Below, piece by piece: positions 1 to 64,000 of a stretch of DNA of 64,000 nucleotides (its first letter is position 1; each line of letters starts with the position of its first letter). This DNA is from a virus. The stretch spans positions 1 through 64,000 of IMG/VR virus record IMGVR_UViG_3300036790_000219; one strand, written 5' to 3'. The notes beneath the pieces were generated by a model. The model was not told the origin of the DNA, searched no databases, and worked only from the letters and a program-made list of their open reading frames with translations. Position numbers and translations under genes: made by a program.

Positions 1-15
1 TATTTTTTGAAAGCT

Positions 16-49
16 CCCTATACTTTGCGAGTATGTTGGTGTATAAGCT
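16..49 (+). promoter_or_regulatory. Putative phage promoter, copy 1
   Basis: CCCTATACTTT at 16-26, then 14 bases, then GTATAAGCT at 41-49. The same two boxes with exactly 14 bases between them recur at 8642 and 32162, each time ahead of an operon. This copy precedes the tRNA array. The TATAA box could be a -10 element; the upstream box is not a standard sigma70 -35. Bases 50-240 hold nothing I recognise. Confidence 0.6.
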
Positions 50-240
50 TCGTACTGTTAAGAGTCACTGTTCGAATATGCGTAGCGACTTTGCCGCCCC
101 TGGGCTATGTCCTAGGGAGCAGCGATTTTGCGTGTTGTTTGACATCGTGAACGTCCAGAATTGGGCGACGACTTTGTATACCTGCCTCCCTAACCGGGAC
201 GCGTAGCAGAAGCGTCGCCCGTTTGTCAATTTTTCAACTC

Positions 241-315
241 GCCGCCGTAGCTCAGCGATAGAGCAATTGTTTCGTAAACAATAGGTCGTCAGTTTGATCC
301 TGACCGGTGGCTCCA
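241..315 (+). tRNA. tRNA-Thr(CGU)
   Basis: Acceptor GCCGCCG pairs with CGGTGGC, then T and encoded CCA. Anticodon stem ATTGT/ACAAT, loop TTCGTAA, anticodon CGT. First gene of the array and directly abutting the next tRNA. Confidence 0.93.
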
Positions 316-390
316 GCCAGTTTATCCTTAGTGGTAGAGGTCCTGTTTTGTAAGCAGGGTGTGTTGGTTCGATTCCAGCAACTGGCACCA
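316..390 (+). tRNA. tRNA-Thr(UGU)
   Basis: Acceptor GCCAGTT/AACTGGC, A, encoded CCA. Anticodon loop TTTGTAA gives TGT. Starts at the base after the preceding CCA, so the two must be cut apart at a shared boundary. Confidence 0.93.
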
Positions 391-399
391 TTAAATTTT

Positions 400-471
400 G
401 CCGTTTTAGCACAGTGGTAGTGCACCACATTGGTAATGTGGGGGTCAGTGGTTCAATCCCACTAGACGGCA
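400..471 (+). tRNA. tRNA-Thr(GGU), CCA not encoded
   Basis: Acceptor GCCGTTT/AGACGGC with discriminator A471. Anticodon stem CCACA/TGTGG, loop TTGGTAA, anticodon GGT. The next bases are CGC, so the CCA end must be added after transcription, unlike almost all neighbours. Confidence 0.9.
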
Positions 472-472
472 C

Positions 473-549
473 GCGTCGGTAGCCCAACGGTAGGAGGCGG
501 CTCCTTCAGAAGGAGTACAGTGTGGGTTCGAATCCCTCTCGACGCACCA
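473..549 (+). tRNA. tRNA-Leu(CAG), short variable arm
   Basis: Acceptor GCGTCGG/TCGACGC, A, CCA. Stem GCTCC/GGAGT, loop TTCAGAA, anticodon CAG. The variable region is only about 5 bases, whereas bacterial Leu tRNAs carry a long arm. Amino-acid identity rests on the anticodon alone. Confidence 0.8.
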
Positions 550-674
550 TCTAAACAGATCGGATAACAGGAGCATTGGTCGCAAGCCAATCAAGTCACC
601 GGTCTGGGCTGGTGTTCCGTAGGACGCTGCGGCCTGTGATGGGGTTTAACCCTCAGATGCCAGCCAGTTATTTT
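550..674 (+). other. Spacer with degenerate tRNA-like pieces
   Basis: A hairpin ATTGG/CCAAT at about 573-589 has a 7-base loop containing GCA but lacks T33. Further on, TGGTGTT can pair with GATGCCA just before GCCA at about 655-666, but the enclosed sequence is too short for a tRNA. Perhaps decayed tRNA or another structured RNA; I cannot assign it. Confidence 0.3.
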
Positions 675-752
675 GCCCCTGTAGCCCAAACGGTAAGAGG
701 CACCTGCTTCAAACCCAGGATAGTGTCAGTTCGAATCTGACCAGGGGCACCA
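675..752 (+). tRNA. tRNA-Leu(CAA), short variable arm
   Basis: Acceptor GCCCCTG/CAGGGGC, A, CCA. Loop TTCAAAC, anticodon CAA, with a C-C mismatch closing the anticodon stem. As in the CAG gene, the long leucine variable arm is missing and the D arm begins GCCC. Confidence 0.8.
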
Positions 753-871
753 GTTCAGATGATCGGTAGACCAGAATGGGCCTTAATGGGATTCGCCGAC
801 GTGAATGTACGAAACGGTTACCATCTGCCTTCAGGGCCGGTAGCTCATCTGATTCGATTGATTCGCTTTTT

Positions 872-960
872 GTGGGTATGCTCGGAATGGTAGACGGCGC
901 GGACTTAAAATCCGTAGAGGCTGAAAAGGCTTGCAGGTTCGAGTCCTGCTACCCACACCA
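872..960 (+). tRNA. tRNA-Leu(UAA)
   Basis: Acceptor GTGGGTA/TACCCAC, A, CCA. Stem GCGGA/TCCGT, loop CTTAAAA, anticodon TAA. Has a normal long variable arm, in contrast to the CAG and CAA genes. Bases 753-871 before it hold no clear gene. Confidence 0.95.
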
Positions 961-975
961 ATTTTAGAGGAAGCT

Positions 976-993
976 ATGGCAACTCCCTCTTAA
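976..993 (+). CDS. Mini-ORF MATPS with Shine-Dalgarno
   Basis: ATG GCA ACT CCC TCT TAA, preceded by AGAGGAAG at a normal distance. Too short to be called a gene safely. Similar tiny ORFs with ribosome sites sit between other tRNAs here (1332, 3876, 5820). Confidence 0.2.
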   Translation: MATPS

Positions 994-1017
994 AGAATAC
1001 CCGCAATTGAAGAGCAC

Positions 1018-1092
1018 GTGCGCTTAGCTCAGCGGTAGAGCGTCTGTTTTACACGCAGAATGTCGGGGGTTCGATCCCCTCAGCGCACACCA
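1018..1092 (+). tRNA. tRNA-Val(UAC)
   Basis: Acceptor GTGCGCT/AGCGCAC, A, CCA. Anticodon stem TCTGT/GCAGA, loop TTTACAC, anticodon TAC. Confidence 0.95.
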
Positions 1093-1151
1093 CTTGATTT
1101 TATTATAACTTTGTTGAATTAATGCCTACTAAAAATATACGGTAGCAACAT

Positions 1152-1227
1152 GGGTCTTTAGCTCAGTGGAATGAGCGTCTCTTTGACATGGAGAAGGCCG
1201 CTGGTTCGACCCCAGCAAGACCCACCA
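1152..1227 (+). tRNA. tRNA-Val(GAC)
   Basis: Acceptor GGGTCTT/AAGACCC, A, CCA. Stem TCTCT/GGAGA, loop TTGACAT, anticodon GAC. Confidence 0.95.
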
Positions 1228-1234
1228 ATAATTT

Positions 1235-1308
1235 GTACCTGTAGCTCAACGGTAGAGCACACGGCTGATAACCGTGCGACGAAGGTTCAACTCCTTACTG
1301 GTACACCA
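1235..1308 (+). tRNA. tRNA-Ile(GAU)
   Basis: Acceptor GTACCTG/CTGGTAC with one T-T mismatch, A, CCA. Stem CACGG/CCGTG, loop CTGATAA, anticodon GAT. Confidence 0.92.
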
Positions 1309-1359
1309 CATATAAAAGGAACTTCAAATCATGAGCAAGGATCGAAAACGGGCCAATAC

Positions 1360-1434
1360 GGACCCGTGGTGTAATAGGTAGCACGCTCGACTTTTAATCT
1401 TGAAGTCTGAGTTCAACTCTCAGCGGGTCTACCA
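1360..1434 (+). tRNA. tRNA-Lys(UUU)
   Basis: Acceptor GGACCCG/CGGGTCT, A, CCA. Counting from the D arm gives loop CTTTTAA, the usual lysine loop, anticodon TTT, but two of five anticodon-stem pairs are mismatched. A one-base shift would pair better and read TTA, which would suppress UAA stops; I prefer lysine because spacing and A37 fit. Confidence 0.8.
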
Positions 1435-1444
1435 TTAAAATTTT

Positions 1445-1520
1445 GTGCCTTTAGCTCAGTTGGTAGAGCACCGTCCTCTTAAGTCGGGGGTCCTCGGTTC
1501 GAACCCGAGAAGGCGCGCCA
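1445..1520 (+). tRNA. tRNA-Lys(CUU)
   Basis: Acceptor GTGCCTT/AAGGCGC, G, CCA. Stem CCGTC/GTCGG, loop CTCTTAA, anticodon CTT. Its final A opens a run of 21 A residues. Confidence 0.94.
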
Positions 1521-1540
1521 AAAAAAAAAAAAAAAAAAAA
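1520..1540 (+). repeat. Poly(A) tract of 21
   Basis: An uninterrupted run of A from the last base of tRNA-Lys(CUU) to two bases before tRNA-Leu(GAG). It is the longest homopolymer I see in the window and may be a slippage-prone or processing spacer. A sequencing artefact is possible. Confidence 0.9.
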
Positions 1541-1542
1541 TT

Positions 1543-1629
1543 GTCCTCGTGGCGGAATTGGTAGACGCGCAACGTTGAGGCCGTTGTGGAGAAATACCGG
1601 TGCTGGTTCGATTCCAGTCGAGGACACCA
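1543..1629 (+). tRNA. tRNA-Leu(GAG)
   Basis: Acceptor GTCCTCG/CGAGGAC, A, CCA. Stem CAACG/CGTTG, loop TTGAGGC, anticodon GAG. Normal long variable arm. Confidence 0.95.
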
Positions 1630-1634
1630 CTTTT

Positions 1635-1709
1635 GCGTCGTGATGCATCTGGTGAGGCAATCGGTCTGTCTAACCGACGAGACGGGTTCAACCCCCGTAC
1701 GACGCGCCA
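1635..1709 (+). tRNA. tRNA-Asp(GUC)
   Basis: Acceptor GCGTCGT/ACGACGC, G, CCA. Stem TCGGT/ACCGA, loop CTGTCTA, anticodon GTC. Confidence 0.95.
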
Positions 1710-1905
1710 AAATTCAGCTGATGGGTCCGGTGTCTGACGGTACAGCGGTACCAGACCCTGCCGGCTGCGTAAAACGGGACAATAGGGGTTTGTGTGTTTT
1801 CCCGTCCCTGAGCAACACGGAGTACCGAAGCCGCCCGTTGCTCATCCTGATCAGACGTAGGGCCTCTGATTACAACCCGACCAGCATGCGGGGCACTCAA
1901 TTTTA
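1710..1905 (+). other. Structured non-coding spacer
   Basis: About 196 bases with several inverted repeats: GGTAC-AGCG-GTACC nested in GGGTC/GACCC (about 1725-1760), ACGGGA/TCCCGT, TGAGCAAC/GTTGCTCA (about 1810-1846), and ATCAGA/TCTGAT. No tRNA fold or open frame with a ribosome site. Perhaps an unrecognised RNA. The TGATCAGA...TCTGATT pair recurs near 4143-4186. Confidence 0.4.
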
Positions 1906-1982
1906 CAGGGTACAGCTTAGTCCGGAAAAGCGCACGCCTCGGACGCGTGAGACCGCTGGTTCGAATCCAGCTACCCTGACCA
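1906..1982 (+). tRNA. tRNA-Pro(CGG)
   Basis: Acceptor CAGGGTA/TACCCTG, A, CCA. Stem CACGC/GCGTG, loop CTCGGAC, anticodon CGG. Confidence 0.93.
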
Positions 1983-1987
1983 ATTCG

Positions 1988-2063
1988 GTGCACGTAGCTC
2001 AATCGGTAGAGCCGGTCGCTCATAACGGCCTCGATGCTGGTTCGATCCCAGCCGGGCACACCA
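1988..2063 (+). tRNA. tRNA-Met(CAU), elongator or Ile2
   Basis: Acceptor GTGCACG/CGGGCAC with one A-G mismatch, A, CCA. Stem GGTCG/CGGCC, loop CTCATAA, anticodon CAT. A paired G1-C72 argues against an initiator. Elongator Met and lysidine-modified Ile cannot be told apart by eye. Confidence 0.9.
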
Positions 2064-2084
2064 ACTCAGGAAGGAGGTTAGCAA

Positions 2085-2624
2085 ATGCAGAACTATCCCG
2101 CACTCGTTTTGAATGCTGACCTTCAGCCGGTCAACTATTTCCCGTTGTCGTTGATCACGTGGGAAGACGCAATCAAGGCTGTCTATGAAAAGACACACTT
2201 TGTGGTTGCTGAATATGAGCGCATAGTTCATAGCCCGTCGATCAGGATGAGGATCCCTTCGGTTCTAGCTTTGTGTAGATATCAGCCGGTTCCGAAGCAT
2301 GTCGCCTTCACGCGGTTCAATGTATTCTTGCGGGACCGCTTCCGTTGTCAGTATTGTGGTAGGAAGAAGCACGACAGCCGGGAGTTGACATTTGACCACG
2401 TACGTCCTCGGTCACAAGGTGGCCAGACGTGTTGGGAGAACGTTGTAGCGTGCTGCTCACCTTGCAACACGGAGAAGGACTGTCAAACTAGTATGCGACC
2501 ACTTCGGTTGCCACATCAGCCAACGTCTTCTGAGTTGATGGCGGCGAAGCGTGCGTTCCCGCCGAATTATCTGCATGAGACCTGGCGCGATTATCTCTAT
2601 TGGGATACCGCGTTGGAGCGTTGA
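2085..2624 (+). CDS. HNH endonuclease
   Basis: 179 aa. Residues about 85-125 form an HNH nuclease core of the McrA type: C-Q-Y-C-G, then L-T-F-D-H-V-R-P-R-S-Q-G-G, W-E-N-V-V, and C-S-P-C-N. The two Cys pairs probably bind zinc and D-H is the catalytic pair. The ATG follows a strong site (AAGGAGG). Sitting between tRNA-Met and tRNA-Arg, it could be a homing enzyme or serve host-DNA degradation or packaging; no NUMOD domain is visible, so its exact role is open. Confidence 0.85.
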   Translation: MQNYPALVLNADLQPVNYFPLSLITWEDAIKAVYEKTHFVVAEYERIVHSPSIRMRIPSVLALCRYQPVPKHVAFTRFNVFLRDRFRCQYCGRKKHDSRELTFDHVRPRSQGGQTCWENVVACCSPCNTEKDCQTSMRPLRLPHQPTSSELMAAKRAFPPNYLHETWRDYLYWDTALER

Positions 2625-2637
2625 GTATATGTTTTGA

Positions 2638-2714
2638 TTTCCGGTAGCTCAATGGATTAGAGCACAACCCTCCGAAGGTTGAGGTTGCTGGTTCGAGTCC
2701 AGTCCGGAAAACCA
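2638..2714 (+). tRNA. tRNA-Arg(CCG)
   Basis: Acceptor TTTCCGG/CCGGAAA, A, CCA. Stem CAACC/GGTTG, loop CTCCGAA, anticodon CCG. Its CCA lies three bases before the first Y-RNA-like element. Confidence 0.92.
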
Positions 2715-2717
2715 ATA

Positions 2718-2819
2718 CGGATGGCGTAGATAGCGGTTACTTCGTTGGTTGAGGAACTGAGGTTCGCCTCAGTTTGGCCGGTTCAAATCCGGCAGAAACC
2801 GTCGTCGTTTGTTCCTCCG
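2718..2819 (+). ncRNA. Y-RNA-like element A with tRNA-like domain
   Basis: The outer stem CGGA-(T)-GG pairs with CC-TCCG, leaving one bulged T. The conserved box GGCGTAG (2723-2729), GCGGTTACTTCG and the 3' box TTTGTTCC (2808-2815) match elements C and D beside the Ro60 gene. The interior resembles a tRNA: GGTT/AACC closing helix, a 7-bp hairpin with a TTCG loop (2756-2773) in place of the anticodon arm, and a perfect T arm GCCGG-TTCAAAT-CCGGC (2777-2793). Bacterial Y RNAs are known to pair a Ro60-binding stem with a tRNA-mimic domain. Assignment to that family is inference from this likeness and the Ro60 gene in the same array. Confidence 0.75.
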
Positions 2820-2828
2820 TTGAATTTG

Positions 2829-2918
2829 GGAAGGTCAACTCGTCAGGGTGTGAGCATCGCTTGGAAAGCGATTGGTACGTTAATAGCGTATGAGGATCGT
2901 GTCCTCGGCCTTCCGCCA
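2829..2918 (+). tRNA. tRNA-Ser(GGA)
   Basis: Acceptor GGAAGGT/GCCTTCC, G, CCA. Stem ATCGC/GCGAT, loop TTGGAAA, anticodon GGA, with the long serine variable arm. Confidence 0.94.
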
Positions 2919-2939
2919 GTACTAAGGGATAGCTTACTT

Positions 2940-3488
2940 ATGCCAAAACGTGAGAAGCCACGTAAATATCCAAAGTGGGTGGTGAGGGTAGATGATGACG
3001 GTAAATTGTGGCGAAGGTTTGTTGAGAAACGCCGCGCAAGGTATACTGTTGGTTTCGAGCTTTCCTTTGAGCAGTTTTGTTCATTGTTGGTAGCCGCAAA
3101 GATAAAGAGTTCGGATATTGGCTTAAATAGATTCCATCTCGCTCGAATTGGCGATGAAGGTCCCTACGTCTTAGGATGTTGCCGCTTCCTTTGGTGTACC
3201 AAAAATACTGCAGAAATACGATCGGAGCGGCGTTATCGACCATTTGGAAACAAGATTTGGTTGGGGCGTACTCACACGTTAAAGACGCGTAAGCAGATGA
3301 GTAATTCTCATTTGGGTAAGCACGGCGGAACACTTAACTCACAATTTGGTCGTTGTTGGATAACCAAGAAGGGTGTTGATAAAAAGATTGCTGCTTCTGA
3401 ATTAACGTCCTACCTAAAGCGGGGCTTTAAGAGAGGGAGAGCAAAACCGTTTGGGAGCAGTAGCCAGCGGCCTGGCAGCGAGCCTTGA
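2940..3488 (+). CDS. Putative homing endonuclease in the tRNA array
   Basis: 182 aa from ATG 2940 (AAGGGAT upstream). No clean HNH or GIY-YIG core is visible. The middle (G-P-Y-V-L-G-C-C-R-F...N-T-A-E-I) and the tail (N-S-Q-F-G-R-C-W-I-T...K-K-I, then R-G-F-K-R-G-R) resemble DNA-binding portions of phage homing endonucleases. It lies between two Ser tRNA genes, a plausible invasion site. Its last 35 bases run into tRNA-Ser(UGA), so the protein's C-terminus is written in tRNA sequence. An earlier in-frame ATG at 2745 would start inside the Y-like RNA and is unlikely. Confidence 0.6.
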   Translation: MPKREKPRKYPKWVVRVDDDGKLWRRFVEKRRARYTVGFELSFEQFCSLLVAAKIKSSDIGLNRFHLARIGDEGPYVLGCCRFLWCTKNTAEIRSERRYRPFGNKIWLGRTHTLKTRKQMSNSHLGKHGGTLNSQFGRCWITKKGVDKKIAASELTSYLKRGFKRGRAKPFGSSSQRPGSEP

Positions 3489-3538
3489 AAACTCGTAGCA
3501 CGGAAATGTGTGGGGATCGACACCTCACTGCTCCGCCA
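3454..3538 (+). tRNA. tRNA-Ser(UGA), overlaps upstream CDS
   Basis: Acceptor GGAGCAG/CTGCTCC, G, CCA. Loop CTTGAAA, anticodon TGA, with C-A closing the anticodon stem. Long variable arm. The first 35 bases are also the 3' end of the upstream endonuclease-like gene. Confidence 0.9.
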
Positions 3539-3542
3539 ATTA

Positions 3543-3632
3543 GGAGACATGGCTGAGTCCGGCTTAAAGCATCGCTCTCGAAAAGCGACACACCGCAAGG
3601 TGTCCTCCGTTCGAATCGGAGTGTCTCCGCCA
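3543..3632 (+). tRNA. tRNA-Ser(CGA)
   Basis: Acceptor GGAGACA/TGTCTCC, G, CCA. Stem TCGCT/AGCGA, loop CTCGAAA, anticodon CGA, long variable arm. Confidence 0.95.
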
Positions 3633-3638
3633 AATTGA

Positions 3639-3712
3639 CGCGCGGTAGTGGAGGAGCTCCATAGAAGCCTCATAAGCTTCAGACCCCAGTGCAACTCTGG
3701 GCTGCGCAACCA
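3639..3712 (+). tRNA. Initiator-type tRNA-fMet(CAU)
   Basis: Acceptor CGCGCGG/CTGCGCA with an unpaired C1-A72, the hallmark of bacterial initiators; A73, CCA. Stem GAAGC/GCTTC, loop CTCATAA. The usual three G-C pairs near the anticodon are absent, and the T loop reads TGCAACT instead of TTCRANY, so initiator function is an inference. Confidence 0.8.
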
Positions 3713-3716
3713 AATT

Positions 3717-3808
3717 GAGTGGGAATATGTGCACGACGGCAAGGTGCCACCTGTCTGTAAAACAGGCCCTCTAAGGAGGCGGAGGTTCGACTCCTCTCCC
3801 ACTCACCA
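3717..3808 (+). tRNA. tRNA-Tyr(GUA)
   Basis: Acceptor GAGTGGG/CCCACTC, A, CCA. Stem CCTGT/ACAGG, loop CTGTAAA, anticodon GTA. Long variable arm as expected for Tyr; the D-arm region is unusually long. Confidence 0.9.
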
Positions 3809-3875
3809 TTTGATTACTTTTCTCAAGTGCAGTATGTTTAGCGTGTGTAGTAAATTGGCCAATGGAGGTATACAA

Positions 3876-3902
3876 ATGAAGAAGCCTAGACAGCTTCGAT
3901 AA
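3876..3902 (+). CDS. Mini-ORF of 8 codons with strong ribosome site
   Basis: MKKPRQLR, preceded by TGGAGGT at ideal spacing. It lies in a 140-base gap (3809-3948) with no other recognisable content. Could be a leader peptide, a minigene or chance. Confidence 0.25.
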   Translation: MKKPRQLR

Positions 3903-3948
3903 CACAAATTAAAAAGACCTTAGAGATGATGTTATATAGGATGGGCAT

Positions 3949-4013
3949 GAGTTGCTATGGTTAGCGGGGCCGTCTGAAAAGCGGCCCTACGGAGTTCGAT
4001 TCCCTGTGGCTCG
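3949..4013 (+). tRNA. Degenerate tRNA-Phe-like gene (GAA)
   Basis: GAGTTGC pairs with GTGGCTC using three G-T pairs. Strong anticodon stem GGCCGT/GCGGCC, loop CTGAAAA, anticodon GAA, T loop TTCGATT. Only 65 bases: the D arm is reduced and no CCA follows. A complete tRNA-Phe lies at 4379, so this may be a decaying copy. Confidence 0.4.
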
Positions 4014-4232
4014 CTGTTGGTTTGGTCGGAATCGGTAGGCCAGACTATTTTGCCCGCGCCGATGACTTTCTTGCCTGGTGGAGAGAACCGTGGCACGTGT
4101 CTAGAGGAGGAACTCCAAGAGGGTTCCTTAAACAGCCTTGAATGATCAGAGGGCACGTAAGCAATGGTGTGGATCCAATCTGATTGTCCCTTTTGTCGAG
4201 ACAGGGGCAAATAAAGTCTCGACAACCAATTT
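4014..4232 (+). other. Structured non-coding spacer with 10-bp hairpin
   Basis: Contains GAACC...GGTTC around 4087-4132 enclosing a GGAG-GAA-CTCC hairpin, TGATCAGA...TCTGATT (about 4143-4186), and a perfect 10-bp inverted repeat TTGTCGAGAC (4193-4202) / GTCTCGACAA (4216-4225) with a 13-base loop. No U tract follows, so a simple terminator is unlikely. Not a tRNA I can fold. Confidence 0.4.
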
Positions 4233-4307
4233 GCGGATGTAGTTCACCGGCAGAACGTCTCGTTGCCAACGAGAAAGTAGTGGGTTCAATTCCCACCATC
4301 CGCTCCA
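4233..4307 (+). tRNA. tRNA-Gly(GCC)
   Basis: Acceptor GCGGATG/CATCCGC, T, CCA. Stem TCTCG/CGAGA, loop TTGCCAA, anticodon GCC. Confidence 0.94.
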
Positions 4308-4378
4308 ATAAGGTGCCGAATGCTTTATCAGGCTTAAATGTGAGCAGGAAAGCTAACCTCACAGCCTTAAAAACTATT

Positions 4379-4453
4379 GCCCAGGTAGCTCAGTGGTAGA
4401 GCACTGCACTGAAAATGCAGGTGTGGATGGTTCGATTCCATCTTTGGGCACCA
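4379..4453 (+). tRNA. tRNA-Phe(GAA)
   Basis: Acceptor GCCCAGG/TTTGGGC with wobble pairs, A, CCA. Stem CTGCA/TGCAG, loop CTGAAAA, anticodon GAA. Confidence 0.94.
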
Positions 4454-4457
4454 TTTT

Positions 4458-4529
4458 GGGCCGGGCACTAGGGTGCAGCTGATCCTTGCAAGATTGGCGC
4501 GGTGGGTGCGGTCCCCACTCGGTCCACCA
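4458..4529 (+). tRNA. tRNA-Ala(UGC), atypical loops
   Basis: Acceptor GGGCCGG/TCGGTCC, A, CCA. D arm shrunk to GCAC-TAGG-GTGC. Loop CTTGCAA, anticodon TGC. T stem GTGGG/CCCAC is perfect but its loop is TGCGGTC rather than TTCRANY. The only alanine tRNA seen. Confidence 0.8.
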
Positions 4530-4578
4530 ACTATGCAAGTATCTGGCGCGAGTCATGTTGCGCTGGCCCTACTTGCTA

Positions 4579-4623
4579 GAGAGTGGGAACCCCGGTGCAC
4601 CGCAAGTACCACTCTCGCTTTTT
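4579..4623 (+). terminator. Hairpin followed by T run
   Basis: GAGAGTGG (4579-4586) pairs perfectly with CCACTCTC (4609-4616), and TTTTT follows at 4619-4623. The 22-base loop holds the palindrome CGGTGCACCG. It looks like an intrinsic terminator inside the array, just ahead of tRNA-Asn; alternatively it is a processing structure. Confidence 0.45.
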
Positions 4624-4699
4624 CGAGGCAAGCGCACTAGGTGTGTGCACCTGACTGTTAATCAGGCCGCGCTCGGTTCGAATCCGAGGCCTCGAGCCA
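4623..4699 (+). tRNA. tRNA-Asn(GUU)
   Basis: Acceptor TCGAGGC/GCCTCGA, G, CCA. Stem CCTGA/TCAGG, loop CTGTTAA, anticodon GTT. Confidence 0.94.
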
Positions 4700-4703
4700 A
4701 TTC

Positions 4704-4779
4704 GCTCCCTTCCTCTAGCGGCTTAGGAGGTCGCCCTCTCACGGCGAGAACATGGGTTCGAATCCCATGGGGAGCGCCA
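4704..4779 (+). tRNA. tRNA-Glu(CUC)
   Basis: Acceptor GCTCCCT/GGGGAGC, G, CCA. Stem TCGCC/GGCGA, loop CTCTCAC, anticodon CTC. Confidence 0.93.
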
Positions 4780-4788
4780 AAGTTTTTT

Positions 4789-4864
4789 GCTCCTATAGCT
4801 CAGTGGATAGAGCGCCGTGCTACGAACGCGGATGTCGGGGGTTCGAATCCCTCTAGGAGCTCCA
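4789..4864 (+). tRNA. tRNA-Arg(ACG)
   Basis: Acceptor GCTCCTA/TAGGAGC, T, CCA. Stem CCGTG/CGCGG, loop CTACGAA, anticodon ACG, which would need A34 deamination to read CGC. Confidence 0.94.
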
Positions 4865-4866
4865 AT

Positions 4867-4944
4867 CTGTGCATAGCTCAGCCTGGCCAGAGCACCTGCC
4901 TTGGGCGCAGGGGGTCGCAGGTTCAAATCCTGCTGCGCAGACCA
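4867..4944 (+). tRNA. tRNA-Pro(UGG)
   Basis: Acceptor CTGTGCA/TGCGCAG, A, CCA. Stem CCTGC/GCAGG, loop CTTGGGC, anticodon TGG. Confidence 0.94.
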
Positions 4945-4950
4945 AACTAA

Positions 4951-5026
4951 TGCCCGTTAGCTCAGCTGGTAGAGCACAACACTCTGAATGTTGGGGTCAT
5001 CCGTTCGAACCGGATACGGGCTTCCA
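4951..5026 (+). tRNA. tRNA-Gln(CUG)
   Basis: TGCCCGT/ACGGGCT with an unpaired first position, common for Gln tRNAs; T, CCA. Stem CAACA/TGTTG, loop CTCTGAA, anticodon CTG. Confidence 0.92.
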
Positions 5027-5032
5027 AAATAT

Positions 5033-5106
5033 GGCAAAGTGGCGGAGTGGTTACGCAGCGGTCTGCAAAACCGTTTACACCGGTTCAATTCCGGTCTTTG
5101 CCTCCA
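5033..5106 (+). tRNA. tRNA-Cys(GCA)
   Basis: Acceptor GGCAAAG/CTTTGCC, T, CCA. Stem CGGT/ACCG, loop CTGCAAA, anticodon GCA. The spacer 5107-5234 after it has short inverted repeats (AGGCC/GGCCT, CCTGGG/CCCAGG) but no gene I recognise. Confidence 0.94.
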
Positions 5107-5234
5107 ACTCTAGGAAGTGCGCACCTAGACGGTGAAGGCCGCCGTGGCCTGGGAGGGTTGTCAAGGCAAAAGTATAGGTGACTACCGGGTTGATCGCCGT
5201 GTCGCTTATTGAGCCTGAGCCCAGGATGATTTTT

Positions 5235-5311
5235 GCTCTCGTAGCTCAGTGGACAGAGCGCCAGGCCTCTACCCTGGGACGTCGTGGGTTCGAATCCTAC
5301 CGAGAGCGCCA
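5235..5311 (+). tRNA. tRNA-Arg(UCU) with C33
   Basis: Acceptor GCTCTCG/CGAGAGC, G, CCA. Stem CCAGG/CCTGG, loop CCTCTAC, anticodon TCT. Position 33 is C instead of the near-universal T. Confidence 0.9.
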
Positions 5312-5334
5312 ATTACTTTTACTTTGTTCATAAA

Positions 5335-5410
5335 GATCCCATAGTTCAGCGGATAGAATGCTGCGGTCCTAACGCAGAGGTCGCTGGTTCGAATCCAGCT
5401 GGGATCGCCA
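5335..5410 (+). tRNA. tRNA-Arg(CCU)
   Basis: Acceptor GATCCCA/TGGGATC, G, CCA. Stem CTGCG/CGCAG, loop GTCCTAA, anticodon CCT. Fourth arginine tRNA of the array. Confidence 0.94.
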
Positions 5411-5421
5411 AGTTTCAAGAA

Positions 5422-5697
5422 TTCTCCGGTTTGAGCATAGTTCCGGAGAAGGATGGCACTGAATGGTTATGATGGGAAGTGCGAACGGACGCGGGGGCAG
5501 TACCCGCCACCTCCACCATGCGGGGGTGAACCAGGATCGACGCCGCGCGGAATTCGTAACTTGTGCTCGGTGAGAGGCCCACGTTAGTGGCTGACAAACC
5601 ACAGATGCCAACGACAACGTTGTGCAGCTCAGTAGTTACGCCGCGAGGCGTAAATACTGAACCGGGTTCGGGTGGCACCTGGGAACAGAAGCCACCC
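5422..5697 (+). ncRNA. ssrA: Circularly permuted tmRNA
   Basis: The 3' end comes first: GGACGCGGG..CCCGCC..CTCCACCA near 5488-5518 copies the usual tmRNA terminus. Three bases later GGGGGTG (5522-5528) begins the normal 5' end, followed by a GGATCGACG block. GGGGGTG pairs with CACCTCC (5508-5514) to close the acceptor. TTCG..ACTT downstream can pair with AAGT..CGAA upstream as the long P2 helix. A tag frame opens at GCC 5607 and ends at TGA 5658: ANDNVVQLSSYAARRKY. ANDN is a classic tag start, but the end lacks the usual LAA. Hairpins TTCTCCGG/CCGGAGAA (5422-5450) and GGGTGGC/GCCACCC (5670-5697) bound the two pieces. The T loop is GGCAGTA rather than TTCRANY. tmRNA tags stalled proteins and frees ribosomes; permuted genes are typical of alphaproteobacteria. 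Confidence 0.85.
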
Positions 5698-5705
5698 ACT
5701 TATTT

Positions 5706-12052: not shown

Positions 12053-13183
12053 ATGCCTATGATTATGAACCTGACCGAGAAGCTGTCCCAACGTACAGCT
12101 ATTCAACATATTGCACGTACAGATTGGACTTGGGGGAATGATTCTCCTTTTGTTGTTGAACTGGATCCCACAGCAGCTTGTGATTTGGCTTGTCCTGGTT
12201 GTATTAGCGAAGACCTGATCGCATTGGGTAACCGTTTTTCCGATGAGCGGCTTATGGGGCTTGGCCAAGAGTTTTTGGACTGCGGAGTGAAGGCTGTAAT
12301 CCTTATTGGTGGTGGTGAGCCTTTAGCGCATAGGAAGATTGGGGAGTTTATTGAGTTGCTGGGTAGTAATGGGGTTCACATAGGGATCACCACAAATGGT
12401 AGCTTCATTGATCGGTATTTAGAGCCTATCTCAATGTATTCAAAGTGGACACGGGTTTCGATGGATGCTGCCACGGACCGTTTGTTTAGTGTTCTGCGTC
12501 CGAGGAAGGGTGGTGGTGGAAGTAAGTTCACGAAGATTGTAAGCAACATGCGACTTTTAGCTGGGGTGAAAAAGGGTACCCTCGGCTACTCATTTTTGAT
12601 CCAGACTGCTGCCGACGATCCTAGGGTACAAAGTAATATTTGTGAGATTTATGAAGCAGCTGTCTTAGCCAGAGATATTGGTTGTGACTATTTTGAGGTT
12701 AAACCATCGTATCAATTTCGTGGCGGGGTGGAGCATGCTTTGGTGAAGCATTCTCAGGATTTGATGCAGGAAGCGGTTAGAGAGATAGCAAGGTTGGATG
12801 AATTGGAGACGGCTAGCTTTAAGATCATCCACGCGATTAATTTGAAGCCTTCTCTTGATGGTGTTGGTAGTTCGCAGTCGAAGGAATATAAACAATGCCC
12901 TTCAACGCACTTGAGGACAACGGTTACTCCTTCCGGGGTGTTTGTTTGCCCATATTGGCGTGGCAAAGAGCGAATGCGGGTGGGGGACGTAAATCACCAA
13001 AGTTTTAAGGAGATGTGGGAAGGTGCTCAGCGAGAGCAGGTTATGGCGCGGCTTGATGTTTCTAAGGATTGCACATTCCATTGTTTACGACACGCCACGA
13101 ATCTGACGGCGATAGATATAAAGCAGAAATTAAATGCGGGAGAGATAGTCCCCGTGGTTGAGGAGTTTGATCGTTTTATTTGA
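12053..13183 (+). CDS. Radical SAM enzyme with SPASM-like tail
   Basis: 376 aa from ATG 12053, one base after the amidoligase stop, with GGGAAAG upstream; an earlier in-frame ATG would overlap the amidoligase by 155 bases. C-D-L-A-C-P-G-C is the CxxxCxxC cluster site, and G-G-G-E-P-L follows. The C-terminal Cys set (C-P-S, V-C-P-Y, C-T-F-H-C) suggests a second Fe-S cluster of the SPASM type. In phages M6 and ViI a radical SAM isomerase turns an N-linked aminoacyl thymidine into a C-linked one. Same role proposed here. Confidence 0.85.
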   Translation: MPMIMNLTEKLSQRTAIQHIARTDWTWGNDSPFVVELDPTAACDLACPGCISEDLIALGNRFSDERLMGLGQEFLDCGVKAVILIGGGEPLAHRKIGEFIELLGSNGVHIGITTNGSFIDRYLEPISMYSKWTRVSMDAATDRLFSVLRPRKGGGGSKFTKIVSNMRLLAGVKKGTLGYSFLIQTAADDPRVQSNICEIYEAAVLARDIGCDYFEVKPSYQFRGGVEHALVKHSQDLMQEAVREIARLDELETASFKIIHAINLKPSLDGVGSSQSKEYKQCPSTHLRTTVTPSGVFVCPYWRGKERMRVGDVNHQSFKEMWEGAQREQVMARLDVSKDCTFHCLRHATNLTAIDIKQKLNAGEIVPVVEEFDRFI

Positions 13184-13196
13184 TGGGGAGGGGTCT

Positions 13197-14024
13197 ATGC
13201 CAAGCTCAGTTGACGTTGCTGTTGTTGGTGCTGGACTTTTTGGTAGCATTATAGCGGCAGCGCTCCGAAGGGCGAAAGCGTCAGTGCTTACCATTGATCC
13301 TTATCTCCCAGAAGCTGGTAGCCCCCCGGCCGCTTGTTTGATGAAACCATCTTGGTTTTCGTCCCTCGGCAAAAGTGTCTACGAACCGTCGCTTCGTTTG
13401 CTTGATGAATTGTATGGCACCCAGAGTGTGCGCTTCCAAGTTGGTAGGCTTTTTACTGAAGTGGTTTGGTGCCCTCCTAACAAAATCTTGCAGCCTGCGG
13501 ATAAACATTATCGTGTACGGCGCATACAACGGGCGGGTTCTTATTGGGAACTGGATGTCGGCGAACAACTACCTTTATTAAAGGTGCGGCGAGTTGTTGT
13601 TGCTGCAGGTGTTTGGACACCCACATTGGTTTCCGTTGAGGGGGGTGTTACTGGGTTGGCTGGTGTGGCTTATTTGTGGCCGAGTAAAACAATTGAAAGG
13701 CCATTTGTTAAGGTGTGGGCCCCTTATCGACAGTTGGTTGCGTTTAATCGCGGGGATGGCGTATGGGTAGGGGATGGCACTTCCATCAAACGTTTTAATT
13801 GGACTGCCGAGCGGGAAGTGAATTGCTACGACCGTTGTCAGCGCGCCGTTGGTTATGAGGATAGGGGAGTCAAAAGACTATTTGGCATGCGTCCATATGT
13901 TAACCAAAAACCTTGTTATTTGAAGGAACACCATCCCGGCTTTTGGGTTGCCACGGGCGGCGCTAAGAATGGTACTTTGGCGGCAGGGTGGTGTGCTAGT
14001 GAAATAGTTAATGCTTGGGGATAG
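13197..14024 (+). CDS. FAD-dependent oxidoreductase/lyase of DNA hypermodification
   Basis: 275 aa from ATG 13197, preceded by GGGGAGGGG. The N-terminal Rossmann motif V-V-G-A-G-L-F-G-S binds FAD, followed by a D-amino-acid-oxidase-like fold ending A-T-G-G-A-K-N-G-T-L-A. Flavin enzymes in this pathway cleave a glycine adduct on thymidine to leave 5-aminomethyl-dU. Having both this and a radical SAM enzyme implies a branched or sequential pathway. It is shorter than cellular DAO enzymes. Confidence 0.8.
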   Translation: MPSSVDVAVVGAGLFGSIIAAALRRAKASVLTIDPYLPEAGSPPAACLMKPSWFSSLGKSVYEPSLRLLDELYGTQSVRFQVGRLFTEVVWCPPNKILQPADKHYRVRRIQRAGSYWELDVGEQLPLLKVRRVVVAAGVWTPTLVSVEGGVTGLAGVAYLWPSKTIERPFVKVWAPYRQLVAFNRGDGVWVGDGTSIKRFNWTAEREVNCYDRCQRAVGYEDRGVKRLFGMRPYVNQKPCYLKEHHPGFWVATGGAKNGTLAAGWCASEIVNAWG

Positions 14025-14028
14025 GGGA

Positions 14029-14901
14029 ATGCCTCAAAAGTTACTTTTCCCAAAACGAGCTTCCCAACGGTATGAGTTGCAGAGTGTGGAGCGGTTTGGT
14101 GACGCATTATTGCGGACTAATGATTTAGACCCGGTTTACGTGGCCTTATGGGGCGCAAAGTTGAAGCCTGATCAGCTGAAGCGCCTCTTGCTGGTCTATT
14201 GGTGCTTTTACCACTTAGGGGTAGCAGCGGCGCTTAGTGAGTTGAAGGGTAACGAATTTTGGAGGGTGCTTCGAATTGCCGCCATTAACGAACAATCCCC
14301 TTATTTGGTGGACCTGTTGTGGCCAATTGGGCGTTGGCCTCGCAGTGCGGAACGCCGGTATTTCCGTGGTGCAAAATGTGTGGCCACTATTGATTGGTTG
14401 TGTGTGCGTGAACGTAGCCCAGAAAATTTGGTAGATCAATTGTTGGAAGCTGGAATTGGACGTAGTAATATTTTAGCAGCAGAAACAATAATGCAGCGGA
14501 TTCAGGAGTGGCCACTATTTGGTCCTTGGATAGCCTTCAAAGCAGCGGACATGGTAGAGCGGTTGTTTGCTATGTCCGTTGTGTTTCCAGAGAATTTGAC
14601 ACTGATTTATAAAGAACCGCGTAGTGCTCTGGATTTATTAGTGGGGGACCCCTTCAAAAATATGAGGCGTCTTGCTGTACATTTTGGTCAACAGCTTGCA
14701 CCACCTAGGTATGAGCGCCCTTGTGGCATAACGGAGTGCGAGACGGTGCTTTGTAAATGGAAGTCCTTTGTTAATGGTCATTACTGGGTTGGTAAGGATA
14801 TTTCCGAGATTCGAACTGGGCTAGGGAGTTGGGGTAAAACAGCTGACTTACTTCTACGACACACTCCTATAAGTTTGACACAGGAATCCCGCCCGGTATG
14901 A
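14029..14901 (+). CDS. aGPT-pyrophosphorylase-like amino-acid:DNA transferase
   Basis: 290 aa from ATG 14029 (GGGGATAGGGG upstream). The layout (L-L-V-Y-W-C-F-Y-H-L-G-V-A-A, R-Y-F-R-G, G-P-W-I-A-F-K-A-A-D-M-V-E-R, C-E-T-V-L-C-K-W-K) fits the alpha-glutamyl/putrescinyl-thymine pyrophosphorylase family 1, known in phage M6 type systems as the enzyme that displaces pyrophosphate from modified thymidine with an amino acid. The fold is DNA-glycosylase-like and helical. Called from pattern memory and context: flavin enzyme upstream, kinase downstream. Confidence 0.65.
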   Translation: MPQKLLFPKRASQRYELQSVERFGDALLRTNDLDPVYVALWGAKLKPDQLKRLLLVYWCFYHLGVAAALSELKGNEFWRVLRIAAINEQSPYLVDLLWPIGRWPRSAERRYFRGAKCVATIDWLCVRERSPENLVDQLLEAGIGRSNILAAETIMQRIQEWPLFGPWIAFKAADMVERLFAMSVVFPENLTLIYKEPRSALDLLVGDPFKNMRRLAVHFGQQLAPPRYERPCGITECETVLCKWKSFVNGHYWVGKDISEIRTGLGSWGKTADLLLRHTPISLTQESRPV

Positions 14902-14921
14902 TCAAAGTGGAGAAGGAATAA

Positions 14922-14966
14922 ATGCAGTTTTTATTGGTACTGGGTTGCATCCTAGAAAAGCTATGA
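14922..14966 (+). CDS. 14-residue leader peptide coupled to kinase
   Basis: ATG with GGAGAAGGA upstream encodes MQFLLVLGCILEKL and stops at TGA 14964-14966, overlapping the kinase ATG (14963) as ATGA. The kinase start has no ribosome site of its own, so translation may depend on this leader. Could be chance, but the strong site and exact overlap argue otherwise. Confidence 0.4.
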   Translation: MQFLLVLGCILEKL

Positions 14967-15526
14967 TTATCTCTCTTCGTGGTACCAACTCTTCGGGGAA
15001 GTCCACGGTCGTTCGTGGAATTATGGAACGGTTTCGCCCTGTACCACTTTATGGTGTGCTGGGCTTCAAGAAACCAGAAGCTTATCGGCTAGAATTACTG
15101 AAAAAGGGTAAGCCGCTTTACATTTTGGGGCCTTATGTTGTGCCCACGGGTGGTGCGGACCAGGTTACGACGAAAGGTATTGACGTCCTAATTGCTCTTG
15201 CTGAGAAGTACCACCAGAAAGGACACGTATTGGCTGAGGGTATTCTTATCAGTAACAATTATGGGTCGTTTGGTGAGTGGCTTCATAAATATAAAGAGGA
15301 AGTTATTGTTGTTTTTATGGACACTCCCCTTGCAGTATGTTTGGAGAGTGTAAAGCGCCGTCAAGTGGAAGCCGGTCGGGGTGAGAAGGAAGTTATACAT
15401 CTTGAGGGGCACTATAAGCGGGTACTCAGCACGCGCAAGACGATGGAAGGTATGGACTTTCGAACGGAGGATGTGTCCTGGGACAACGGAGTGGAGAAGA
15501 TACTATCATGGTTGACCAAAGAATAG
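14963..15526 (+). CDS. P-loop kinase of thymidine hypermodification
   Basis: 187 aa. Walker A is L-R-G-T-N-S-S-G-K-S-T right at the N-terminus, close to the GTNxxGKS form of nucleotide and 5-hmdU-pathway kinases. A lid-like segment (S-V-K-R-R-Q-V-E-A-G-R-G) follows near 135. In hypermodifying phages such kinases build the 5-phosphomethyl or diphosphate group on DNA that the amino acid displaces. An ATG 18 bases upstream is in frame, but ATG 14963 is coupled to the leader peptide. The next gene starts 19 bases before its stop. Confidence 0.8.
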   Translation: MIISLRGTNSSGKSTVVRGIMERFRPVPLYGVLGFKKPEAYRLELLKKGKPLYILGPYVVPTGGADQVTTKGIDVLIALAEKYHQKGHVLAEGILISNNYGSFGEWLHKYKEEVIVVFMDTPLAVCLESVKRRQVEAGRGEKEVIHLEGHYKRVLSTRKTMEGMDFRTEDVSWDNGVEKILSWLTKE

Positions 15527-15780
15527 TTACTGGTGCCCGCTGTGTTTGGTGGGGTTCGATCAATACCGTTGCAAGCTGTGGTGGTCTTCCGTGTTGCCCA
15601 CACTGTGGTTCTATGCTCTTCGAGTTTCCTTCGGAAGCAGACTGGTTTGTTGCCGTTGATGCACATGAAAAGGCGGGCAACCCCGGCTACCGAAAAGTAA
15701 TAGAGTGGATGCGGGGCAAACACTATAATACCTTCCTCGAAGCGAAGGCCCAGTACTTGGCGGAGCAGGAGAAAAAGTAG
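15508..15780 (+). CDS. Small Cys-containing protein of modification cluster
   Basis: 90 aa. C-C-P-H-C-G at residues 28-33 with C-V-W-W-G and C-G-G-L-P nearby suggests a zinc knuckle. The rest is helical and charged (W-M-R-G-K-H-Y-N-T-F-L-E-A). Start overlaps the kinase stop; its own stop overlaps the next GTG. I recall similar small proteins beside hypermodification kinases but cannot name a function. Confidence 0.65.
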   Translation: MVDQRIVTGARCVWWGSINTVASCGGLPCCPHCGSMLFEFPSEADWFVAVDAHEKAGNPGYRKVIEWMRGKHYNTFLEAKAQYLAEQEKK

Positions 15781-16682
15781 TGGTCAGTATCCGCCCACTT
15801 CTGTCTTTCGTTAAAGAGCGGGAAGCTATCCGGCTCAAGAAGCTTGAGGGTCTCCCAGCGCCGTGGACGAAGGACCAGATTTTTCAGATTTATCGTTTCT
15901 GCAACATTCGTCGGGCTGATGATCGCGTTAGTGCCTGGTTGATTAAGCATGTTTTGACTGAGAAGAATGTAGAGTACGATCTGCGGTCGTTTCTAATGTT
16001 CTCGGCTTGGTGTCGGTGGGTAAATTGGCCTCCGACGATCGCTGCTGTGATGAAAGAAGGCTTCTATCCCAAGAAGCGAATTGATTGGCAGAAGCTCGGC
16101 CGCTTTGTGGATAAAATAAAGGGTAAGAAGTGGACCGGTGCTTATATGATCGTTGCACCGCGCAAGGTGAAGCAGAAGAAAGGGGTGTTCGTTGCCCGTA
16201 CTGTGATTCAGAAGTCATTTGGGGGTGTTCTGCCTTCGCTGATCGAATTATTAGAGGGGGGTGTACCAAGCTTTGAGGTTGGGCCACATCAGGCGACGCG
16301 TGAGCAGGTTTGGGCTTTGTTAAAAACTCGCAACTTCTTTGGTGGGTTTATGGCTGGGCAGATCGTAGCGGATTGGGGGTATACTTCACTGCTTCGTCAC
16401 GCGCCGGATGCCAATACTTGGGCTGCACCGGGGCCAGGCTCTAGTCGGGGCTTCAACCGATTATTGGGTCTTCCAATTAAGACTAAGATTGATCCTGAGC
16501 TCTGGAAAGCTAAGTTACCGGAATGGCGAGAGAAGGTAATCAAGCTTCTCGGCTCAGAGTATGCAGATTTGACAGCGATGGACGTTCAGAACCAGCTTTG
16601 TGAATTGGATAAGTACCTTAGGGTCAAAACTGGTGCGGGACGTCCGCGAGCAAAGTACAGACCGGAGACAGCTTATGCTTAA
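15780..16682 (+). CDS. 5-hmdU DNA kinase-like (aGPT-PPlase family 2)
   Basis: 300 aa from GTG 15780, overlapping the previous stop. The motif I-Y-R-F-C-N-I-R-R-A-D-D-R-V at about residues 37-50 is the signature I associate with the helical 5-hmdU kinase / aGPT pyrophosphorylase family 2. Later G-F-M-A-G-Q-I-V-A-D-W and P-G-S-S-R-G-F-N-R are also typical. In characterised phages it phosphorylates 5-hydroxymethyl-dU in DNA to prime amino-acid attachment. Family call fairly confident; exact reaction inferred. Confidence 0.75.
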   Translation: MVSIRPLLSFVKEREAIRLKKLEGLPAPWTKDQIFQIYRFCNIRRADDRVSAWLIKHVLTEKNVEYDLRSFLMFSAWCRWVNWPPTIAAVMKEGFYPKKRIDWQKLGRFVDKIKGKKWTGAYMIVAPRKVKQKKGVFVARTVIQKSFGGVLPSLIELLEGGVPSFEVGPHQATREQVWALLKTRNFFGGFMAGQIVADWGYTSLLRHAPDANTWAAPGPGSSRGFNRLLGLPIKTKIDPELWKAKLPEWREKVIKLLGSEYADLTAMDVQNQLCELDKYLRVKTGAGRPRAKYRPETAYA

Positions 16683-17121
16683 TCCAATCCAAACGAAAAA
16701 CCGTCCAAGTTTGCTGGATTTGCGTGCGCTTAGTGATCGAGCCCTTGTAGCTGGTTTCTTTGAGGAGCGTAGTTGGCGCTCCTTGTACGAACGCATAATC
16801 CTGGAAAGAATGCAAGAGGATGGGTACTACAATTTCTACCAGTGGGTTTGGGATACCCCTTCTTCAAAGAAGATTTCTAGTAAGCAACCCCCAATTCCAA
16901 GAACAGCATTGGGAATGCAGTTGGGTTCAGAGCTACGCGCTATTTTTGAGAGTGGGTGTAAATTCGAAGATGTTAGGGACTCAGAAAGGGTGAGAGAGTT
17001 TTGTTCACCAGACGGAAATGTCTATCATCTTACTGAGCGGGAATTAACGCAACGCCAGAAAGGAATGCTTGGGCTGATTCGGGATCGTAGTAGGCGTTGG
17101 ATTCAAAAGCACAGTAGGTAG
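16675..17121 (+). CDS. Hypothetical protein in modification cluster
   Basis: 148 aa from ATG 16675, which overlaps the previous stop by 8 bases. Mostly helical and basic at the C-terminus (R-S-R-R-W-I-Q-K-H-S-R). The central segment Y-Y-N-F-Y-Q-W-V-W-D-T-P is aromatic. No family recognised. Tight packing between the 5-hmdU kinase-like gene and thymidylate synthase suggests a role in base modification. Confidence 0.65.
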   Translation: MLNPIQTKNRPSLLDLRALSDRALVAGFFEERSWRSLYERIILERMQEDGYYNFYQWVWDTPSSKKISSKQPPIPRTALGMQLGSELRAIFESGCKFEDVRDSERVREFCSPDGNVYHLTERELTQRQKGMLGLIRDRSRRWIQKHSR

Positions 17122-17124
17122 AAA

Positions 17125-18189
17125 ATGCGTGTAATCTATGCTGACAACGTCAACGATGCTTTCTATCATGGGGTGAACGCTCTCATTCGAGACGGCGTTC
17201 GCCAGAGCTCTCGGGCTGGTTATGTGCTTGTAATGCCCTATCCAGTTTGTACGACGTACGCTTTCCCAGAGAAGCGCGTACTTTTCCATGCTAAGCGCGA
17301 TGCCAATCCGTTCTTCCATTTATTTGAGGCGTTATGGATGTTGGCTGGACAAAAGCATGGGGCTTGGCTTGACCAGTTTGTCCATGACTTTTCTGAACGC
17401 TTTGCTGAGGAGAACGGGGATATTCATGGAGCCTATGGTTTTCGCTGGCTTCGGCACTTTGACGTTGACGGTGGCGGGGAGGATCGGCGGCTTCCCAATC
17501 AGCTGGATACAATCGTTGAGCTTCTAAAAAAGGATCCAAACGATCGGCGCATTGTTTTGTCTATGTGGGACCCGGTGGCAGATTTGGGTGTTAGTAAGTT
17601 TGACATCCCATGTAATACTCATGTATATTTTCGAGTGCGAGAAGAAGAATTTAAGCCTGGTGGTTTCTTTGAGGAGTCGGACCATAAAACTGGGGGTCGC
17701 TTATTGGATATGACGGTTTGCTGCCGTTCAAATGATGCTGTGTGGGGTGCCTACGGTGCGAATGCCGTACACTTTTCGATCTTGCAGGAATATCTGGCCG
17801 CTCGGATCGGTGTCCAAATTGGGACTTACTACCAATTTAGCAACAACTTCCACATATATTCGGACATGGTAGATAAGCTAAGCCCTTTGGAGCCGGAGAA
17901 CCGTGACTTCTACTCTACTGGCACGGCAACGCGGATTGTGACTGTACCAGAAGACTTCGATGCGGAATTGGCGCTCTTTATGGGTGGGCATCCGCTACGG
18001 TGGACCTATTCTTACCGCAACGAATTCTTCCCTAAGGTGACATTGCCACTTCTTGAGGCACATGGCTTGTGGAAGCAGAAGCTGCGGAAGGAAGCACACG
18101 CGACTTTGCAGAAGCTTCCCTTCGGTTCGGATTGGCGGTTTGCAGCAGAACGTTGGATGCTGCGTCGTATGCATAAAGTGGGAGAGTGA
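17125..18189 (+). CDS. Thymidylate synthase-type dUMP hydroxymethyltransferase
   Basis: 354 aa. ThyA fold: catalytic Cys in F-D-I-P-C-N-T-H, then M-T-V-C-C-R-S-N-D-A-V-W-G-A-Y-G-A-N-A-V-H-F. The Asn in G-A-N-A aligns with the uracil-reading Asn of ThyA (dCMP enzymes have Asp), so the substrate is probably dUMP. Phage enzymes of this form make 5-hydroxymethyl-dUMP rather than dTMP. Together with the neighbouring kinase and transferase genes this points to hmdU-containing DNA. dTMP synthesis cannot be excluded. Confidence 0.85.
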   Translation: MRVIYADNVNDAFYHGVNALIRDGVRQSSRAGYVLVMPYPVCTTYAFPEKRVLFHAKRDANPFFHLFEALWMLAGQKHGAWLDQFVHDFSERFAEENGDIHGAYGFRWLRHFDVDGGGEDRRLPNQLDTIVELLKKDPNDRRIVLSMWDPVADLGVSKFDIPCNTHVYFRVREEEFKPGGFFEESDHKTGGRLLDMTVCCRSNDAVWGAYGANAVHFSILQEYLAARIGVQIGTYYQFSNNFHIYSDMVDKLSPLEPENRDFYSTGTATRIVTVPEDFDAELALFMGGHPLRWTYSYRNEFFPKVTLPLLEAHGLWKQKLRKEAHATLQKLPFGSDWRFAAERWMLRRMHKVGE

Positions 18190-18192
18190 TGA

Positions 18193-18669
18193 GTGACTAC
18201 TGAGAATCCTGCGACAGTTGAAGGGTTGAAGGCAAATGCGTACCAGTTTGGGGGTACTCATTATCAGACTGCGTATCAGCATTGGGATCTTGTTCTACGT
18301 TGCGGTCTTGGTTATCTAGAAGGGTGCGCAACGAAGTATGTGGCCCGGTGGCGTAAGACTGGTGTCAAAGGTGAGACGGATCTTCATAAGGCGGCCCACT
18401 ATGTGCAGAAGTTGTTAGAGAATACTCTTGGACAACGCCAACGACTTCCGCAGCGGTGGTTGCGCCAGGAACTTTCTAGGTTCCTTGCCCTCAACGGGAT
18501 CCAAGGTGATGATTTAGCGATTCTGACGGCTATTGTAACTTGGGAGACGGAGCATGATCTTCAAACTGCCCTAAGTTTGATTGAGTACTTACTAACCGAG
18601 AACTTTCCAAAAGCGGTTCCTCTCGAAGATAGCAATAAGCATGCTGAACGGGCGGTAGCTAAAAAATGA
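18193..18669 (+). CDS. DUF3310-type protein
   Basis: 158 aa from GTG 18193 with GGAGAG just upstream, four bases after the previous stop. Residues 15-75 (Y-Q-F-G-G-T-H-Y, W-D-L-V-L-R-C-G-L-G-Y-L-E-G-C-A-T-K-Y-V-A-R-W-R) match the DUF3310 family of phage proteins, often annotated as nucleotide-kinase-like without proof. The C-terminal half is unrelated and helical. Sits between nucleotide metabolism and the sliding clamp. Confidence 0.8.
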   Translation: MTTENPATVEGLKANAYQFGGTHYQTAYQHWDLVLRCGLGYLEGCATKYVARWRKTGVKGETDLHKAAHYVQKLLENTLGQRQRLPQRWLRQELSRFLALNGIQGDDLAILTAIVTWETEHDLQTALSLIEYLLTENFPKAVPLEDSNKHAERAVAKK

Positions 18670-19760
18670 AGATTGAACGTAAGGAATTGCTGACGGCGCT
18701 TGAGCCTCTAAAGCCTGCGTTGGCCGTACGATCATCCATTGCCGAACTTTCTCACGTGTGGTTCGACCGTGAGTTTGCCTACGCTTACGACAACGGCAAA
18801 GGCATTCGCGTCAAATTTGCTTGTCCGCTCAAGCTGGGTGTATCGGGGCCGCTACTTCTCGGCTTAGTTGAACAGAGTAGTGCTGATACGTTTACGCTAG
18901 AAGAGAATGATACGGCCCTCACTTTCAAATCTGGCCGGTCAAATGTCAAGTTGGTCACCCTCCCCTTCGAAGGCCGAGTCTGGCCGTATCCGGAGAAGTC
19001 TAAAGGAAAGCCCCTAGCTACGATCAAGGTATCGGAAGGCTTCCTTGCGGCGCTTAAGCGAGTGCTCTCGTTGCGCCCAGTTATTCAGAAGCGAATGGAA
19101 CATCACAGCGTTTGTGTCTACCCTATTGGGAAGAGCGGTGAGGAAATGGATCTGTTTACAACGGATTCCGTTTCGCTAGCCTATATGCCCCTTGTCGAAG
19201 CTATTGGTAGTAATGCCGACGCCCTTGCCATCCCCAGAGAATTTGCCGACCAGATTTTGGCTCAATGTAAACCGGGGCAGGAACTGAATTTTTACACCGA
19301 CCACTTTGCTTTGCAAGCAAGCGAGAAGGTTTGGCTTTACTCTAATGTATTTGATACCTCGGAAATGCTTGAGTTAGGGGAAGCTGTTGACAAGTTCTCA
19401 GACAAGAAGCTGACGCCTACTTTTGATATTCCTGACGGTTTTACTGCGACGTTGGAGCGTGCAGTTCTTATGGCAGGTACTGAGGAGCCGGTCGTCTCGT
19501 TGCGGGCAACTGGGAAGACGCTGGTATTGAAAGGGCAGTTCAAGTTTGGACAATTAGATGAGGAGTTTACGCTTAGCGCCGCGTTACCCAAGGTCTCAAT
19601 TGATGTTGTCGCGAAAACGCTTCTGGCGGTTAAGGATGTTACCCGTATGATGATCTTACCTCGGAATGACCGGGAGAACGGTGCCCTTGCACTCTGTGGT
19701 AAGGACGGTTTTAGGTATATCACCGCGCCGTGGGGGATGGATAAGAAGAGTAAGGAATAA
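18666..19760 (+). CDS. dnaN: DNA polymerase sliding clamp (beta-like)
   Basis: 364 aa. Three similar lobes, each opening with strand-helix patterns as in bacterial DnaN: M-K-I-E-R-K-E-L-L-T-A-L at the start, V-S-E-G-F-L-A-A-L-K-R-V near 125 and I-P-D-G-F-T-A-T-L near 255. The length matches DnaN (about 366). It should ring DNA and tether the polymerase, loaded by the ATPase at 22737. ATG overlaps the previous TGA. Confidence 0.8.
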   Translation: MKIERKELLTALEPLKPALAVRSSIAELSHVWFDREFAYAYDNGKGIRVKFACPLKLGVSGPLLLGLVEQSSADTFTLEENDTALTFKSGRSNVKLVTLPFEGRVWPYPEKSKGKPLATIKVSEGFLAALKRVLSLRPVIQKRMEHHSVCVYPIGKSGEEMDLFTTDSVSLAYMPLVEAIGSNADALAIPREFADQILAQCKPGQELNFYTDHFALQASEKVWLYSNVFDTSEMLELGEAVDKFSDKKLTPTFDIPDGFTATLERAVLMAGTEEPVVSLRATGKTLVLKGQFKFGQLDEEFTLSAALPKVSIDVVAKTLLAVKDVTRMMILPRNDRENGALALCGKDGFRYITAPWGMDKKSKE

Positions 19761-19766
19761 ACTTTT

Positions 19767-20009
19767 ATGCATCCTCTAGCTTGGAAGAACTGCAGCGGGG
19801 GTAATAGTGGTGCGTGGAATGAGGTTCACTCTGGGGATCATGTTATTTACCTTATAGACGGTCGCAAGGGTACGTTAGATGAGTGTCTCCACGATGGAGA
19901 TGCTTTTATTACTTGGGATGACGGTTCTTTTGGTATGGTAAGGTGGTACAATCTGGCTCCTGTGTCAAGAGTGAAGACTACAGCTACTGGTTGGGAAGCT
20001 ATGTTATAA
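19767..20009 (+). CDS. Hypothetical 80-aa protein
   Basis: Contains a small beta-rich core: V-H-S-G-D-H-V-I-Y-L-I-D-G-R-K-G-T, D-A-F-I-T-W-D-D-G-S-F-G and V-R-W-Y-N-L, reminiscent of an SH3-like barrel. Its TAA shares a base with the polymerase ATG. No family recognised. Confidence 0.65.
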   Translation: MHPLAWKNCSGGNSGAWNEVHSGDHVIYLIDGRKGTLDECLHDGDAFITWDDGSFGMVRWYNLAPVSRVKTTATGWEAML

Positions 20010-22564
20010 TGGGGTTGTTATTTGCGGACACTACTGGTGGTGAGTTCAAGGCCAAGTCTGAAACGAAGCTCCTAAATCAATTGGGGTGTAAGGCTTGCCC
20101 GCTCAATCACACACCTGGTAAGATTGATGCTACAGGAGCGGACAAACCGCTTATCTATATCCTCGGCGAAGCGGCGGGCCGTGAGGAAGAAGAACAGCGT
20201 CTACAATTTGTAGGAACCGCTGGCAAGCTTCTACGCCAGTACATTCCAAAGAAGTACCTCCCGCAGATTCGTTGGAATAACGTCTTAAATTGTCATCCAC
20301 CAGGGAACAAGACCCCGGAGCGTACTGAAACGGAATGTTGCCGGCCACGCATCGTAGTTGATATCGAGCGTACTAAGCCAAAAGTTATCTTCGGCTTCGG
20401 TGGTACTCCGCTAACTTGGGTGGGTGGTTTTTCTGGTATTACATTTTGGCGTGGGCGGCGGATGCCCGTTAAAGTAGGTAGTCACACGTGTTGGTACTAC
20501 GCCTTTTTACATCCCTCATATCTTCACCGCATTCATCGGGCTGATCGTTACTCAGGCGAGGTTACGCCATCGGATGAAGAGTTCATTACTGAGCTTGACT
20601 TGATGCGGGCCTTCGATGAACTTGATGACTTACCGCCGCCTGAAGTTCACACACCGGAGATGGCTAAGGCAAATGTTGAGTGTATTACTAAGATCCGTGA
20701 TATTGAATTGGCTTTGGCTTGGGCAGCGAAGCAGAAGAGTGTAGGACAAGATTATGAGACCAATTGCATTCGCCCTTTCGAAGCAAAAGCTAAAATTCTT
20801 ACTGCATCGGTGGGGACACTAGAACGGGCCTTCGCTTTCCCAATGATGCACCCTGGTGCGGGGTATAGTCGGGAACAGCGCGAGGATATCATGAACCTTT
20901 GGAAGCGGTTCTTGATGAATGCGCCTTGTCGTAAGATGGTTCATAATCTTGCCTTTGAGATGGAATGGTCAGCAGAGTTCTTTGGTACGGAAGTTCTACG
21001 TGCGCGGCCCTGGGAAGATACTGCCAACGCAGCGGCGATCGTTGATGAGCGTTCTGGGGATCGTAAAAAGGTTGGACCATTCAGTTTAGAGTTCTTGGTT
21101 CAACAATACTTTGGCTTCAATATCAAGAAGGTCTCAAATGTTAACCGCTCTAATCTTGAGAACACCGACCTTCCCACCGTTCTGCTTTACAACGGTATAG
21201 ACGCAAAGTACCACGACGGTCTCTGGTACAAACTTTGGGAAGCCATTAAGCAAGAAGGGTTAGAGGAAGCCTATAGATTGGCGGTACGCCGAGTCCCTAC
21301 CGTGACGCTTGCCCAGGTTAAGGGTGTACCGGTAGACCAGTCGAGGGTAAAGGTTCTTCAGAAGAAGTACAACACGATCGTTGAGGGGATTGAGGATAAG
21401 ATCTTCGCCGTTGATGTGGTGGGCGAATTTAAGCGTAAGACCGGTGCAGAATTTAGTCCCTCATCCAACCCTGATATTGTAGATATCTTCGAAAAGTTTT
21501 TGCATTGTAAGGAAGTCAACGTTGTTGATAAGTACACCAAGAAGGAAAAGAAATCCTGTGATGAGTCGGTGCTCTCTCAGATTAAGCACCCGCTCGCACA
21601 ACTGATATTAGATTATCGGGGTGCCACTCATCAACGTTCTACGTATATTGAGCCATTGCTTAAAGGTTTTGCTAGCTCTGTTATCTTTCCCGATGACCTT
21701 ATTCATGCCCAGTTTAATACCTTCTTTGCAGAGACAGGAAGGTTAAGCTGCTCGACGCCGAATTTGCAGAACTTCCCCAAGCGAGACGCTGAAGCTAAGG
21801 AAGTTCGTTACCCCATTCGTGCGCCACAGGGCTGCTTGATTCTAAGCTTCGACTATGGGCAGATCGAAGCCCGTGTCATTGCAATGTTCACTCAGGACAA
21901 ACGCTTTTGCAAGGCACTTTGGGAACGCTATGATGTTCACCAGGATTGGGCTGAGCGTATTGCTTACGACTACCCAGCACGTGTTGGTGGGAAGAAGAAC
22001 TTAACCGACAAGAAGGCGATGAAGGACTTCCGCACAGACATAAAGAACCAGTGGACGTTCCCCCTCTTCTTTGGTGCACAACTCAAGTCCGTGGCAGGAT
22101 ACCTTAGTATCCCTGAGAACGTTCTGCGCCCACATTACAAGAAGTTCTGGCGGGAGTTTGAAGGCGTTAAGAATTGGCAGGAAGAACTCAAGAAATTCTA
22201 CTACGAGTATGGTTATGTGGAGTGTTTGACGGGACGCCGACGTCATGGCCCGTTGAGCTTAAACCAGATACTAAACTCGCCGGTTCAAGGAACTGCTTGT
22301 GAAATTGTTATGGACGCTATGTCGCGTCTCTCTGAAACCGGAGACCCACTTTTGCAACCGGAGCTTCAGATCCATGACGATCTAACTTTTATTCGGGTGC
22401 CCGAGGAGCAGATTGATGTTGTGGCGGAAAAAGTGATCGACAAGATGTTGGATGTTCCCTTTGATTTTATCAACGTTCCGATCACTGCGGAAATGAGTGT
22501 TGGTGAGAATTGGATGCAGCTTGAGGAAGTAGGGACGTATTCCTCCGATACGTGGAGAAAGTAA
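20009..22564 (+). CDS. UDG-DNA polymerase A fusion
   Basis: 851 aa. Residues 20-190 form a family-4/5 type uracil-DNA glycosylase: C-x2-C in G-C-K-A-C-P-L, G-E-A-A-G-R-E-E-E, F-V-G-T-A-G, L-N-C-H-P-P-G-N, a further Cys pair, and F-L-H-P-S-Y. The four-Cys cluster site is kept. A 3'-5' exonuclease follows (D-Y-E-T-N near 245), then family A polymerase motif A F-D-Y-G-Q-I-E-A-R, motif B-like K-N-Q-W-T-F-P-L-F-F-G, and motif C I-H-D-D-L. SPO1-type hmU phages have a comparable fusion. ATG 20009 abuts the previous stop. The UDG may clear uracil during replication with hmdUTP. Confidence 0.9.
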   Translation: MGLLFADTTGGEFKAKSETKLLNQLGCKACPLNHTPGKIDATGADKPLIYILGEAAGREEEEQRLQFVGTAGKLLRQYIPKKYLPQIRWNNVLNCHPPGNKTPERTETECCRPRIVVDIERTKPKVIFGFGGTPLTWVGGFSGITFWRGRRMPVKVGSHTCWYYAFLHPSYLHRIHRADRYSGEVTPSDEEFITELDLMRAFDELDDLPPPEVHTPEMAKANVECITKIRDIELALAWAAKQKSVGQDYETNCIRPFEAKAKILTASVGTLERAFAFPMMHPGAGYSREQREDIMNLWKRFLMNAPCRKMVHNLAFEMEWSAEFFGTEVLRARPWEDTANAAAIVDERSGDRKKVGPFSLEFLVQQYFGFNIKKVSNVNRSNLENTDLPTVLLYNGIDAKYHDGLWYKLWEAIKQEGLEEAYRLAVRRVPTVTLAQVKGVPVDQSRVKVLQKKYNTIVEGIEDKIFAVDVVGEFKRKTGAEFSPSSNPDIVDIFEKFLHCKEVNVVDKYTKKEKKSCDESVLSQIKHPLAQLILDYRGATHQRSTYIEPLLKGFASSVIFPDDLIHAQFNTFFAETGRLSCSTPNLQNFPKRDAEAKEVRYPIRAPQGCLILSFDYGQIEARVIAMFTQDKRFCKALWERYDVHQDWAERIAYDYPARVGGKKNLTDKKAMKDFRTDIKNQWTFPLFFGAQLKSVAGYLSIPENVLRPHYKKFWREFEGVKNWQEELKKFYYEYGYVECLTGRRRHGPLSLNQILNSPVQGTACEIVMDAMSRLSETGDPLLQPELQIHDDLTFIRVPEEQIDVVAEKVIDKMLDVPFDFINVPITAEMSVGENWMQLEEVGTYSSDTWRK

Positions 22565-22567
22565 AAA

Positions 22568-22753
22568 GTGGCTGGCCTAAGTTTAACTATGACACAACAA
22601 GAGCGTAAGAACTTGATGGACATGTACGGCAATATACTCATCGAAAAGCTACGGGCACGCAACTATCAGAATCTTGATGTAGAGGAGATTCTACAAATTG
22701 TCTTACGATTGAGGGGTCTACTCTTGGAGTTTAGCAATGCACCAGTCAATTGA
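22568..22753 (+). CDS. Hypothetical 61-aa helical protein
   Basis: GTG 22568 (or ATG 22589). Two predicted helices, K-N-L-M-D-M-Y-G-N-I-L-I-E-K-L and V-E-E-I-L-Q-I-V-L-R-L-R-G-L-L. Its 3' end overlaps the clamp-loader start by 17 bases. No family recognised; perhaps a small clamp-loader partner. Confidence 0.55.
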   Translation: MAGLSLTMTQQERKNLMDMYGNILIEKLRARNYQNLDVEEILQIVLRLRGLLLEFSNAPVN

Positions 22754-23666
22754 GACTAAATACAGGCCCGAGGACTTTGATGAAGTCATTGGACAGAAAG
22801 TTGTAGTCAAATCCCTACAGAACGCTATTGAAAAGCGGCTTGGTACTACCTTCCTCTTTACCGGACCTTCCGGCACTGGTAAGACCACGTTAGCGCGGTT
22901 GGCCGCTACAGCACTCGGCTGTCTCCCAGCGGACCTAGAGGAGATAGACGCGGCGACGAAGACTGGTATTGAGGACATGCGGGAGGTTACTGGAGCTCTT
23001 ATGTACCGTCCGTTGGGAACTGGCGGGGTCAAGGCCATTATCGTTGATGAGGTCCACGCGCTGAGCAAAGCGGCTATGCAGTCGCTCTTGAAAGTTCTTG
23101 AGGATCCGCCTTCCTGGGTATTCTGGTTTTTGTGTACAACTGAACCCACCAAGGTTCCGAAAGCCATCCAGACGCGGTGTCTATCCTACCAATTGAAGGA
23201 AGTTGGTGTTGATGATTTGATTGACCTCTTGGCGACGACGGAGGAAGCGAAGGACATTGATGACGGCATTCTGGCGCTTTGTGCTAAGGAAGCGGGAGGT
23301 TCGCCGCGTCAGGCACTCTCTAATCTTGGTGTCTGTGTTACGGCAGAGAACCGTAAAGAGGCAGCTGAGCTTCTACGGTCGGCAGCGGAAACCAAGGAGG
23401 CTTTTGAGTTAGCCCGTGTTCTGTTCAATGGCGCAAGCTGGAACGAGGTGCGAGAACTTTTAAGCAGGCTCAAGGAGACCAGTCCGGAATCGGTTCGTCA
23501 CGTTGTGCGGGCTTACATGACGAAGGTTCTGCTCGACAGTCAAAAGAAGGTTGATACTGAGATTGCCCTGGCAATTTTGGATGCATTTTCAATACCCTTC
23601 AATTCGTTCGATGGTATGTCTCCATTAGTTCTCGCTTGTGCGAAGCTGTGTTGGGGGAGTAAATGA
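22737..23666 (+). CDS. Clamp-loader ATPase
   Basis: 309 aa AAA+ protein. K-Y-R-P-E-D-F-D-E-V-I-G-Q opening, Walker A G-P-S-G-T-G-K-T-T, Walker B I-I-V-D-E-V-H, S-R-C-type finger as T-R-C-L-S. Resembles the small subunit of replication factor C or a short DnaX without tau tail. Should load the sliding clamp (18666). Only one loader gene is seen, so a homo-oligomer or host subunits are needed. Confidence 0.9.
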   Translation: MHQSIETKYRPEDFDEVIGQKVVVKSLQNAIEKRLGTTFLFTGPSGTGKTTLARLAATALGCLPADLEEIDAATKTGIEDMREVTGALMYRPLGTGGVKAIIVDEVHALSKAAMQSLLKVLEDPPSWVFWFLCTTEPTKVPKAIQTRCLSYQLKEVGVDDLIDLLATTEEAKDIDDGILALCAKEAGGSPRQALSNLGVCVTAENRKEAAELLRSAAETKEAFELARVLFNGASWNEVRELLSRLKETSPESVRHVVRAYMTKVLLDSQKKVDTEIALAILDAFSIPFNSFDGMSPLVLACAKLCWGSK

Positions 23667-24193
23667 GTCCGCGATTCGGCCGCGAAAACTCTACACGAGA
23701 CAATCGCAGTGAGCTTGAGGGTTCATTGCAGATTGATCGGGACGATCTTGATTCCTGTCTTGTAGAACAGCCGGGTTATTTTTACCACGTTGCTGAGGAA
23801 GTAGCTCAGGCCAACGCGCGGCGAGATACCTTAAAGTTAGAGCTCGAGGAGCAGATTGCCGTTCTGGATAAAGAGGTTCGGCAGAATGCTCTCCGGGACG
23901 ATGAGAAGATGACTGAGGCTGGTATCCAGAACCGGCTTCGTACGATGCCAAAGATAAAGGATCTCCAACGCCAGTTTCTAAATGCTAAAACTGAGGCAGA
24001 TAGCTGGGCAGCACTCAAGGAAGCGTATCAACAGCGTTCCTTTATGTTGCGGGAACTCGTGGCCTTGCATTTGGCCCATCTTCACAATCTTGGTATCGAA
24101 CGTGGTGCGGTAGCTTCACGGCATGATATCGGTGATCGTAACCGAGTAGCGACTGAGGCACTGCGAAGGAATCGAAGACAGGGACAAGAATGA
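23663..24193 (+). CDS. Coiled-coil phage protein
   Basis: 176 aa. L-Q-I-D-R-D-D-L-D-S-C-L-V-E-Q-P-G-Y-F-Y-H-V leads into a long helical region (about 45-150) ending Q-R-S-F-M-L-R-E-L-V. I know this pattern from hypothetical proteins next to ssDNA-binding and RecA-like genes in phages, so a recombination or replication accessory role is possible. ATG overlaps the clamp-loader stop. Confidence 0.65.
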   Translation: MSPRFGRENSTRDNRSELEGSLQIDRDDLDSCLVEQPGYFYHVAEEVAQANARRDTLKLELEEQIAVLDKEVRQNALRDDEKMTEAGIQNRLRTMPKIKDLQRQFLNAKTEADSWAALKEAYQQRSFMLRELVALHLAHLHNLGIERGAVASRHDIGDRNRVATEALRRNRRQGQE

Positions 24194-24333
24194 TAAAGGA
24201 CGTGCTCTTAGGTCTTGCAGGATTTGCAGTGATCGTGGGTGTGGTGTATGTTCTAACGCGGACCGTCACCCTTGCCCACTATCGCAGCAAGCGCGATTAC
24301 GATCGCGGGTTTCGTAAATTCAAAGGAGAGTGA
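24190..24333 (+). CDS. Small membrane protein, 47 aa
   Basis: ATG overlaps the previous TGA. A hydrophobic segment (V-L-L-G-L-A-G-F-A-V-I-V-G-V-V-Y-V-L) at residues 4-22 is followed by a basic tail rich in Arg and Lys, so a single-pass inner-membrane protein with a cytoplasmic C-terminus is likely. Function unknown. Confidence 0.6.
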   Translation: MIKDVLLGLAGFAVIVGVVYVLTRTVTLAHYRSKRDYDRGFRKFKGE

Positions 24334-24336
24334 TTA

Positions 24337-25569
24337 ATGGTGTTCAAGTATCGTGGTCGGTCCTCGGAAGCAGTATCGCGTCGTGCAAAGCAACAATCCG
24401 GCATTTACGATAGTTACGTTAGTGTAGATGCGTTGTGGTTTAAGGCTAAGGAGGGGGAGAACATAATCCGCATCCTACCCTGGATTTCAGGAACAAACCC
24501 GAAGTTGAAGGACGAAGAGTTCTCGGCAAAATGGGGGGACCATTGGGGTATCGATATCTTCATTCACCGCAACATTGGCCCCGATAATGGCACTTACCTC
24601 TGTTCCGAAAAGATGAATGGGACGCCATGCCCTATTTGTGCGGCACGGGCTGGGGCTGATGAGGAAGAAGCTCAGACGCTCAAGCCACAGAATCGTATTC
24701 TGTGTTGGCTGGTAGACCGCAACGATGAGAAGGCCGGACCGAAGCTGTGGTCTATGCCGCTCGGTACGTCCAAGGATATTAGCGCACGTAGTACCGTCAA
24801 GGGGTCCGGGGAATTATTATTGATTGACGACCCCGAGGAAGGCTTCGATATCTTCTTCGATCGGGAAGGGGAGAAAGCCCGCACACGCTATAATCACGTT
24901 GAGGTTGACCGAGAGCCTAGCTCACTACACAAAAACGAGAAGACACAGAATAAGTGGCTAGCCTACGCAGAGGACAACCTCCTCCCAGAAATTCTGGAGT
25001 TCTACGAAGCTGATTATCTGGAGAAGATACTTTCGGGTCAGATCGAACGTGATGATGAAAGTGCCAGCGACCGAGGCTCACGTCGTGGTCGTCGTGGTGA
25101 GGAAGACAAGGATGGGGAGAACACAACTCGCCGTTCGCGGGGTCGGGACGCGGATCAAGAGGAAGCTGGTGACGAAAAGCCCGCCCGTCGTTCTCGTAGC
25201 CAAGGCAATGAGGAGGAAGGAGGAGAATCAGAAACATTATCCCGTTCTCGCCGTCGTGGTAGAGAGGAAGAAGAGAACTTGGGGGAGAAGGAAAGCCCAC
25301 GTGGATCCCGACATACCCGTGGGCATTCTGAGGAGGAGGAAACGGCAGAAGCAGATGCCGAAGCCGAGTCTGAGAACGAAGGTCGTGAAGCACGAGCATC
25401 TACCCGTCGCTCACGTCGGGGCGACGACGCCGATGAAGAAGCTGAGGAGAAAGCTGAGCCGAAGCGTGGTGAGCGTTATCGCTCAAGTCGAGACGAACCG
25501 GCCGATGAAGCGGAGACGACCGTAGCAGCTGCAAAGGGCCGCTTACGCCGCGTCGGTACTCGGAGGTAG
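24337..25569 (+). CDS. Single-stranded DNA-binding protein (gp32-like)
   Basis: 410 aa. The N-terminal 230 residues contain Y-L-C-S-E-K-M-N-G-T-P-C-P-I-C, a zinc knuckle resembling that in T4 gp32-type SSBs, and the OB-fold-like stretch W-F-K-A-K-E-G-E-N-I-I-R-I-L-P-W. Residues 240-400 are low-complexity Arg/Ser/Glu repeats (R-R-S-R-G-R, R-R-G-R-E-E-E). Usual SSBs end in an acidic tail; this one mixes acid and base and could phase-separate or bind several partners. AGGAGAG precedes the ATG. Confidence 0.8.
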   Translation: MVFKYRGRSSEAVSRRAKQQSGIYDSYVSVDALWFKAKEGENIIRILPWISGTNPKLKDEEFSAKWGDHWGIDIFIHRNIGPDNGTYLCSEKMNGTPCPICAARAGADEEEAQTLKPQNRILCWLVDRNDEKAGPKLWSMPLGTSKDISARSTVKGSGELLLIDDPEEGFDIFFDREGEKARTRYNHVEVDREPSSLHKNEKTQNKWLAYAEDNLLPEILEFYEADYLEKILSGQIERDDESASDRGSRRGRRGEEDKDGENTTRRSRGRDADQEEAGDEKPARRSRSQGNEEEGGESETLSRSRRRGREEEENLGEKESPRGSRHTRGHSEEEETAEADAEAESENEGREARASTRRSRRGDDADEEAEEKAEPKRGERYRSSRDEPADEAETTVAAAKGRLRRVGTRR

Positions 25570-25583
25570 GGGTATGGGGGCCG

Positions 25584-25611
25584 ATAGGCTAAAAGCCCGC
25601 TCTGGGCCTAT
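25584..25611 (+). other. Hairpin before recombinase gene
   Basis: ATAGGC pairs with GCCTAT; an alternative inner hairpin GCCC-GCTCT-GGGC competes with it. No U tract. May tune expression of the TTG-started recombinase gene downstream. Confidence 0.3.
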
Positions 25612-25634
25612 TTGCAGGGCGAAGAGAGGGTACT

Positions 25635-26741
25635 TTGGCTGAGAGGTATCGCCCAAGTGCTGAACCAAAGGCTTCAGCTGTCGAAACCGTCTATTTCGGC
25701 AGCAAGAAGCTTGAGTTCATCCCGTCGGGGTGCACGCTGTTGGATTGTGAAGTCAACGGCGGCGGTGCGGACGGCGCTTGGCCACTTGGTCGAATTGTCA
25801 ACATTGTTGGTGATCGTTCAACGGGCAAGACGCTTCTGGCGGAAGAAGCCATGGCAAACTTCTTGCGGAAATACCCGCAAGGAAAAATCTGGTATCGGGA
25901 GACTGAAGCCGCCTTCGATGAGAGCTATGCCCAGGGTTTGGGATTGGACACAGGTAAGATCGACTTTGGCCCTGACGGTTCTGATACTCAATGGGCTACG
26001 ATAGAGGATTTAATTGAAGACTTCCGGGCGCAACTTGATGCCTTCGATGAAAAGGTAATCGCGAGAGCGAAGGCCATTCGGGAATTGCCTAAGAACAAGA
26101 AGATGCAAGTACGGGAGGCGACTGCTCGTGCTCTGCGCGAATCACAGCCGGGGTTGTACATCATCGATTCGTTAGATGCGGTTACCACTGAGGTTGAGCA
26201 GAAGCGTGATATTCGTCAAGGGTCTTACAACCTTGAGAAGCAGAAGCTCCTCGGCGAGTTCTTCCGAACTGAAACACGACGGATACGCCGCGCGCGGATT
26301 TGTTTTATTGTTGTTTCTCAGATCCGCGACCGTATCGGGGCGATGATCAAAGGCAAGAAGTACACTCGTACTGGTGGTAAGTCACTTGACTTTTATGCCA
26401 GTGTGGTGTTGTACCTAAGTGATCTCGGTAAGGTATATGAGCAAGTTAAAGGTATCAAGCGCCCGGTAGCTATTAAGATCAAGGCCAAATGTGAGAAGAA
26501 CAAAATTTCGATGCCTTTCCGAGAGTGCATCTTTGAGCTCCGCTTTGGCTATGGTATTGATGATGAATGGGCCAGCCTTGAGTGGCTCAAAGAGACCAAG
26601 ATGTTAAAAGCGGCGGGCTTTGATGACTTGCCCAAGAGTTTGAAGACCGTGGATTCAAATAAACTTCGTGAAGATGTCAAGCGTATCTGGATGGAGATTG
26701 AGAAAGGCTTTACCCCACCAAAAGGAAAGTACGCCGCATGA
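25635..26741 (+). CDS. RecA/UvsX-like recombinase
   Basis: 368 aa from TTG 25635 with AGAGAGGG upstream. Walker A G-D-R-S-T-G-K-T near 56, catalytic Glu in Y-R-E-T-E-A-A-F, Walker B L-Y-I-I-D-S-L-D-A-V, and F-I-V-V-S-Q-I-R-D with the ATP-sensing Gln. A lysine-rich insert (about 130-155) separates strands. Performs strand exchange and recombination-dependent replication with the SSB just upstream. The rare TTG start may limit its level. Confidence 0.88.
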   Translation: MAERYRPSAEPKASAVETVYFGSKKLEFIPSGCTLLDCEVNGGGADGAWPLGRIVNIVGDRSTGKTLLAEEAMANFLRKYPQGKIWYRETEAAFDESYAQGLGLDTGKIDFGPDGSDTQWATIEDLIEDFRAQLDAFDEKVIARAKAIRELPKNKKMQVREATARALRESQPGLYIIDSLDAVTTEVEQKRDIRQGSYNLEKQKLLGEFFRTETRRIRRARICFIVVSQIRDRIGAMIKGKKYTRTGGKSLDFYASVVLYLSDLGKVYEQVKGIKRPVAIKIKAKCEKNKISMPFRECIFELRFGYGIDDEWASLEWLKETKMLKAAGFDDLPKSLKTVDSNKLREDVKRIWMEIEKGFTPPKGKYAA

Positions 26742-26974
26742 GTACTGCAAAAGAGACACGAGAACTTGCCGCTTTAGGAAAGGGTTGTTTGGGGAAGGCT
26801 GCAGACAGCGAGCCAGTATTTGTTTTGCGTGGTCAGGATAGGCTCGCGCCACTACTCGTGGGTATGTGGGCCGCTAGTGCGGCACTTTATGGTTGTCCTG
26901 AAGAAAAAATTGTGGAAGCTCAGGCTTTAGCGCAGCAGATGCGGGAGTGGCCCCACAGGAAGAATCCGGATTGA
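26738..26974 (+). CDS. Hypothetical 78-aa protein
   Basis: ATG overlaps the recombinase TGA. The core F-V-L-R-G-Q-D-R-L-A-P-L-L-V-G-M-W-A and a later helix ending A-Q-Q-M-R-E-W resemble small phage proteins of unknown role in replication operons. No catalytic motif. Confidence 0.6.
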   Translation: MSTAKETRELAALGKGCLGKAADSEPVFVLRGQDRLAPLLVGMWAASAALYGCPEEKIVEAQALAQQMREWPHRKNPD

Positions 26975-26980
26975 CCATAA

Positions 26981-27208
26981 ATGGTTGATTATGATCCAAT
27001 GCGCGCGATTCAACAAGAGTTGGAAGGGTTGAATCAAGTATCCGTCTCAATGAGGCGGCGTCAGAGTGTTGCTGAGGAAGCTATCGCTAAAGCTGAGAAT
27101 GAGCTTAACGATATTAACAAAGTATATGGCTTCCTTAAGATTGAGATTGAGCGCAAGCGCACGATTCTATCTGAGCTTCAAGAAAAGGCAAAAGCGGAGA
27201 CGAGATGA
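26981..27208 (+). CDS. Coiled-coil protein, 75 aa
   Basis: Almost entirely one amphipathic coiled coil with heptads of L, I and V between charged residues (A-E-E-A-I-A-K-A-E-N-E-L). Overlaps the next start by four bases. May bridge the recombinase and the resolvase-like nuclease; function unknown. Confidence 0.6.
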   Translation: MVDYDPMRAIQQELEGLNQVSVSMRRRQSVAEEAIAKAENELNDINKVYGFLKIEIERKRTILSELQEKAKAETR

Positions 27209-27732
27209 GGAAAGGCGGTGGCAAAGGCAAAGGTTCGTCGTTCGAACGCAAGATTTGTAAGGAGCTCTCGCTCTGGATATCGAAAGGTAAGCGAAAGGAT
27301 CTGTTCTGGAGAAGTGCAATGTCTGGTGGGCGTTCTACGGTGGGGCGAAAGCGTGGAGAGGACCTCGCACATCAAGCTGGGGATATCAGTGCTGTTCATC
27401 CAGAAGGTCACATTCTAACTAATAGCTACTACATTGAATGCAAGCACTATCGTAGTCTGGAACTCGGACGGTTTCTGTTTGGGGAGGGACGGCTTGCTAC
27501 GTATTGGAGTCAGGCGTGTAGGGAGGCAGAGGCTTATGCGCGAGAACCGATGCTTATTGCTAAGGAGAACTTCACTCCTATCATGGTACTCCTGCGTCCT
27601 GGTAGCTTTGTGCCTAGTCCCGGTGCTGGCCACCCAGGAACCTTTGTTGAGGCAGAATTTGAACCGGCCTGTGTTATTCTAACGCTCAAGAGTATGCTCA
27701 GTCAGTTCATTACGTCAATCTTGAAGGTGTAG
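27205..27732 (+). CDS. PD-(D/E)XK nuclease, resolvase-like
   Basis: 175 aa. F-E-R-K-I-C-K-E-L near the start, G-D-I-S-A-V-H-P-E-G and Y-Y-I-E-C-K-H-Y give the E...D...ExK active site of archaeal Hjc-type and phage Holliday-junction resolvases. A Gly/Lys-rich N-terminus precedes it. Likely resolves branched DNA before packaging, matching the recombinase nearby. Substrate is inferred. Confidence 0.75.
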   Translation: MRKGGGKGKGSSFERKICKELSLWISKGKRKDLFWRSAMSGGRSTVGRKRGEDLAHQAGDISAVHPEGHILTNSYYIECKHYRSLELGRFLFGEGRLATYWSQACREAEAYAREPMLIAKENFTPIMVLLRPGSFVPSPGAGHPGTFVEAEFEPACVILTLKSMLSQFITSILKV

Positions 27733-27734
27733 CC

Positions 27735-27920
27735 TTGACGCTCCAGCGTATCAAAGACTATGTCTCATTCTCGTGTGACAGCTGTCCGGAAACCTTTGAG
27801 CCGGAGGAGCCAACGGAAACACCGCGTGTGGCTTGGAAGCAAGCGCAAGAAGCTGGGTGGAAGATTATATGGAGTAACCATCCAGCGCATTATTGTTCAG
27901 GTTGCAAATGTCCCTCCTAA
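27735..27920 (+). CDS. Small zinc-finger-like protein, 61 aa
   Basis: TTG start two bases after the nuclease stop. C-D-S-C near residue 15 and Y-C-S-G-C-K-C at the end could form a four-Cys zinc ribbon flanking W-K-Q-A-Q-E-A-G-W. The last 13 bases overlap the next start. Function unknown. Confidence 0.6.
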   Translation: MTLQRIKDYVSFSCDSCPETFEPEEPTETPRVAWKQAQEAGWKIIWSNHPAHYCSGCKCPS

Positions 27921-28921
27921 TTACCGCTGATTTACACTTATCCGCTAATCGGCGTGATGACTACCGTTTTAAGGCGATGGAGTATCTCGGCGACTTGATT
28001 GAGAAGCACAAGCCAGAGAAGCTGATCATTCTTGGTGATCTTACTGAGGAAAAGAATTATCACTCTGCTGTGCTGACTAATGATGTTGTGGATTTGATCT
28101 TCAATCTCAGTTGCATGTTGCCCGTTGATATTCTTCGCGGCAATCATGATTACACCGATGCGGATTGTCCATACTTCTTCTTTGTACGTCACATGAAGAA
28201 TGTGCGTTGGATCAACAAGCCAACACTATCACAGGTGTCAAAGGACATGGAGGCGTTATTTCTCCCCCACACACCAGACTACAAACGAGACTGGAAAGGA
28301 GTTTTTGAAGATACTTTCAATACTGGCTCGCCACCTAATTTAATCTTTTGCCACAACACTTTTGAAGGTGCAAGCACAGAACATGGTCATCGGCTGCATG
28401 GAATTCCCACCACAGTCTTCCCGGAAGGAATCCAAGTTGTGAGTGGGGATATTCACACCCCGCAGAAGATTGGTTGTGTGACTTACGTGGGTTCCCCGTA
28501 TACCGTGGATTTTGGGGATGCGTTCGATCCTCGGGTGTTGCTTCTGACTGAAGACAAGATGAAGTCTATTCTAATGGGGGGGCCACAAAAGCGATTAGTG
28601 GAGCTTACTAAGTTTTTGCTGGACCGGTGGGACTGGGCATTCTTGTACGAAGGTGACATCGTCAAGGTTCGTTATACTCTTGATGCGGACGAGCGGGATG
28701 AGTGGCCAGAGATTAAGCAGCGAATCAAGGACAAGCTTACGGAGATGGGGTGTGTACCGTTTCTTATCCAGCCGGTTCTTGAGAAGACCACCATGAAGAA
28801 GATGGCAAAGTCAAAGCACCTAGTCGTGAGCGATGAGACAATTGTGCGTAGCTTCGGCAAACAAGCCAAGGTCTCAGACCATACGCTTGAAACGGGTCTC
28901 AGTCTATTGGAGAAGGGGTAA
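27908..28921 (+). CDS. sbcD: SbcD/Mre11-like nuclease
   Basis: 337 aa from ATG 27908. Metallophosphatase motifs: T-A-D-L-H-L, I-I-L-G-D-L-T-E, R-G-N-H-D-Y, C-H-N-T-F and S-G-D-I-H-T-P. Comparable to T4 gp47 and bacterial SbcD, which with SbcC cuts DNA ends and hairpins and supports recombination-dependent replication. The SbcC-like partner begins 239 bases downstream. Confidence 0.9.
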   Translation: MSLLITADLHLSANRRDDYRFKAMEYLGDLIEKHKPEKLIILGDLTEEKNYHSAVLTNDVVDLIFNLSCMLPVDILRGNHDYTDADCPYFFFVRHMKNVRWINKPTLSQVSKDMEALFLPHTPDYKRDWKGVFEDTFNTGSPPNLIFCHNTFEGASTEHGHRLHGIPTTVFPEGIQVVSGDIHTPQKIGCVTYVGSPYTVDFGDAFDPRVLLLTEDKMKSILMGGPQKRLVELTKFLLDRWDWAFLYEGDIVKVRYTLDADERDEWPEIKQRIKDKLTEMGCVPFLIQPVLEKTTMKKMAKSKHLVVSDETIVRSFGKQAKVSDHTLETGLSLLEKG

Positions 28922-29160
28922 TGCCTTTTATAGCCTTTCCCTTGAGATTAAAGGCTAGGATGTCTCAAAATAAAGAACGGCGGCGGACATCAGCACATCT
29001 CTTACCCCATCACCGACGGTGGAGTTGCGTTAGTATTTTTAGGGGTAAGTACGCCGGGTATTCAAATGGTTGGTGGCTTGCGTATAAGAATGTGCCTTGT
29101 ACAGGGCCTTTTAGTACATTTCAGAAATGTGTGTGTTGGTATAGTAACGGCGGAAGATAG
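28921..29160 (+). CDS. Hypothetical 79-aa protein between sbcD and sbcC
   Basis: ATG 28921 overlaps the previous TAA; an internal ATG at 28960 with AAGGCTAGG upstream is an alternative. Rich in Arg, Trp and aromatic residues (W-S-C-V-S-I-F-R-G-K-Y-A-G-Y-S-N-G-W-W). No family recognised. Confidence 0.55.
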   Translation: MPFIAFPLRLKARMSQNKERRRTSAHLLPHHRRWSCVSIFRGKYAGYSNGWWLAYKNVPCTGPFSTFQKCVCWYSNGGR

Positions 29161-30989
29161 TGCGAGTTAACTTTCTTGAAGAGACCCTGTCGGATTTTAA
29201 GGCCTTCTCTGGGCAGCACTCGCTTGCCTTAGACCTACCGGGGGTTACCTTCGTTCGCGGTGAGAACCTTATTGCTGAGCGGCTCGGTGCTAATGGAGCC
29301 GCGAAGTCTTCATTGTGGGACGCCCTGTGTTGGTGTCTCTTCGGTCGAACGCCAGATGATCTACGCAATCCAGATGTCATTCCGTGGAGTGGGAGTGGGA
29401 ATCCGAAGGTAGCGGTCAAGGTTCGAATTGAGAGTAAAGAGCGGGTTATCACCCGCACCATCAGCCCAAACAAGCTTCTCCTTGACGGTGAAGAAATAGG
29501 ACAGGATGAGGTTGAAGCTCTTGGGATGAGCTTTGATCTCTTTACCAATACTATCCTTCTGGCACAAGGCCAACCATTGTTCTTTGATCTTCAGCCGAAG
29601 GACAAGATGGACTTGTTTTCAAATACCATGCGGTTGGACCGGTGGGACGTTCGTGCCAAGGCGGCAGACGTGGCGGCTTGCGAAGCCGAAGCGGATCTGG
29701 TGGATTTTGATAGTGAGAAGCGGGGTTTTGAGTCGGCGCTGGCCGAAGTAGAACGTGTTCTGACCACGACGAAGGCACAGTCTGCCACTTGGGTTGCTGA
29801 GCAGCGGAAGTCAACGCGGGATGTAGTAGAGAAGCGTAAGCAGCTACAGGGAGAGTATGATAAGAAGGATAAGCAGCTAGCTGGGGCTATTCTAAAGTTA
29901 GATGGCGTAGGAGCAGAGCTCACTTCGCTAGATAAAGAGTACCGTAAGCAACAAGACGATTTGTCGAAGCTAAATACTGCATTGACTATAGCGAAGATAC
30001 GGGTAGAGGAAGGAAAGGAGAAAGCCGAAGAGATAAGAAAGGCTTTAAGGGAACTCGGCCAAACCCGAATATGCCCTACTTGTCGTCAGCCGGTTAAGGC
30101 CGCTAACCTCGGTGAGCACAAAGCCCACCTAGAAGAGAAGCTTGCACAATTCGAAACAAATATTAAAGCCGGAGTTCCTAAGAAGCTTGTGCAGAATATT
30201 GCTGTTTTAGAGAAGCGGATTGCAGACACACTCTCCTACGCCCAAAGCTTCCAGGCTAAGCATAGCTCGTCTGAGAACGAACGTAATCGGCTCCAGCCAG
30301 AGGTGGCAACACTTAAGGCTCAACTCCAGGAACTACAGCGTGTCATTAAGGATGGGGCTGAGGCTAATCCATATACCAAACAATTGGCTGATTTGCAAAA
30401 GCGACAGAAAGAACTCAATGAAGATATGCTCTCTTGTGATAAGGATATTGCCGAGGCTTCCCGCCGTGCTGAACGTAATAAGTTTTGGGTCAAGGGCTTC
30501 AAGGATATCAAGCTGCAATTAATTGAGGAGGTACTTGAGGAACTTGAGCTCGTGACCAACAGTATGATTGAAGAGGTTGGTTTGGTAGGTTGGGAGGTTA
30601 AGTACGATATTGAACGGGAGACCAAGTCTGGTACGATACAACGCGCTCTCCACGTTCAGATACGTTCTCCACAGAGTAAAGGCTTCGTCAAATGGAAGTC
30701 CTGGTCTGGTGGTGAGAAGCAGCGGCTAAGGCTTGTGGGCGCGCTGGCATTATCAGACGTATTGTTGGCACATGCCGGAGTCGAGGCTAATCTTGAGATT
30801 CTAGATGAGCCAGCGCTATACTGGTCAACGGAAGGTGTACAAGAACTTTGTGGGTTCTTGGCTGAGCGAGCCCGACAGACGAAACGGAGTATTTATTACA
30901 TCGAACACCAAGCGGTGGAATCAACGCACTTCTCAAATACCTTAACTGTGGTGCACGACAAAGATGGCGCATTTATTGAAGGGGGATGA
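29160..30989 (+). CDS. sbcC: SbcC/Rad50-like ATPase
   Basis: 609 aa from GTG 29160. Walker A G-A-N-G-A-A-K-S-S (A where most have G-x-G) near 45, long coiled coils with a zinc hook C-P-T-C-R-Q-P at about 300, signature S-G-G-E-K-Q-R-L-R-L, and Walker B L-E-I-L-D-E-P. Same layout as T4 gp46 but shorter than bacterial SbcC. Forms a complex with the SbcD-like nuclease. Confidence 0.92.
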   Translation: MRVNFLEETLSDFKAFSGQHSLALDLPGVTFVRGENLIAERLGANGAAKSSLWDALCWCLFGRTPDDLRNPDVIPWSGSGNPKVAVKVRIESKERVITRTISPNKLLLDGEEIGQDEVEALGMSFDLFTNTILLAQGQPLFFDLQPKDKMDLFSNTMRLDRWDVRAKAADVAACEAEADLVDFDSEKRGFESALAEVERVLTTTKAQSATWVAEQRKSTRDVVEKRKQLQGEYDKKDKQLAGAILKLDGVGAELTSLDKEYRKQQDDLSKLNTALTIAKIRVEEGKEKAEEIRKALRELGQTRICPTCRQPVKAANLGEHKAHLEEKLAQFETNIKAGVPKKLVQNIAVLEKRIADTLSYAQSFQAKHSSSENERNRLQPEVATLKAQLQELQRVIKDGAEANPYTKQLADLQKRQKELNEDMLSCDKDIAEASRRAERNKFWVKGFKDIKLQLIEEVLEELELVTNSMIEEVGLVGWEVKYDIERETKSGTIQRALHVQIRSPQSKGFVKWKSWSGGEKQRLRLVGALALSDVLLAHAGVEANLEILDEPALYWSTEGVQELCGFLAERARQTKRSIYYIEHQAVESTHFSNTLTVVHDKDGAFIEGG

Positions 30990-30992
30990 TTA

Positions 30993-31334
30993 ATGGTAAG
31001 TAGACCAAAGGTCTCTGTTGGGCCAAGTCAAGTTGTTTTGCAAACTGGAAGAGGATTATCAGTCCACCAAGATATGCTCACAGCTGAAGAAGCACGGGAA
31101 CTTGCAAAATCATTGATGGCTGCAGCAGATGCTCTAGTCCCCAAAAGGTTGGAGCCACCTAATTCTTATGAGGCTTACCTTTATCATTGGTTGACTAACA
31201 CGTATAGTAAACCAATTGTTGCTCATTGGTTATTGGTAACAAAGAAATGGCAAATGTGTGGAGTTAAAGAGTTATCTACACCGGAGGAAATGTGGATGGT
31301 TGGTTGGCGTTATTTGAAACCAGTTGCTCCGTAA
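30993..31334 (+). CDS. Hypothetical 113-aa protein
   Basis: Central T-A-E-E-A-R-E-L-A-K-S-L-M-A-A-A-D-A-L resembles the short helical segment common in small phage proteins that start with a beta hairpin (V-V-L-Q-T-G-R-G-L-S-V). Trp-rich C-terminus. No function known. Confidence 0.6.
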   Translation: MVSRPKVSVGPSQVVLQTGRGLSVHQDMLTAEEARELAKSLMAAADALVPKRLEPPNSYEAYLYHWLTNTYSKPIVAHWLLVTKKWQMCGVKELSTPEEMWMVGWRYLKPVAP

Positions 31335-31350
31335 AGCAGAAAGCTGTGCC

Positions 31351-31782
31351 ATGATTACTGACGAAGAACACCCGGAGTTTCTAAAGGCGTGGAAGGAAGT
31401 GCTCCGCCGTTTGGGTGAATGTCTTGGTGATGGTACCCGCGAGTGCAATCAGTACCTACTCCGGGAAATGTTTGATATCACGAAGCGCCACCGAGAAGAA
31501 TGTAAGTTACGAGGCATTGACTTTCCGGTGCTCGTTGCCTTGGTGGTGCCCCGGCTTGGAATTGTAGAGTTCAAGCGTGCCGACCTTGATGCTGCGTCAA
31601 TTCGGATAAGCATTATCAATTTTGTACGCTTTCACCCTGAAGCCAGTATGAGGGAGATAGTTAATGCTTTCAAAAGCGCATACTCGGATTTGAAACCAGA
31701 TGACATCTTGCAGCCCGCCGATATTGGACAACAATCTAACGCAGCCCGTGTCCAGAAAGAGGCCCCTGAGAGAGAAAATTAG
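31351..31782 (+). CDS. Hypothetical 143-aa protein
   Basis: ATG 31351 is preferred over 31324, which overlaps the previous gene. Helical protein with F-P-V-L-V-A-L-V-V-P-R-L-G-I-V-E-F in the middle and a Gln/Glu-rich tail. Ends inside the next gene. Family unknown. Confidence 0.55.
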   Translation: MITDEEHPEFLKAWKEVLRRLGECLGDGTRECNQYLLREMFDITKRHREECKLRGIDFPVLVALVVPRLGIVEFKRADLDAASIRISIINFVRFHPEASMREIVNAFKSAYSDLKPDDILQPADIGQQSNAARVQKEAPEREN

Positions 31783-32155
31783 GTTCTATGCTGGGCTTCT
31801 ATTTCTGGTGTGCGCGGTAGTAGGTCGTATAGGGTGGGGTCTAGGAGAAGACGCTTTATTGTGGAGTAGTATTTTCTGGGTTGGTGTCGTCGCTTTTTGG
31901 CTATTGCTGGGCAACGGTAGCGTTCTTTGTGTTCCAGGGATACTCTGTAATGCACTAGCAACTTTGACAAATGGTGGGAAGATGCCCGTGTACGGTCAGG
32001 AGAACGTAACTGGGTACGCCTGGGTAAAAGGAACTCAAGATAGTCATCTGCAATTTCTTTGTGATCAATTCTATAGTTATAGTATAGGTGACTTTTTGAT
32101 TTTTGCTGGTTTGGCTTCGATATTTGTTTACCGTGTGTTCCTCAAGCGGTGTTAA
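31748..32155 (+). CDS. Membrane protein with about three TM segments
   Basis: From GTG 31748 (135 aa) in a frame that is open from 31700. Hydrophobic stretches A-G-L-L-F-L-V-C-A-V-V-G, S-I-F-W-V-G-V-V-A-F-W-L-L-L and F-L-I-F-A-G-L-A-S-I-F-V-Y-R-V-F; basic N-terminus. Last gene before promoter copy 3. Unknown role. Confidence 0.55.
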   Translation: MSRKRPLREKIRFYAGLLFLVCAVVGRIGWGLGEDALLWSSIFWVGVVAFWLLLGNGSVLCVPGILCNALATLTNGGKMPVYGQENVTGYAWVKGTQDSHLQFLCDQFYSYSIGDFLIFAGLASIFVYRVFLKRC

Positions 32156-32161
32156 ACAACC

Positions 32162-32195
32162 CCCTATACTTTTGAAAACAAACGCGCTATAACGT
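32162..32195 (+). promoter_or_regulatory. Putative phage promoter, copy 3
   Basis: CCCTATACTTT (32162-32172), 14 bases, CTATAACGT (32187-32195). The left box is identical to copies 1 and 2; the right box keeps TATAA. The NusG-like gene starts 31 bases downstream. Confidence 0.6.
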
Positions 32196-32226
32196 CAGTT
32201 GCTCTTTCCACGGAGGGCATTCGGTT

Positions 32227-32754
32227 GTGGTTGATTCCCAAGGCACAGTTAACGATCATTGGTTCATAGTCCGAACGCAGTCTCACCGGGAACGTTGGGC
32301 TGCGGAAAACGTTGCCCGTGCCGGTGCGCTCTATTACCTACCTGAGATACTTGAGACAGTTCGAATTGTTGTGCGTGGTGTACGCAAGCGTGAGTTCCGC
32401 CGCCGCCCATTATTTCCCTGCTACCTCTTCGTCAAGACCGAAGGGCAATGGCACTTCCTGCTTACGGCATTTGGCGTAGCAGCAGTCATCACAGGAACAA
32501 ACGGCTCGCCGGGGACCATCCCCGGTAGAATTATATCAGACCTCCGTGATCGAGAAGAGAACGGACTGGTTAGACTCCCTACCCGCTCCCGCTTCAAAGC
32601 AGGAGATCCGGTGCGTATAACCAAAGGCTCCTTTTCTGGGTATGTTGGTATCTACCAGGGGGCATCAGCAACCGACCGTGTACGCGTGTTGCTAGACTTC
32701 CTAAGTCGCAAGACATCGACAATCGTTGCTGAGAATACCTTAGAGGCGGCTTGA
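32227..32754 (+). CDS. NusG/RfaH-like transcription factor
   Basis: 175 aa from GTG 32227 with CGGAGGG upstream. N-terminal NGN domain: W-F-I-V-R-T-Q-S-H-R-E-R-W-A-A-E-N-V, then R-P-L-F-P-C-Y-L-F-V, and a C-terminal KOW motif near F-K-A-G-D-P-V-R-I-T-K-G-S-F-S-G. Binds RNA polymerase and affects pausing or termination. Being first behind promoter copy 3, it may act as an antiterminator for the downstream block of packaging and head genes. Confidence 0.92.
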   Translation: MVDSQGTVNDHWFIVRTQSHRERWAAENVARAGALYYLPEILETVRIVVRGVRKREFRRRPLFPCYLFVKTEGQWHFLLTAFGVAAVITGTNGSPGTIPGRIISDLRDREENGLVRLPTRSRFKAGDPVRITKGSFSGYVGIYQGASATDRVRVLLDFLSRKTSTIVAENTLEAA

Positions 32755-32811
32755 AGCGCCGCAACCCGCGCCAAGGCCAAAACCTCTAGTGTGAGTAACT
32801 GTGATAACGGG

Positions 32812-32844
32812 AGCGGGTTCGCTCAACGGCAGAGCTTTCCCGCT
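32812..32844 (+). other. tRNA D-arm-like hairpin before cold-shock gene
   Basis: AGCGGG...CCCGCT encloses GCTC-AACGGCA-GAGC, which is the D arm of the tRNAs in the array almost letter for letter. No anticodon or T arm follows. Either a tRNA fragment or a leader hairpin of the cold-shock gene 29 bases downstream, possibly bound by the NusG-like or cold-shock protein. Confidence 0.4.
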
Positions 32845-32872
32845 ATTTCTGGTAAGTAAATGAGGGTTTGGA

Positions 32873-33097
32873 ATGAACGGCAACGGTAATTTTCTACCTG
32901 GGCGCGTCAAGTTCTATGATTCACGCAAGGGTTTTGGTTTTATTAAGCCGGACGATGGTTCTCGTGACGTATTCCTGTCGATCAAGGTGTTGCCGAAAGG
33001 CTGTTTGGTACTCACGCCGGATCAAGCAGTGAAGTATGTTCTTGGTGAGGGCAAGAATGGCAAAGGCCCAGCTGCCGAGGAGCTCGTATTGCTGTGA
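32873..33097 (+). CDS. Cold-shock domain protein
   Basis: 74 aa. G-R-V-K-F-Y-D-S-R-K-G-F-G-F-I-K-P-D-D-G contains the RNP1 motif (K-G-F-G-F-I) and the start of the five-strand CSD. The second RNP motif is V-F-L-S-I. Binds single-stranded RNA or DNA and can melt hairpins. Follows the NusG-like gene, so it may belong to the same antitermination programme. Confidence 0.88.
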   Translation: MNGNGNFLPGRVKFYDSRKGFGFIKPDDGSRDVFLSIKVLPKGCLVLTPDQAVKYVLGEGKNGKGPAAEELVLL

Positions 33098-33417
33098 TCG
33101 ATGTTGGTGGTCAAGTGGTTTGTATTGACGATGATTGGAAGCCTGCCCCCGGACCGTTGGGAATAAGTGCCCCTGTGCGAGGTCAAGTTTATACTGTTCG
33201 TGAGATTGGAAAAGGTGTTACGACTGCTGACGGTTCCCACCACCCAGATTTTGTAGGTATTAAGCTGGAAGAGATTCACAACCCCCCAGATATTCCAACA
33301 CCGGGAAGGGGTGAAGTGGTTTTCAACATTATTGCCTTCCGTCCGGTTAAGAAGACCTCAATCGAGGAGTTTACCAAGATCCTTGATAATGCACCTAAGC
33401 GATTAGAGCCTGCCTAA
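33094..33417 (+). CDS. Hypothetical 107-aa protein
   Basis: GTG 33094 overlaps the previous stop. Beta-rich: V-V-C-I-D-D-D-W, G-Q-V-Y-T-V-R-E-I, F-V-G-I-K-L-E-E-I-H-N-P, then F-R-P-V. I have seen this layout in small phage proteins of unknown role. No catalytic residues obvious. Confidence 0.65.
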   Translation: MIDVGGQVVCIDDDWKPAPGPLGISAPVRGQVYTVREIGKGVTTADGSHHPDFVGIKLEEIHNPPDIPTPGRGEVVFNIIAFRPVKKTSIEEFTKILDNAPKRLEPA

Positions 33418-33506
33418 TGCCCGCACAGTTCGTCGTACTCTTTTGGGCATTATTGGCGGCGCTACCATTCCTTTGGTTTGGTATTGTGGTGGAAGAGGAA
33501 AAGTGA
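33417..33506 (+). CDS. 29-aa membrane peptide
   Basis: ATG overlaps the preceding TAA. One hydrophobic helix (V-V-L-F-W-A-L-L-A-A-L-P-F-L-W-F-G-I-V) then E-E-E-K. Function unknown; possibly a regulator of a membrane protein. Confidence 0.45.
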   Translation: MPAQFVVLFWALLAALPFLWFGIVVEEEK

Positions 33507-33507
33507 C

Positions 33508-33702
33508 ATGCAAACTTTTGTATGTCCTGATGAAATCCTCGATTTGCTAGACGAACCAGAGACCAGAGAAGTGGGTGAGGAAAGGTTGGGTGAGTGGATC
33601 TGTACCCTCCCTGGCCAACTCGGTGATAAGCTACTGTTGCCGTGTGATTGCTGTGGTGCGCTTCACGCTATGATGGAATATGAACCCATATGGCTGCATT
33701 GA
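33508..33702 (+). CDS. Hypothetical 64-aa protein with C-D-C-C motif
   Basis: Acidic N-terminus, then L-L-L-P-C-D-C-C-G-A-L-H, a possible metal-binding turn. Overlaps the next start by 13 bases. Unknown function. Confidence 0.5.
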   Translation: MQTFVCPDEILDLLDEPETREVGEERLGEWICTLPGQLGDKLLLPCDCCGALHAMMEYEPIWLH

Positions 33703-33893
33703 GCACACTTCTGTTGTTGACGGCCATAGGGGTAGTGCCGGTCCCAGCTAAGATTGTACCACCGGTAGTAGTTCACAATTACTTTGTGCCGCTCGTCCCC
33801 CAAGCCAAATGTGTTTACAGCCACTTTGATAATGGTTACGGATATGAGTGGCGGAACTGTGTAGAGACTTATGGCAACACGCTATTTCCCTAA
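33690..33893 (+). CDS. Small exported-like protein, 67 aa
   Basis: N-terminal hydrophobic stretch L-S-T-L-L-L-L-T-A-I-G-V-V with P-V-P-A-K after it looks like a signal peptide or anchor. Two Cys (K-C-V-Y-S, R-N-C-V-E) could bond in the periplasm. Unknown role. Confidence 0.45.
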   Translation: MAALSTLLLLTAIGVVPVPAKIVPPVVVHNYFVPLVPQAKCVYSHFDNGYGYEWRNCVETYGNTLFP

Positions 33894-34014
33894 GCCCGTC
33901 TTTGTACTTCAGAGCAACGGGGTGATGCGGCATTTTACAGTAGGTGTTCATGAAGTGTCGGAGGACTTGGCAACTCATTGGTGGCTCCGCGCTAATTCAG
34001 TCCGCCCTATGTAG
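33871..34014 (+). CDS. Hypothetical 47-aa protein
   Basis: ATG 33871 lies inside the previous gene; ends ATGTAG at 34009-34014. Y-F-P-K-P-V-F-V-L-Q-S-N-G-V-M-R-H-F-T-V-G-V-H-E-V resembles a beta-rich small phage protein. No function known. Confidence 0.5.
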   Translation: MATRYFPKPVFVLQSNGVMRHFTVGVHEVSEDLATHWWLRANSVRPM

Positions 34015-34025
34015 GTCCTGGGCCA

Positions 34026-34433
34026 GTGTCAGTGTCCCCACTCCCAGGACGGCCTTGGAAAGGTGAGGCAACGTTACCAGGACGGCCTTGGGGCTTAGCA
34101 GAAGAGATCCGACGAACATTACGTCAAAGGAGTATCCCGGTGCCTAGTAGTTTTGGTGGTCGTTCAATGGCAGGTGCATTACTTGACGATATTCGTGCTG
34201 ATCTACAAAAGGCATTGGTGAATGCACGGGACGACTCCAAGTTGATTATCTCTGGGGCGATCATAGACCTTGTGAAAGAATTCAAGACCGGTACCAAGTC
34301 GGTGGAAAGGGCTATCCAAGCCGAAGCTATGGCAGTCCGAGACGAGTTTGCCACTATTGTGGGTAATGCTCACGACGCCGCTGAGGATGCAGTGGGGCAG
34401 GCTAAGGACTTGGTTGAGAAGGCCAAGGAGTAG
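34026..34433 (+). CDS. Hypothetical protein with N-terminal tandem repeat
   Basis: 135 aa from GTG 34026; an alternative ATG at 34169 would omit the repeat. L-P-G-R-P-W occurs twice, 11 residues apart, encoded by two copies of a 15-base sequence at 34044 and 34077. The C-terminal half is a long amphipathic helix. Unknown function. Confidence 0.5.
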   Translation: MSVSPLPGRPWKGEATLPGRPWGLAEEIRRTLRQRSIPVPSSFGGRSMAGALLDDIRADLQKALVNARDDSKLIISGAIIDLVKEFKTGTKSVERAIQAEAMAVRDEFATIVGNAHDAAEDAVGQAKDLVEKAKE

Positions 34434-34440
34434 ATTGCCG

Positions 34441-34605
34441 ATGACGATGGAACAGGCACAAGCCAAATGCCGTAAGTGGCGCGAGAAAGGTGATACACGA
34501 TCGCTTGCTGCTGCAAATAGACTTGAAGCAAAGTTCCGGCCACACCCAGAATATCAGAGTGATGTTATGTGGTTATTAGAAAGGCAGTCTGGGGTTGGTA
34601 TGTGA
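34441..34605 (+). CDS. Hypothetical 54-aa protein
   Basis: ATG 34441 soon after the previous stop. Basic helical: K-C-R-K-W-R-E-K-G-D-T-R-S-L-A-A-A-N-R-L-E-A-K. Could bind nucleic acid; family unknown. Confidence 0.45.
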   Translation: MTMEQAQAKCRKWREKGDTRSLAAANRLEAKFRPHPEYQSDVMWLLERQSGVGM

Positions 34606-34632
34606 CCAGTAAAACTATCGTGTGAGATAATT

Positions 34633-35154
34633 ATGGCCGAGCGATACAAGTCACATCAGTTTACACCGGACAAACAGCCCAAGGTTAGAGGCCGGAAGAA
34701 GGGCAAGCCAAATCGGTTGACTGCTGTCATTAAGGACGCTGTGGAAGGTGCCCTGGACGACATTGGGGAAATGGCACCCATCTATGAGAAGGTCAGGACT
34801 GTGAAGGGTCGTGTACTCAAGGTTGATGGTAAGCCTGTGATGCGGCTGGTAGGGTGGAAGCCAACTGGGAAGGACGGTGCACGGGGGTTCTTCCGCTGGC
34901 TGGGAGTTCATGAGCCAACAACATTTGCGGGTGTGGCCGCTAAGATCATTCCGCAGCAGATCAATGCACAGGTCAAGCATGATCACGAACACACAATCAA
35001 TTCCCGGTTTGAGGGTGTTGATCTTAGCAAGTTGAATTCCGCTGATCTGCAGACCATGATGCGGGAAGCGTTGAATCTGACGAAGCCCTTGCCCCCCAAA
35101 CAATTAGAGTTACAAGCTGAGGAGATAGTGGACGAGCAGGAGGAGGCAGCGTAA
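34633..35154 (+). CDS. Terminase small-subunit candidate
   Basis: 173 aa. R-G-R-K-K-G-K-P-N-R-L-T-A-V-I-K-D-A-V at 18-36 resembles the DUF5681-like N-terminus often found ahead of large terminase genes. The middle (F-F-R-W-L-G-V-H-E-P-T-T-F-A-G-V-A-A-K-I-I-P-Q-Q) fits the helical small-terminase type; the tail is acidic. Lies 2.3 kb before the large subunit. Tentative. Confidence 0.5.
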   Translation: MAERYKSHQFTPDKQPKVRGRKKGKPNRLTAVIKDAVEGALDDIGEMAPIYEKVRTVKGRVLKVDGKPVMRLVGWKPTGKDGARGFFRWLGVHEPTTFAGVAAKIIPQQINAQVKHDHEHTINSRFEGVDLSKLNSADLQTMMREALNLTKPLPPKQLELQAEEIVDEQEEAA

Positions 35155-35156
35155 AT

Positions 35157-35396
35157 ATGGATCCGGTGCTCACACTCTTTGTGCTCATAGGGGTTGTATC
35201 CCTTACAGCTGTGCCATGGATAATACTTTACGTTGTCTGTAGAATAGAGGACCGGCTAGATGGTCTTGAGGAAACCTTTGTTGAGGTATTAGGCAGCAGT
35301 GATGGTGAAGGGGGGCCGGACGATGATCCAGGACCAGGTGAGGAAGAACCTAAGTCCCACAGTAATGTGATAGCCTTCAGCAAGAAGGTAACATAA
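35157..35396 (+). CDS. Small membrane protein, 79 aa
   Basis: N-terminal hydrophobic segment (L-F-V-L-I-G-V-V-S-L-T-A-V-P-W-I-I-L-Y-V-V) followed by an acidic, Gly/Pro-rich tail. Single-pass, probably tail in the cytoplasm. Role unknown. Confidence 0.55.
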   Translation: MDPVLTLFVLIGVVSLTAVPWIILYVVCRIEDRLDGLEETFVEVLGSSDGEGGPDDDPGPGEEEPKSHSNVIAFSKKVT

Positions 35397-35450
35397 AGTT
35401 ATGAAAGTATGAGGGGTGGTGGAGGATATAGGCAACTAGAAGGGTACCCC

Positions 35451-35612
35451 ATGACTGTCGCCGAAGCCATTGCGATTATCAACGAAGAGTTGAAAGCACG
35501 AAAAGCATACCCGGACGAGTTTGATAATGATATTACTGAGGCGATTAGTATTATACTAACTATATGCCAACGATTACAAGACACGTTTGGGAAGGGGAAC
35601 GAAGAGTTATGA
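35451..35612 (+). CDS. Hypothetical 53-aa protein
   Basis: ATG 35451 has GAAGGGT upstream, better than the earlier in-frame ATG at 35409. Helical, charged (A-I-A-I-I-N-E-E-L-K-A-R-K-A-Y). Four-base overlap with the next gene. Unknown. Confidence 0.5.
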   Translation: MTVAEAIAIINEELKARKAYPDEFDNDITEAISIILTICQRLQDTFGKGNEEL

Positions 35613-35821
35613 ACGCACTCCTCTTTGGTCTGCCGGTGAAGGACGGGCTGGTTTGTGCTAACCCGATCTGCACAGCCTACGCTGACTATATCATCCACAC
35701 AGGAGCGCCAGAGAAGCCGCTAGAGGTCCTGGCCTGTGCGGAGCACATGCATGGCCTAAGCGCGGGCAAGCGTATCCTGAAGCTGGAGAAGCTTAAGGAA
35801 CCAGGTTCGAGGAATAAGTGA
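35609..35821 (+). CDS. Hypothetical 70-aa protein ending in a duplicated segment
   Basis: C-A-N-P-I-C-T-A-Y-A and A-C-A-E-H could bind metal, a pattern of some small phage zinc proteins. Its last codons (E-P-G-S-R-N-K) lie in the first copy of a 24-bp direct repeat that recurs at the start of the gene at 36195. Confidence 0.55.
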   Translation: MNALLFGLPVKDGLVCANPICTAYADYIIHTGAPEKPLEVLACAEHMHGLSAGKRILKLEKLKEPGSRNK

Positions 35822-35824
35822 CGC
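35801..35824 (+). repeat. 24-bp direct repeat, left copy
   Basis: CCAGGTTCGAGG followed by AATAAGTGACGC. Identical to 36178-36201. The pair brackets one gene and 353 bases of sequence. Confidence 0.9.
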
Positions 35825-35858
35825 GCCCGGCGGTTCCGGGCATAGCAGGAGAAGAAGT

Positions 35859-36173
35859 ATGTTTACATTGAAGCTCTATAGAAACGGCCCGCTGCCTCCG
35901 GCGGGCAAAACCGTGATTCTCGAAACGGTCGGTTTGTGGATCGGACATTGCGACGGGGGCGTAAAGCATATTCGAGCCTTCAAAAAGAAGGTCGGCGTAC
36001 AAGACGAGGACGGCACGCCGGAGTTTTACGTCGGCGGCCAGCCAAAGAGCGACGACGATCTTCCTAAAGGGGGCGACAATCTCCGCGACGGTATCTATGC
36101 TGGCGATGATGACTACTACTCCTGGGGCGTTCTCGAAAATGCCATGGGTAAGACGACAGAAATGTTCCGATAG
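35859..36173 (+). CDS. Cassette-borne hypothetical protein, 104 aa
   Basis: Lies between two 24-bp direct repeats and has its own AGGAG site. The DNA looks more GC-rich than its neighbours. Protein: L-K-L-Y-R-N-G-P-L-P-P-A-G-K, L-E-T-V-G-L-W-I-G-H-C-D-G-G and an acidic middle (S-D-D-D-L-P-K-G-G-D). Looks like a recent insertion (moron). Function unknown. Confidence 0.6.
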   Translation: MFTLKLYRNGPLPPAGKTVILETVGLWIGHCDGGVKHIRAFKKKVGVQDEDGTPEFYVGGQPKSDDDLPKGGDNLRDGIYAGDDDYYSWGVLENAMGKTTEMFR

Positions 36174-36177
36174 CCAC

Positions 36178-36201
36178 CCAGGTTCGAGGAATAAGTGACG
36201 C
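36178..36201 (+). repeat. 24-bp direct repeat, right copy
   Basis: Identical to 35801-35824. It contains the GTG start of the next gene, so before insertion the genes at 35609 and 36195 were probably end-to-start neighbours. Confidence 0.9.
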
Positions 36202-36521
36202 CCTTACGAAGCGACCAAGACTACGTAGAATGGGAACCAACACCTGAAGATGAGCGAGTAAAGGCACACCGCCTATCCTCAACTGGGTGGGAAGAAGATG
36301 TGGAGGTTTCTAGTTTACGCAAGGGCGACGTCTTCAAGATGGTATTCGACGGTGAGGCTATACACCCCATTACTAGGGAAGCCGATGACCAGGTTGTTGC
36401 CCTTGCTGTAGCAGATGCTTTTCGTATGGACCCGTACGGAAGTACAGGACAAACTCGGGGGTACGGTGTTCTTATTGAAGTCTTCGATTATTTGGATCAA
36501 ATCAAAACATCATTGTCCTAA
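36195..36521 (+). CDS. Hypothetical 108-aa protein
   Basis: GTG inside the right repeat. S-L-R-K-G-D-V-F-K-M-V-F-D-G-E and the end F-D-Y-L-D-Q-I suggest a small beta barrel. A known pattern in phages, function unknown. It would have been translationally coupled to the 35609 gene before the cassette arrived. Confidence 0.6.
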   Translation: MTPLRSDQDYVEWEPTPEDERVKAHRLSSTGWEEDVEVSSLRKGDVFKMVFDGEAIHPITREADDQVVALAVADAFRMDPYGSTGQTRGYGVLIEVFDYLDQIKTSLS

Positions 36522-36741
36522 CTCCTCATGCCGCCAGGTTCTTAGGGAAATGAAGCAACATCGTTGGTCTGGATGGCCTGGTGCATACTGTCTTGATTGT
36601 GGCTGTGAAAATCCTATCGAAATAGCATTGGCTGACGGAAATTATATTGAGGTTGAGGACTCAGCCGCTCCCCTGGGATTTCGTTACGAGTTTCCCAATG
36701 TGGTTGTGCCTCCATGCGTCAGTCTCAGACGATGGTGGTAA
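36415..36741 (+). CDS. Zinc-ribbon-like small protein, start uncertain
   Basis: The likely folded part is C-P-N-S-S-C-R-Q-V...Y-C-L-D-C-G-C-E-N, four Cys spaced as a zinc ribbon. No in-frame ATG just before it: 36415 is deep in the previous gene and ATG 36550 would remove the first Cys pair, so a GTG or TTG near 36460-36475 is possible. Coordinates give the longest frame. Confidence 0.5.
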   Translation: MLFVWTRTEVQDKLGGTVFLLKSSIIWIKSKHHCPNSSCRQVLREMKQHRWSGWPGAYCLDCGCENPIEIALADGNYIEVEDSAAPLGFRYEFPNVVVPPCVSLRRWW

Positions 36742-37037
36742 TATCAAAAGCTCGTTTGGGTGAGCTACAAAAGATGCAAGTTCATCCTTCTGGTTTTCCT
36801 ATGAGTGAGGTTTCGTGTAGTTGTTGTTTCTACTTTGTGCGAGTGACTGGCCCAGAAGCAGGTCCGTTGGTTTATCAAGAGTGCTGGCGCTACCCGGCGC
36901 GCCAACGCAGACGTCCAACTGAGTGGTGTGGTGAGTTCTCAAGATGCGTCCCGCCTCCAAGTCACGAACACAGCGAACCAAGTGGTCCCCTGAGCGGTGG
37001 CAACAGCACTGGTTCTCCCACTGTGGACAAGCTTTAG
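36714..37037 (+). CDS. Cys-rich hypothetical protein
   Basis: 107 aa; ATG overlaps the previous gene. V-S-C-S-C-C-F-Y-F, E-C-W-R-Y-P and W-C-G-E-F resemble a compact zinc- or Fe-S-binding fold known in short phage proteins. The tail after residue 75 is low complexity and overlaps the next frame by 94 bases. Confidence 0.5.
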   Translation: MRQSQTMVVISKARLGELQKMQVHPSGFPMSEVSCSCCFYFVRVTGPEAGPLVYQECWRYPARQRRRPTEWCGEFSRCVPPPSHEHSEPSGPLSGGNSTGSPTVDKL

Positions 37038-37147
37038 CCAAAGCGGTAGAGGCTAAGCGTAATAACGATCACAAGATGCATGGAGCCTGGCTTCGCAGAG
37101 CAGCTAGCTGTGCGCGAATGGCTGCGAGCTTAGAGAGGATAGTTTGA
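36944..37147 (+). CDS. Hypothetical 67-aa helical protein
   Basis: Basic and helical (A-L-A-K-A-V-E-A-K-R-N-N-D...W-L-R-R-A-A-S-C-A-R-M). Overlaps the gene before by 94 bases; its ATGA stop/start overlap with the next gene supports translation. Confidence 0.45.
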   Translation: MRPASKSRTQRTKWSPERWQQHWFSHCGQALAKAVEAKRNNDHKMHGAWLRRAASCARMAASLERIV

Positions 37148-37263
37148 TGCACCACGTAATCACCGTAGCAGACGTTCTGAAGGTTAGCGGAATTACTTTG
37201 ATCATCCTCTCGGTGATCGGTGGTTTCTGCTGGTTCGTCTCAAAGATAGACTTCTCCAAATGA
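37147..37263 (+). CDS. 38-aa membrane peptide
   Basis: ATG overlaps the preceding TGA and the TGA overlaps the next ATG. Hydrophobic core I-T-L-I-I-L-S-V-I-G-G-F-C-W-F-V. Role unknown. Confidence 0.45.
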   Translation: MHHVITVADVLKVSGITLIILSVIGGFCWFVSKIDFSK

Positions 37264-37496
37264 CCCACATCATTGTTCACAACCATCTGCCGAAGCGGAG
37301 AACGGTTGACCAGCCAACACTGGGCAGGCTGTCTCCTGGCATGCCTCCTCAGAACAGGGATACTGAGGACGTACCTGGTTCTGGTCCATATACATTCGAA
37401 TCCAAGACCAAGCAAGAGGGTTGGGGCAAGTCTCACCATGCGTCACAAGAAGTAGTGAAAGACGCAAAGAAAAAGAAGAAGCGGCGAATCAAGTGA
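37260..37496 (+). CDS. HNHLP-motif protein 1
   Basis: 78 aa opening M-T-H-I-I-V-H-N-H-L-P-K-R-R-T-V-D. The same opening heads proteins at 40739, 44272, 44801, 47313 and 49110. The rest is disordered and ends in a Lys/Arg run. It overlaps the terminase start by four bases. Possibly a virion or prohead-targeting tag; no function known. Confidence 0.55.
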   Translation: MTHIIVHNHLPKRRTVDQPTLGRLSPGMPPQNRDTEDVPGSGPYTFESKTKQEGWGKSHHASQEVVKDAKKKKKRRIK

Positions 37497-39214
37497 CAGT
37501 CCTTGAACTGCCGTCAGTTCAGCTTCCTTCTCCACTCAATCAACCTAATGTCCCCGACGACCTTCTGGTTGAGATTGAGGCGTCACAACGTAGACGCCTA
37601 GAACACTTTCTGGCGGTAGAGCGTAACGGCCTTATTGAGCCAGAACTTGAGTCTTGTCGTAGAGACATTTTCTACTGGTTCACGAATTATGCGTGGACCT
37701 ATGATCCTAGGAATGCGGACGTAGAGGAGTCAGTCACCGGACAGAGACTACCAACGTGGTTACCGTTCGATTTGTGGCCTCGTCAGATAGAACTCATTCG
37801 CTGGTTTGACTTCCTGCTCAAGTCTAAGAGTGACGGTGCGCTGAAGAAGTCGCGCGATATTGGTTTCACGTGGCTAGCTGCTGCTTATGCTTGGCATAAG
37901 TTCCGTTTTGTTGAAGGCTTTGCTACTACATTTGGTTCGCGCGTTGCCATGCTGGTTGATCAGCTGGGTGACCCCACCACAATATTTGAGAAGATCCGTC
38001 TTATCTACAAGTCAGTTCCGAAGTGGATGTTGCCGCAGGGCTTCGACCCTCGTGAACATGACAAGTTCATGTTGATGATTAACCCCGCCAATGGTGCAAC
38101 AATCCGGGGTGAGGGTGGCGACGAGATGGGGCGTGGTGGTCGCTCGTCTCTGTACTTTATTGACGAAGCGGCCAAGTTAGAGCGTGCTGACCGAGTGGAT
38201 GCGGCCACGTCAGCTAATACTGACGTTCGTATCTGGGGTTCGTCGATCAATCCTCAGAACGAGAACAATCTCTTTCAACGCAAGTATACGTCCTTCCCAG
38301 CAGACCGTGTGTTTCGCTTTCACTACTCTGACGACCCTCGCAAGACCACAGAGTGGGCAGCGAAGAAGCGCGGTTCGCTGTCCCCGGAGATTTGGGCGGC
38401 TGAGTATGAGATTGATGATAGTTATTCGGTTGAGGATATCTGTATACCAGCCAGCTGGGTAGAATCTTCCCGCAAATTGAAAAAGCTATTAAAGGAAAAG
38501 CGGGGTACCACTCTTGAGCCTAAACGTGAGGGTATAGCGGGCGGTGACGTCGGTGGTGGTAAAGCGCAATCCGTCGTCATCGCCCGGTTTGGTGTCGTGG
38601 TTACAGAGCCTTCTGCCTGGCAAAATCCTGATACGATCGATACTGCCTTCAAGATGCTTGATTACTGCCAAGACCTCAAACTCCCGCCAAGAGCCGATCA
38701 GTACATCCCAAGAATTAAGTCGCTACGGTTTGATTCTATTGGCATTGGCCAGGGTGTGTCCGCTGCTCTAAAGCGCAACCCTCGGCCCGGTTTGATCGTT
38801 ACTGGTGTCAATGTTGGTGAGCCGGCAAGCGATGAGCGGTGGCCTGATGGCGAAGAAGCTACTGAGAAATTCGTCAATTGCAAGGCGGAAGCCTGGTGGA
38901 AGGCAAGAGAGTGCTTCAAGCGTACTCATGAAATGGTTTGCTTCCTGGAAGGTACTGGGGGCTTCGAACGGCCGATAGATGAGTTGATTTCTCTCCCAGA
39001 TGACTACCACAATCAACTTGTCACTATCCTTTGTCAGCAGCTTAGCCAGGTCAAGTGGCTACGGAATGAGAAAGGCAAGATCCTGATTGAGTCCAAGGCT
39101 TCGCTGTCTAAGCGGGGCGTTGGTTCACCGGACTTTGCCGATGCTTTGATTCTGACTTTCGCTGGCTACAATAAAGCAGAGAAGTGGGCCGCATTCGCCC
39201 GTGTGAGAGTATGA
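37493..39214 (+). CDS. terL: Terminase large subunit
   Basis: 573 aa from GTG 37493. ATPase: atypical P-loop K-K-S-R-D-I-G-F-T-W near 120 and Walker B S-L-Y-F-I-D-E-A-A near 220. Nuclease: G-G-D-V-G-G-G, R-F-D-S-I-G-I-G and S-P-D-F-A-D-A supply the acidic residues of the RNase H fold. Drives DNA into proheads and cuts concatemers. The start codon overlaps the stop of HNHLP protein 1. Confidence 0.95.
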   Translation: MTVLELPSVQLPSPLNQPNVPDDLLVEIEASQRRRLEHFLAVERNGLIEPELESCRRDIFYWFTNYAWTYDPRNADVEESVTGQRLPTWLPFDLWPRQIELIRWFDFLLKSKSDGALKKSRDIGFTWLAAAYAWHKFRFVEGFATTFGSRVAMLVDQLGDPTTIFEKIRLIYKSVPKWMLPQGFDPREHDKFMLMINPANGATIRGEGGDEMGRGGRSSLYFIDEAAKLERADRVDAATSANTDVRIWGSSINPQNENNLFQRKYTSFPADRVFRFHYSDDPRKTTEWAAKKRGSLSPEIWAAEYEIDDSYSVEDICIPASWVESSRKLKKLLKEKRGTTLEPKREGIAGGDVGGGKAQSVVIARFGVVVTEPSAWQNPDTIDTAFKMLDYCQDLKLPPRADQYIPRIKSLRFDSIGIGQGVSAALKRNPRPGLIVTGVNVGEPASDERWPDGEEATEKFVNCKAEAWWKARECFKRTHEMVCFLEGTGGFERPIDELISLPDDYHNQLVTILCQQLSQVKWLRNEKGKILIESKASLSKRGVGSPDFADALILTFAGYNKAEKWAAFARVRV

Positions 39215-39221
39215 TTAAGCT

Positions 39222-39530
39222 ATGCTTTATTTGATAGGGGAAAAGGTCCGATGCATGCTTGCGGACTACCACCCCGGCAAGTCAATTCTGATTCTGACCG
39301 CTACGGCGGATAGCCTCTCCTTGGCTGAGGACTTTGACACAGCCTTCAATGATGTTGGAATAAAGTCAACAATTGATCGGCCAATGGACACGGTGTCCGG
39401 TTTGCATGTGACGGATCCGGTGCTCGCCGAATTGATTACTGCGGCCACACACATCAGGTGTATTATTGATCCCGTAACTTCTGCACCGGATGGCGTGATC
39501 GTAATTAACTTCGGTCGGAAGGCACACTAG
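39222..39530 (+). CDS. Hypothetical 102-aa protein
   Basis: Alpha/beta look: S-I-L-I-L-T-A-T-A-D-S-L-S-L-A-E-D-F and C-I-I-D-P-V-T-S-A-P-D-G-V-I-V-I-N-F-G. Eight bases after terL. Family unknown. Confidence 0.6.
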   Translation: MLYLIGEKVRCMLADYHPGKSILILTATADSLSLAEDFDTAFNDVGIKSTIDRPMDTVSGLHVTDPVLAELITAATHIRCIIDPVTSAPDGVIVINFGRKAH

Positions 39531-39787
39531 TGCTCACCTTTGATTCGCGTCACGCTCCACCGGATGAGCTCAAAGAGCTCCTGAAGAAGCCCTCTTCCCC
39601 AGACCGTGTTGAGTGTGGTGAATCTAATGACTATTGGATTTATGTTAAACGGTCCACGAAGCAAGTTGAGTTAGTCTCAAAACAGACCGGCCGGATTGTA
39701 GCAAACTGCACAGTTGAGCTTGCGCGGGATTTTGGCCTGAGAGAGCTCCAGATTTTGGCAGTCAAGAAAGCTCTCCTCCGTATGTAG
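39530..39787 (+). CDS. Hypothetical 85-aa protein
   Basis: GTG shares a base with the previous stop. D-Y-W-I-Y-V-K-R-S-T-K-Q-V-E-L-V-S-K-Q-T-G is a beta hairpin; C-terminus helical. Unknown role in the packaging block. Confidence 0.55.
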   Translation: MLTFDSRHAPPDELKELLKKPSSPDRVECGESNDYWIYVKRSTKQVELVSKQTGRIVANCTVELARDFGLRELQILAVKKALLRM

Positions 39788-39792
39788 TGGGC

Positions 39793-40266
39793 ATGGGAAT
39801 CCCCAACGATGAATTTGGTAAGCGGTACTTCGAGGTTATTGAAGCCTTGCGCCAAACTTACGGCACACTAGAGCTTCTGCTTAGATCCGAATTTGGTCCT
39901 ACCATCACACCACCCCAGGTTATGGTGATTTACTATATTGGTGATCAGACGATTACGGTTTCTGAGCTCCGCCGTCGTGGCTATTACTTGGGCAGTAATG
40001 CTACTCACAATCTAGCGAAGCTGATATCTGACGGTTTTATTGAGAATACAAAAAGCAACACCGACCGGCGCGTCACCAACATTAAGTTGACTGTTAAAGG
40101 GAAGAAGCTTTGTATAGTGGTGGCTCAATTCTTTGCCAATACCAGTGCGAGACTTGAGGCAACGAACTCTGTTCATTTTAGTGCGTTTGTTACAGCACAG
40201 GAAGTTCTCTTGGCGATGAATCGCAACTGGGCGGAGAGCAGCCTCTATCATCGGCTAGGGAACTAA
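39793..40266 (+). CDS. MarR-like winged-helix regulator
   Basis: 157 aa from ATG 39793 (GTG 39787 also in frame). T-V-S-E-L-R-R-R-G-Y-Y-L-G-S-N-A-T-H-N-L is the helix-turn-helix, followed by the wing N-T-D-R-R-V-T-N-I-K-L-T-V-K-G. Proteins of this pattern sit near terminase genes in many alphaproteobacterial phages. Probably a DNA-binding regulator. Confidence 0.75.
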   Translation: MGIPNDEFGKRYFEVIEALRQTYGTLELLLRSEFGPTITPPQVMVIYYIGDQTITVSELRRRGYYLGSNATHNLAKLISDGFIENTKSNTDRRVTNIKLTVKGKKLCIVVAQFFANTSARLEATNSVHFSAFVTAQEVLLAMNRNWAESSLYHRLGN

Positions 40267-40316
40267 TCCTTCAAAAACTCCTTTTCCTTCAAAAACTTGT
40301 CTGAAAGGGTAGCGTC

Positions 40317-40742
40317 ATGACGAGACGCCGTAAATCAACACGTGCCGGGGACATCAATCCCGACAGCCACGTGACTATGAGTTTACAGCAAGTGCTCGTG
40401 GTGGCTAGCATTCTGTTGGCATGTGGTTCTGGCTATGCTTATCTGGTCTGGAACCAGTCTGATGCTAAGACTGCAATTGCTGACGTTAACACCAAGCTTT
40501 CTACGGTGACAGTTAACAACGGCAAGGCTCTGGCGGATGAGGACAGTAAGCGCGAGCAAATGGGCAAGGACTTCCTAGCATCCACCGAGAAGATTGCTGA
40601 CAAGGTGTCGGATTTGAATACTGCCTTGGCCGTTCAACAGACTACATCTAAGCAGATGGCAGATACGTTACAGACGATCTCCAACCAACTCGGTGAGCTC
40701 GCTAAGGTTGCGGCTCCCACTCCAGTAGGAGCGCATAAATGA
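40317..40742 (+). CDS. Membrane-anchored coiled-coil protein
   Basis: 141 aa. Basic N-terminus, one TM helix (V-V-A-S-I-L-L-A-C-G-S-G-Y-A-Y-L-V-W) at about 29-46, then periplasmic coiled coil and a Pro-rich end. The topology fits an inner-membrane spanin or a virion membrane protein, but no lysin or holin genes are adjacent. Confidence 0.55.
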   Translation: MTRRRKSTRAGDINPDSHVTMSLQQVLVVASILLACGSGYAYLVWNQSDAKTAIADVNTKLSTVTVNNGKALADEDSKREQMGKDFLASTEKIADKVSDLNTALAVQQTTSKQMADTLQTISNQLGELAKVAAPTPVGAHK

Positions 40743-40957
40743 GCCGCGTAATTATTCACAACCATTTACCAAAGCGTAAGACACGGGATGCTGACTGGTG
40801 GGTGGAATATGATTATAAACACCCCAATGGTTATAAAGGTCATGACATACGAATAGTTAAAGCTGGGACGAGGGCTGAGGCCATGGAAAAGGTAACGCGT
40901 TCGTCTGGTTTGGGAACACAAATCAAAGTTACTAGTGTTGAGAAAGATAGAGACTAG
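40739..40957 (+). CDS. HNHLP-motif protein 2
   Basis: 72 aa opening M-S-R-V-I-I-H-N-H-L-P-K-R-K-T-R-D-A. The remainder contains two strands and a helix (I-V-K-A-G-T-R-A-E-A-M-E-K-V). Overlaps genes on both sides by 1-4 bases. Confidence 0.6.
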   Translation: MSRVIIHNHLPKRKTRDADWWVEYDYKHPNGYKGHDIRIVKAGTRAEAMEKVTRSSGLGTQIKVTSVEKDRD

Positions 40958-43056
40958 TGGCTCCTCGTTACCGTCCTACATCGTCTGTGCCTACTTTGGA
41001 TTCGGCAACGTTTATGCCGAAGCAGCCTAGGCATGCTTATGTGCGGCCCGGTAAGGTTATTGGTCGGGCTTCGATTAAGCAATCCACCATTAAGAAGGTC
41101 GCACAGGAAGGTAAGCAACTTCGTAAGTCTGCCACTGGTGACTCCTTCCAGAACTTCGCCCTCAATTTAGGCATTGGTACCAACAATGCACTGAGCCAAA
41201 GTCTCTACGGCTTCTACCCAATCACGCGGGTTAGAACACTTTTAGATTGGATCCATCGCGGTAGCTGGATCGGGGGAATTGCCGTAGACTTGCTGGCAAA
41301 TGATATGACGCGCGGTGGGGTGGAGATCCTAACCATAGAAGATCCTCAGAAGGTTGAGAAGCTGCAGCAAGGCATCACCCGTCTCCAGATCTGGAAGAAG
41401 CTGTGCTCAACAGTAAAGTGGTCCCAGTTGTACGGGGGTTGTCTGGCGGTCTTGCTGATTGATGGTCAGGATCCCAAGACGCCGCTACGTATTGATACCG
41501 TCACCAAGAATCAGTTCAAGGGATTGATGGTCCTCGACCGGTGGATGGTTGACCCTGACTTACAGCGGTTAGTTGCTGACTTCGGCCCCCACCTCGGTGA
41601 ACCAGAATGGTATCGTGTGGTAGCAGATGCTCCCGCCATGCGTAACCAGTCCATTCACTACACTCGCTGTATCCGGTTGCTTGGAATTGAGTTGCCATAC
41701 TGGCAGTGTATTATGGAGAATCTCTGGGGCTTGTCGGTCTTTGAGCGCATCTACGATCGCATGGTGGCGTTTGATTCCGCCACGACCGGTGCGGCGCAGC
41801 TGGTGTATAAGTCCTATCTGCGCACGTATAAGATGGACGGCTTGCATGAGGCGGCCACTGCAGCCGGTGACGCACTCGTCGGTATCTCTCAGCGCGTTGA
41901 GTTGATGCGTAAGTACCAGTCTATTGAAGGCATAACCCTACTCGACAGCAAGGATGAGTTTGCTGATACTGGTGGTGCGTCGTCGAGCTTCTCTGGTATT
42001 GCTGACTTGATGCTGCACTTCGCGGAGCAGTTGTCGGGTTCGCTCCAAGTGCCGTTAGTGCGGTTATTGGGTCAATCCCCTGCTGGTTTGAACTCCACGG
42101 GGGAAGCAGACCTGCGGACGTACTACGACAACATTCTACAACGTCAGGAGCACGATCTGCGTGAGGGTATGAACACGGTTCTCCGTGTTCTGGCTAATTC
42201 CCTTGCTATCAAGCTGCCGGAGGAATTCAATTTTAACTTCGTACCGTTGTGGCAACTCGATGAAACTGAAAAAGCTGATGTCGCCGATAAAACCACACGG
42301 ATGGTGTTGGAAACCGAAGCCGGTGGGTTGGTCTCTCAAAAGACGGCACTCCAAGAATTGCGGCAACTCGCCCGCGTCACGGGGCGGTGGACGAACATTG
42401 ACGACAAGATGATTAATGAGGCTAACGACGTCGCCGAACCGCCTGAAGCTGAAATGGGGGCCGCTGCTGAAGGCGGCGAGGGAGGCGAGGAAGAGGCCAA
42501 AGGCGGTGAGGGAGGCAAACCCCCTGGCGGAGAGAAAGGCTCCTCTGCAGCCGAGCTAAAGGGTTTAGAGGGCTTCAAACAGATCCGGCGGGCGGTGGGT
42601 GGCGGGAGCGACCGGGCTTTTGATTCTTACCAGCTTCCGGTCAGCGAAATAGCAGGTTTGCAGATTGTTATAGAAAACCAGGCCGGAACTATTCGTTCAG
42701 GGGAAGGGTGGAGCGTAGTAATGCCTTGTGCGTATGGTTATATAAGAAGGGTAGGGTCTGCGGAAGGGGCTGACGAATATTTGGATTGCTTTGTAGGACC
42801 AAATACGAGTTCTCGTGATGTTTGGGTTGTTGATGCAGTAAATCCGGAAACTGGGAAGTTCGATGAGCATAAAGTCATTCTTGGGGCAAAGACCTCTCAC
42901 GAGGCGCTTGATTATTTTCGCAAGGCTTACGACGATGGCGCAGCCAGACGTATAGGGGCAGTTACGCACTTTGACATGTCGGAGTTGCGATACAAAAACT
43001 GGATTGCTAGGGGCGATAAGCGACGACCACTTGCGATGGATCGAGTTGCGGCATGA
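40957..43056 (+). CDS. Portal protein fused to a pyrophosphatase-like domain
   Basis: 699 aa from GTG 40957. Residues 60-480 match the DUF1073 portal family (S-L-Y-G-F-Y-P-I-T-R-V-R, W-I-G-G-I-A-V-D-L-L-A-N-D-M-T-R-G-G). A Gly/Glu-rich linker (about 500-530) leads to a C-terminal domain with R-S-G-E-G-W-S-V-V-M-P-C-A-Y-G-Y-I, D-E-Y-L-D-C-F-V-G-P and G-K-F-D-E-H-K-V-I-L-G, the pattern of the phage InPase (inorganic pyrophosphatase-like) domain. Portal rings thread DNA; the extra domain would hang from each of twelve subunits. Confidence 0.88.
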   Translation: MAPRYRPTSSVPTLDSATFMPKQPRHAYVRPGKVIGRASIKQSTIKKVAQEGKQLRKSATGDSFQNFALNLGIGTNNALSQSLYGFYPITRVRTLLDWIHRGSWIGGIAVDLLANDMTRGGVEILTIEDPQKVEKLQQGITRLQIWKKLCSTVKWSQLYGGCLAVLLIDGQDPKTPLRIDTVTKNQFKGLMVLDRWMVDPDLQRLVADFGPHLGEPEWYRVVADAPAMRNQSIHYTRCIRLLGIELPYWQCIMENLWGLSVFERIYDRMVAFDSATTGAAQLVYKSYLRTYKMDGLHEAATAAGDALVGISQRVELMRKYQSIEGITLLDSKDEFADTGGASSSFSGIADLMLHFAEQLSGSLQVPLVRLLGQSPAGLNSTGEADLRTYYDNILQRQEHDLREGMNTVLRVLANSLAIKLPEEFNFNFVPLWQLDETEKADVADKTTRMVLETEAGGLVSQKTALQELRQLARVTGRWTNIDDKMINEANDVAEPPEAEMGAAAEGGEGGEEEAKGGEGGKPPGGEKGSSAAELKGLEGFKQIRRAVGGGSDRAFDSYQLPVSEIAGLQIVIENQAGTIRSGEGWSVVMPCAYGYIRRVGSAEGADEYLDCFVGPNTSSRDVWVVDAVNPETGKFDEHKVILGAKTSHEALDYFRKAYDDGAARRIGAVTHFDMSELRYKNWIARGDKRRPLAMDRVAA

Positions 43057-43793
43057 ACTATTGTAGAATTTATCGACAACTTATGCAGCGAGCTAAAACC
43101 CGGCAACCGCTGTTTGGTTGTTACTACGAGAGACACCATGTCAAACCTCGGTGTCTTGGTGGTTTGGATTTGAACCGGAATCTGGTTTTACTCACGGCTG
43201 AGGAGCATTATGTAGCACATCAATTATTGGTAAAGCTTTATCCAAACAATCGGAAGATTATTTGGGCAGCTTTGGCGATGACACGGGGTGCAAAAGGAAA
43301 TCGAGTATCTAACAAATGTTACGGTTGGTTGCGAAGAAAATGGTCAGAAGTCCAAACCAAAAATAATACCGCCAAATCGATCGAAGCCCGGCGAAAGATC
43401 AGCGCCCACGCTAAATTACGTACTGGTTCAGCTAATCCAATGTTTGGAAAGAGGCACCGGCAAGAGTCTTGTGCCTTAATAAGTAAGAATTTGACGGGGA
43501 AGAATACTGGTTCAAAACCTCCGCGTACTCCTGAGCATTGCACAAATCTTAGTGCTTCAATAAAGCAGGGATTCGTTGATGGGAGAAAAGTTAATTTTAA
43601 GGGGGATAGTCACAAGCCAGAGACTATCGAGGTTCTTAGAGTAAAAGCCCTTGAACTGTGGGAACGACAAAAGGCTGCGGGTTTTACGGTATCCAAGGCA
43701 ATGCGAAACAAGCAGCGAGAGGCCCTTCTTAAGTTCTGGGCAGATAGAAAAGCACGGGGATTAACTGGGCGACTTGGATCAGAATGCGCCTAG
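43053..43793 (+). CDS. HNH homing endonuclease after portal
   Basis: 246 aa. Y-E-R-H-H-V-K-P-R-C-L-G-G-L, N-L-V-L-L-T-A-E-E-H-Y-V-A-H-Q-L-L is the HNH core; later N-P-M-F-G-K-R-H and D-S-H-K-P-E-T-I-E resemble NUMOD3-type DNA-binding repeats. A freestanding homing enzyme inserted between portal and metallopeptidase genes, with a four-base overlap with the portal stop. Confidence 0.88.
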   Translation: MNYCRIYRQLMQRAKTRQPLFGCYYERHHVKPRCLGGLDLNRNLVLLTAEEHYVAHQLLVKLYPNNRKIIWAALAMTRGAKGNRVSNKCYGWLRRKWSEVQTKNNTAKSIEARRKISAHAKLRTGSANPMFGKRHRQESCALISKNLTGKNTGSKPPRTPEHCTNLSASIKQGFVDGRKVNFKGDSHKPETIEVLRVKALELWERQKAAGFTVSKAMRNKQREALLKFWADRKARGLTGRLGSECA

Positions 43794-44275
43794 TAATTAG
43801 TAATCACACGGCGCGTACTTGTGACGCTGAAAATGGGAGCGCCGTGATACGGGCGATCAAGCAGGCACAGCGTACAGACCCGCTCCAATATATGAAGGGT
43901 TTGAAGAAGATCCGACTCGTCCCAGACCGAGATGACTGGAATGCTAAGTACGACGCCGACGACGATGAGGTTCTACTCGAAGGCAAGTTCCTTGACAAGC
44001 CACTTAATGATATGGTCCAGGTTCTGCTACACGAGGCAGGCCACCGGGGCCAGTCTAAGGATTCTAAGACGTACGAGGCATTCAAGCGTCGTGGGCTGAA
44101 CTTGCTGTCGTTCTTCTTGGCGATGGCGAACAAGGCCCACCGTGAAGACTATGCTCGCAAGGGTGAGATCCCAAATATTGCTGAGGAAGTGTTTGCTGAG
44201 TCCTACTCCCGGTTTGCCTTAAAGCTGGACATGCCGGAAACACTCCGCAAATTTTGGCAGGAGAGAATACAATGA
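43784..44275 (+). CDS. Zincin-type metallopeptidase-like protein
   Basis: 163 aa. L-L-H-E-A-G-H-R-G at about 84-92 is an HExxH zinc site, and E-E-V-F-A-E-S-Y may give a third ligand. The start M-R-L-V-I-S-N-H-T-A-R-T-C-D is a diverged form of the HNHLP opening. Might process head proteins or act after injection. Ends ATGA with the next gene. Confidence 0.75.
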   Translation: MRLVISNHTARTCDAENGSAVIRAIKQAQRTDPLQYMKGLKKIRLVPDRDDWNAKYDADDDEVLLEGKFLDKPLNDMVQVLLHEAGHRGQSKDSKTYEAFKRRGLNLLSFFLAMANKAHREDYARKGEIPNIAEEVFAESYSRFALKLDMPETLRKFWQERIQ

Positions 44276-44796
44276 CTCATATCGTTGTTCACAACTATCT
44301 GCCGAAACGCCGGACGAAAGACGCTCGTCCTTTAGCCCGTCAAGCAGTTGAGTTGACTTATGAAGAGGACGGAAAGCAATATAAGAGAAACTTTTCTACA
44401 GCAGAAGAGCAGGAGGCTTGGGTACGGTCTAAAGGTAATACAGTAAAGGTTATTTCACGTGAGAAAATTGTAAAGGACCGCCACACCCGTGGGGATGCAA
44501 GAGCGGGCGTCCACCCCTTCCGAAAAGGCGCTGATGTTGAAGTAAAGAATACTGGGAAAATTGGCTCAGTTATTGAGTCCGACGAGGACCGTACACTTGT
44601 CGATTGGCGGAATGGAAAGACCTCTCGGATTGACACCGATCGGTTGGTTTACTTCACCAGTTCTAGAGGCAAAGACCGCCACACACGCGGTGACCAAGGC
44701 GCTGCTACAATAGTTCGTCCGGACTCCAAGATCGGCAAGTACGGCGATGCTGTGAGTGGTGTGACTGGCTTGCCGAAGAAGGCTAACGGGCGTTAA
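44272..44796 (+). CDS. HNHLP-motif protein 3
   Basis: 174 aa from ATG 44272. Opening M-T-H-I-V-V-H-N-Y-L-P-K-R-R-T-K-D. The heptad K-D-R-H-T-R-G-D occurs twice, at about 67 and 130. Between them K-N-T-G-K-I-G-S-V-I-E-S-D-E-D-R-T-L-V-D-W looks like an SH3-type barrel. Confidence 0.6.
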   Translation: MTHIVVHNYLPKRRTKDARPLARQAVELTYEEDGKQYKRNFSTAEEQEAWVRSKGNTVKVISREKIVKDRHTRGDARAGVHPFRKGADVEVKNTGKIGSVIESDEDRTLVDWRNGKTSRIDTDRLVYFTSSRGKDRHTRGDQGAATIVRPDSKIGKYGDAVSGVTGLPKKANGR

Positions 44797-44800
44797 AGCC

Positions 44801-45271
44801 GTGCACGTCGTCGTTCACAACCACCTTCCGCGTCGCCGAGCTCTCGATGCTCCTGGGGGAACCGCACTTTCCCAGTTGAAAGCATTCCTTGGTTCGCCAC
44901 GGGTGTCTAAGGAAGTGGCTAAGGAAGCCGTGCGGGTTTTAGGCAAGCATACGTACAAACACGGTGTCGGGCTCTCGGGCCACACGGCCGTTCATGCTGC
45001 GGTGCTTTTTGGCGTTTCCCAACTTGGCGGCGGTTCGGCTACCGAAGCAGTAGCAGCAGCGGTGGCAGGTTATGCCGTCACAGAAGTAATGAAGAAACTC
45101 GGTCTCACCTCAGAGAAGGCTGCTCAGCTTTTAAGTGTGTTGAGCCGTAAGCTTCTTGCTGCGTACCGAGAATGGCGAAAGGACCACGAGCTCTTCCGGT
45201 TAACCCCAGTTCATGATGCTCAGGATCCAATTGAGGTTGGTCTTGAGCGGTTTGCCCAAGCGTTGGCATGA
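44801..45271 (+). CDS. HNHLP-motif protein 4
   Basis: 156 aa from GTG 44801. M-H-V-V-V-H-N-H-L-P-R-R-R-A-L-D-A, then a helical, Ala/Gly-rich middle (A-A-V-A-A-A-V-A-G-Y-A-V-T-E-V) that could insert into membrane or form a bundle. Overlaps the small membrane gene after it. Confidence 0.6.
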   Translation: MHVVVHNHLPRRRALDAPGGTALSQLKAFLGSPRVSKEVAKEAVRVLGKHTYKHGVGLSGHTAVHAAVLFGVSQLGGGSATEAVAAAVAGYAVTEVMKKLGLTSEKAAQLLSVLSRKLLAAYREWRKDHELFRLTPVHDAQDPIEVGLERFAQALA

Positions 45272-45417
45272 TCCAACACCTTCTCTTCCTCCTATTCGCG
45301 GTCTTTGCTGGGGCGGTCGTCTACCACTGGACTTCTGGAGTGGCTTTGATTGTGCTTGAATTTCTAATTGGTGGCGCGGTGGCCTGGTCCATCCCCAGTA
45401 TGGTTAGACATGATTGA
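45268..45417 (+). CDS. Two-TM small protein, holin-like size
   Basis: 49 aa: H-L-L-F-L-L-F-A-V-F-A-G-A-V-V-Y and A-L-I-V-L-E-F-L-I-G-G-A-V-A-W are two hydrophobic helices with a short turn. ATG overlaps the previous TGA. Size and topology suit a pinholin or other small phage membrane protein; no lysin gene nearby to support this. Confidence 0.45.
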   Translation: MIQHLLFLLFAVFAGAVVYHWTSGVALIVLEFLIGGAVAWSIPSMVRHD

Positions 45418-45622
45418 TGGAATTCTTCTGATAAGATTAGAGGATTGCGCCGCGTCCTCACGTCTCGGAATGGCCGACAAGGCTTTTCCACAAGATCTTG
45501 CACGGTTAGCGGCCCGTGGCCTCGTTGCTGCTGCCGATGGTGGTGGCTACAAAGTCACAGTTGACGGGTTGGCGTTCCTCCGCGTAGCGAAGCAGAGTTA
45601 TGAGCGACAAGAGCAAGTTTGA
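45410..45622 (+). CDS. Small winged-helix-like protein
   Basis: 70 aa from ATG 45410. D-L-A-R-L-A-A-R-G-L-V-A-A-A-D-G-G-G-Y-K-V-T-V-D-G resembles a recognition helix plus wing. Similar to the protein at 49394. May be a regulator or a structural adaptor. Confidence 0.55.
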   Translation: MIDGILLIRLEDCAASSRLGMADKAFPQDLARLAARGLVAAADGGGYKVTVDGLAFLRVAKQSYERQEQV

Positions 45623-45854
45623 GATTTCCAATATCCCGGACGATAAGGCGGATGTTCGGTTTGCCCAACACCTTGTGGGCTTGAACGCCAAGCCCTCGGG
45701 ACGTATGCGTGTTGTGGTAGAAACCGGCCGTATTGAAATTGAATGGGTGGGGGCTATGGGTGCTATCTTCCTGCCTATTCCTGGGGTGTCAAAGAAGACA
45801 GCTGAGAACCTTGGCCCCCATGACCAAGTAGGCCGCGTCCGGCTTGATGGCTAG
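45600..45854 (+). CDS. Hypothetical 84-aa protein
   Basis: Overlaps the previous gene by 23 bases. Beta-rich core R-M-R-V-V-V-E-T-G-R-I-E-I-E-W-V-G-A-M-G. Unknown family. Confidence 0.5.
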   Translation: MSDKSKFEISNIPDDKADVRFAQHLVGLNAKPSGRMRVVVETGRIEIEWVGAMGAIFLPIPGVSKKTAENLGPHDQVGRVRLDG

Positions 45855-45857
45855 AAA

Positions 45858-46340
45858 ATGCAAGTTCATCCCCTCTTTGATCTTGAGCAACAAGTCTGGG
45901 TGGCAGAATCTGGCGTCGTTGCTAAAACACTTCGAGAGCTTCAGCAGAAGCTTCCTGGAGCAGAAATAATTGGGTACTACCCAAACGGCTATCAAGAGAC
46001 GGGACGTCAGACCTGGCCTCTTGTTGAAGGGCGCTTCTTTCTCCGGTCTAACTACCGGTCATCAAAGAAAGTTCAGAAGCGTCGTATCCTTCATGAAAAG
46101 CGATTAACCCAAGAGAAAGCTGAGTTGGAGCGTATTGAGGGTGAGCTCGCCCAAGAATCCAAACAGGTAGCCCCGCTCCATACCAATGGTCACACAGGGG
46201 GATGGTTACCAGAGCAAGATTCCCTCATTCGCAGAGGGGCAGCACAGGGTTGGTCGGCCGCTCAGGTGGCTGGTTTGACAAACAGGACACGTGCTGCGGT
46301 CCTCGGGCGTGCTCACAGATTAGGCATAAGCTTTCGTTAG
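45858..46340 (+). CDS. Protein with GcrA-like C-terminal domain
   Basis: 160 aa. The last 45 residues, W-L-P-E-Q-D-S-L-I...G-W-S-A-A-Q-V-A-G-L then T-R-A-A-V-L-G-R-A-H-R-L-G-I-S, match the helix-turn-helix of GcrA, an alphaproteobacterial cell-cycle regulator that binds promoters near methylated GANTC and works with sigma70. The N-terminal 110 residues are unrelated and include a coiled coil. Two genes before a CtrA-like domain. May hijack host cell-cycle transcription. Confidence 0.65.
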   Translation: MQVHPLFDLEQQVWVAESGVVAKTLRELQQKLPGAEIIGYYPNGYQETGRQTWPLVEGRFFLRSNYRSSKKVQKRRILHEKRLTQEKAELERIEGELAQESKQVAPLHTNGHTGGWLPEQDSLIRRGAAQGWSAAQVAGLTNRTRAAVLGRAHRLGISFR

Positions 46341-46394
46341 TATGTTGGTTTTGGGAAGGAGTGAGTTGATTCCTTTCGGACTCGCTTCTTCTAC

Positions 46395-46456
46395 GGCCCT
46401 GCTCAGGTTAACGGTACCCCCGTCCCCCGACACCCCAACCGTCCCTGAGCAGGGCC
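46395..46456 (+). terminator. 13-bp hairpin, terminator or attenuator
   Basis: GGCCCTGCTCAGG (46395-46407) pairs perfectly with CCTGAGCAGGGCC (46444-46456); ACTTTT follows. The 36-base C-rich interior has its own ACGGT/ACCGT stem. It lies directly upstream of the CtrA-like gene, which may be read only when the structure is bypassed. Confidence 0.6.
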
Positions 46457-46477
46457 ACTTTTAAGAGAGTTAATTAG

Positions 46478-46939
46478 ATGAAAGAATTCAACTCTGTTTC
46501 GTTCTTTGCTGTGGAGAAGATGTCTGACGAACAGCTTCGTGCGCATGTTCGAAGTCTCCAAGACCGGGTAGAGCAACTTGAGTACCTGTTGCTGGAGATA
46601 CCGAAGCACGACGTCAAGTTCAAGTTCTGCCACCTCACGCCGACAGAAGAACGTTACTTGGGGATGGTTTACACCCAATCTTTTGTCTGTACCAAAGAGG
46701 CTATTCTGATAGGGGTTTACGGTGGTCTTCCGGAATGTGACGTCCCAGAAATGAAGATCATTGATGTTATATTCTGCAAGATTAGAAAGAAGCTCAAGCC
46801 CTTCGGTGTACAGATTGAAACCATATGGGGGCGTGGCTACTTTCTCGACCCAGAAAACCGTGCTAAGATGCGGGCCTTGATTGTGGCGTCACAAGACATC
46901 GTCGCCCCACTCGCGGGTGTTCTTAGAAAAGCTGGTTGA
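46478..46939 (+). CDS. CtrA-like DNA-binding domain protein without receiver
   Basis: 153 aa. Residues 53-122 follow the CtrA winged helix closely: L-T-P-T-E-E-R-Y-L, K-E-A-I-L-I-G-V-Y-G-G, K-I-I-D-V-I-F-C-K-I-R-K-K-L and I-E-T-I-W-G-R-G-Y-F-L. There is no phosphorylatable receiver; a short coiled coil replaces it. CtrA silences replication and drives cell-cycle genes in alphaproteobacteria, so this may compete for its sites or regulate phage promoters independently of host phosphorelays. Confidence 0.8.
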   Translation: MKEFNSVSFFAVEKMSDEQLRAHVRSLQDRVEQLEYLLLEIPKHDVKFKFCHLTPTEERYLGMVYTQSFVCTKEAILIGVYGGLPECDVPEMKIIDVIFCKIRKKLKPFGVQIETIWGRGYFLDPENRAKMRALIVASQDIVAPLAGVLRKAG

Positions 46940-47316
46940 TGAGCGTGCTCACACGTAGGCAACTTGCTCTTGGTCTGGCTGTGACTGGTGCAGCTGCTGG
47001 CTTCCCAGCGCCCAACAGTTTTGCACACGGAATGATTGTAAATGGGCAGGTCGAAGTTGGGGATATCTCCTGGGCTTCGCTCTACCAAGATCTTCGCAGT
47101 ATCTATGAAGAGTATTACGATACTACCCTCGTCCCAGGATCTGCCTGGGATGTGCTTTTGCAGTTGTATGCTGAGCATGTTTACCGGGTTCAGTCTTTGA
47201 CTATTAATGTCAACTTGGCGGATTTCAATTCTGGGGAAGAGTCGTTCCGTGATCTTCTTGGTGATGACCCAACGCTTCCCAACAAGAAGAAAAAGGGACT
47301 TGTGAACGTTGCATGA
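46939..47316 (+). CDS. Protein with Tat-like signal sequence
   Basis: 125 aa from ATG 46939. L-T-R-R-Q-L-A-L-G-L-A-V-T-G-A-A-A-G-F has the twin arginine, hydrophobic core and A-x-A-like region (N-S-F-A-H) of a Tat signal. The mature part is short and has no motif I know. Odd in a head-gene region. Its Lys-rich end overlaps the next gene. Confidence 0.5.
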   Translation: MSVLTRRQLALGLAVTGAAAGFPAPNSFAHGMIVNGQVEVGDISWASLYQDLRSIYEEYYDTTLVPGSAWDVLLQLYAEHVYRVQSLTINVNLADFNSGEESFRDLLGDDPTLPNKKKKGLVNVA

Positions 47317-47507
47317 GGGTTATCGTCCACAACTACATGCCGGGAACGGTACGGGACGCTGCCACAGCAAGCCGAAAGCCGAAGGCCCACAAACACAAAC
47401 ATTCTCACGACCACACTCAGGAGTGTGGGGATACTTGTGCGTGTGATGACTGTCGTGAGGACAGAGGCTTCTTACCCTTCCGTGATTCGAAGCCCCGTAA
47501 GAGCTAA
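47313..47507 (+). CDS. HNHLP-motif protein 5, His/Cys-rich
   Basis: 64 aa: M-R-V-I-V-H-N-Y-M-P opening, then K-A-H-K-H-K-H-S-H-D-H and C-G-D-T-C-A-C-D-D-C, a strong candidate for binding zinc or copper. Just before the MuF-like gene. Confidence 0.6.
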   Translation: MRVIVHNYMPGTVRDAATASRKPKAHKHKHSHDHTQECGDTCACDDCREDRGFLPFRDSKPRKS

Positions 47508-48323
47508 ATGCCTCGTAGACCGCCTAGAAGAGACACCGCAGAAATGCGGAAGACGTGGCTGCGTGCCCGACGCGCGGAGCATCAGTTCGGGCGGGGTCTC
47601 CGTTCTCTAGCGCGACGCTGTGGTGAGCTTACCCAGCAGATGTACGACCGGCGAGACCCACTGGGTTCTTCGGCGCGGCTTCGTACCCTACTTAGGAACT
47701 ATGCCCAGGCACTCCGACCTTGGGCCCAAGAGACTGCCAAACGGATGGTACTGGATGTGTCGCGGCGTGATGAGGTCTTCTGGGCTGAGCGATCTAAGGA
47801 GATGGCTCGCAATCTGATTGAGGAACTCAAGACCGCGCCAACTGGCGTAGCGTTACGCGAACGAACTCAGGAAGCAGCGGCGTTAATTATGTCGTTACCA
47901 CTCGAGGCGGCTCAGCGGATTGAGAAGTTCACGGTCCAAGCTTTGACTGACTCGTCCCGTGCTGACGAGGTTGCTAAGGAGATTATGCGGACCGGGCACG
48001 TGGCTAAGGGACGAGCGAATTTGATTGCCCGTACCGAGGTCTCTCGAACGGCTTCGCTCCTCGTCCAGGTTCGTTCTGAACACGTTGGTGCAGAAGGTTA
48101 TATCTGGCGCACTTCCAACGATATCGACGTTCGTAAAGAACACAAGCGATTGGCTGGTAAATTCGTTCGTTGGGATGCACCTCCCGTAGCTGGTCCAAAG
48201 GGAATGCGTTATCACGCAGGACAAGGTCCGAATTGCCGGTGTTACGCAGAAATAATTCTGCCGGAGTATGCACCTAATGGTTGGCGTGCTCCAAGATTTC
48301 GTGCTGAGGCTGTGAATGTGTGA
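47508..48323 (+). CDS. MuF/SPP1 gp7-like head morphogenesis protein
   Basis: 271 aa. The C-terminal half has R-T-E-V-S-R-T-A-S, G-Y-I-W-R-T-S-N-D-I-D-V-R-K-E-H and H-A-G-Q-G-P-N-C-R-C-Y, the MuF minor head protein pattern. Such proteins join the portal and are injected in some phages. Its final residues A-P-R-F-R-A-E-A-V reappear at the end of the next gene, marking an insertion there. Confidence 0.88.
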   Translation: MPRRPPRRDTAEMRKTWLRARRAEHQFGRGLRSLARRCGELTQQMYDRRDPLGSSARLRTLLRNYAQALRPWAQETAKRMVLDVSRRDEVFWAERSKEMARNLIEELKTAPTGVALRERTQEAAALIMSLPLEAAQRIEKFTVQALTDSSRADEVAKEIMRTGHVAKGRANLIARTEVSRTASLLVQVRSEHVGAEGYIWRTSNDIDVRKEHKRLAGKFVRWDAPPVAGPKGMRYHAGQGPNCRCYAEIILPEYAPNGWRAPRFRAEAVNV

Positions 48324-49110
48324 GTTGTACAAAATCATTTTTCCAAATGGTAAGCTTTATTTTGGGATGTCAATTAATGCCCTTCGGCGCTTTAAAGGGC
48401 ATATTAAATCAACCACAAACAAATCAAAATTACCTGTTCATAATGCAATGCGAAAATACGGTGTAAATAATTGTAAGGTTATGATTATTTGTGTAGGTTC
48501 TACTTCCTATATTGCGAAATTAGAGCAATGGGTCATTGCAAAGTATCAAACCCAAAGTAGAAAATTTGGCTACAATGTTTGTATTGGGGGTGAAGTTGGC
48601 CCAATGACTGGAAGAGGGCATTCACAAAAGTCTCGACGTAAAATGAGCATGAGCCAGCGAGTACGTATACGTACTGAAGAAGAATTAGCTCGCCTTGCTA
48701 CGTATGGGCGTTATGAACGGTCACCAGAAACACGTGCAAAGAATGGTGCTAGTATGGTGGCCCGCCATGCACGTGGTGAGATTCCGTTAGATACTCCGGC
48801 GCAATTAGCTGCATTTGAGAAAGGTAGATTGCCCAGGCCTTGTAAGGAAAAAACAAAGATCAAACTAAGCAAAATAATGTCTGGACGCCCTGGCAAATAT
48901 TATTACCATAGTCCGGAAGCGATACAACGTGCTTCTGCTTCGCGAAAAAAGTGTTGGAAACAAAAACGGGCGGAGTCAATCCAGTGTGGTGTTCCGTTGC
49001 TTTCAGCAACACAAGAAAAGGCTCTTGCTCGCGCACGTGCGGTGCGTTGGCATAAACCGCGCACGCGGTCTGCCCCCCGGTTCCGTGCGGAAGCTGTAGA
49101 GGCCCTCTGA
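48316..49110 (+). CDS. GIY-YIG homing endonuclease after MuF gene
   Basis: 264 aa from ATG 48316, overlapping the MuF stop. N-terminal L-Y-K-I-I-F-P-N-G-K-L-Y-F-G-M-S is the GIY-YIG core, with later G-Y-N-V-C-I-G-G-E. G-R-G-H-S-Q-K-S-R-R-K-M-S resembles a NUMOD3 repeat. Ends S-A-P-R-F-R-A-E-A-V-E-A-L, homologous to the MuF C-terminus, so the original 3' end of the MuF gene was probably displaced to here. AT-richer than neighbours. Confidence 0.88.
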   Translation: MCELYKIIFPNGKLYFGMSINALRRFKGHIKSTTNKSKLPVHNAMRKYGVNNCKVMIICVGSTSYIAKLEQWVIAKYQTQSRKFGYNVCIGGEVGPMTGRGHSQKSRRKMSMSQRVRIRTEEELARLATYGRYERSPETRAKNGASMVARHARGEIPLDTPAQLAAFEKGRLPRPCKEKTKIKLSKIMSGRPGKYYYHSPEAIQRASASRKKCWKQKRAESIQCGVPLLSATQEKALARARAVRWHKPRTRSAPRFRAEAVEAL

Positions 49111-49394
49111 TGCACATCACTGTTCACAACCACCTTCCGAAGCGGAAGACACGTGATGGTGGGGAGTCAAACGCAACCGAGCAAGTCAACAAGTTTGGTT
49201 CGTTGGACTACCTCTCAAATATGTACCAGTTCTCTGGTTTGGCCGAGTGGCCTGACGGCAAGAAGACAGGCATGTACTTCATGGCAAAGACGCTGGAAGA
49301 AGCCAAGCAGCGATTTAAGTCACAGGTTAATTCTGGTGGCTGGCCAAAGATCACGAATGTGAAGCTTGCTAAAACCCGGCCTGAGCCACGGTAA
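49110..49394 (+). CDS. HNHLP-motif protein 6
   Basis: 94 aa: M-H-I-T-V-H-N-H-L-P-K-R-K-T-R-D-G opening. The C-terminal part (Y-F-M-A-K-T-L-E-E-A-K-Q-R-F) is a helix flanked by strands, similar in layout to the protein at 40739. Overlaps genes at both ends. Confidence 0.6.
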   Translation: MHITVHNHLPKRKTRDGGESNATEQVNKFGSLDYLSNMYQFSGLAEWPDGKKTGMYFMAKTLEEAKQRFKSQVNSGGWPKITNVKLAKTRPEPR

Positions 49395-49675
49395 TGTCTA
49401 GTCTCTCGCCGTTCGATTATCTGAAGCTTCGAACGCGAATCGACCAGCTGGTTGAGGATGGCTTCCTCATTCAAGGGGAGCACCCAAATAGCCTAAAGGT
49501 AACTCGTAAAGGAATAGACGCTCTGATGGCGTGTGCTGAGCGTCCTGTTCCGAAGCCCGCTCACATCCACTTGACTGTGGATGAGCGTGAGGCTCTCATA
49601 AAGAACCGCCATGGGCGGACACGTCGTAAACACAATCCCGACAATCTTGAAGGAAAGGGACTCGAAGATGCGTAA
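49394..49675 (+). CDS. Winged-helix-like small protein, 93 aa
   Basis: T-R-I-D-Q-L-V-E-D-G-F-L-I-Q-G...S-L-K-V-T-R-K-G-I-D-A-L is a helix-turn-helix with wing, as at 45410. The tail has K-N-R-H-G-R-T-R-R-K-H, basic. May bind nucleic acid. Eight-base overlap with the next gene. Confidence 0.55.
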   Translation: MSSLSPFDYLKLRTRIDQLVEDGFLIQGEHPNSLKVTRKGIDALMACAERPVPKPAHIHLTVDEREALIKNRHGRTRRKHNPDNLEGKGLEDA

Positions 49676-50231
49676 ACTGACTTCGTTGTTGAAGGGACTG
49701 ACGCTTGCGGCGGCAGTTCTCCTGGTTGCTGCGGTTCTGATTGCTCAGCCTTGGCGGGCTTCGGCCCAAGTGCCTTCGCTGACGGGGCCGTACAATATTG
49801 ACCTTGGTAAGGTGTTGGCGTTCACGAATCTGTTGAACACGGCATCTGCGCAGAGTCCGGCCGGCTCAACCTACTCGACTACTCCAGTCAACTACAGCAG
49901 CAAGGGCCTCATTTGCTCTCTGACGATTACTGGCAATTCAGCTTCGGGTTCGCCCTCGCTTGCCTGGAGCATTCAACAGTACGACGCCGCTTCCAACTCC
50001 TGGTTCACTCTCGTGACCCAAACGATTGTGGGGCCAACAGGTAGTGGTATTTACCCCGCACCAGCGGTATTGGAAGTTGCACCGGGCATTGCTGTTTCCA
50101 GCTTGCCCACGAACCTGGCAGCTGCCAATCTAGTGATACCGCGTATTTGGCGCGTCAATGTTGCGCCTTCTGGTAGTGTAGGAGGTACCTACGTTAGCGG
50201 TTACGTTGGCTGCAACCTGGTCAATGGCTAA
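49668..50231 (+). CDS. Sec-exported protein
   Basis: 187 aa from ATG 49668 (AAGGAAAGGGA upstream). Signal peptide: M-R-K-L-T-S-L-L-K then L-A-A-A-V-L-L-V-A-A-V-L-I with cleavage near A-S-A-Q. The mature part is beta-rich, Ser/Thr/Gly-rich. Phage structural proteins normally lack Sec signals, so this is probably a surface or periplasmic protein of infected cells. First of an exported set. Confidence 0.65.
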   Translation: MRKLTSLLKGLTLAAAVLLVAAVLIAQPWRASAQVPSLTGPYNIDLGKVLAFTNLLNTASAQSPAGSTYSTTPVNYSSKGLICSLTITGNSASGSPSLAWSIQQYDAASNSWFTLVTQTIVGPTGSGIYPAPAVLEVAPGIAVSSLPTNLAAANLVIPRIWRVNVAPSGSVGGTYVSGYVGCNLVNG

Positions 50232-50233
50232 CA

Positions 50234-51364
50234 GTGCGGTTGGCTTTACTCACCTTCGTAGTCTCGGTTGCTTACCTGCCTCTGCCGTCATACTCGACGG
50301 CGGGCAGGTGGGCCGCGTGCGCGTTACTTGTCGGGATGCTTTGGCAGTCCAGGCCTAAGATGGGTCCAGCGCACTGGATGGGTCTGGTATTTGTAGTGTG
50401 GTGTTTCCTCAACTTCTTTTGGTCGATGGGGAAGCTCGACACTATTAATCAGCTTTACCACATACTACTTCTGGCAGGTGTCTTCTTTGTTGCAAGTGCA
50501 GAGACAGACTTAAAGCCTACGGCAATTGCCTTGGGCTGTGGAGTTGCGGTTTCCGCAGTAATCGCACTTTTGCAACTGTCTGGTTATCATCCTGTGGCTG
50601 CAGTTACGCAAGGCAGTTTTGGTTGGGGCGGTGCGGGGCTGTTCTTGAACAAGGACTTTTTCGCACAAGTTGCCTCACCTTCGTTGCTGCTCTCAGCAGG
50701 ACTCGGTCTCTGGGCTATGGTACCAGCGGCGTTATTTGCTGTTGTAGCCACCACATCACGAGAAGCCTGGATTGCTACGGTGGTAGGCGGTATGGTTCTG
50801 CTCTGGTGGAAGCTGCCTTCTTTGCAGTGGCGAATTTTCTGCGCCTTTGTCCTTCTGGTCGTGGGGGCAGTTCTACTACGCTTTGATCTAAACTTTTTGC
50901 ACGGCGGGCGGTTAACTAGCCTCAATGACCGGCTGGCTTTCTGGCAGTACACCTTGCCAAATATCACCTGGTTGGGATATGGGTTAGGAACGTATCCGCT
51001 TCTGTGGCCCGGTTGGCAGCATGCGCATAATGAGTTTTTGGAACTTGCTTTTGAAATTGGTGGGGGTGTGGTGCCTCTTATCGGAGTATTTGTTTATGCA
51101 CTCGGTGGTTCCGTTTCCCTCCCGGCGCGAGCCGCTCTGGTCTCTCTTCTGGTCTCAGCTTGCACGTACTTCCCCTTCCACCAGCCCACCACTGCATTTC
51201 TGGCAGCACTTCTGGCGGGCCATTTATGTGGTGGTCGTGATCGGCTTCGCTATGCTCAATCTGAAGGCCGAGTATATCGCCGGGAAGGCGCTCGGAACCC
51301 CGAACCTGCTAGCACAGGCGCGCTATGCGGGGCTAATCTCGGCCGCGCAGATTTACCCCTTTGA
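50234..51364 (+). CDS. O-antigen ligase/polymerase-like membrane protein
   Basis: 376 aa from GTG 50234; about ten TM helices. The loop W-L-G-Y-G-L-G-T-Y-P-L-L-W...H-A-H-N-E-F-L-E-L-A-F-E and the region F-L-N-K-D-F-F-A match the Wzy/WaaL family, which joins or polymerises surface glycans. A phage copy could change the host surface to exclude other phages. The C-terminus after about 340 overlaps the next frame and may be disordered. Confidence 0.75.
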   Translation: MRLALLTFVVSVAYLPLPSYSTAGRWAACALLVGMLWQSRPKMGPAHWMGLVFVVWCFLNFFWSMGKLDTINQLYHILLLAGVFFVASAETDLKPTAIALGCGVAVSAVIALLQLSGYHPVAAVTQGSFGWGGAGLFLNKDFFAQVASPSLLLSAGLGLWAMVPAALFAVVATTSREAWIATVVGGMVLLWWKLPSLQWRIFCAFVLLVVGAVLLRFDLNFLHGGRLTSLNDRLAFWQYTLPNITWLGYGLGTYPLLWPGWQHAHNEFLELAFEIGGGVVPLIGVFVYALGGSVSLPARAALVSLLVSACTYFPFHQPTTAFLAALLAGHLCGGRDRLRYAQSEGRVYRREGARNPEPASTGALCGANLGRADLPL

Positions 51365-51443
51365 TCGGAATTTACGGAACGCTCCTGAGAGCTTTCGTAA
51401 GGACTATAACCGCATCGTCCGTTCTGGAGGCACTCACCCATGA
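51228..51443 (+). CDS. Short membrane-anchored protein overlapping ligase end
   Basis: 71 aa from GTG 51228. V-V-V-V-I-G-F-A-M-L hydrophobic start, then A-G-L-I-S-A-A-Q-I-Y-P-F-D-R-N-L-R, a soluble helical tail. Overlaps the ligase gene by 137 bases in another frame and the next start by four. The better-looking protein in the shared stretch is this one. Confidence 0.45.
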   Translation: MVVVIGFAMLNLKAEYIAGKALGTPNLLAQARYAGLISAAQIYPFDRNLRNAPESFRKDYNRIVRSGGTHP

Positions 51444-51844
51444 CTCGTTTGATAAAACTGTGTCTTATTGCGACGCTGCTTCTGCCGCTGCAACTTTTTG
51501 CCCAGAGTTACTTTGACGTTCGGGTTTTCTTTCCAGCATTAACGGCTGGGGCTACCACGGTTAAGAGTACTCCGGGGACATTGCTCTCAGCAGCCTGCTA
51601 CAATCCAAATGCGGTTGGGGTGTGGCTACAATTCTTTGATACGGCTTCGTCAATTACATTAGGAACTACGATTCCAATATTTCAGTGGTATATCGCACCG
51701 TCACAAGTTACGGGGCCGATGCCACCACCAACGGCGTCCCATATTTATTCAGCAGCAAATAGTATGCGAGTTGCTGTTACAACAACGGCGGGCGGTTCTA
51801 CCGCTCCAAGCTCGGCTGTTCCTTGCGAATTTGATATCCGCTAG
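51440..51844 (+). CDS. Sec-exported protein, 134 aa
   Basis: Signal peptide L-I-K-L-C-L-I-A-T-L-L-L-P-L-Q-L-F-A-Q-S. Mature region beta-rich with two Cys (A-A-C-Y-N, P-C-E-F) that could form a disulphide. Composition resembles the 49668 protein. Role unknown. Confidence 0.6.
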   Translation: MTRLIKLCLIATLLLPLQLFAQSYFDVRVFFPALTAGATTVKSTPGTLLSAACYNPNAVGVWLQFFDTASSITLGTTIPIFQWYIAPSQVTGPMPPPTASHIYSAANSMRVAVTTTAGGSTAPSSAVPCEFDIR

Positions 51845-52066
51845 TAGGGCCGAACTCCAGCTGTTGGCGGGTGGCAGACGCCCAGCGAATACACGGCTTC
51901 GATCAGTAGGTCCTGCGATGGACTATGGCATACCGGTTGTCACAGTCCAAGAGACATAGTCTGAAATCGGAGCAAACGACGGAATCTGAGGTTTCAAACC
52001 TGGAATCCGCCAGGAAGTTTCAACAGGCCGTCCTGCCACACCATTTTCATTAGATGAGGTTCCACG
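51845..52066 (+). other. Non-coding structured stretch, 222 bases
   Basis: GACTATG (about 51921) pairs with CATAGTC (about 51955), GGCG/CGCC near 51865, and CTGG/CCAG near 52000-52015. No reading frame with a ribosome site. Could be a cis RNA or a leftover of a lost mobile intron. I do not recognise a family. Confidence 0.35.
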
Positions 52067-52495
52067 ATGCCTAGCACTGCTGTGGCTTCTAAGCCCGTTA
52101 TCGAAGTGAAGAACAGTGCGGTTCGTCAACCGAATGGCCATCTTCTGATTGGTTGTGAAGCTTGTGGGTCAATAGGTATAAATCACACAATCAGCAAGAC
52201 GCGGGTTTCCACATCGCAAAACGATGCCGCGCTAAAGACACATAAGCAGCGTATTGAAGCCCGCTGGCTAGCTTTTGAAGCACAATACAACGTGCTCGCT
52301 AAGGCTTCGAAGAGGAACCCTGGTGCTAAGGAAGAACTGGATACTTTGAAAGCCTCCTTCGAGAAAGAGATGGAAGAACTCCTGAAAGCAGCACCAAAAG
52401 ATACTTCCTTCACTCGGGTGAATACCTGCCCGTGGTGTAAGAAGCCTTTGAATGTGCAAGTGCAGGAGTTGGTTGCTGAGGAGAAGCTTCTGTGA
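52067..52495 (+). CDS. Zinc-ribbon protein, 142 aa
   Basis: Two Cys pairs, G-C-E-A-C-G near 29 and C-P-W-C-K near 123, bracket a helical coiled coil. Likely one zinc site joining the ends. Cytosolic, no signal, unlike its neighbours. Four-base overlap with the next gene. Confidence 0.55.
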   Translation: MPSTAVASKPVIEVKNSAVRQPNGHLLIGCEACGSIGINHTISKTRVSTSQNDAALKTHKQRIEARWLAFEAQYNVLAKASKRNPGAKEELDTLKASFEKEMEELLKAAPKDTSFTRVNTCPWCKKPLNVQVQELVAEEKLL

Positions 52496-55400
52496 GAAAG
52501 CTACTCTCTGTAATCTTGGTACTCGCAGCGTTTGTACTGCCGACGTCAGCTTGGGCTGCTGCCACCAAGGTTTCGTTGGTGTGGCAGAGTACTGGTCGTC
52601 TGCCTAGTGCTACAAGTGTTACCGCAACGCCAGCGACCACACAACTACCTACTGGCAACGGTAATGTGGTTTGGGTTTGTAACGTTGGTGTGCAGGATGC
52701 CTATATTGCCGTCGGCGGAAGTTCGATCACGGTGTCTGCTACCACGGGCACGTGGCTGAAAGCTGGAACCTGTGGAACTTACGATTTGCAACCGCTGTCT
52801 GCTAGTCAACCAATTTATGGCTATATTGCAGCTGTAACTGCAACCAGTACAACAAATTTGGAAATTGAAACAGGCCTCGGCACCCCACCAACTTCGAGTG
52901 GTGGGGGCGGCGGTGGCGGTGGCTCGGTTACGCAGGGAACGGTCCCGTGGTCTGACAACGTCACAACCTGGGCCAACGGCACATTAGGGGCCATGGCTGA
53001 TTATGGTACCTCACCGGGCGCGGTTTTGGTACCGGGGGTCAACGCATTTATTACCAACACCCCCTCGGTTGCTCAGTCTGGAGCCTGGACGGTTGGTGGT
53101 ACCGGAAACTTTACGGTCGTTCAGCCGACCGGCACAAATTTACACGTAGTTTGCGACAGTGGCTGTAGTGGTAGTGGTGGTAGCGCCACCTTTGGTTCGA
53201 CCTTCCCGACGACAGGTACTGCCGTTGGCATGTCCCAAGGCGGCAATATGGTCGCTTTCACAGGGACGTCTGACAGTCTCAACACTAATGTTACCAATAC
53301 ATCGCTTACCGTAGCCCAAGCCACGGCTGCGAGCCTCAATGCTACCGTTGTGGGGACCGGTACGTTTGCGGTGCAATTGAGCGGGTCAACAAACAATATC
53401 AACAACATTGGAGGTACGATCTCGTTGCCAACGGGGGCTGCGACGTCGGCCAACCAGTCTACCGAGATTACTTCTCTTGGGACTATCGCTACTAACACCA
53501 GCACGCTCGCGGGAGCAGTTTCTGCATCAGTACTACAAAATAATGTTAAGCAGTGGGACGGAACAGCCCTTGGCGCTCCGTCAAATTATGGCACCGCTCC
53601 GGGGGCTGTGGCAGTTATTGGGGTAAATGCTTTTGTCACCAACACCCCTGCAGTTTCGCAGTCGGGTTCGTGGACGGTAGCGGGAACTGGTAGTTTCACT
53701 GTAGCCCAGGCCACCGGCACAAACTTGCATATGGTGTGTGATAGCGGATGCTCGTCGAGCTCGGCACCGGCTGATGAGTCGGCGTTTACGGCTGGTACTA
53801 CCTCTCAAACTCCTGTCGGTGGCTTCTATCAAACGACGGCAACGAGCAACCCATTGACTACCGGGCAGATGGGCGCTTTCCAAGTCACGGCAAATCGTGC
53901 GTTATTCACAAACTTACGCAACTCTTCGGGTGTTGAGATCGGGACGTCGTCCACTCCTGTGCAAGTCTCCCTCGCAAATACAGCCGCGAATGCGACCGCG
54001 TTGTTAGTTACGGCCAACGCGGGCACCGGGACCTTTGGGATGAACTTATCCCAACTCGATGGTTCCGCGCTTGGGGCACCTTCCAATTATGGGACGTCGC
54101 CGGGTGCGGTCGCGGTTCAGGGTGTTAACGCATACGTTACAAATACTCCTGCAGTGACCCAGTCCGGAACCTGGACTAGTACGGTTACTCAGCCGACGGC
54201 CGCTAATCTTAACGCTACCGTTGTGGGCACTGGAACCTTTGCGGTACAAGATTCGACGACCGAGACTAATACCGGCACGATTGCTGGAGCCGTGACCGCC
54301 TCGGTTTTGCAGGGTAACGTAAAACAGATTAACGGTATCACCACTCTGGCTGGTGCTGGTGCGGTCGGGACCGGATCGCTTCGAGTGGCTGTAGGCCAGG
54401 ATACGGCGACCATCGCCGGTTCGGCACCGGGCACGGCGGGGTCCGCTTCCGCGAACGTCATTACAGTTCAGGGCGTCACCTCGATGACTCCGGTACAGGT
54501 CAGTCAGGCCACCGCTGCGAATCTGAATGCGACGGTAGTTGGTACCGGTACCTTCGCGACGCAGCTGACCGGTTCGACGAACAATATTAATAACATCTCT
54601 GGGACAATAACTCTTCCGACCGGAGCGGCGACCTCAGCGAACCAGACAACTGAGATAACAAGTCTCGGAACTATCGCTGGTGCCGTGTCGTCGTCGGTCG
54701 TTCAGAGCAATGTGAAACAAGTCGCTGGAATCGCTCTCGGTTCACCCTCCAACTATGGCACCGCTCCTGGGGCTGTCGAGGTTCAGGGTGTTAATGCGAA
54801 TGTTACCAACACGGTCGCTATCTCGGCAACTTCGCTGCCGCTGCCGACCGGGGCGGCAACTTCCGCGCTTCAAACCACCATCAACTCGACTCTTGGGTCG
54901 CCATTCCAGGCCGGGGGTTCTATCGGTAACTCTACGTTCGGGGCGACGCTGAATACGACGCCCTCGCTCGCCAATGGCAACGGTGTGGTACCGACGCAAG
55001 GCGGCGCGGTTCTCAGTGCGACTAACGGCTGGTACGGTAATCTGCTACAGGGCAATGCTGTACTTTCCGCCACCAACCCAGTCTTTGCGTCGATCACAGA
55101 CGGCACGAATAAAGCAGCCGTAAAAGCAGCCTCGACAGCGCCCGTTTCAACTGATCCTTCGCTCGTCGTCGGCATCAACCCGAACAGCATCAACGCCAAC
55201 GGTCAGGCGACGATGGCGAACTCGGCACCAGCCGCCATTGCCAGTAATCAGAGCTACGTTGACCCCTGTGCCAGCCCCGGCATTGCCAAGTCGAGCGTTC
55301 AAATAGCCATCAGCTCGGCTACCACAACTCAACTGGTGGCGATTTCAGGGACGACGGCAATCTATGTCTGCCATTTCGACTTTACGCTGAATGATTCGGT

Positions 55401-55629
55401 TACCACGGCTAACACGGTGCAGTTTGAGTATGGGACATCGACCAATTGCACGGGGACCAATAAGTTAACGGGCACTTACGGAACCGGGAGCGTGACTGCC
55501 GGTATCCCGGTTCACATCGCCGCCGGCTACGGCGGGACGCTCTTTACTGCTCCAGCCTCGAACGGGCTTTGTATTTTAAGCGCGGGCTCCCCCGACATTG
55601 AGGGCGTCTTGACCTACGTGCAACAATAG
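52492..55629 (+). CDS. Large exported repeat protein (adhesin/fibre-like)
   Basis: 1045 aa from GTG 52492. Signal peptide L-S-V-I-L-V-L-A-A-F-V-L-P-T-S-A-W-A. The unit N-Y-G-T-x-P-G-A-V-x-V-x-G-V-N-A recurs about four times, followed in three copies by N-T-P-x-V-x-Q-S-G; N-L-N-A-T-V-V-G-T-G-T-F recurs too, as does L-P-T-G-A-A-T-S-A-N-Q. The Gly-rich segment near 140 is a hinge. The C-terminal 120 residues form a separate domain seen at the ends of phage surface proteins. Codon use becomes more GC-rich in the last third. Probably displayed on the cell or virion surface. Confidence 0.65.
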   Translation: MRKLLSVILVLAAFVLPTSAWAAATKVSLVWQSTGRLPSATSVTATPATTQLPTGNGNVVWVCNVGVQDAYIAVGGSSITVSATTGTWLKAGTCGTYDLQPLSASQPIYGYIAAVTATSTTNLEIETGLGTPPTSSGGGGGGGGSVTQGTVPWSDNVTTWANGTLGAMADYGTSPGAVLVPGVNAFITNTPSVAQSGAWTVGGTGNFTVVQPTGTNLHVVCDSGCSGSGGSATFGSTFPTTGTAVGMSQGGNMVAFTGTSDSLNTNVTNTSLTVAQATAASLNATVVGTGTFAVQLSGSTNNINNIGGTISLPTGAATSANQSTEITSLGTIATNTSTLAGAVSASVLQNNVKQWDGTALGAPSNYGTAPGAVAVIGVNAFVTNTPAVSQSGSWTVAGTGSFTVAQATGTNLHMVCDSGCSSSSAPADESAFTAGTTSQTPVGGFYQTTATSNPLTTGQMGAFQVTANRALFTNLRNSSGVEIGTSSTPVQVSLANTAANATALLVTANAGTGTFGMNLSQLDGSALGAPSNYGTSPGAVAVQGVNAYVTNTPAVTQSGTWTSTVTQPTAANLNATVVGTGTFAVQDSTTETNTGTIAGAVTASVLQGNVKQINGITTLAGAGAVGTGSLRVAVGQDTATIAGSAPGTAGSASANVITVQGVTSMTPVQVSQATAANLNATVVGTGTFATQLTGSTNNINNISGTITLPTGAATSANQTTEITSLGTIAGAVSSSVVQSNVKQVAGIALGSPSNYGTAPGAVEVQGVNANVTNTVAISATSLPLPTGAATSALQTTINSTLGSPFQAGGSIGNSTFGATLNTTPSLANGNGVVPTQGGAVLSATNGWYGNLLQGNAVLSATNPVFASITDGTNKAAVKAASTAPVSTDPSLVVGINPNSINANGQATMANSAPAAIASNQSYVDPCASPGIAKSSVQIAISSATTTQLVAISGTTAIYVCHFDFTLNDSVTTANTVQFEYGTSTNCTGTNKLTGTYGTGSVTAGIPVHIAAGYGGTLFTAPASNGLCILSAGSPDIEGVLTYVQQ

Positions 55630-55630
55630 C

Positions 55631-58060
55631 ATGCGTCGCCTGTCCACTGCGCTATTGCTGCTCCTGATCTGGAGCCCGGTCTGGGCGGCTGGGTTGTTGC
55701 AGTTCGGTGCCGCACCCTGGCAAACCTATTACTACGTCAATGCCGCGACCGGCTCCGACAGCAATGCCGGGACCTCGCCCGCACTAGCCTGGGCGACACT
55801 GCATAAGGTCAACAATTCGGTTTTCGCTGCGAACAGTGTCGTGTTTCTGCAAGGCAGTTTCTCCGGCGGCGACAACGGCCTTATCATCACCACGACGGTT
55901 GCGCCGAGCGGCAAGCTGACCATCACGACTTACGGTGCTGGTGCGACGATTAATTCCGGCAACTCGACGGCGTGTGTAACGGCGACAGACGTCCCGAGTT
56001 TCAAGTTCACGGGTGTTGCATGCGTAGGCGGCGGCAACCTAACAAATACGACGGCCGGAATTTCTGTCGTCAATGACCAGTCCGGCAACACATCACTCGC
56101 GGGGCCGACGATCTCCGGCATCACCGTTTCAGGCTACGGCAGCAATTGTATCGAGATTAAAGGCACCAGTGGCACGTCCGGTTTTAACGGCGTCGATATC
56201 ACCAGGACTACCGCGCACGACTGCACCGGGAATGTCTTACCTGAAACAGTCCTGAACGGATCGTCCTGCATCACCGGCTTTTCAGGGCCGGCGAGCGGGA
56301 CGACAAGTGCGTTCTCGAACGTCTCTATTACCTACACCACCGTCTATAATTGCACTGGGATCGCTACCGCTACCGCGACCAACGGCAACGGCGTCACTTT
56401 CTTTCAGGTCAATGGCCTGACGATGAAATACAACGTCGCCCGCGACATCGGGACGGCAGTTACCTCGTGCGGCGGCGCTGGCGCATTCTGGACTCAAGAT
56501 GCCACTAATGCCGACGTCGAATATAACGAAGCCTACCACATCCATCATGGCTCGGGCGGCTGTGACGGCGACGGTTTCGATCTGGACGTCTGTGTCACCA
56601 ATTCGATTGTGGCGCACAATTACGCTCACGACAACGACAGCTACGATTACCTGACCGATCCCGGTTCCGACGGCTTTGGCTGCTCGGCGTGGGGCAACAA
56701 TACGATCGCCTGGAACATCGGCCAGCTCGCTGGCTTGGGCGAACTGGCGCTGGCCATGACCGGCAACGCGACCGGAGCGCTTTACGCGTACAACAATACT
56801 TTCTACTGCGTTGGCTCCGGAACGTGTTTTCTCGAAGCCGATAGCGGCACGCAGAGCGCAACGATTGCCAACAATATTTTCATCGGTCTCGGCGGCGCTG
56901 ACATTCTCAAACTGACAACGACCAGTTCTATCGATTTCTTGGGCAATGACTACGTTACGACCACCGGCGTTCCCAGTTTTAATTGGGGCGGTACGACCTA
57001 CTCCACCTTCGCGGCATGGCAGAGCGCCTCGGGACAGGAAAAAATCAACGGCAGCAATGTCGGGCTGACTGTCAATCCGCAAATCTACGTGCCGGGCGGC
57101 GGCTGGGCCAATGGCGGCTATGTGCCCGCCAATTTGTACGCTTACAATCTGCAGGCCGCGTCGCCGATGATCGGCGCCGGTCAGACCTACGCAACGCTCG
57201 GCATTCCGTCTCCGATCCTGACGGATTACTACGGCGTCGCTGTCAGCGCAGGTAGCCCACCCGTCGGTGCAGCGAATGGAGACTTCGGCACCTTCGTGGC
57301 ATCGTGTACCCCGACGAGCAATTACCTCGCGCGAGTGTCGAGCTTCACCAAGCTTGACGAGGTCAACTACAATTCGCTGCTGTGCGGCGAGAATTCCGAC
57401 GGCGATCTGCCTCTGATTGATGTTGAAAATATCTGGGCGGCACCAAATCACGCTGCGGCACTGCTCAATCTTGTTAGCAACAACCATAATTCCACCGAGA
57501 ACGGCACGGTGACATTCAGCGCGCGCGTGGGCATCACGGGTGACGCATCGACCGGCTATGAGGACCCGGCTTTCACACCATCGACGGCGGCCGGCAACTA
57601 TACTCAAAACATCGCAACTGTTGGCGGGTATCTCACCAATAGCCGAACGACGGTGGAAAACTGGAACATCCTGGGCGCGACTGACACGACCAATACCTAT
57701 GAAACTAACATTTCGCCCTATACTACCGGGCCGGACGTATTTGCCGACGTTAACAGTGAAATCGGAACGGAAGCCGGGAGCACGAACGCACAGGGTCAGT
57801 GGCTCGCGCAGCGGCTCTCTACTACGTCCGAGGCAATCTACAAAAACGGGGCCAGCGTCAAACTTTCAACTACCGATACGACTACCAGTCTGCTGAACAA
57901 CAAGCTGCTAATCGCGGCGGAGACTGCGCCAAATGGCACGGCGGAGAATTTCTCTGGCGATACGTTTGCGGCTAGCGTCATTGGCGGAGCAATTTCACCT
58001 TTGAATGTGTCCAATCGCATCAACTCATTCATGCAAGCCTATGGTATCAATGTGTATTGA
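55631..58060 (+). CDS. Exported beta-helix protein (depolymerase-like)
   Basis: 809 aa. Signal peptide L-L-L-L-L-I-W-S-P-V-W-A-A. Residues 30-520 carry right-handed parallel beta-helix turns (Y-Y-V-N-A-A-T-G-S-D-S-N-A-G-T, A-Y-N-N-T-F-Y, I-A-N-N-I-F). Residues 560-809 look like a jelly-roll lectin/LamG domain. Resembles secreted pectate-lyase-type or tail-spike enzymes, but no catalytic site is certain. Clearly GC-richer than the rest of the window, suggesting recent acquisition. Bases 58061-58237 after it are non-coding or decayed. Confidence 0.7.
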   Translation: MRRLSTALLLLLIWSPVWAAGLLQFGAAPWQTYYYVNAATGSDSNAGTSPALAWATLHKVNNSVFAANSVVFLQGSFSGGDNGLIITTTVAPSGKLTITTYGAGATINSGNSTACVTATDVPSFKFTGVACVGGGNLTNTTAGISVVNDQSGNTSLAGPTISGITVSGYGSNCIEIKGTSGTSGFNGVDITRTTAHDCTGNVLPETVLNGSSCITGFSGPASGTTSAFSNVSITYTTVYNCTGIATATATNGNGVTFFQVNGLTMKYNVARDIGTAVTSCGGAGAFWTQDATNADVEYNEAYHIHHGSGGCDGDGFDLDVCVTNSIVAHNYAHDNDSYDYLTDPGSDGFGCSAWGNNTIAWNIGQLAGLGELALAMTGNATGALYAYNNTFYCVGSGTCFLEADSGTQSATIANNIFIGLGGADILKLTTTSSIDFLGNDYVTTTGVPSFNWGGTTYSTFAAWQSASGQEKINGSNVGLTVNPQIYVPGGGWANGGYVPANLYAYNLQAASPMIGAGQTYATLGIPSPILTDYYGVAVSAGSPPVGAANGDFGTFVASCTPTSNYLARVSSFTKLDEVNYNSLLCGENSDGDLPLIDVENIWAAPNHAAALLNLVSNNHNSTENGTVTFSARVGITGDASTGYEDPAFTPSTAAGNYTQNIATVGGYLTNSRTTVENWNILGATDTTNTYETNISPYTTGPDVFADVNSEIGTEAGSTNAQGQWLAQRLSTTSEAIYKNGASVKLSTTDTTTSLLNNKLLIAAETAPNGTAENFSGDTFAASVIGGAISPLNVSNRINSFMQAYGINVY

Positions 58061-58237
58061 GAGTGGGGGAGATCTCTTCGGCCACGGTCCACAGGCCGAT
58101 GGTCCCGGACAATCCCATCTTGCCAAAGCCCCGCGAATCATGCGCCCTGACCATCCTTGTCCGCGCGCTACAGGAGCCGACATGACACGTCTGGCAGGCA
58201 CCGTGAAATCACCGTTCAATGATTGGAGGACAAAACA

Positions 58238-58456
58238 GTGAATGATAATGTTACCCATTTGCAGACCACGGTTAAGACTGATATTGAAAAGGCAAGAGAG
58301 TATCGGGAACGTATGCTTGTGCCACTTCAGGAAATCTGCAAGGTTGTTAGCGAGGCCAAGCGCGATGGTATTATTATAAGTTACCAAACAGCTGCTGACG
58401 GTCTTGGCAATCAGTTCATAGCGAACCTTTCTACGCTGAAAGAACTGAAGGATTAG
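58238..58456 (+). CDS. Hypothetical 72-aa protein
   Basis: GTG 58238 is placed well behind TTGGAGG. Helical: E-K-A-R-E-Y-R-E-R-M-L-V-P-L-Q-E-I-C-K-V-V. Resembles small phage proteins with a D-G-I-I-I-S-Y-Q-T turn. Codon use returns to the phage norm here. Confidence 0.6.
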   Translation: MNDNVTHLQTTVKTDIEKAREYRERMLVPLQEICKVVSEAKRDGIIISYQTAADGLGNQFIANLSTLKELKD

Positions 58457-58459
58457 GCT

Positions 58460-59764
58460 GTGCTCCTCGACGCCGACTTCAAGGAAGGGGAACACCCGCG
58501 CGGCCAGCCGAAGAACTCTGGACAGTTCGCGTCTAAGCCTGGCGGAAAAGGTTCGGAGAAAGGCAGCGGTGAAGGCGGTAAAGAAGCTCAGGCCGGTGAA
58601 CAGGGTGAGAAGAAGTCTGTTGGCAAGGTTGCCCCGCGTGAAAAACAGATAGAGGGTACGGTTGAACTCTCTGCATACTTGCGCAAGATCGCCAATATCA
58701 ACAGGATGCCGAAAGGAATGAAGTCTCAGTCTCAGTTTATTCTAGATAACGGCCAGAACTATGTCGCTAACGCCAAGACGTACGAGGGTCCTAGGGATCC
58801 AATGCATGAGTGTTATAAAAATGCAACCCTCGCTGCTCTAAGCAATAAGGACCGCACTTATGTTGAAGGCTATATGACTGTCCATGGTGTTCCAATTGAA
58901 CACGCTTGGACTGTAGATAAGACTGGCCAGGTTTACGATTCGACCGTTACCCCAGATTTGGGGATATCAGGTTATTTTGGCGTACCGTTCAAAACTGATT
59001 ACGTTCTGGCATCAGGATTGCTGAATAAGGTTTATGGCTTGCTTGGGCACAATAGTCGAAAGACGCTTGATCCCTTATTGAAAGGTCAAGTTAAGGACTT
59101 CCGGGGCGAGGTAGATCCGGATTCGCTCTCGCCTCAGGTGATTGCTGATCGGATAGCATACGCAGACGCCGTGGTGCGGTCTATTCCTCCTACGGATAAG
59201 ATTAATACTCCTGAGCGTAAGCAGATGCGCAAGGAGATTGCGGACAAGCTCTACAACAAGGATATTGACAAGCGCAAGCGTAATCGTGAAGCAACAATTG
59301 TCTTAGGCTTACCCGGTGCTGGTAAAAGCACATTCATGGACCCGTTGCTCAAGGATGGCTACTTGAATATGGGTGGTGATGAAGTCAAATATGAGATACC
59401 AGAATTTGCTGGCGGCGCGGGCGCTTTTGCCGTACACGAGGAAGGTTCTGGGATCATGCGGGATGTTCTGCAGCGTGCCGTTACAAATGGCGACAACCTG
59501 GCTTGGGAACGTGTGGATTCCCCGGATAAGATTGTAAGTGACCTCGAAAGTCTAAAGAAGGCTGGATATAAGGTCAACGTCAAGTTGGTGGATGCTTCGC
59601 CTGAAATCGCGATGAAGTCAGCGGTGAAACGTTTCTTGAAGACGGGGCGCTACGTCTCCCTTGAGAATATAAAAGGTTATGGGGGCGCACCGCGTGATGC
59701 GTACGAAGCGGCCAAGAAGACTGGCTTGCTAGAATCAAGTGAGGAGCTTAAACGTGGATCTTGA
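58460..59764 (+). CDS. Zeta-toxin-like kinase fused to papain-like domain
   Basis: 434 aa from GTG 58460. The start (E-H-P-R-G-Q-P-K-N-S-G-Q-F-A) is typical of phage head-associated polyproteins. The middle shows H-E-C-Y-K-N-A-T-L-A-A-L, then P-I-E-H-A-W-T-V-D, a Cys-His-Asp pattern of papain-like folds. The C-terminal 150 residues carry Walker A G-L-P-G-A-G-K-S-T-F and zeta-toxin layout (M-G-G-D-E-V-K, H-E-E-G-S). Might be packaged and injected, or modify sugar nucleotides. Confidence 0.75.
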   Translation: MLLDADFKEGEHPRGQPKNSGQFASKPGGKGSEKGSGEGGKEAQAGEQGEKKSVGKVAPREKQIEGTVELSAYLRKIANINRMPKGMKSQSQFILDNGQNYVANAKTYEGPRDPMHECYKNATLAALSNKDRTYVEGYMTVHGVPIEHAWTVDKTGQVYDSTVTPDLGISGYFGVPFKTDYVLASGLLNKVYGLLGHNSRKTLDPLLKGQVKDFRGEVDPDSLSPQVIADRIAYADAVVRSIPPTDKINTPERKQMRKEIADKLYNKDIDKRKRNREATIVLGLPGAGKSTFMDPLLKDGYLNMGGDEVKYEIPEFAGGAGAFAVHEEGSGIMRDVLQRAVTNGDNLAWERVDSPDKIVSDLESLKKAGYKVNVKLVDASPEIAMKSAVKRFLKTGRYVSLENIKGYGGAPRDAYEAAKKTGLLESSEELKRGS

Positions 59765-60659
59765 GGCAGTTCTAAAGGAACTCCAGGGCGATCCGAACGC
59801 GGCGGCGAACGCCAAGTTCTATGCTGAGCTTTTGGCTGGCAGCGAAGACGAGGACACGCGCTCTCTGCGCGACTTCGTGGATAAGCTAGCCAAGCAGAAC
59901 GGTGAGAGCGGAGAGGAGGAGGACAAAGGTAAGGAGGAAACGTCTACTGCTAAGGACCGCCGCACAATTACTCTCGACCGCGATGCCCGTGATATTGAGT
60001 ATTATACCACGGAAGAGCTTGGTCCCCAACGGGAACGGACTCCTGAAGGCTTCTTGATTTGTTACGACGTGCCGGTGGCACGTACTGGCGAGATGACTTA
60101 TGGTCCTGGTGAAACCCCCGTTCCTACTGGTCGGGATGGGCGGGTCAAGATCCACCGCCGTGAAGGTGAAGTCTTCGCTGCCAAGAGCATGCGTTCGCTG
60201 AACGGTAAGCCGGTGACGGACGATCATCCGCCTGTGGACGTGGACCCCAAGAACTGGCGGTTCTACACGCGGGGGATGGTTGTTAACCCCCGGCGCGGTG
60301 AGGGGGAACACAAGAGCTTTCTGGTTGCTGACCTAATCATTCTTGATCATGATTTAATTGAGGACATCGAATCGGGCAAGCGCGAGGTGTCCTGTGGTTA
60401 CAACCCAGACTACCTCCAGATGTTAGATGATCGTGGAGAGCCAGTCGCAGGTGAAGGTGAGCAGGTAAACATTATTTACAATCACCTGGCTCTGGTTGAT
60501 CGTGGACGGTGTGGGGCACGGTGCTCCATTGGCGATCGTAAAACAGTTGATGCTCTGGCACAAGAGTTTGTGCGGGCAACGGAATATCGTGCTATCCGTA
60601 AAAAGAAGCACAAAGCAAAAACTCGTCCTCGGGTGGTTATCTTTAACCACACACGCTAG
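59754..60659 (+). CDS. DUF2213-type capsid maturation protein
   Basis: 301 aa from GTG 59754 with GAGGAG upstream. Residues 60-260 match DUF2213: P-E-G-F-L-I-C-Y-D-V-P-V-A-R-T-G, R-E-G-E-V-F-A-A-K-S-M-R-S-L-N-G-K-P-V-T-D-D-H-P, and K-R-E-V-S-C-G-Y. It precedes scaffold and capsid genes, so a prohead protease role is likely. The segment A-L-V-D-R-G-R-C-G-A-R-C-S-I is repeated, diverged, in the spacer after the stop. The tail ends R-P-R-V-V-I-F-N-H-T-R. Confidence 0.75.
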   Translation: MDLEAVLKELQGDPNAAANAKFYAELLAGSEDEDTRSLRDFVDKLAKQNGESGEEEDKGKEETSTAKDRRTITLDRDARDIEYYTTEELGPQRERTPEGFLICYDVPVARTGEMTYGPGETPVPTGRDGRVKIHRREGEVFAAKSMRSLNGKPVTDDHPPVDVDPKNWRFYTRGMVVNPRRGEGEHKSFLVADLIILDHDLIEDIESGKREVSCGYNPDYLQMLDDRGEPVAGEGEQVNIIYNHLALVDRGRCGARCSIGDRKTVDALAQEFVRATEYRAIRKKKHKAKTRPRVVIFNHTR

Positions 60660-60677
60660 TTTCTTTCAAAATTCATC

Positions 60678-60770
60678 TTGGCGCTGGTCGATCCTTGCGG
60701 TCGCTGTGGCCTGCGCTGTTCCATACGCGACCGTAATTGTCGGAACCTCATGGGAAAGGAGAAAGACCCC
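60678..60770 (+). pseudogene. Displaced 3' end of DUF2213 gene
   Basis: Translates as A-L-V-D-P-C-G-R-C-G-L-R-C-S-I-R-D-R-N, matching the DUF2213 protein's A-L-V-D-R-G-R-C-G-A-R-C-S-I-G-D-R-K. It is in frame with the next gene but lies upstream of its ribosome site. Looks like the original gene end left behind after an insertion, as at the MuF gene. Confidence 0.55.
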
Positions 60771-61706
60771 ATGTCTACCAAATCTGTACTTCGTAGGCTT
60801 CAGAAGGCATTCTCGGCGAAGGATGAGCGCGCATTTGATGATGCGATGGAAGAGCTCGAAGAGAAGGAAGACGAAGCCCACGACGAAGAAGACCCGGACA
60901 CCGTCGAAATCCACAATCACATTCCTGGTGAGGATGGTCTCGGCGAAATGCCGCCAAAGGATCCAAAAATGCCCGGTGCACGTGACGACGAAATGCCGGA
61001 GTGGTTCAAGAAGCACCAGCAGGATTGTGTGGACCGCTTCAAGTCCCTCGACGAAGGCGTGGCTGGCCTGAAGAAGTGGGCTGAGGAAGAGGGTAAGGAA
61101 CCTCAACATCAGGACGACGAGGAAGATCCGAACCTCGAAATGGGAATGGAAGATCGTCGGAGCGATGATCGTCGGTCTGACGATCGCCGTCATGGTAAGG
61201 ATGCCAAGGATGACGAAGCCAACAAAGCCATTCTTGGCGAGTTGGAATTCGAATCTCCTCCTGGCACTGGTGATAAGGCGAGCAAGGCACGGGATAGTGA
61301 GTATTTGGAAGAGTCCTTCCAAGACACGATCTCGAAGGCCGAGATCCTTGCACCAGGTATACGCGTGCCAACTTTCGATCGTGCTGTTGACCCCCGTAAG
61401 TCATTCCGCACCATCCATGGTCTGCGTTGTACGGCACTGGATCTGGCCTACACCAAGCCGGAAACCCGTGGCGTTCTTGATGTGGCCCTTGGCGGGCGAG
61501 CACTCGATACCAAGGGTCTTGGTTACGGTGCGGCGCGCGTTCTGTTCAATTCCGCAGCTGCGGTAGTTGCCACAAACAACAACTCTCGTGCCACGGACCG
61601 CAGTACTACAACGACACCAACTGGCGGCACACAGAAGGGTCGGCTGAACTCGATTGCCGACATCAACCAGCGTAACGCAGAACGTTACGGCCGTAAGTCG
61701 GCCTAA
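60771..61706 (+). CDS. Head protein with acidic scaffold-like N-terminus
   Basis: 311 aa from ATG 60771 (AAAGGAGAAAG upstream). Residues 20-160 are Asp/Glu-rich and helical, with V-E-I-H-N-H-I-P at about 44, an internal echo of the HNHLP motif. The tandem R-R-S-D-D-R-R-S-D-D-R-R follows near 138. The C-terminal half (A-P-G-I-R-V-P-T-F-D) is compact. Position between the maturation and capsid genes suggests a scaffold or minor head protein. Confidence 0.65.
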   Translation: MSTKSVLRRLQKAFSAKDERAFDDAMEELEEKEDEAHDEEDPDTVEIHNHIPGEDGLGEMPPKDPKMPGARDDEMPEWFKKHQQDCVDRFKSLDEGVAGLKKWAEEEGKEPQHQDDEEDPNLEMGMEDRRSDDRRSDDRRHGKDAKDDEANKAILGELEFESPPGTGDKASKARDSEYLEESFQDTISKAEILAPGIRVPTFDRAVDPRKSFRTIHGLRCTALDLAYTKPETRGVLDVALGGRALDTKGLGYGAARVLFNSAAAVVATNNNSRATDRSTTTTPTGGTQKGRLNSIADINQRNAERYGRKSA

Positions 61707-61732
61707 CGCTGCCAGGAAAGGAGAATCATTCC

Positions 61733-64000: not shown

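Follow-up and report, generated by a model that had tools for sequence, protein, structure and literature searches.

The closest described relatives of the locus reported here are the two-piece tmRNAs of alphaproteobacteria (Rfam family RF01849), with which it shares the gene order, the tRNA-like domain, H2, the ANDN start of the tag, H5, and the 3' pseudoknot, as well as a short spacer between the two pieces (2 to 6 nt in bacterial genes). It differs from this family in being carried by a phage, in a tag that lacks the Ala-Ala end, and in a stop codon placed at the foot of H5. A general proposal for the processing of two-piece tmRNAs invokes RNase P and tRNase Z (PMC3985003), and the end of the ssrA tag that ClpX binds is Ala-Ala-COO- (PMC10638403). 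Permuted tmRNAs in phages have a precedent in the OM43 methylophage Melnitz, and 53 of the 133 unique phage tmRNAs surveyed in the same paper were called two-piece (PMC9004378). Our locus is likewise phage-borne, and several of the phage genes, from Melnitz and from the named isolates discussed below, also lie within tRNA arrays. A tag with a nonstandard C terminus is found in Carsonella ruddii, where it ends in Lys in some strains (PMC4131195); that organism differs in having a highly reduced endosymbiont genome with no phage involved, and its tag is unrelated to the one described here. The tmRNA-like RNA of mycobacteriophage DS6A, which consists of a tRNA-like domain only and has no tag frame (PMC4131195), is comparable in that it, too, belongs to a phage and may leave proteins unmarked for proteolysis.

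We analyzed a window of 64,000 nucleotides, the first 64 kb of the 120,057-bp virus record IMGVR_UViG_3300036790_000219, for which no close phage DNA was found in INPHARED. ARAGORN called 37 tRNA genes at positions 241 to 6761, all on the plus strand, and more than 30 intact tRNA genes form an array around the tmRNA gene. One of the calls, at 1360 to 1434, was reported as a suppressor "Stop(tta)" tRNA; its anticodon stem allows two registers, giving the anticodon UUA or UUU, the second of which would make it a Lys tRNA. The idea of stop codon reassignment, which came from this call, was rejected: TAA, TAG, and TGA all serve as stops in a standard-code gene map. Directly after the array lies a gene for a TROVE (Ro60-like) RNA-binding protein (7248 to 8612; PF05731, 6e-12; phrog_850, 2e-53), whose nearest isolate relatives, at about 60% identity, are encoded by Brevundimonas and Caulobacter jumbo phages. 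The stretch upstream of this gene (6760 to 7247) is likely a Y RNA region. It holds a tRNA-like module in permuted T-arm/acceptor/D-arm order, a 29-nt element that is present in three copies and contains GGCGTAG..GGTTACTTCGC, a perfect 21-nt inverted repeat (7119 to 7139 and 7199 to 7219), and a subthreshold YrlA match (6979 to 7046; 33.5 bits). In several relatives, a tRNA-like element is called at the corresponding location. Elsewhere in the window are a portal protein with a C-terminal inorganic-pyrophosphatase-like domain (40957 to 43056; PF06381 plus PF18823) and a DNA polymerase A with an N-terminal uracil-DNA-glycosylase-family domain (19943 to 22564).

The tRNA array almost certainly contains a circularly permuted tmRNA gene of alphaproteobacterial type, carried by the phage. 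The gene and its neighbors comprise the following features.

5335 to 5410, plus strand: tRNA-Arg(CCT), the upstream neighbor of the tmRNA (ARAGORN, Rfam)
5422 to 5518, plus strand: acceptor piece, the 3' part of the mature molecule, encoded first; 5' limit approximate (RF01849/RF04321, pair check)
5422 to 5450, plus strand: hairpin starting the acceptor piece (8/8 in the pair check)
5455 to 5483, plus strand: H2 strand in the acceptor piece (pair check)
5491 to 5507, plus strand: T-arm (T-stem, 5/5 pairs)
5508 to 5518, plus strand: acceptor strand and CCA, CACCUCCACCA (CACCUCC-ACCA) (pair check)
5519 to 5521, plus strand: intervening segment TGC, from the CCA end to the mature 5' end (sequence)
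5522 to 5700, plus strand: coding piece; 3' end uncertain, 5697 to 5705 (RF01849 match, pair check)
5522 to 5528, plus strand: acceptor 5' strand GGGGGUG (pair check)
5607 to 5660, plus strand: tag frame ANDNVVQLSSYAARRKY and stop UGA (translation, RF01849 alignment, tag comparison)
5629 to 5660, plus strand: H5 hairpin, 13 bp with one G-A mismatch and a GCGA loop (fold and pair check)
5666 to 5697, plus strand: 3' pseudoknot, stems 5666-5669/5683-5686 and 5670-5676/5691-5697 (pair check)
5706 to 5799, plus strand: tRNA-Ser(GCT), the downstream neighbor of the tmRNA (ARAGORN, Rfam)

An Rfam scan of the window matched RF01849 (alpha_tmRNA) at 5409 to 5700 over the full model (1 to 355) with 134.8 bits (E = 1.2e-36; cutoff, 50 bits) and RF04321 (tmRNA_permuted) at 5455 to 5653 with 95.5 bits (E = 3e-17; cutoff, 47 bits), and Rfam gave a single tmRNA match in the whole record. 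ARAGORN missed the tmRNA, making no call between the end of tRNA-Arg(CCT) at 5410 and the start of tRNA-Ser(GCT) at 5706. The coding piece contains, in order, the acceptor 5' strand, a D-loop-like GGATCGAC, the H2 strand, the tag frame, H5, and the 3' pseudoknot. All seven pairs of the acceptor stem form, including a G3-U70 pair (G5524 opposite U5512); a G-U at the third acceptor position is the alanine identity pair. The H2 segments that join the two pieces pair at 5/5, 8/8, and 3/3 positions, the H5 strands at 6/6 and 7/7, and the pseudoknot stems at 7/7 and 4/4; the 7-bp pseudoknot stem was also recovered in the energy fold, and the fold had a z-score of -3.7 against shuffles. The initial annotation had read this stretch as a circularly permuted tmRNA whose two halves both resemble tmRNA ends, with a terminal sequence three bases before a GGGGGTG 5' end, and had named a covariance scan for the permuted form among its checks. 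That reading is borne out by full-length matches to both models, far above their cutoffs, by the completely paired acceptor stem, and by the succession of CACCUCCACCA, TGC, and GGGGGTG in the listed positions. The T-arm, acceptor, and 5' end are 85 to 91% identical to alphaproteobacterial tmRNAs, which, together with the neighboring TROVE gene, whose nearest counterparts are in Brevundimonas and Caulobacter phages, points to an alphaproteobacterial link.

The tag of this tmRNA departs from the family pattern at its end. The conserved resume context is present (..ATGCCAACGACAAC), and the frame opens with GCC AAC GAC AAC at the resume codon GCC (5607 to 5609) and runs for 17 codons, encoding A N D N V V Q L S S Y A A R R K Y, before UGA at 5658 to 5660. 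A misplaced frame was considered and rejected, the other frames having neither the conserved start nor an Ala-Ala end when read from the sequence. In the RF01849 alignment, tag codons 12 and 13 (GCC GCG, 5640 to 5645) fall on the terminal Ala-Ala codons of the family, so the canonical end is still visible, minus its stop. Four extra codons, for RRKY, follow at 5646 to 5657; they cross the H5 loop and 3' strand, and the UGA forms the last three bases of H5, so that the whole hairpin, stop included, lies inside the tag frame. The tag thus ends in a tyrosine after three basic residues, with no Ala-Ala degron end. Local folds were too noisy for the position of the stop relative to H5 to be compared across tmRNAs.

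We compared the gene with other permuted tmRNAs, both for its spacer and for its tag. Searching 84,980 bacterial and archaeal genomes for the permuted junction, with 0 to 6 bases allowed as spacer, we found it in at least 119 alphaproteobacterial genomes, the listed contigs being labelled alphaproteobacteria or unplaced proteobacteria. Among the listed bacterial loci and three viral ones, spacers of 2 (13 loci), 3 (19), 4 (20), 5 (42), and 6 (28) bases occurred. In IMG/VR, the junction with spacers of up to 30 bases gave at least 120 matches, and permuted alpha-type tmRNAs were present in at least 124 other viral records, counting IMG/VR contigs and named isolate phages. Since spacers of 2 to 6 nt are common in alphaproteobacteria, the 3-nt spacer is not unusual, and we set it aside as a novelty; the gene form and the spacer are ordinary. 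The tag is a different matter. We read about 230 tags, all from fetched permuted tmRNAs, with a parser that ranks an ANDN-like start above an Ala-Ala end but gives the latter some weight. Among 122 viral tags, 117 ended in Ala-Ala, two in ALAASA, and two were cut by contig ends, the last being that of the window; an Ala-Ala end is thus present in 117 of the 119 other complete viral tags. The ALAASA ends, in place of ALAA, belong to two near-identical long tags of phage permuted tmRNAs (L063 and L064). Bacterial tags ended in Ala-Ala in 112 of 115 cases, and the others comprised one GA, one RA (in an ANRN frame), and one unparsed tag. With this end near universal in both viral and bacterial tags, the tag of the window is a clear outlier. 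Of what had been said of these two features beforehand, the tag that begins ANDN and lacks the usual degron held up, its translation being ANDNVVQLSSYAARRKY; the "very short spacer" is indeed short, but it is not rare.

Among named isolates, we found permuted tmRNAs in Caulobacter phages CcrColossus and CcrPW, Brevundimonas phages Bambus and Kikimora, Mesorhizobium phage Cp1R7A-A1, and Erythrobacter phage vB_EliS-L02. No tmRNA is annotated at these loci in CcrColossus, CcrPW, Cp1R7A-A1, or vB_EliS-L02. For these four phages, to which the comparison of named-phage tags is confined (Brevundimonas and Melnitz tags are left out), the tags ANDNHFEARALAA, VNDNDVVVARDEVRLAA, VNDNDAPVMEQLLAA, and VNDNDAPVMEQRLAA all end in Ala-Ala, in contrast to that of the window, and the spacers are about 80 to 100 nt long rather than 3. 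In CcrColossus (L323, about 470 to 763) and CcrPW (L324, about 454 to 748), the permuted tmRNA lies between tRNA-Cys and tRNA-Met, with resume codon GTC and tags VNDNDAPVMEQLLAA and VNDNDAPVMEQRLAA; the vB_EliS-L02 tag starts VNDN too.

We also looked for the window's own tmRNA in relatives. A search for the same tag in IMG/VR gave three matches, all without tmRNA features. The same acceptor and T-arm were found in three contigs of one lineage, with a tag ending in Ala-Ala and nothing comparable to the window tag. Relatives by capsid, TROVE, and DNA polymerase were mostly fragments lacking a tmRNA, and none was found to carry the window's tmRNA; the single tmRNA-bearing relative (a 138-kb record, locus L173) has a dissimilar permuted tmRNA with a normal tag. 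As deposited, and with no relative found that carries the window tmRNA, the tag is a real but single, unreplicated anomaly.

The most likely interpretation is that this is a host-derived, alpha-type tmRNA that would rescue ribosomes with host SmpB and AlaRS and whose tag would be poorly recognized by ClpX. Expression, processing, charging, rescue, and altered proteolysis are set out here as we infer them from the gene, its structure, and the deposited tag. The tmRNA would be transcribed together with its tRNA neighbors, and tRNA-Arg(CCT) probably shares its transcript. RNase P would cut at the mature 5' end, inside the hairpin loop that the CCA end makes with the 3-nt spacer; trimming of the three bases left over would then give two RNA pieces joined by the acceptor stem and H2. 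Since the CCA end shares a single short loop with the spacer, RNase P cleavage and three-base trimming would suffice, and cleavage at the 5' end of tRNA-Ser(GCT) would release the coding piece. Host AlaRS would charge the tmRNA via the G3-U70 pair, and host SmpB would deliver it to stalled ribosomes, where translation would resume at GCC 5607. The 120-kb record encodes no SmpB, SspB, or ClpP, so host partners would be needed. With the stop after Ala-Ala lost, the ribosome would read through the whole of H5 and end at the UGA after Arg-Arg-Lys-Tyr. The parts for alanine charging, SmpB binding, and rescue are intact, and rescue should still work; the tag, which exposes no Ala-Ala at its carboxyl end, is expected to be a poor degron for ClpX. 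On balance, we favor a real tmRNA that is functional in rescue and has a tag not ending in Ala-Ala.

Several other explanations have to be weighed against this one. That the match is a chance similarity or a tRNA-like fragment and no tmRNA at all would fit the missing ARAGORN call, but it is refuted by two independent covariance models (E = 1e-36 and 3e-17) and has next to no probability. It is also very improbable that the molecule acts mainly by titrating host SmpB or AlaRS, the decoy role proposed for the DS6A tmRNA, in which case the tag would be irrelevant. A DS6A-like molecule does inhibit tmRNA (PMC4131195), but here, unlike in DS6A, none of the tag frame, the resume context, H5, or the 3' pseudoknot has been lost.

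The remaining alternatives concern the tag end: with no relative found to share the tag, the anomaly could reflect a lesion or an assembly error next to the stop codon. If a short stretch had recently been inserted behind the Ala-Ala codons, as a natural lesion in a drifting gene whose phage is independent of the tag, this would explain why the Ala codons sit exactly at the terminal Ala-Ala position of the family, why the RRKY codons are unlike any known tag end, and why the tag stands apart from the 117 of 119 others that end in Ala-Ala. Hairpins are known to be perfected by insertions, and here the inserted stretch would sit at the tip of H5. Against such a lesion, the remaining tmRNA elements are all intact with no sign of decay, and the hairpin has been perfected rather than disrupted; we regard it as unlikely, though it deserves serious consideration. 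An error of sequencing or assembly near the hairpin, with a true tag ending in Tyr-Ala-Ala, appears a good deal less probable. The record is a metagenomic virus contig, the sequence is known from a single copy, and the anomaly coincides with the tip of a strong hairpin; nevertheless, no errors are apparent in the 37 tRNA genes and the large reading frames around it. A short insertion after the Ala codons, whether by mutation or by assembly error, accounts for the sequence equally well. Beyond a functional rescue tmRNA with an altered tag, it is tentatively conceivable, if doubtful, that the phage remodelled an alphaproteobacterial tmRNA so that rescue was kept and the degron disarmed, with stalled products, mostly those of the phage, receiving a stable basic tail or going to another protease. 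The sequence is compatible with the earlier suggestion that stalled phage proteins may be redirected away from ClpXP.

The window tmRNA touches on the unsettled question of why phages carry tmRNA genes. The degron is retained in nearly all phage tmRNAs, and the usual assumption is therefore that a phage gains in part from tagging proteins for proteolysis. If the tag end is due only to a lesion or to faulty assembly, what is left is one further example of a permuted tmRNA carried by a phage. If it is true, rescue and tagging would be separated in nature, and whether the phage needs ribosome recycling, the tag, or neither would become testable.
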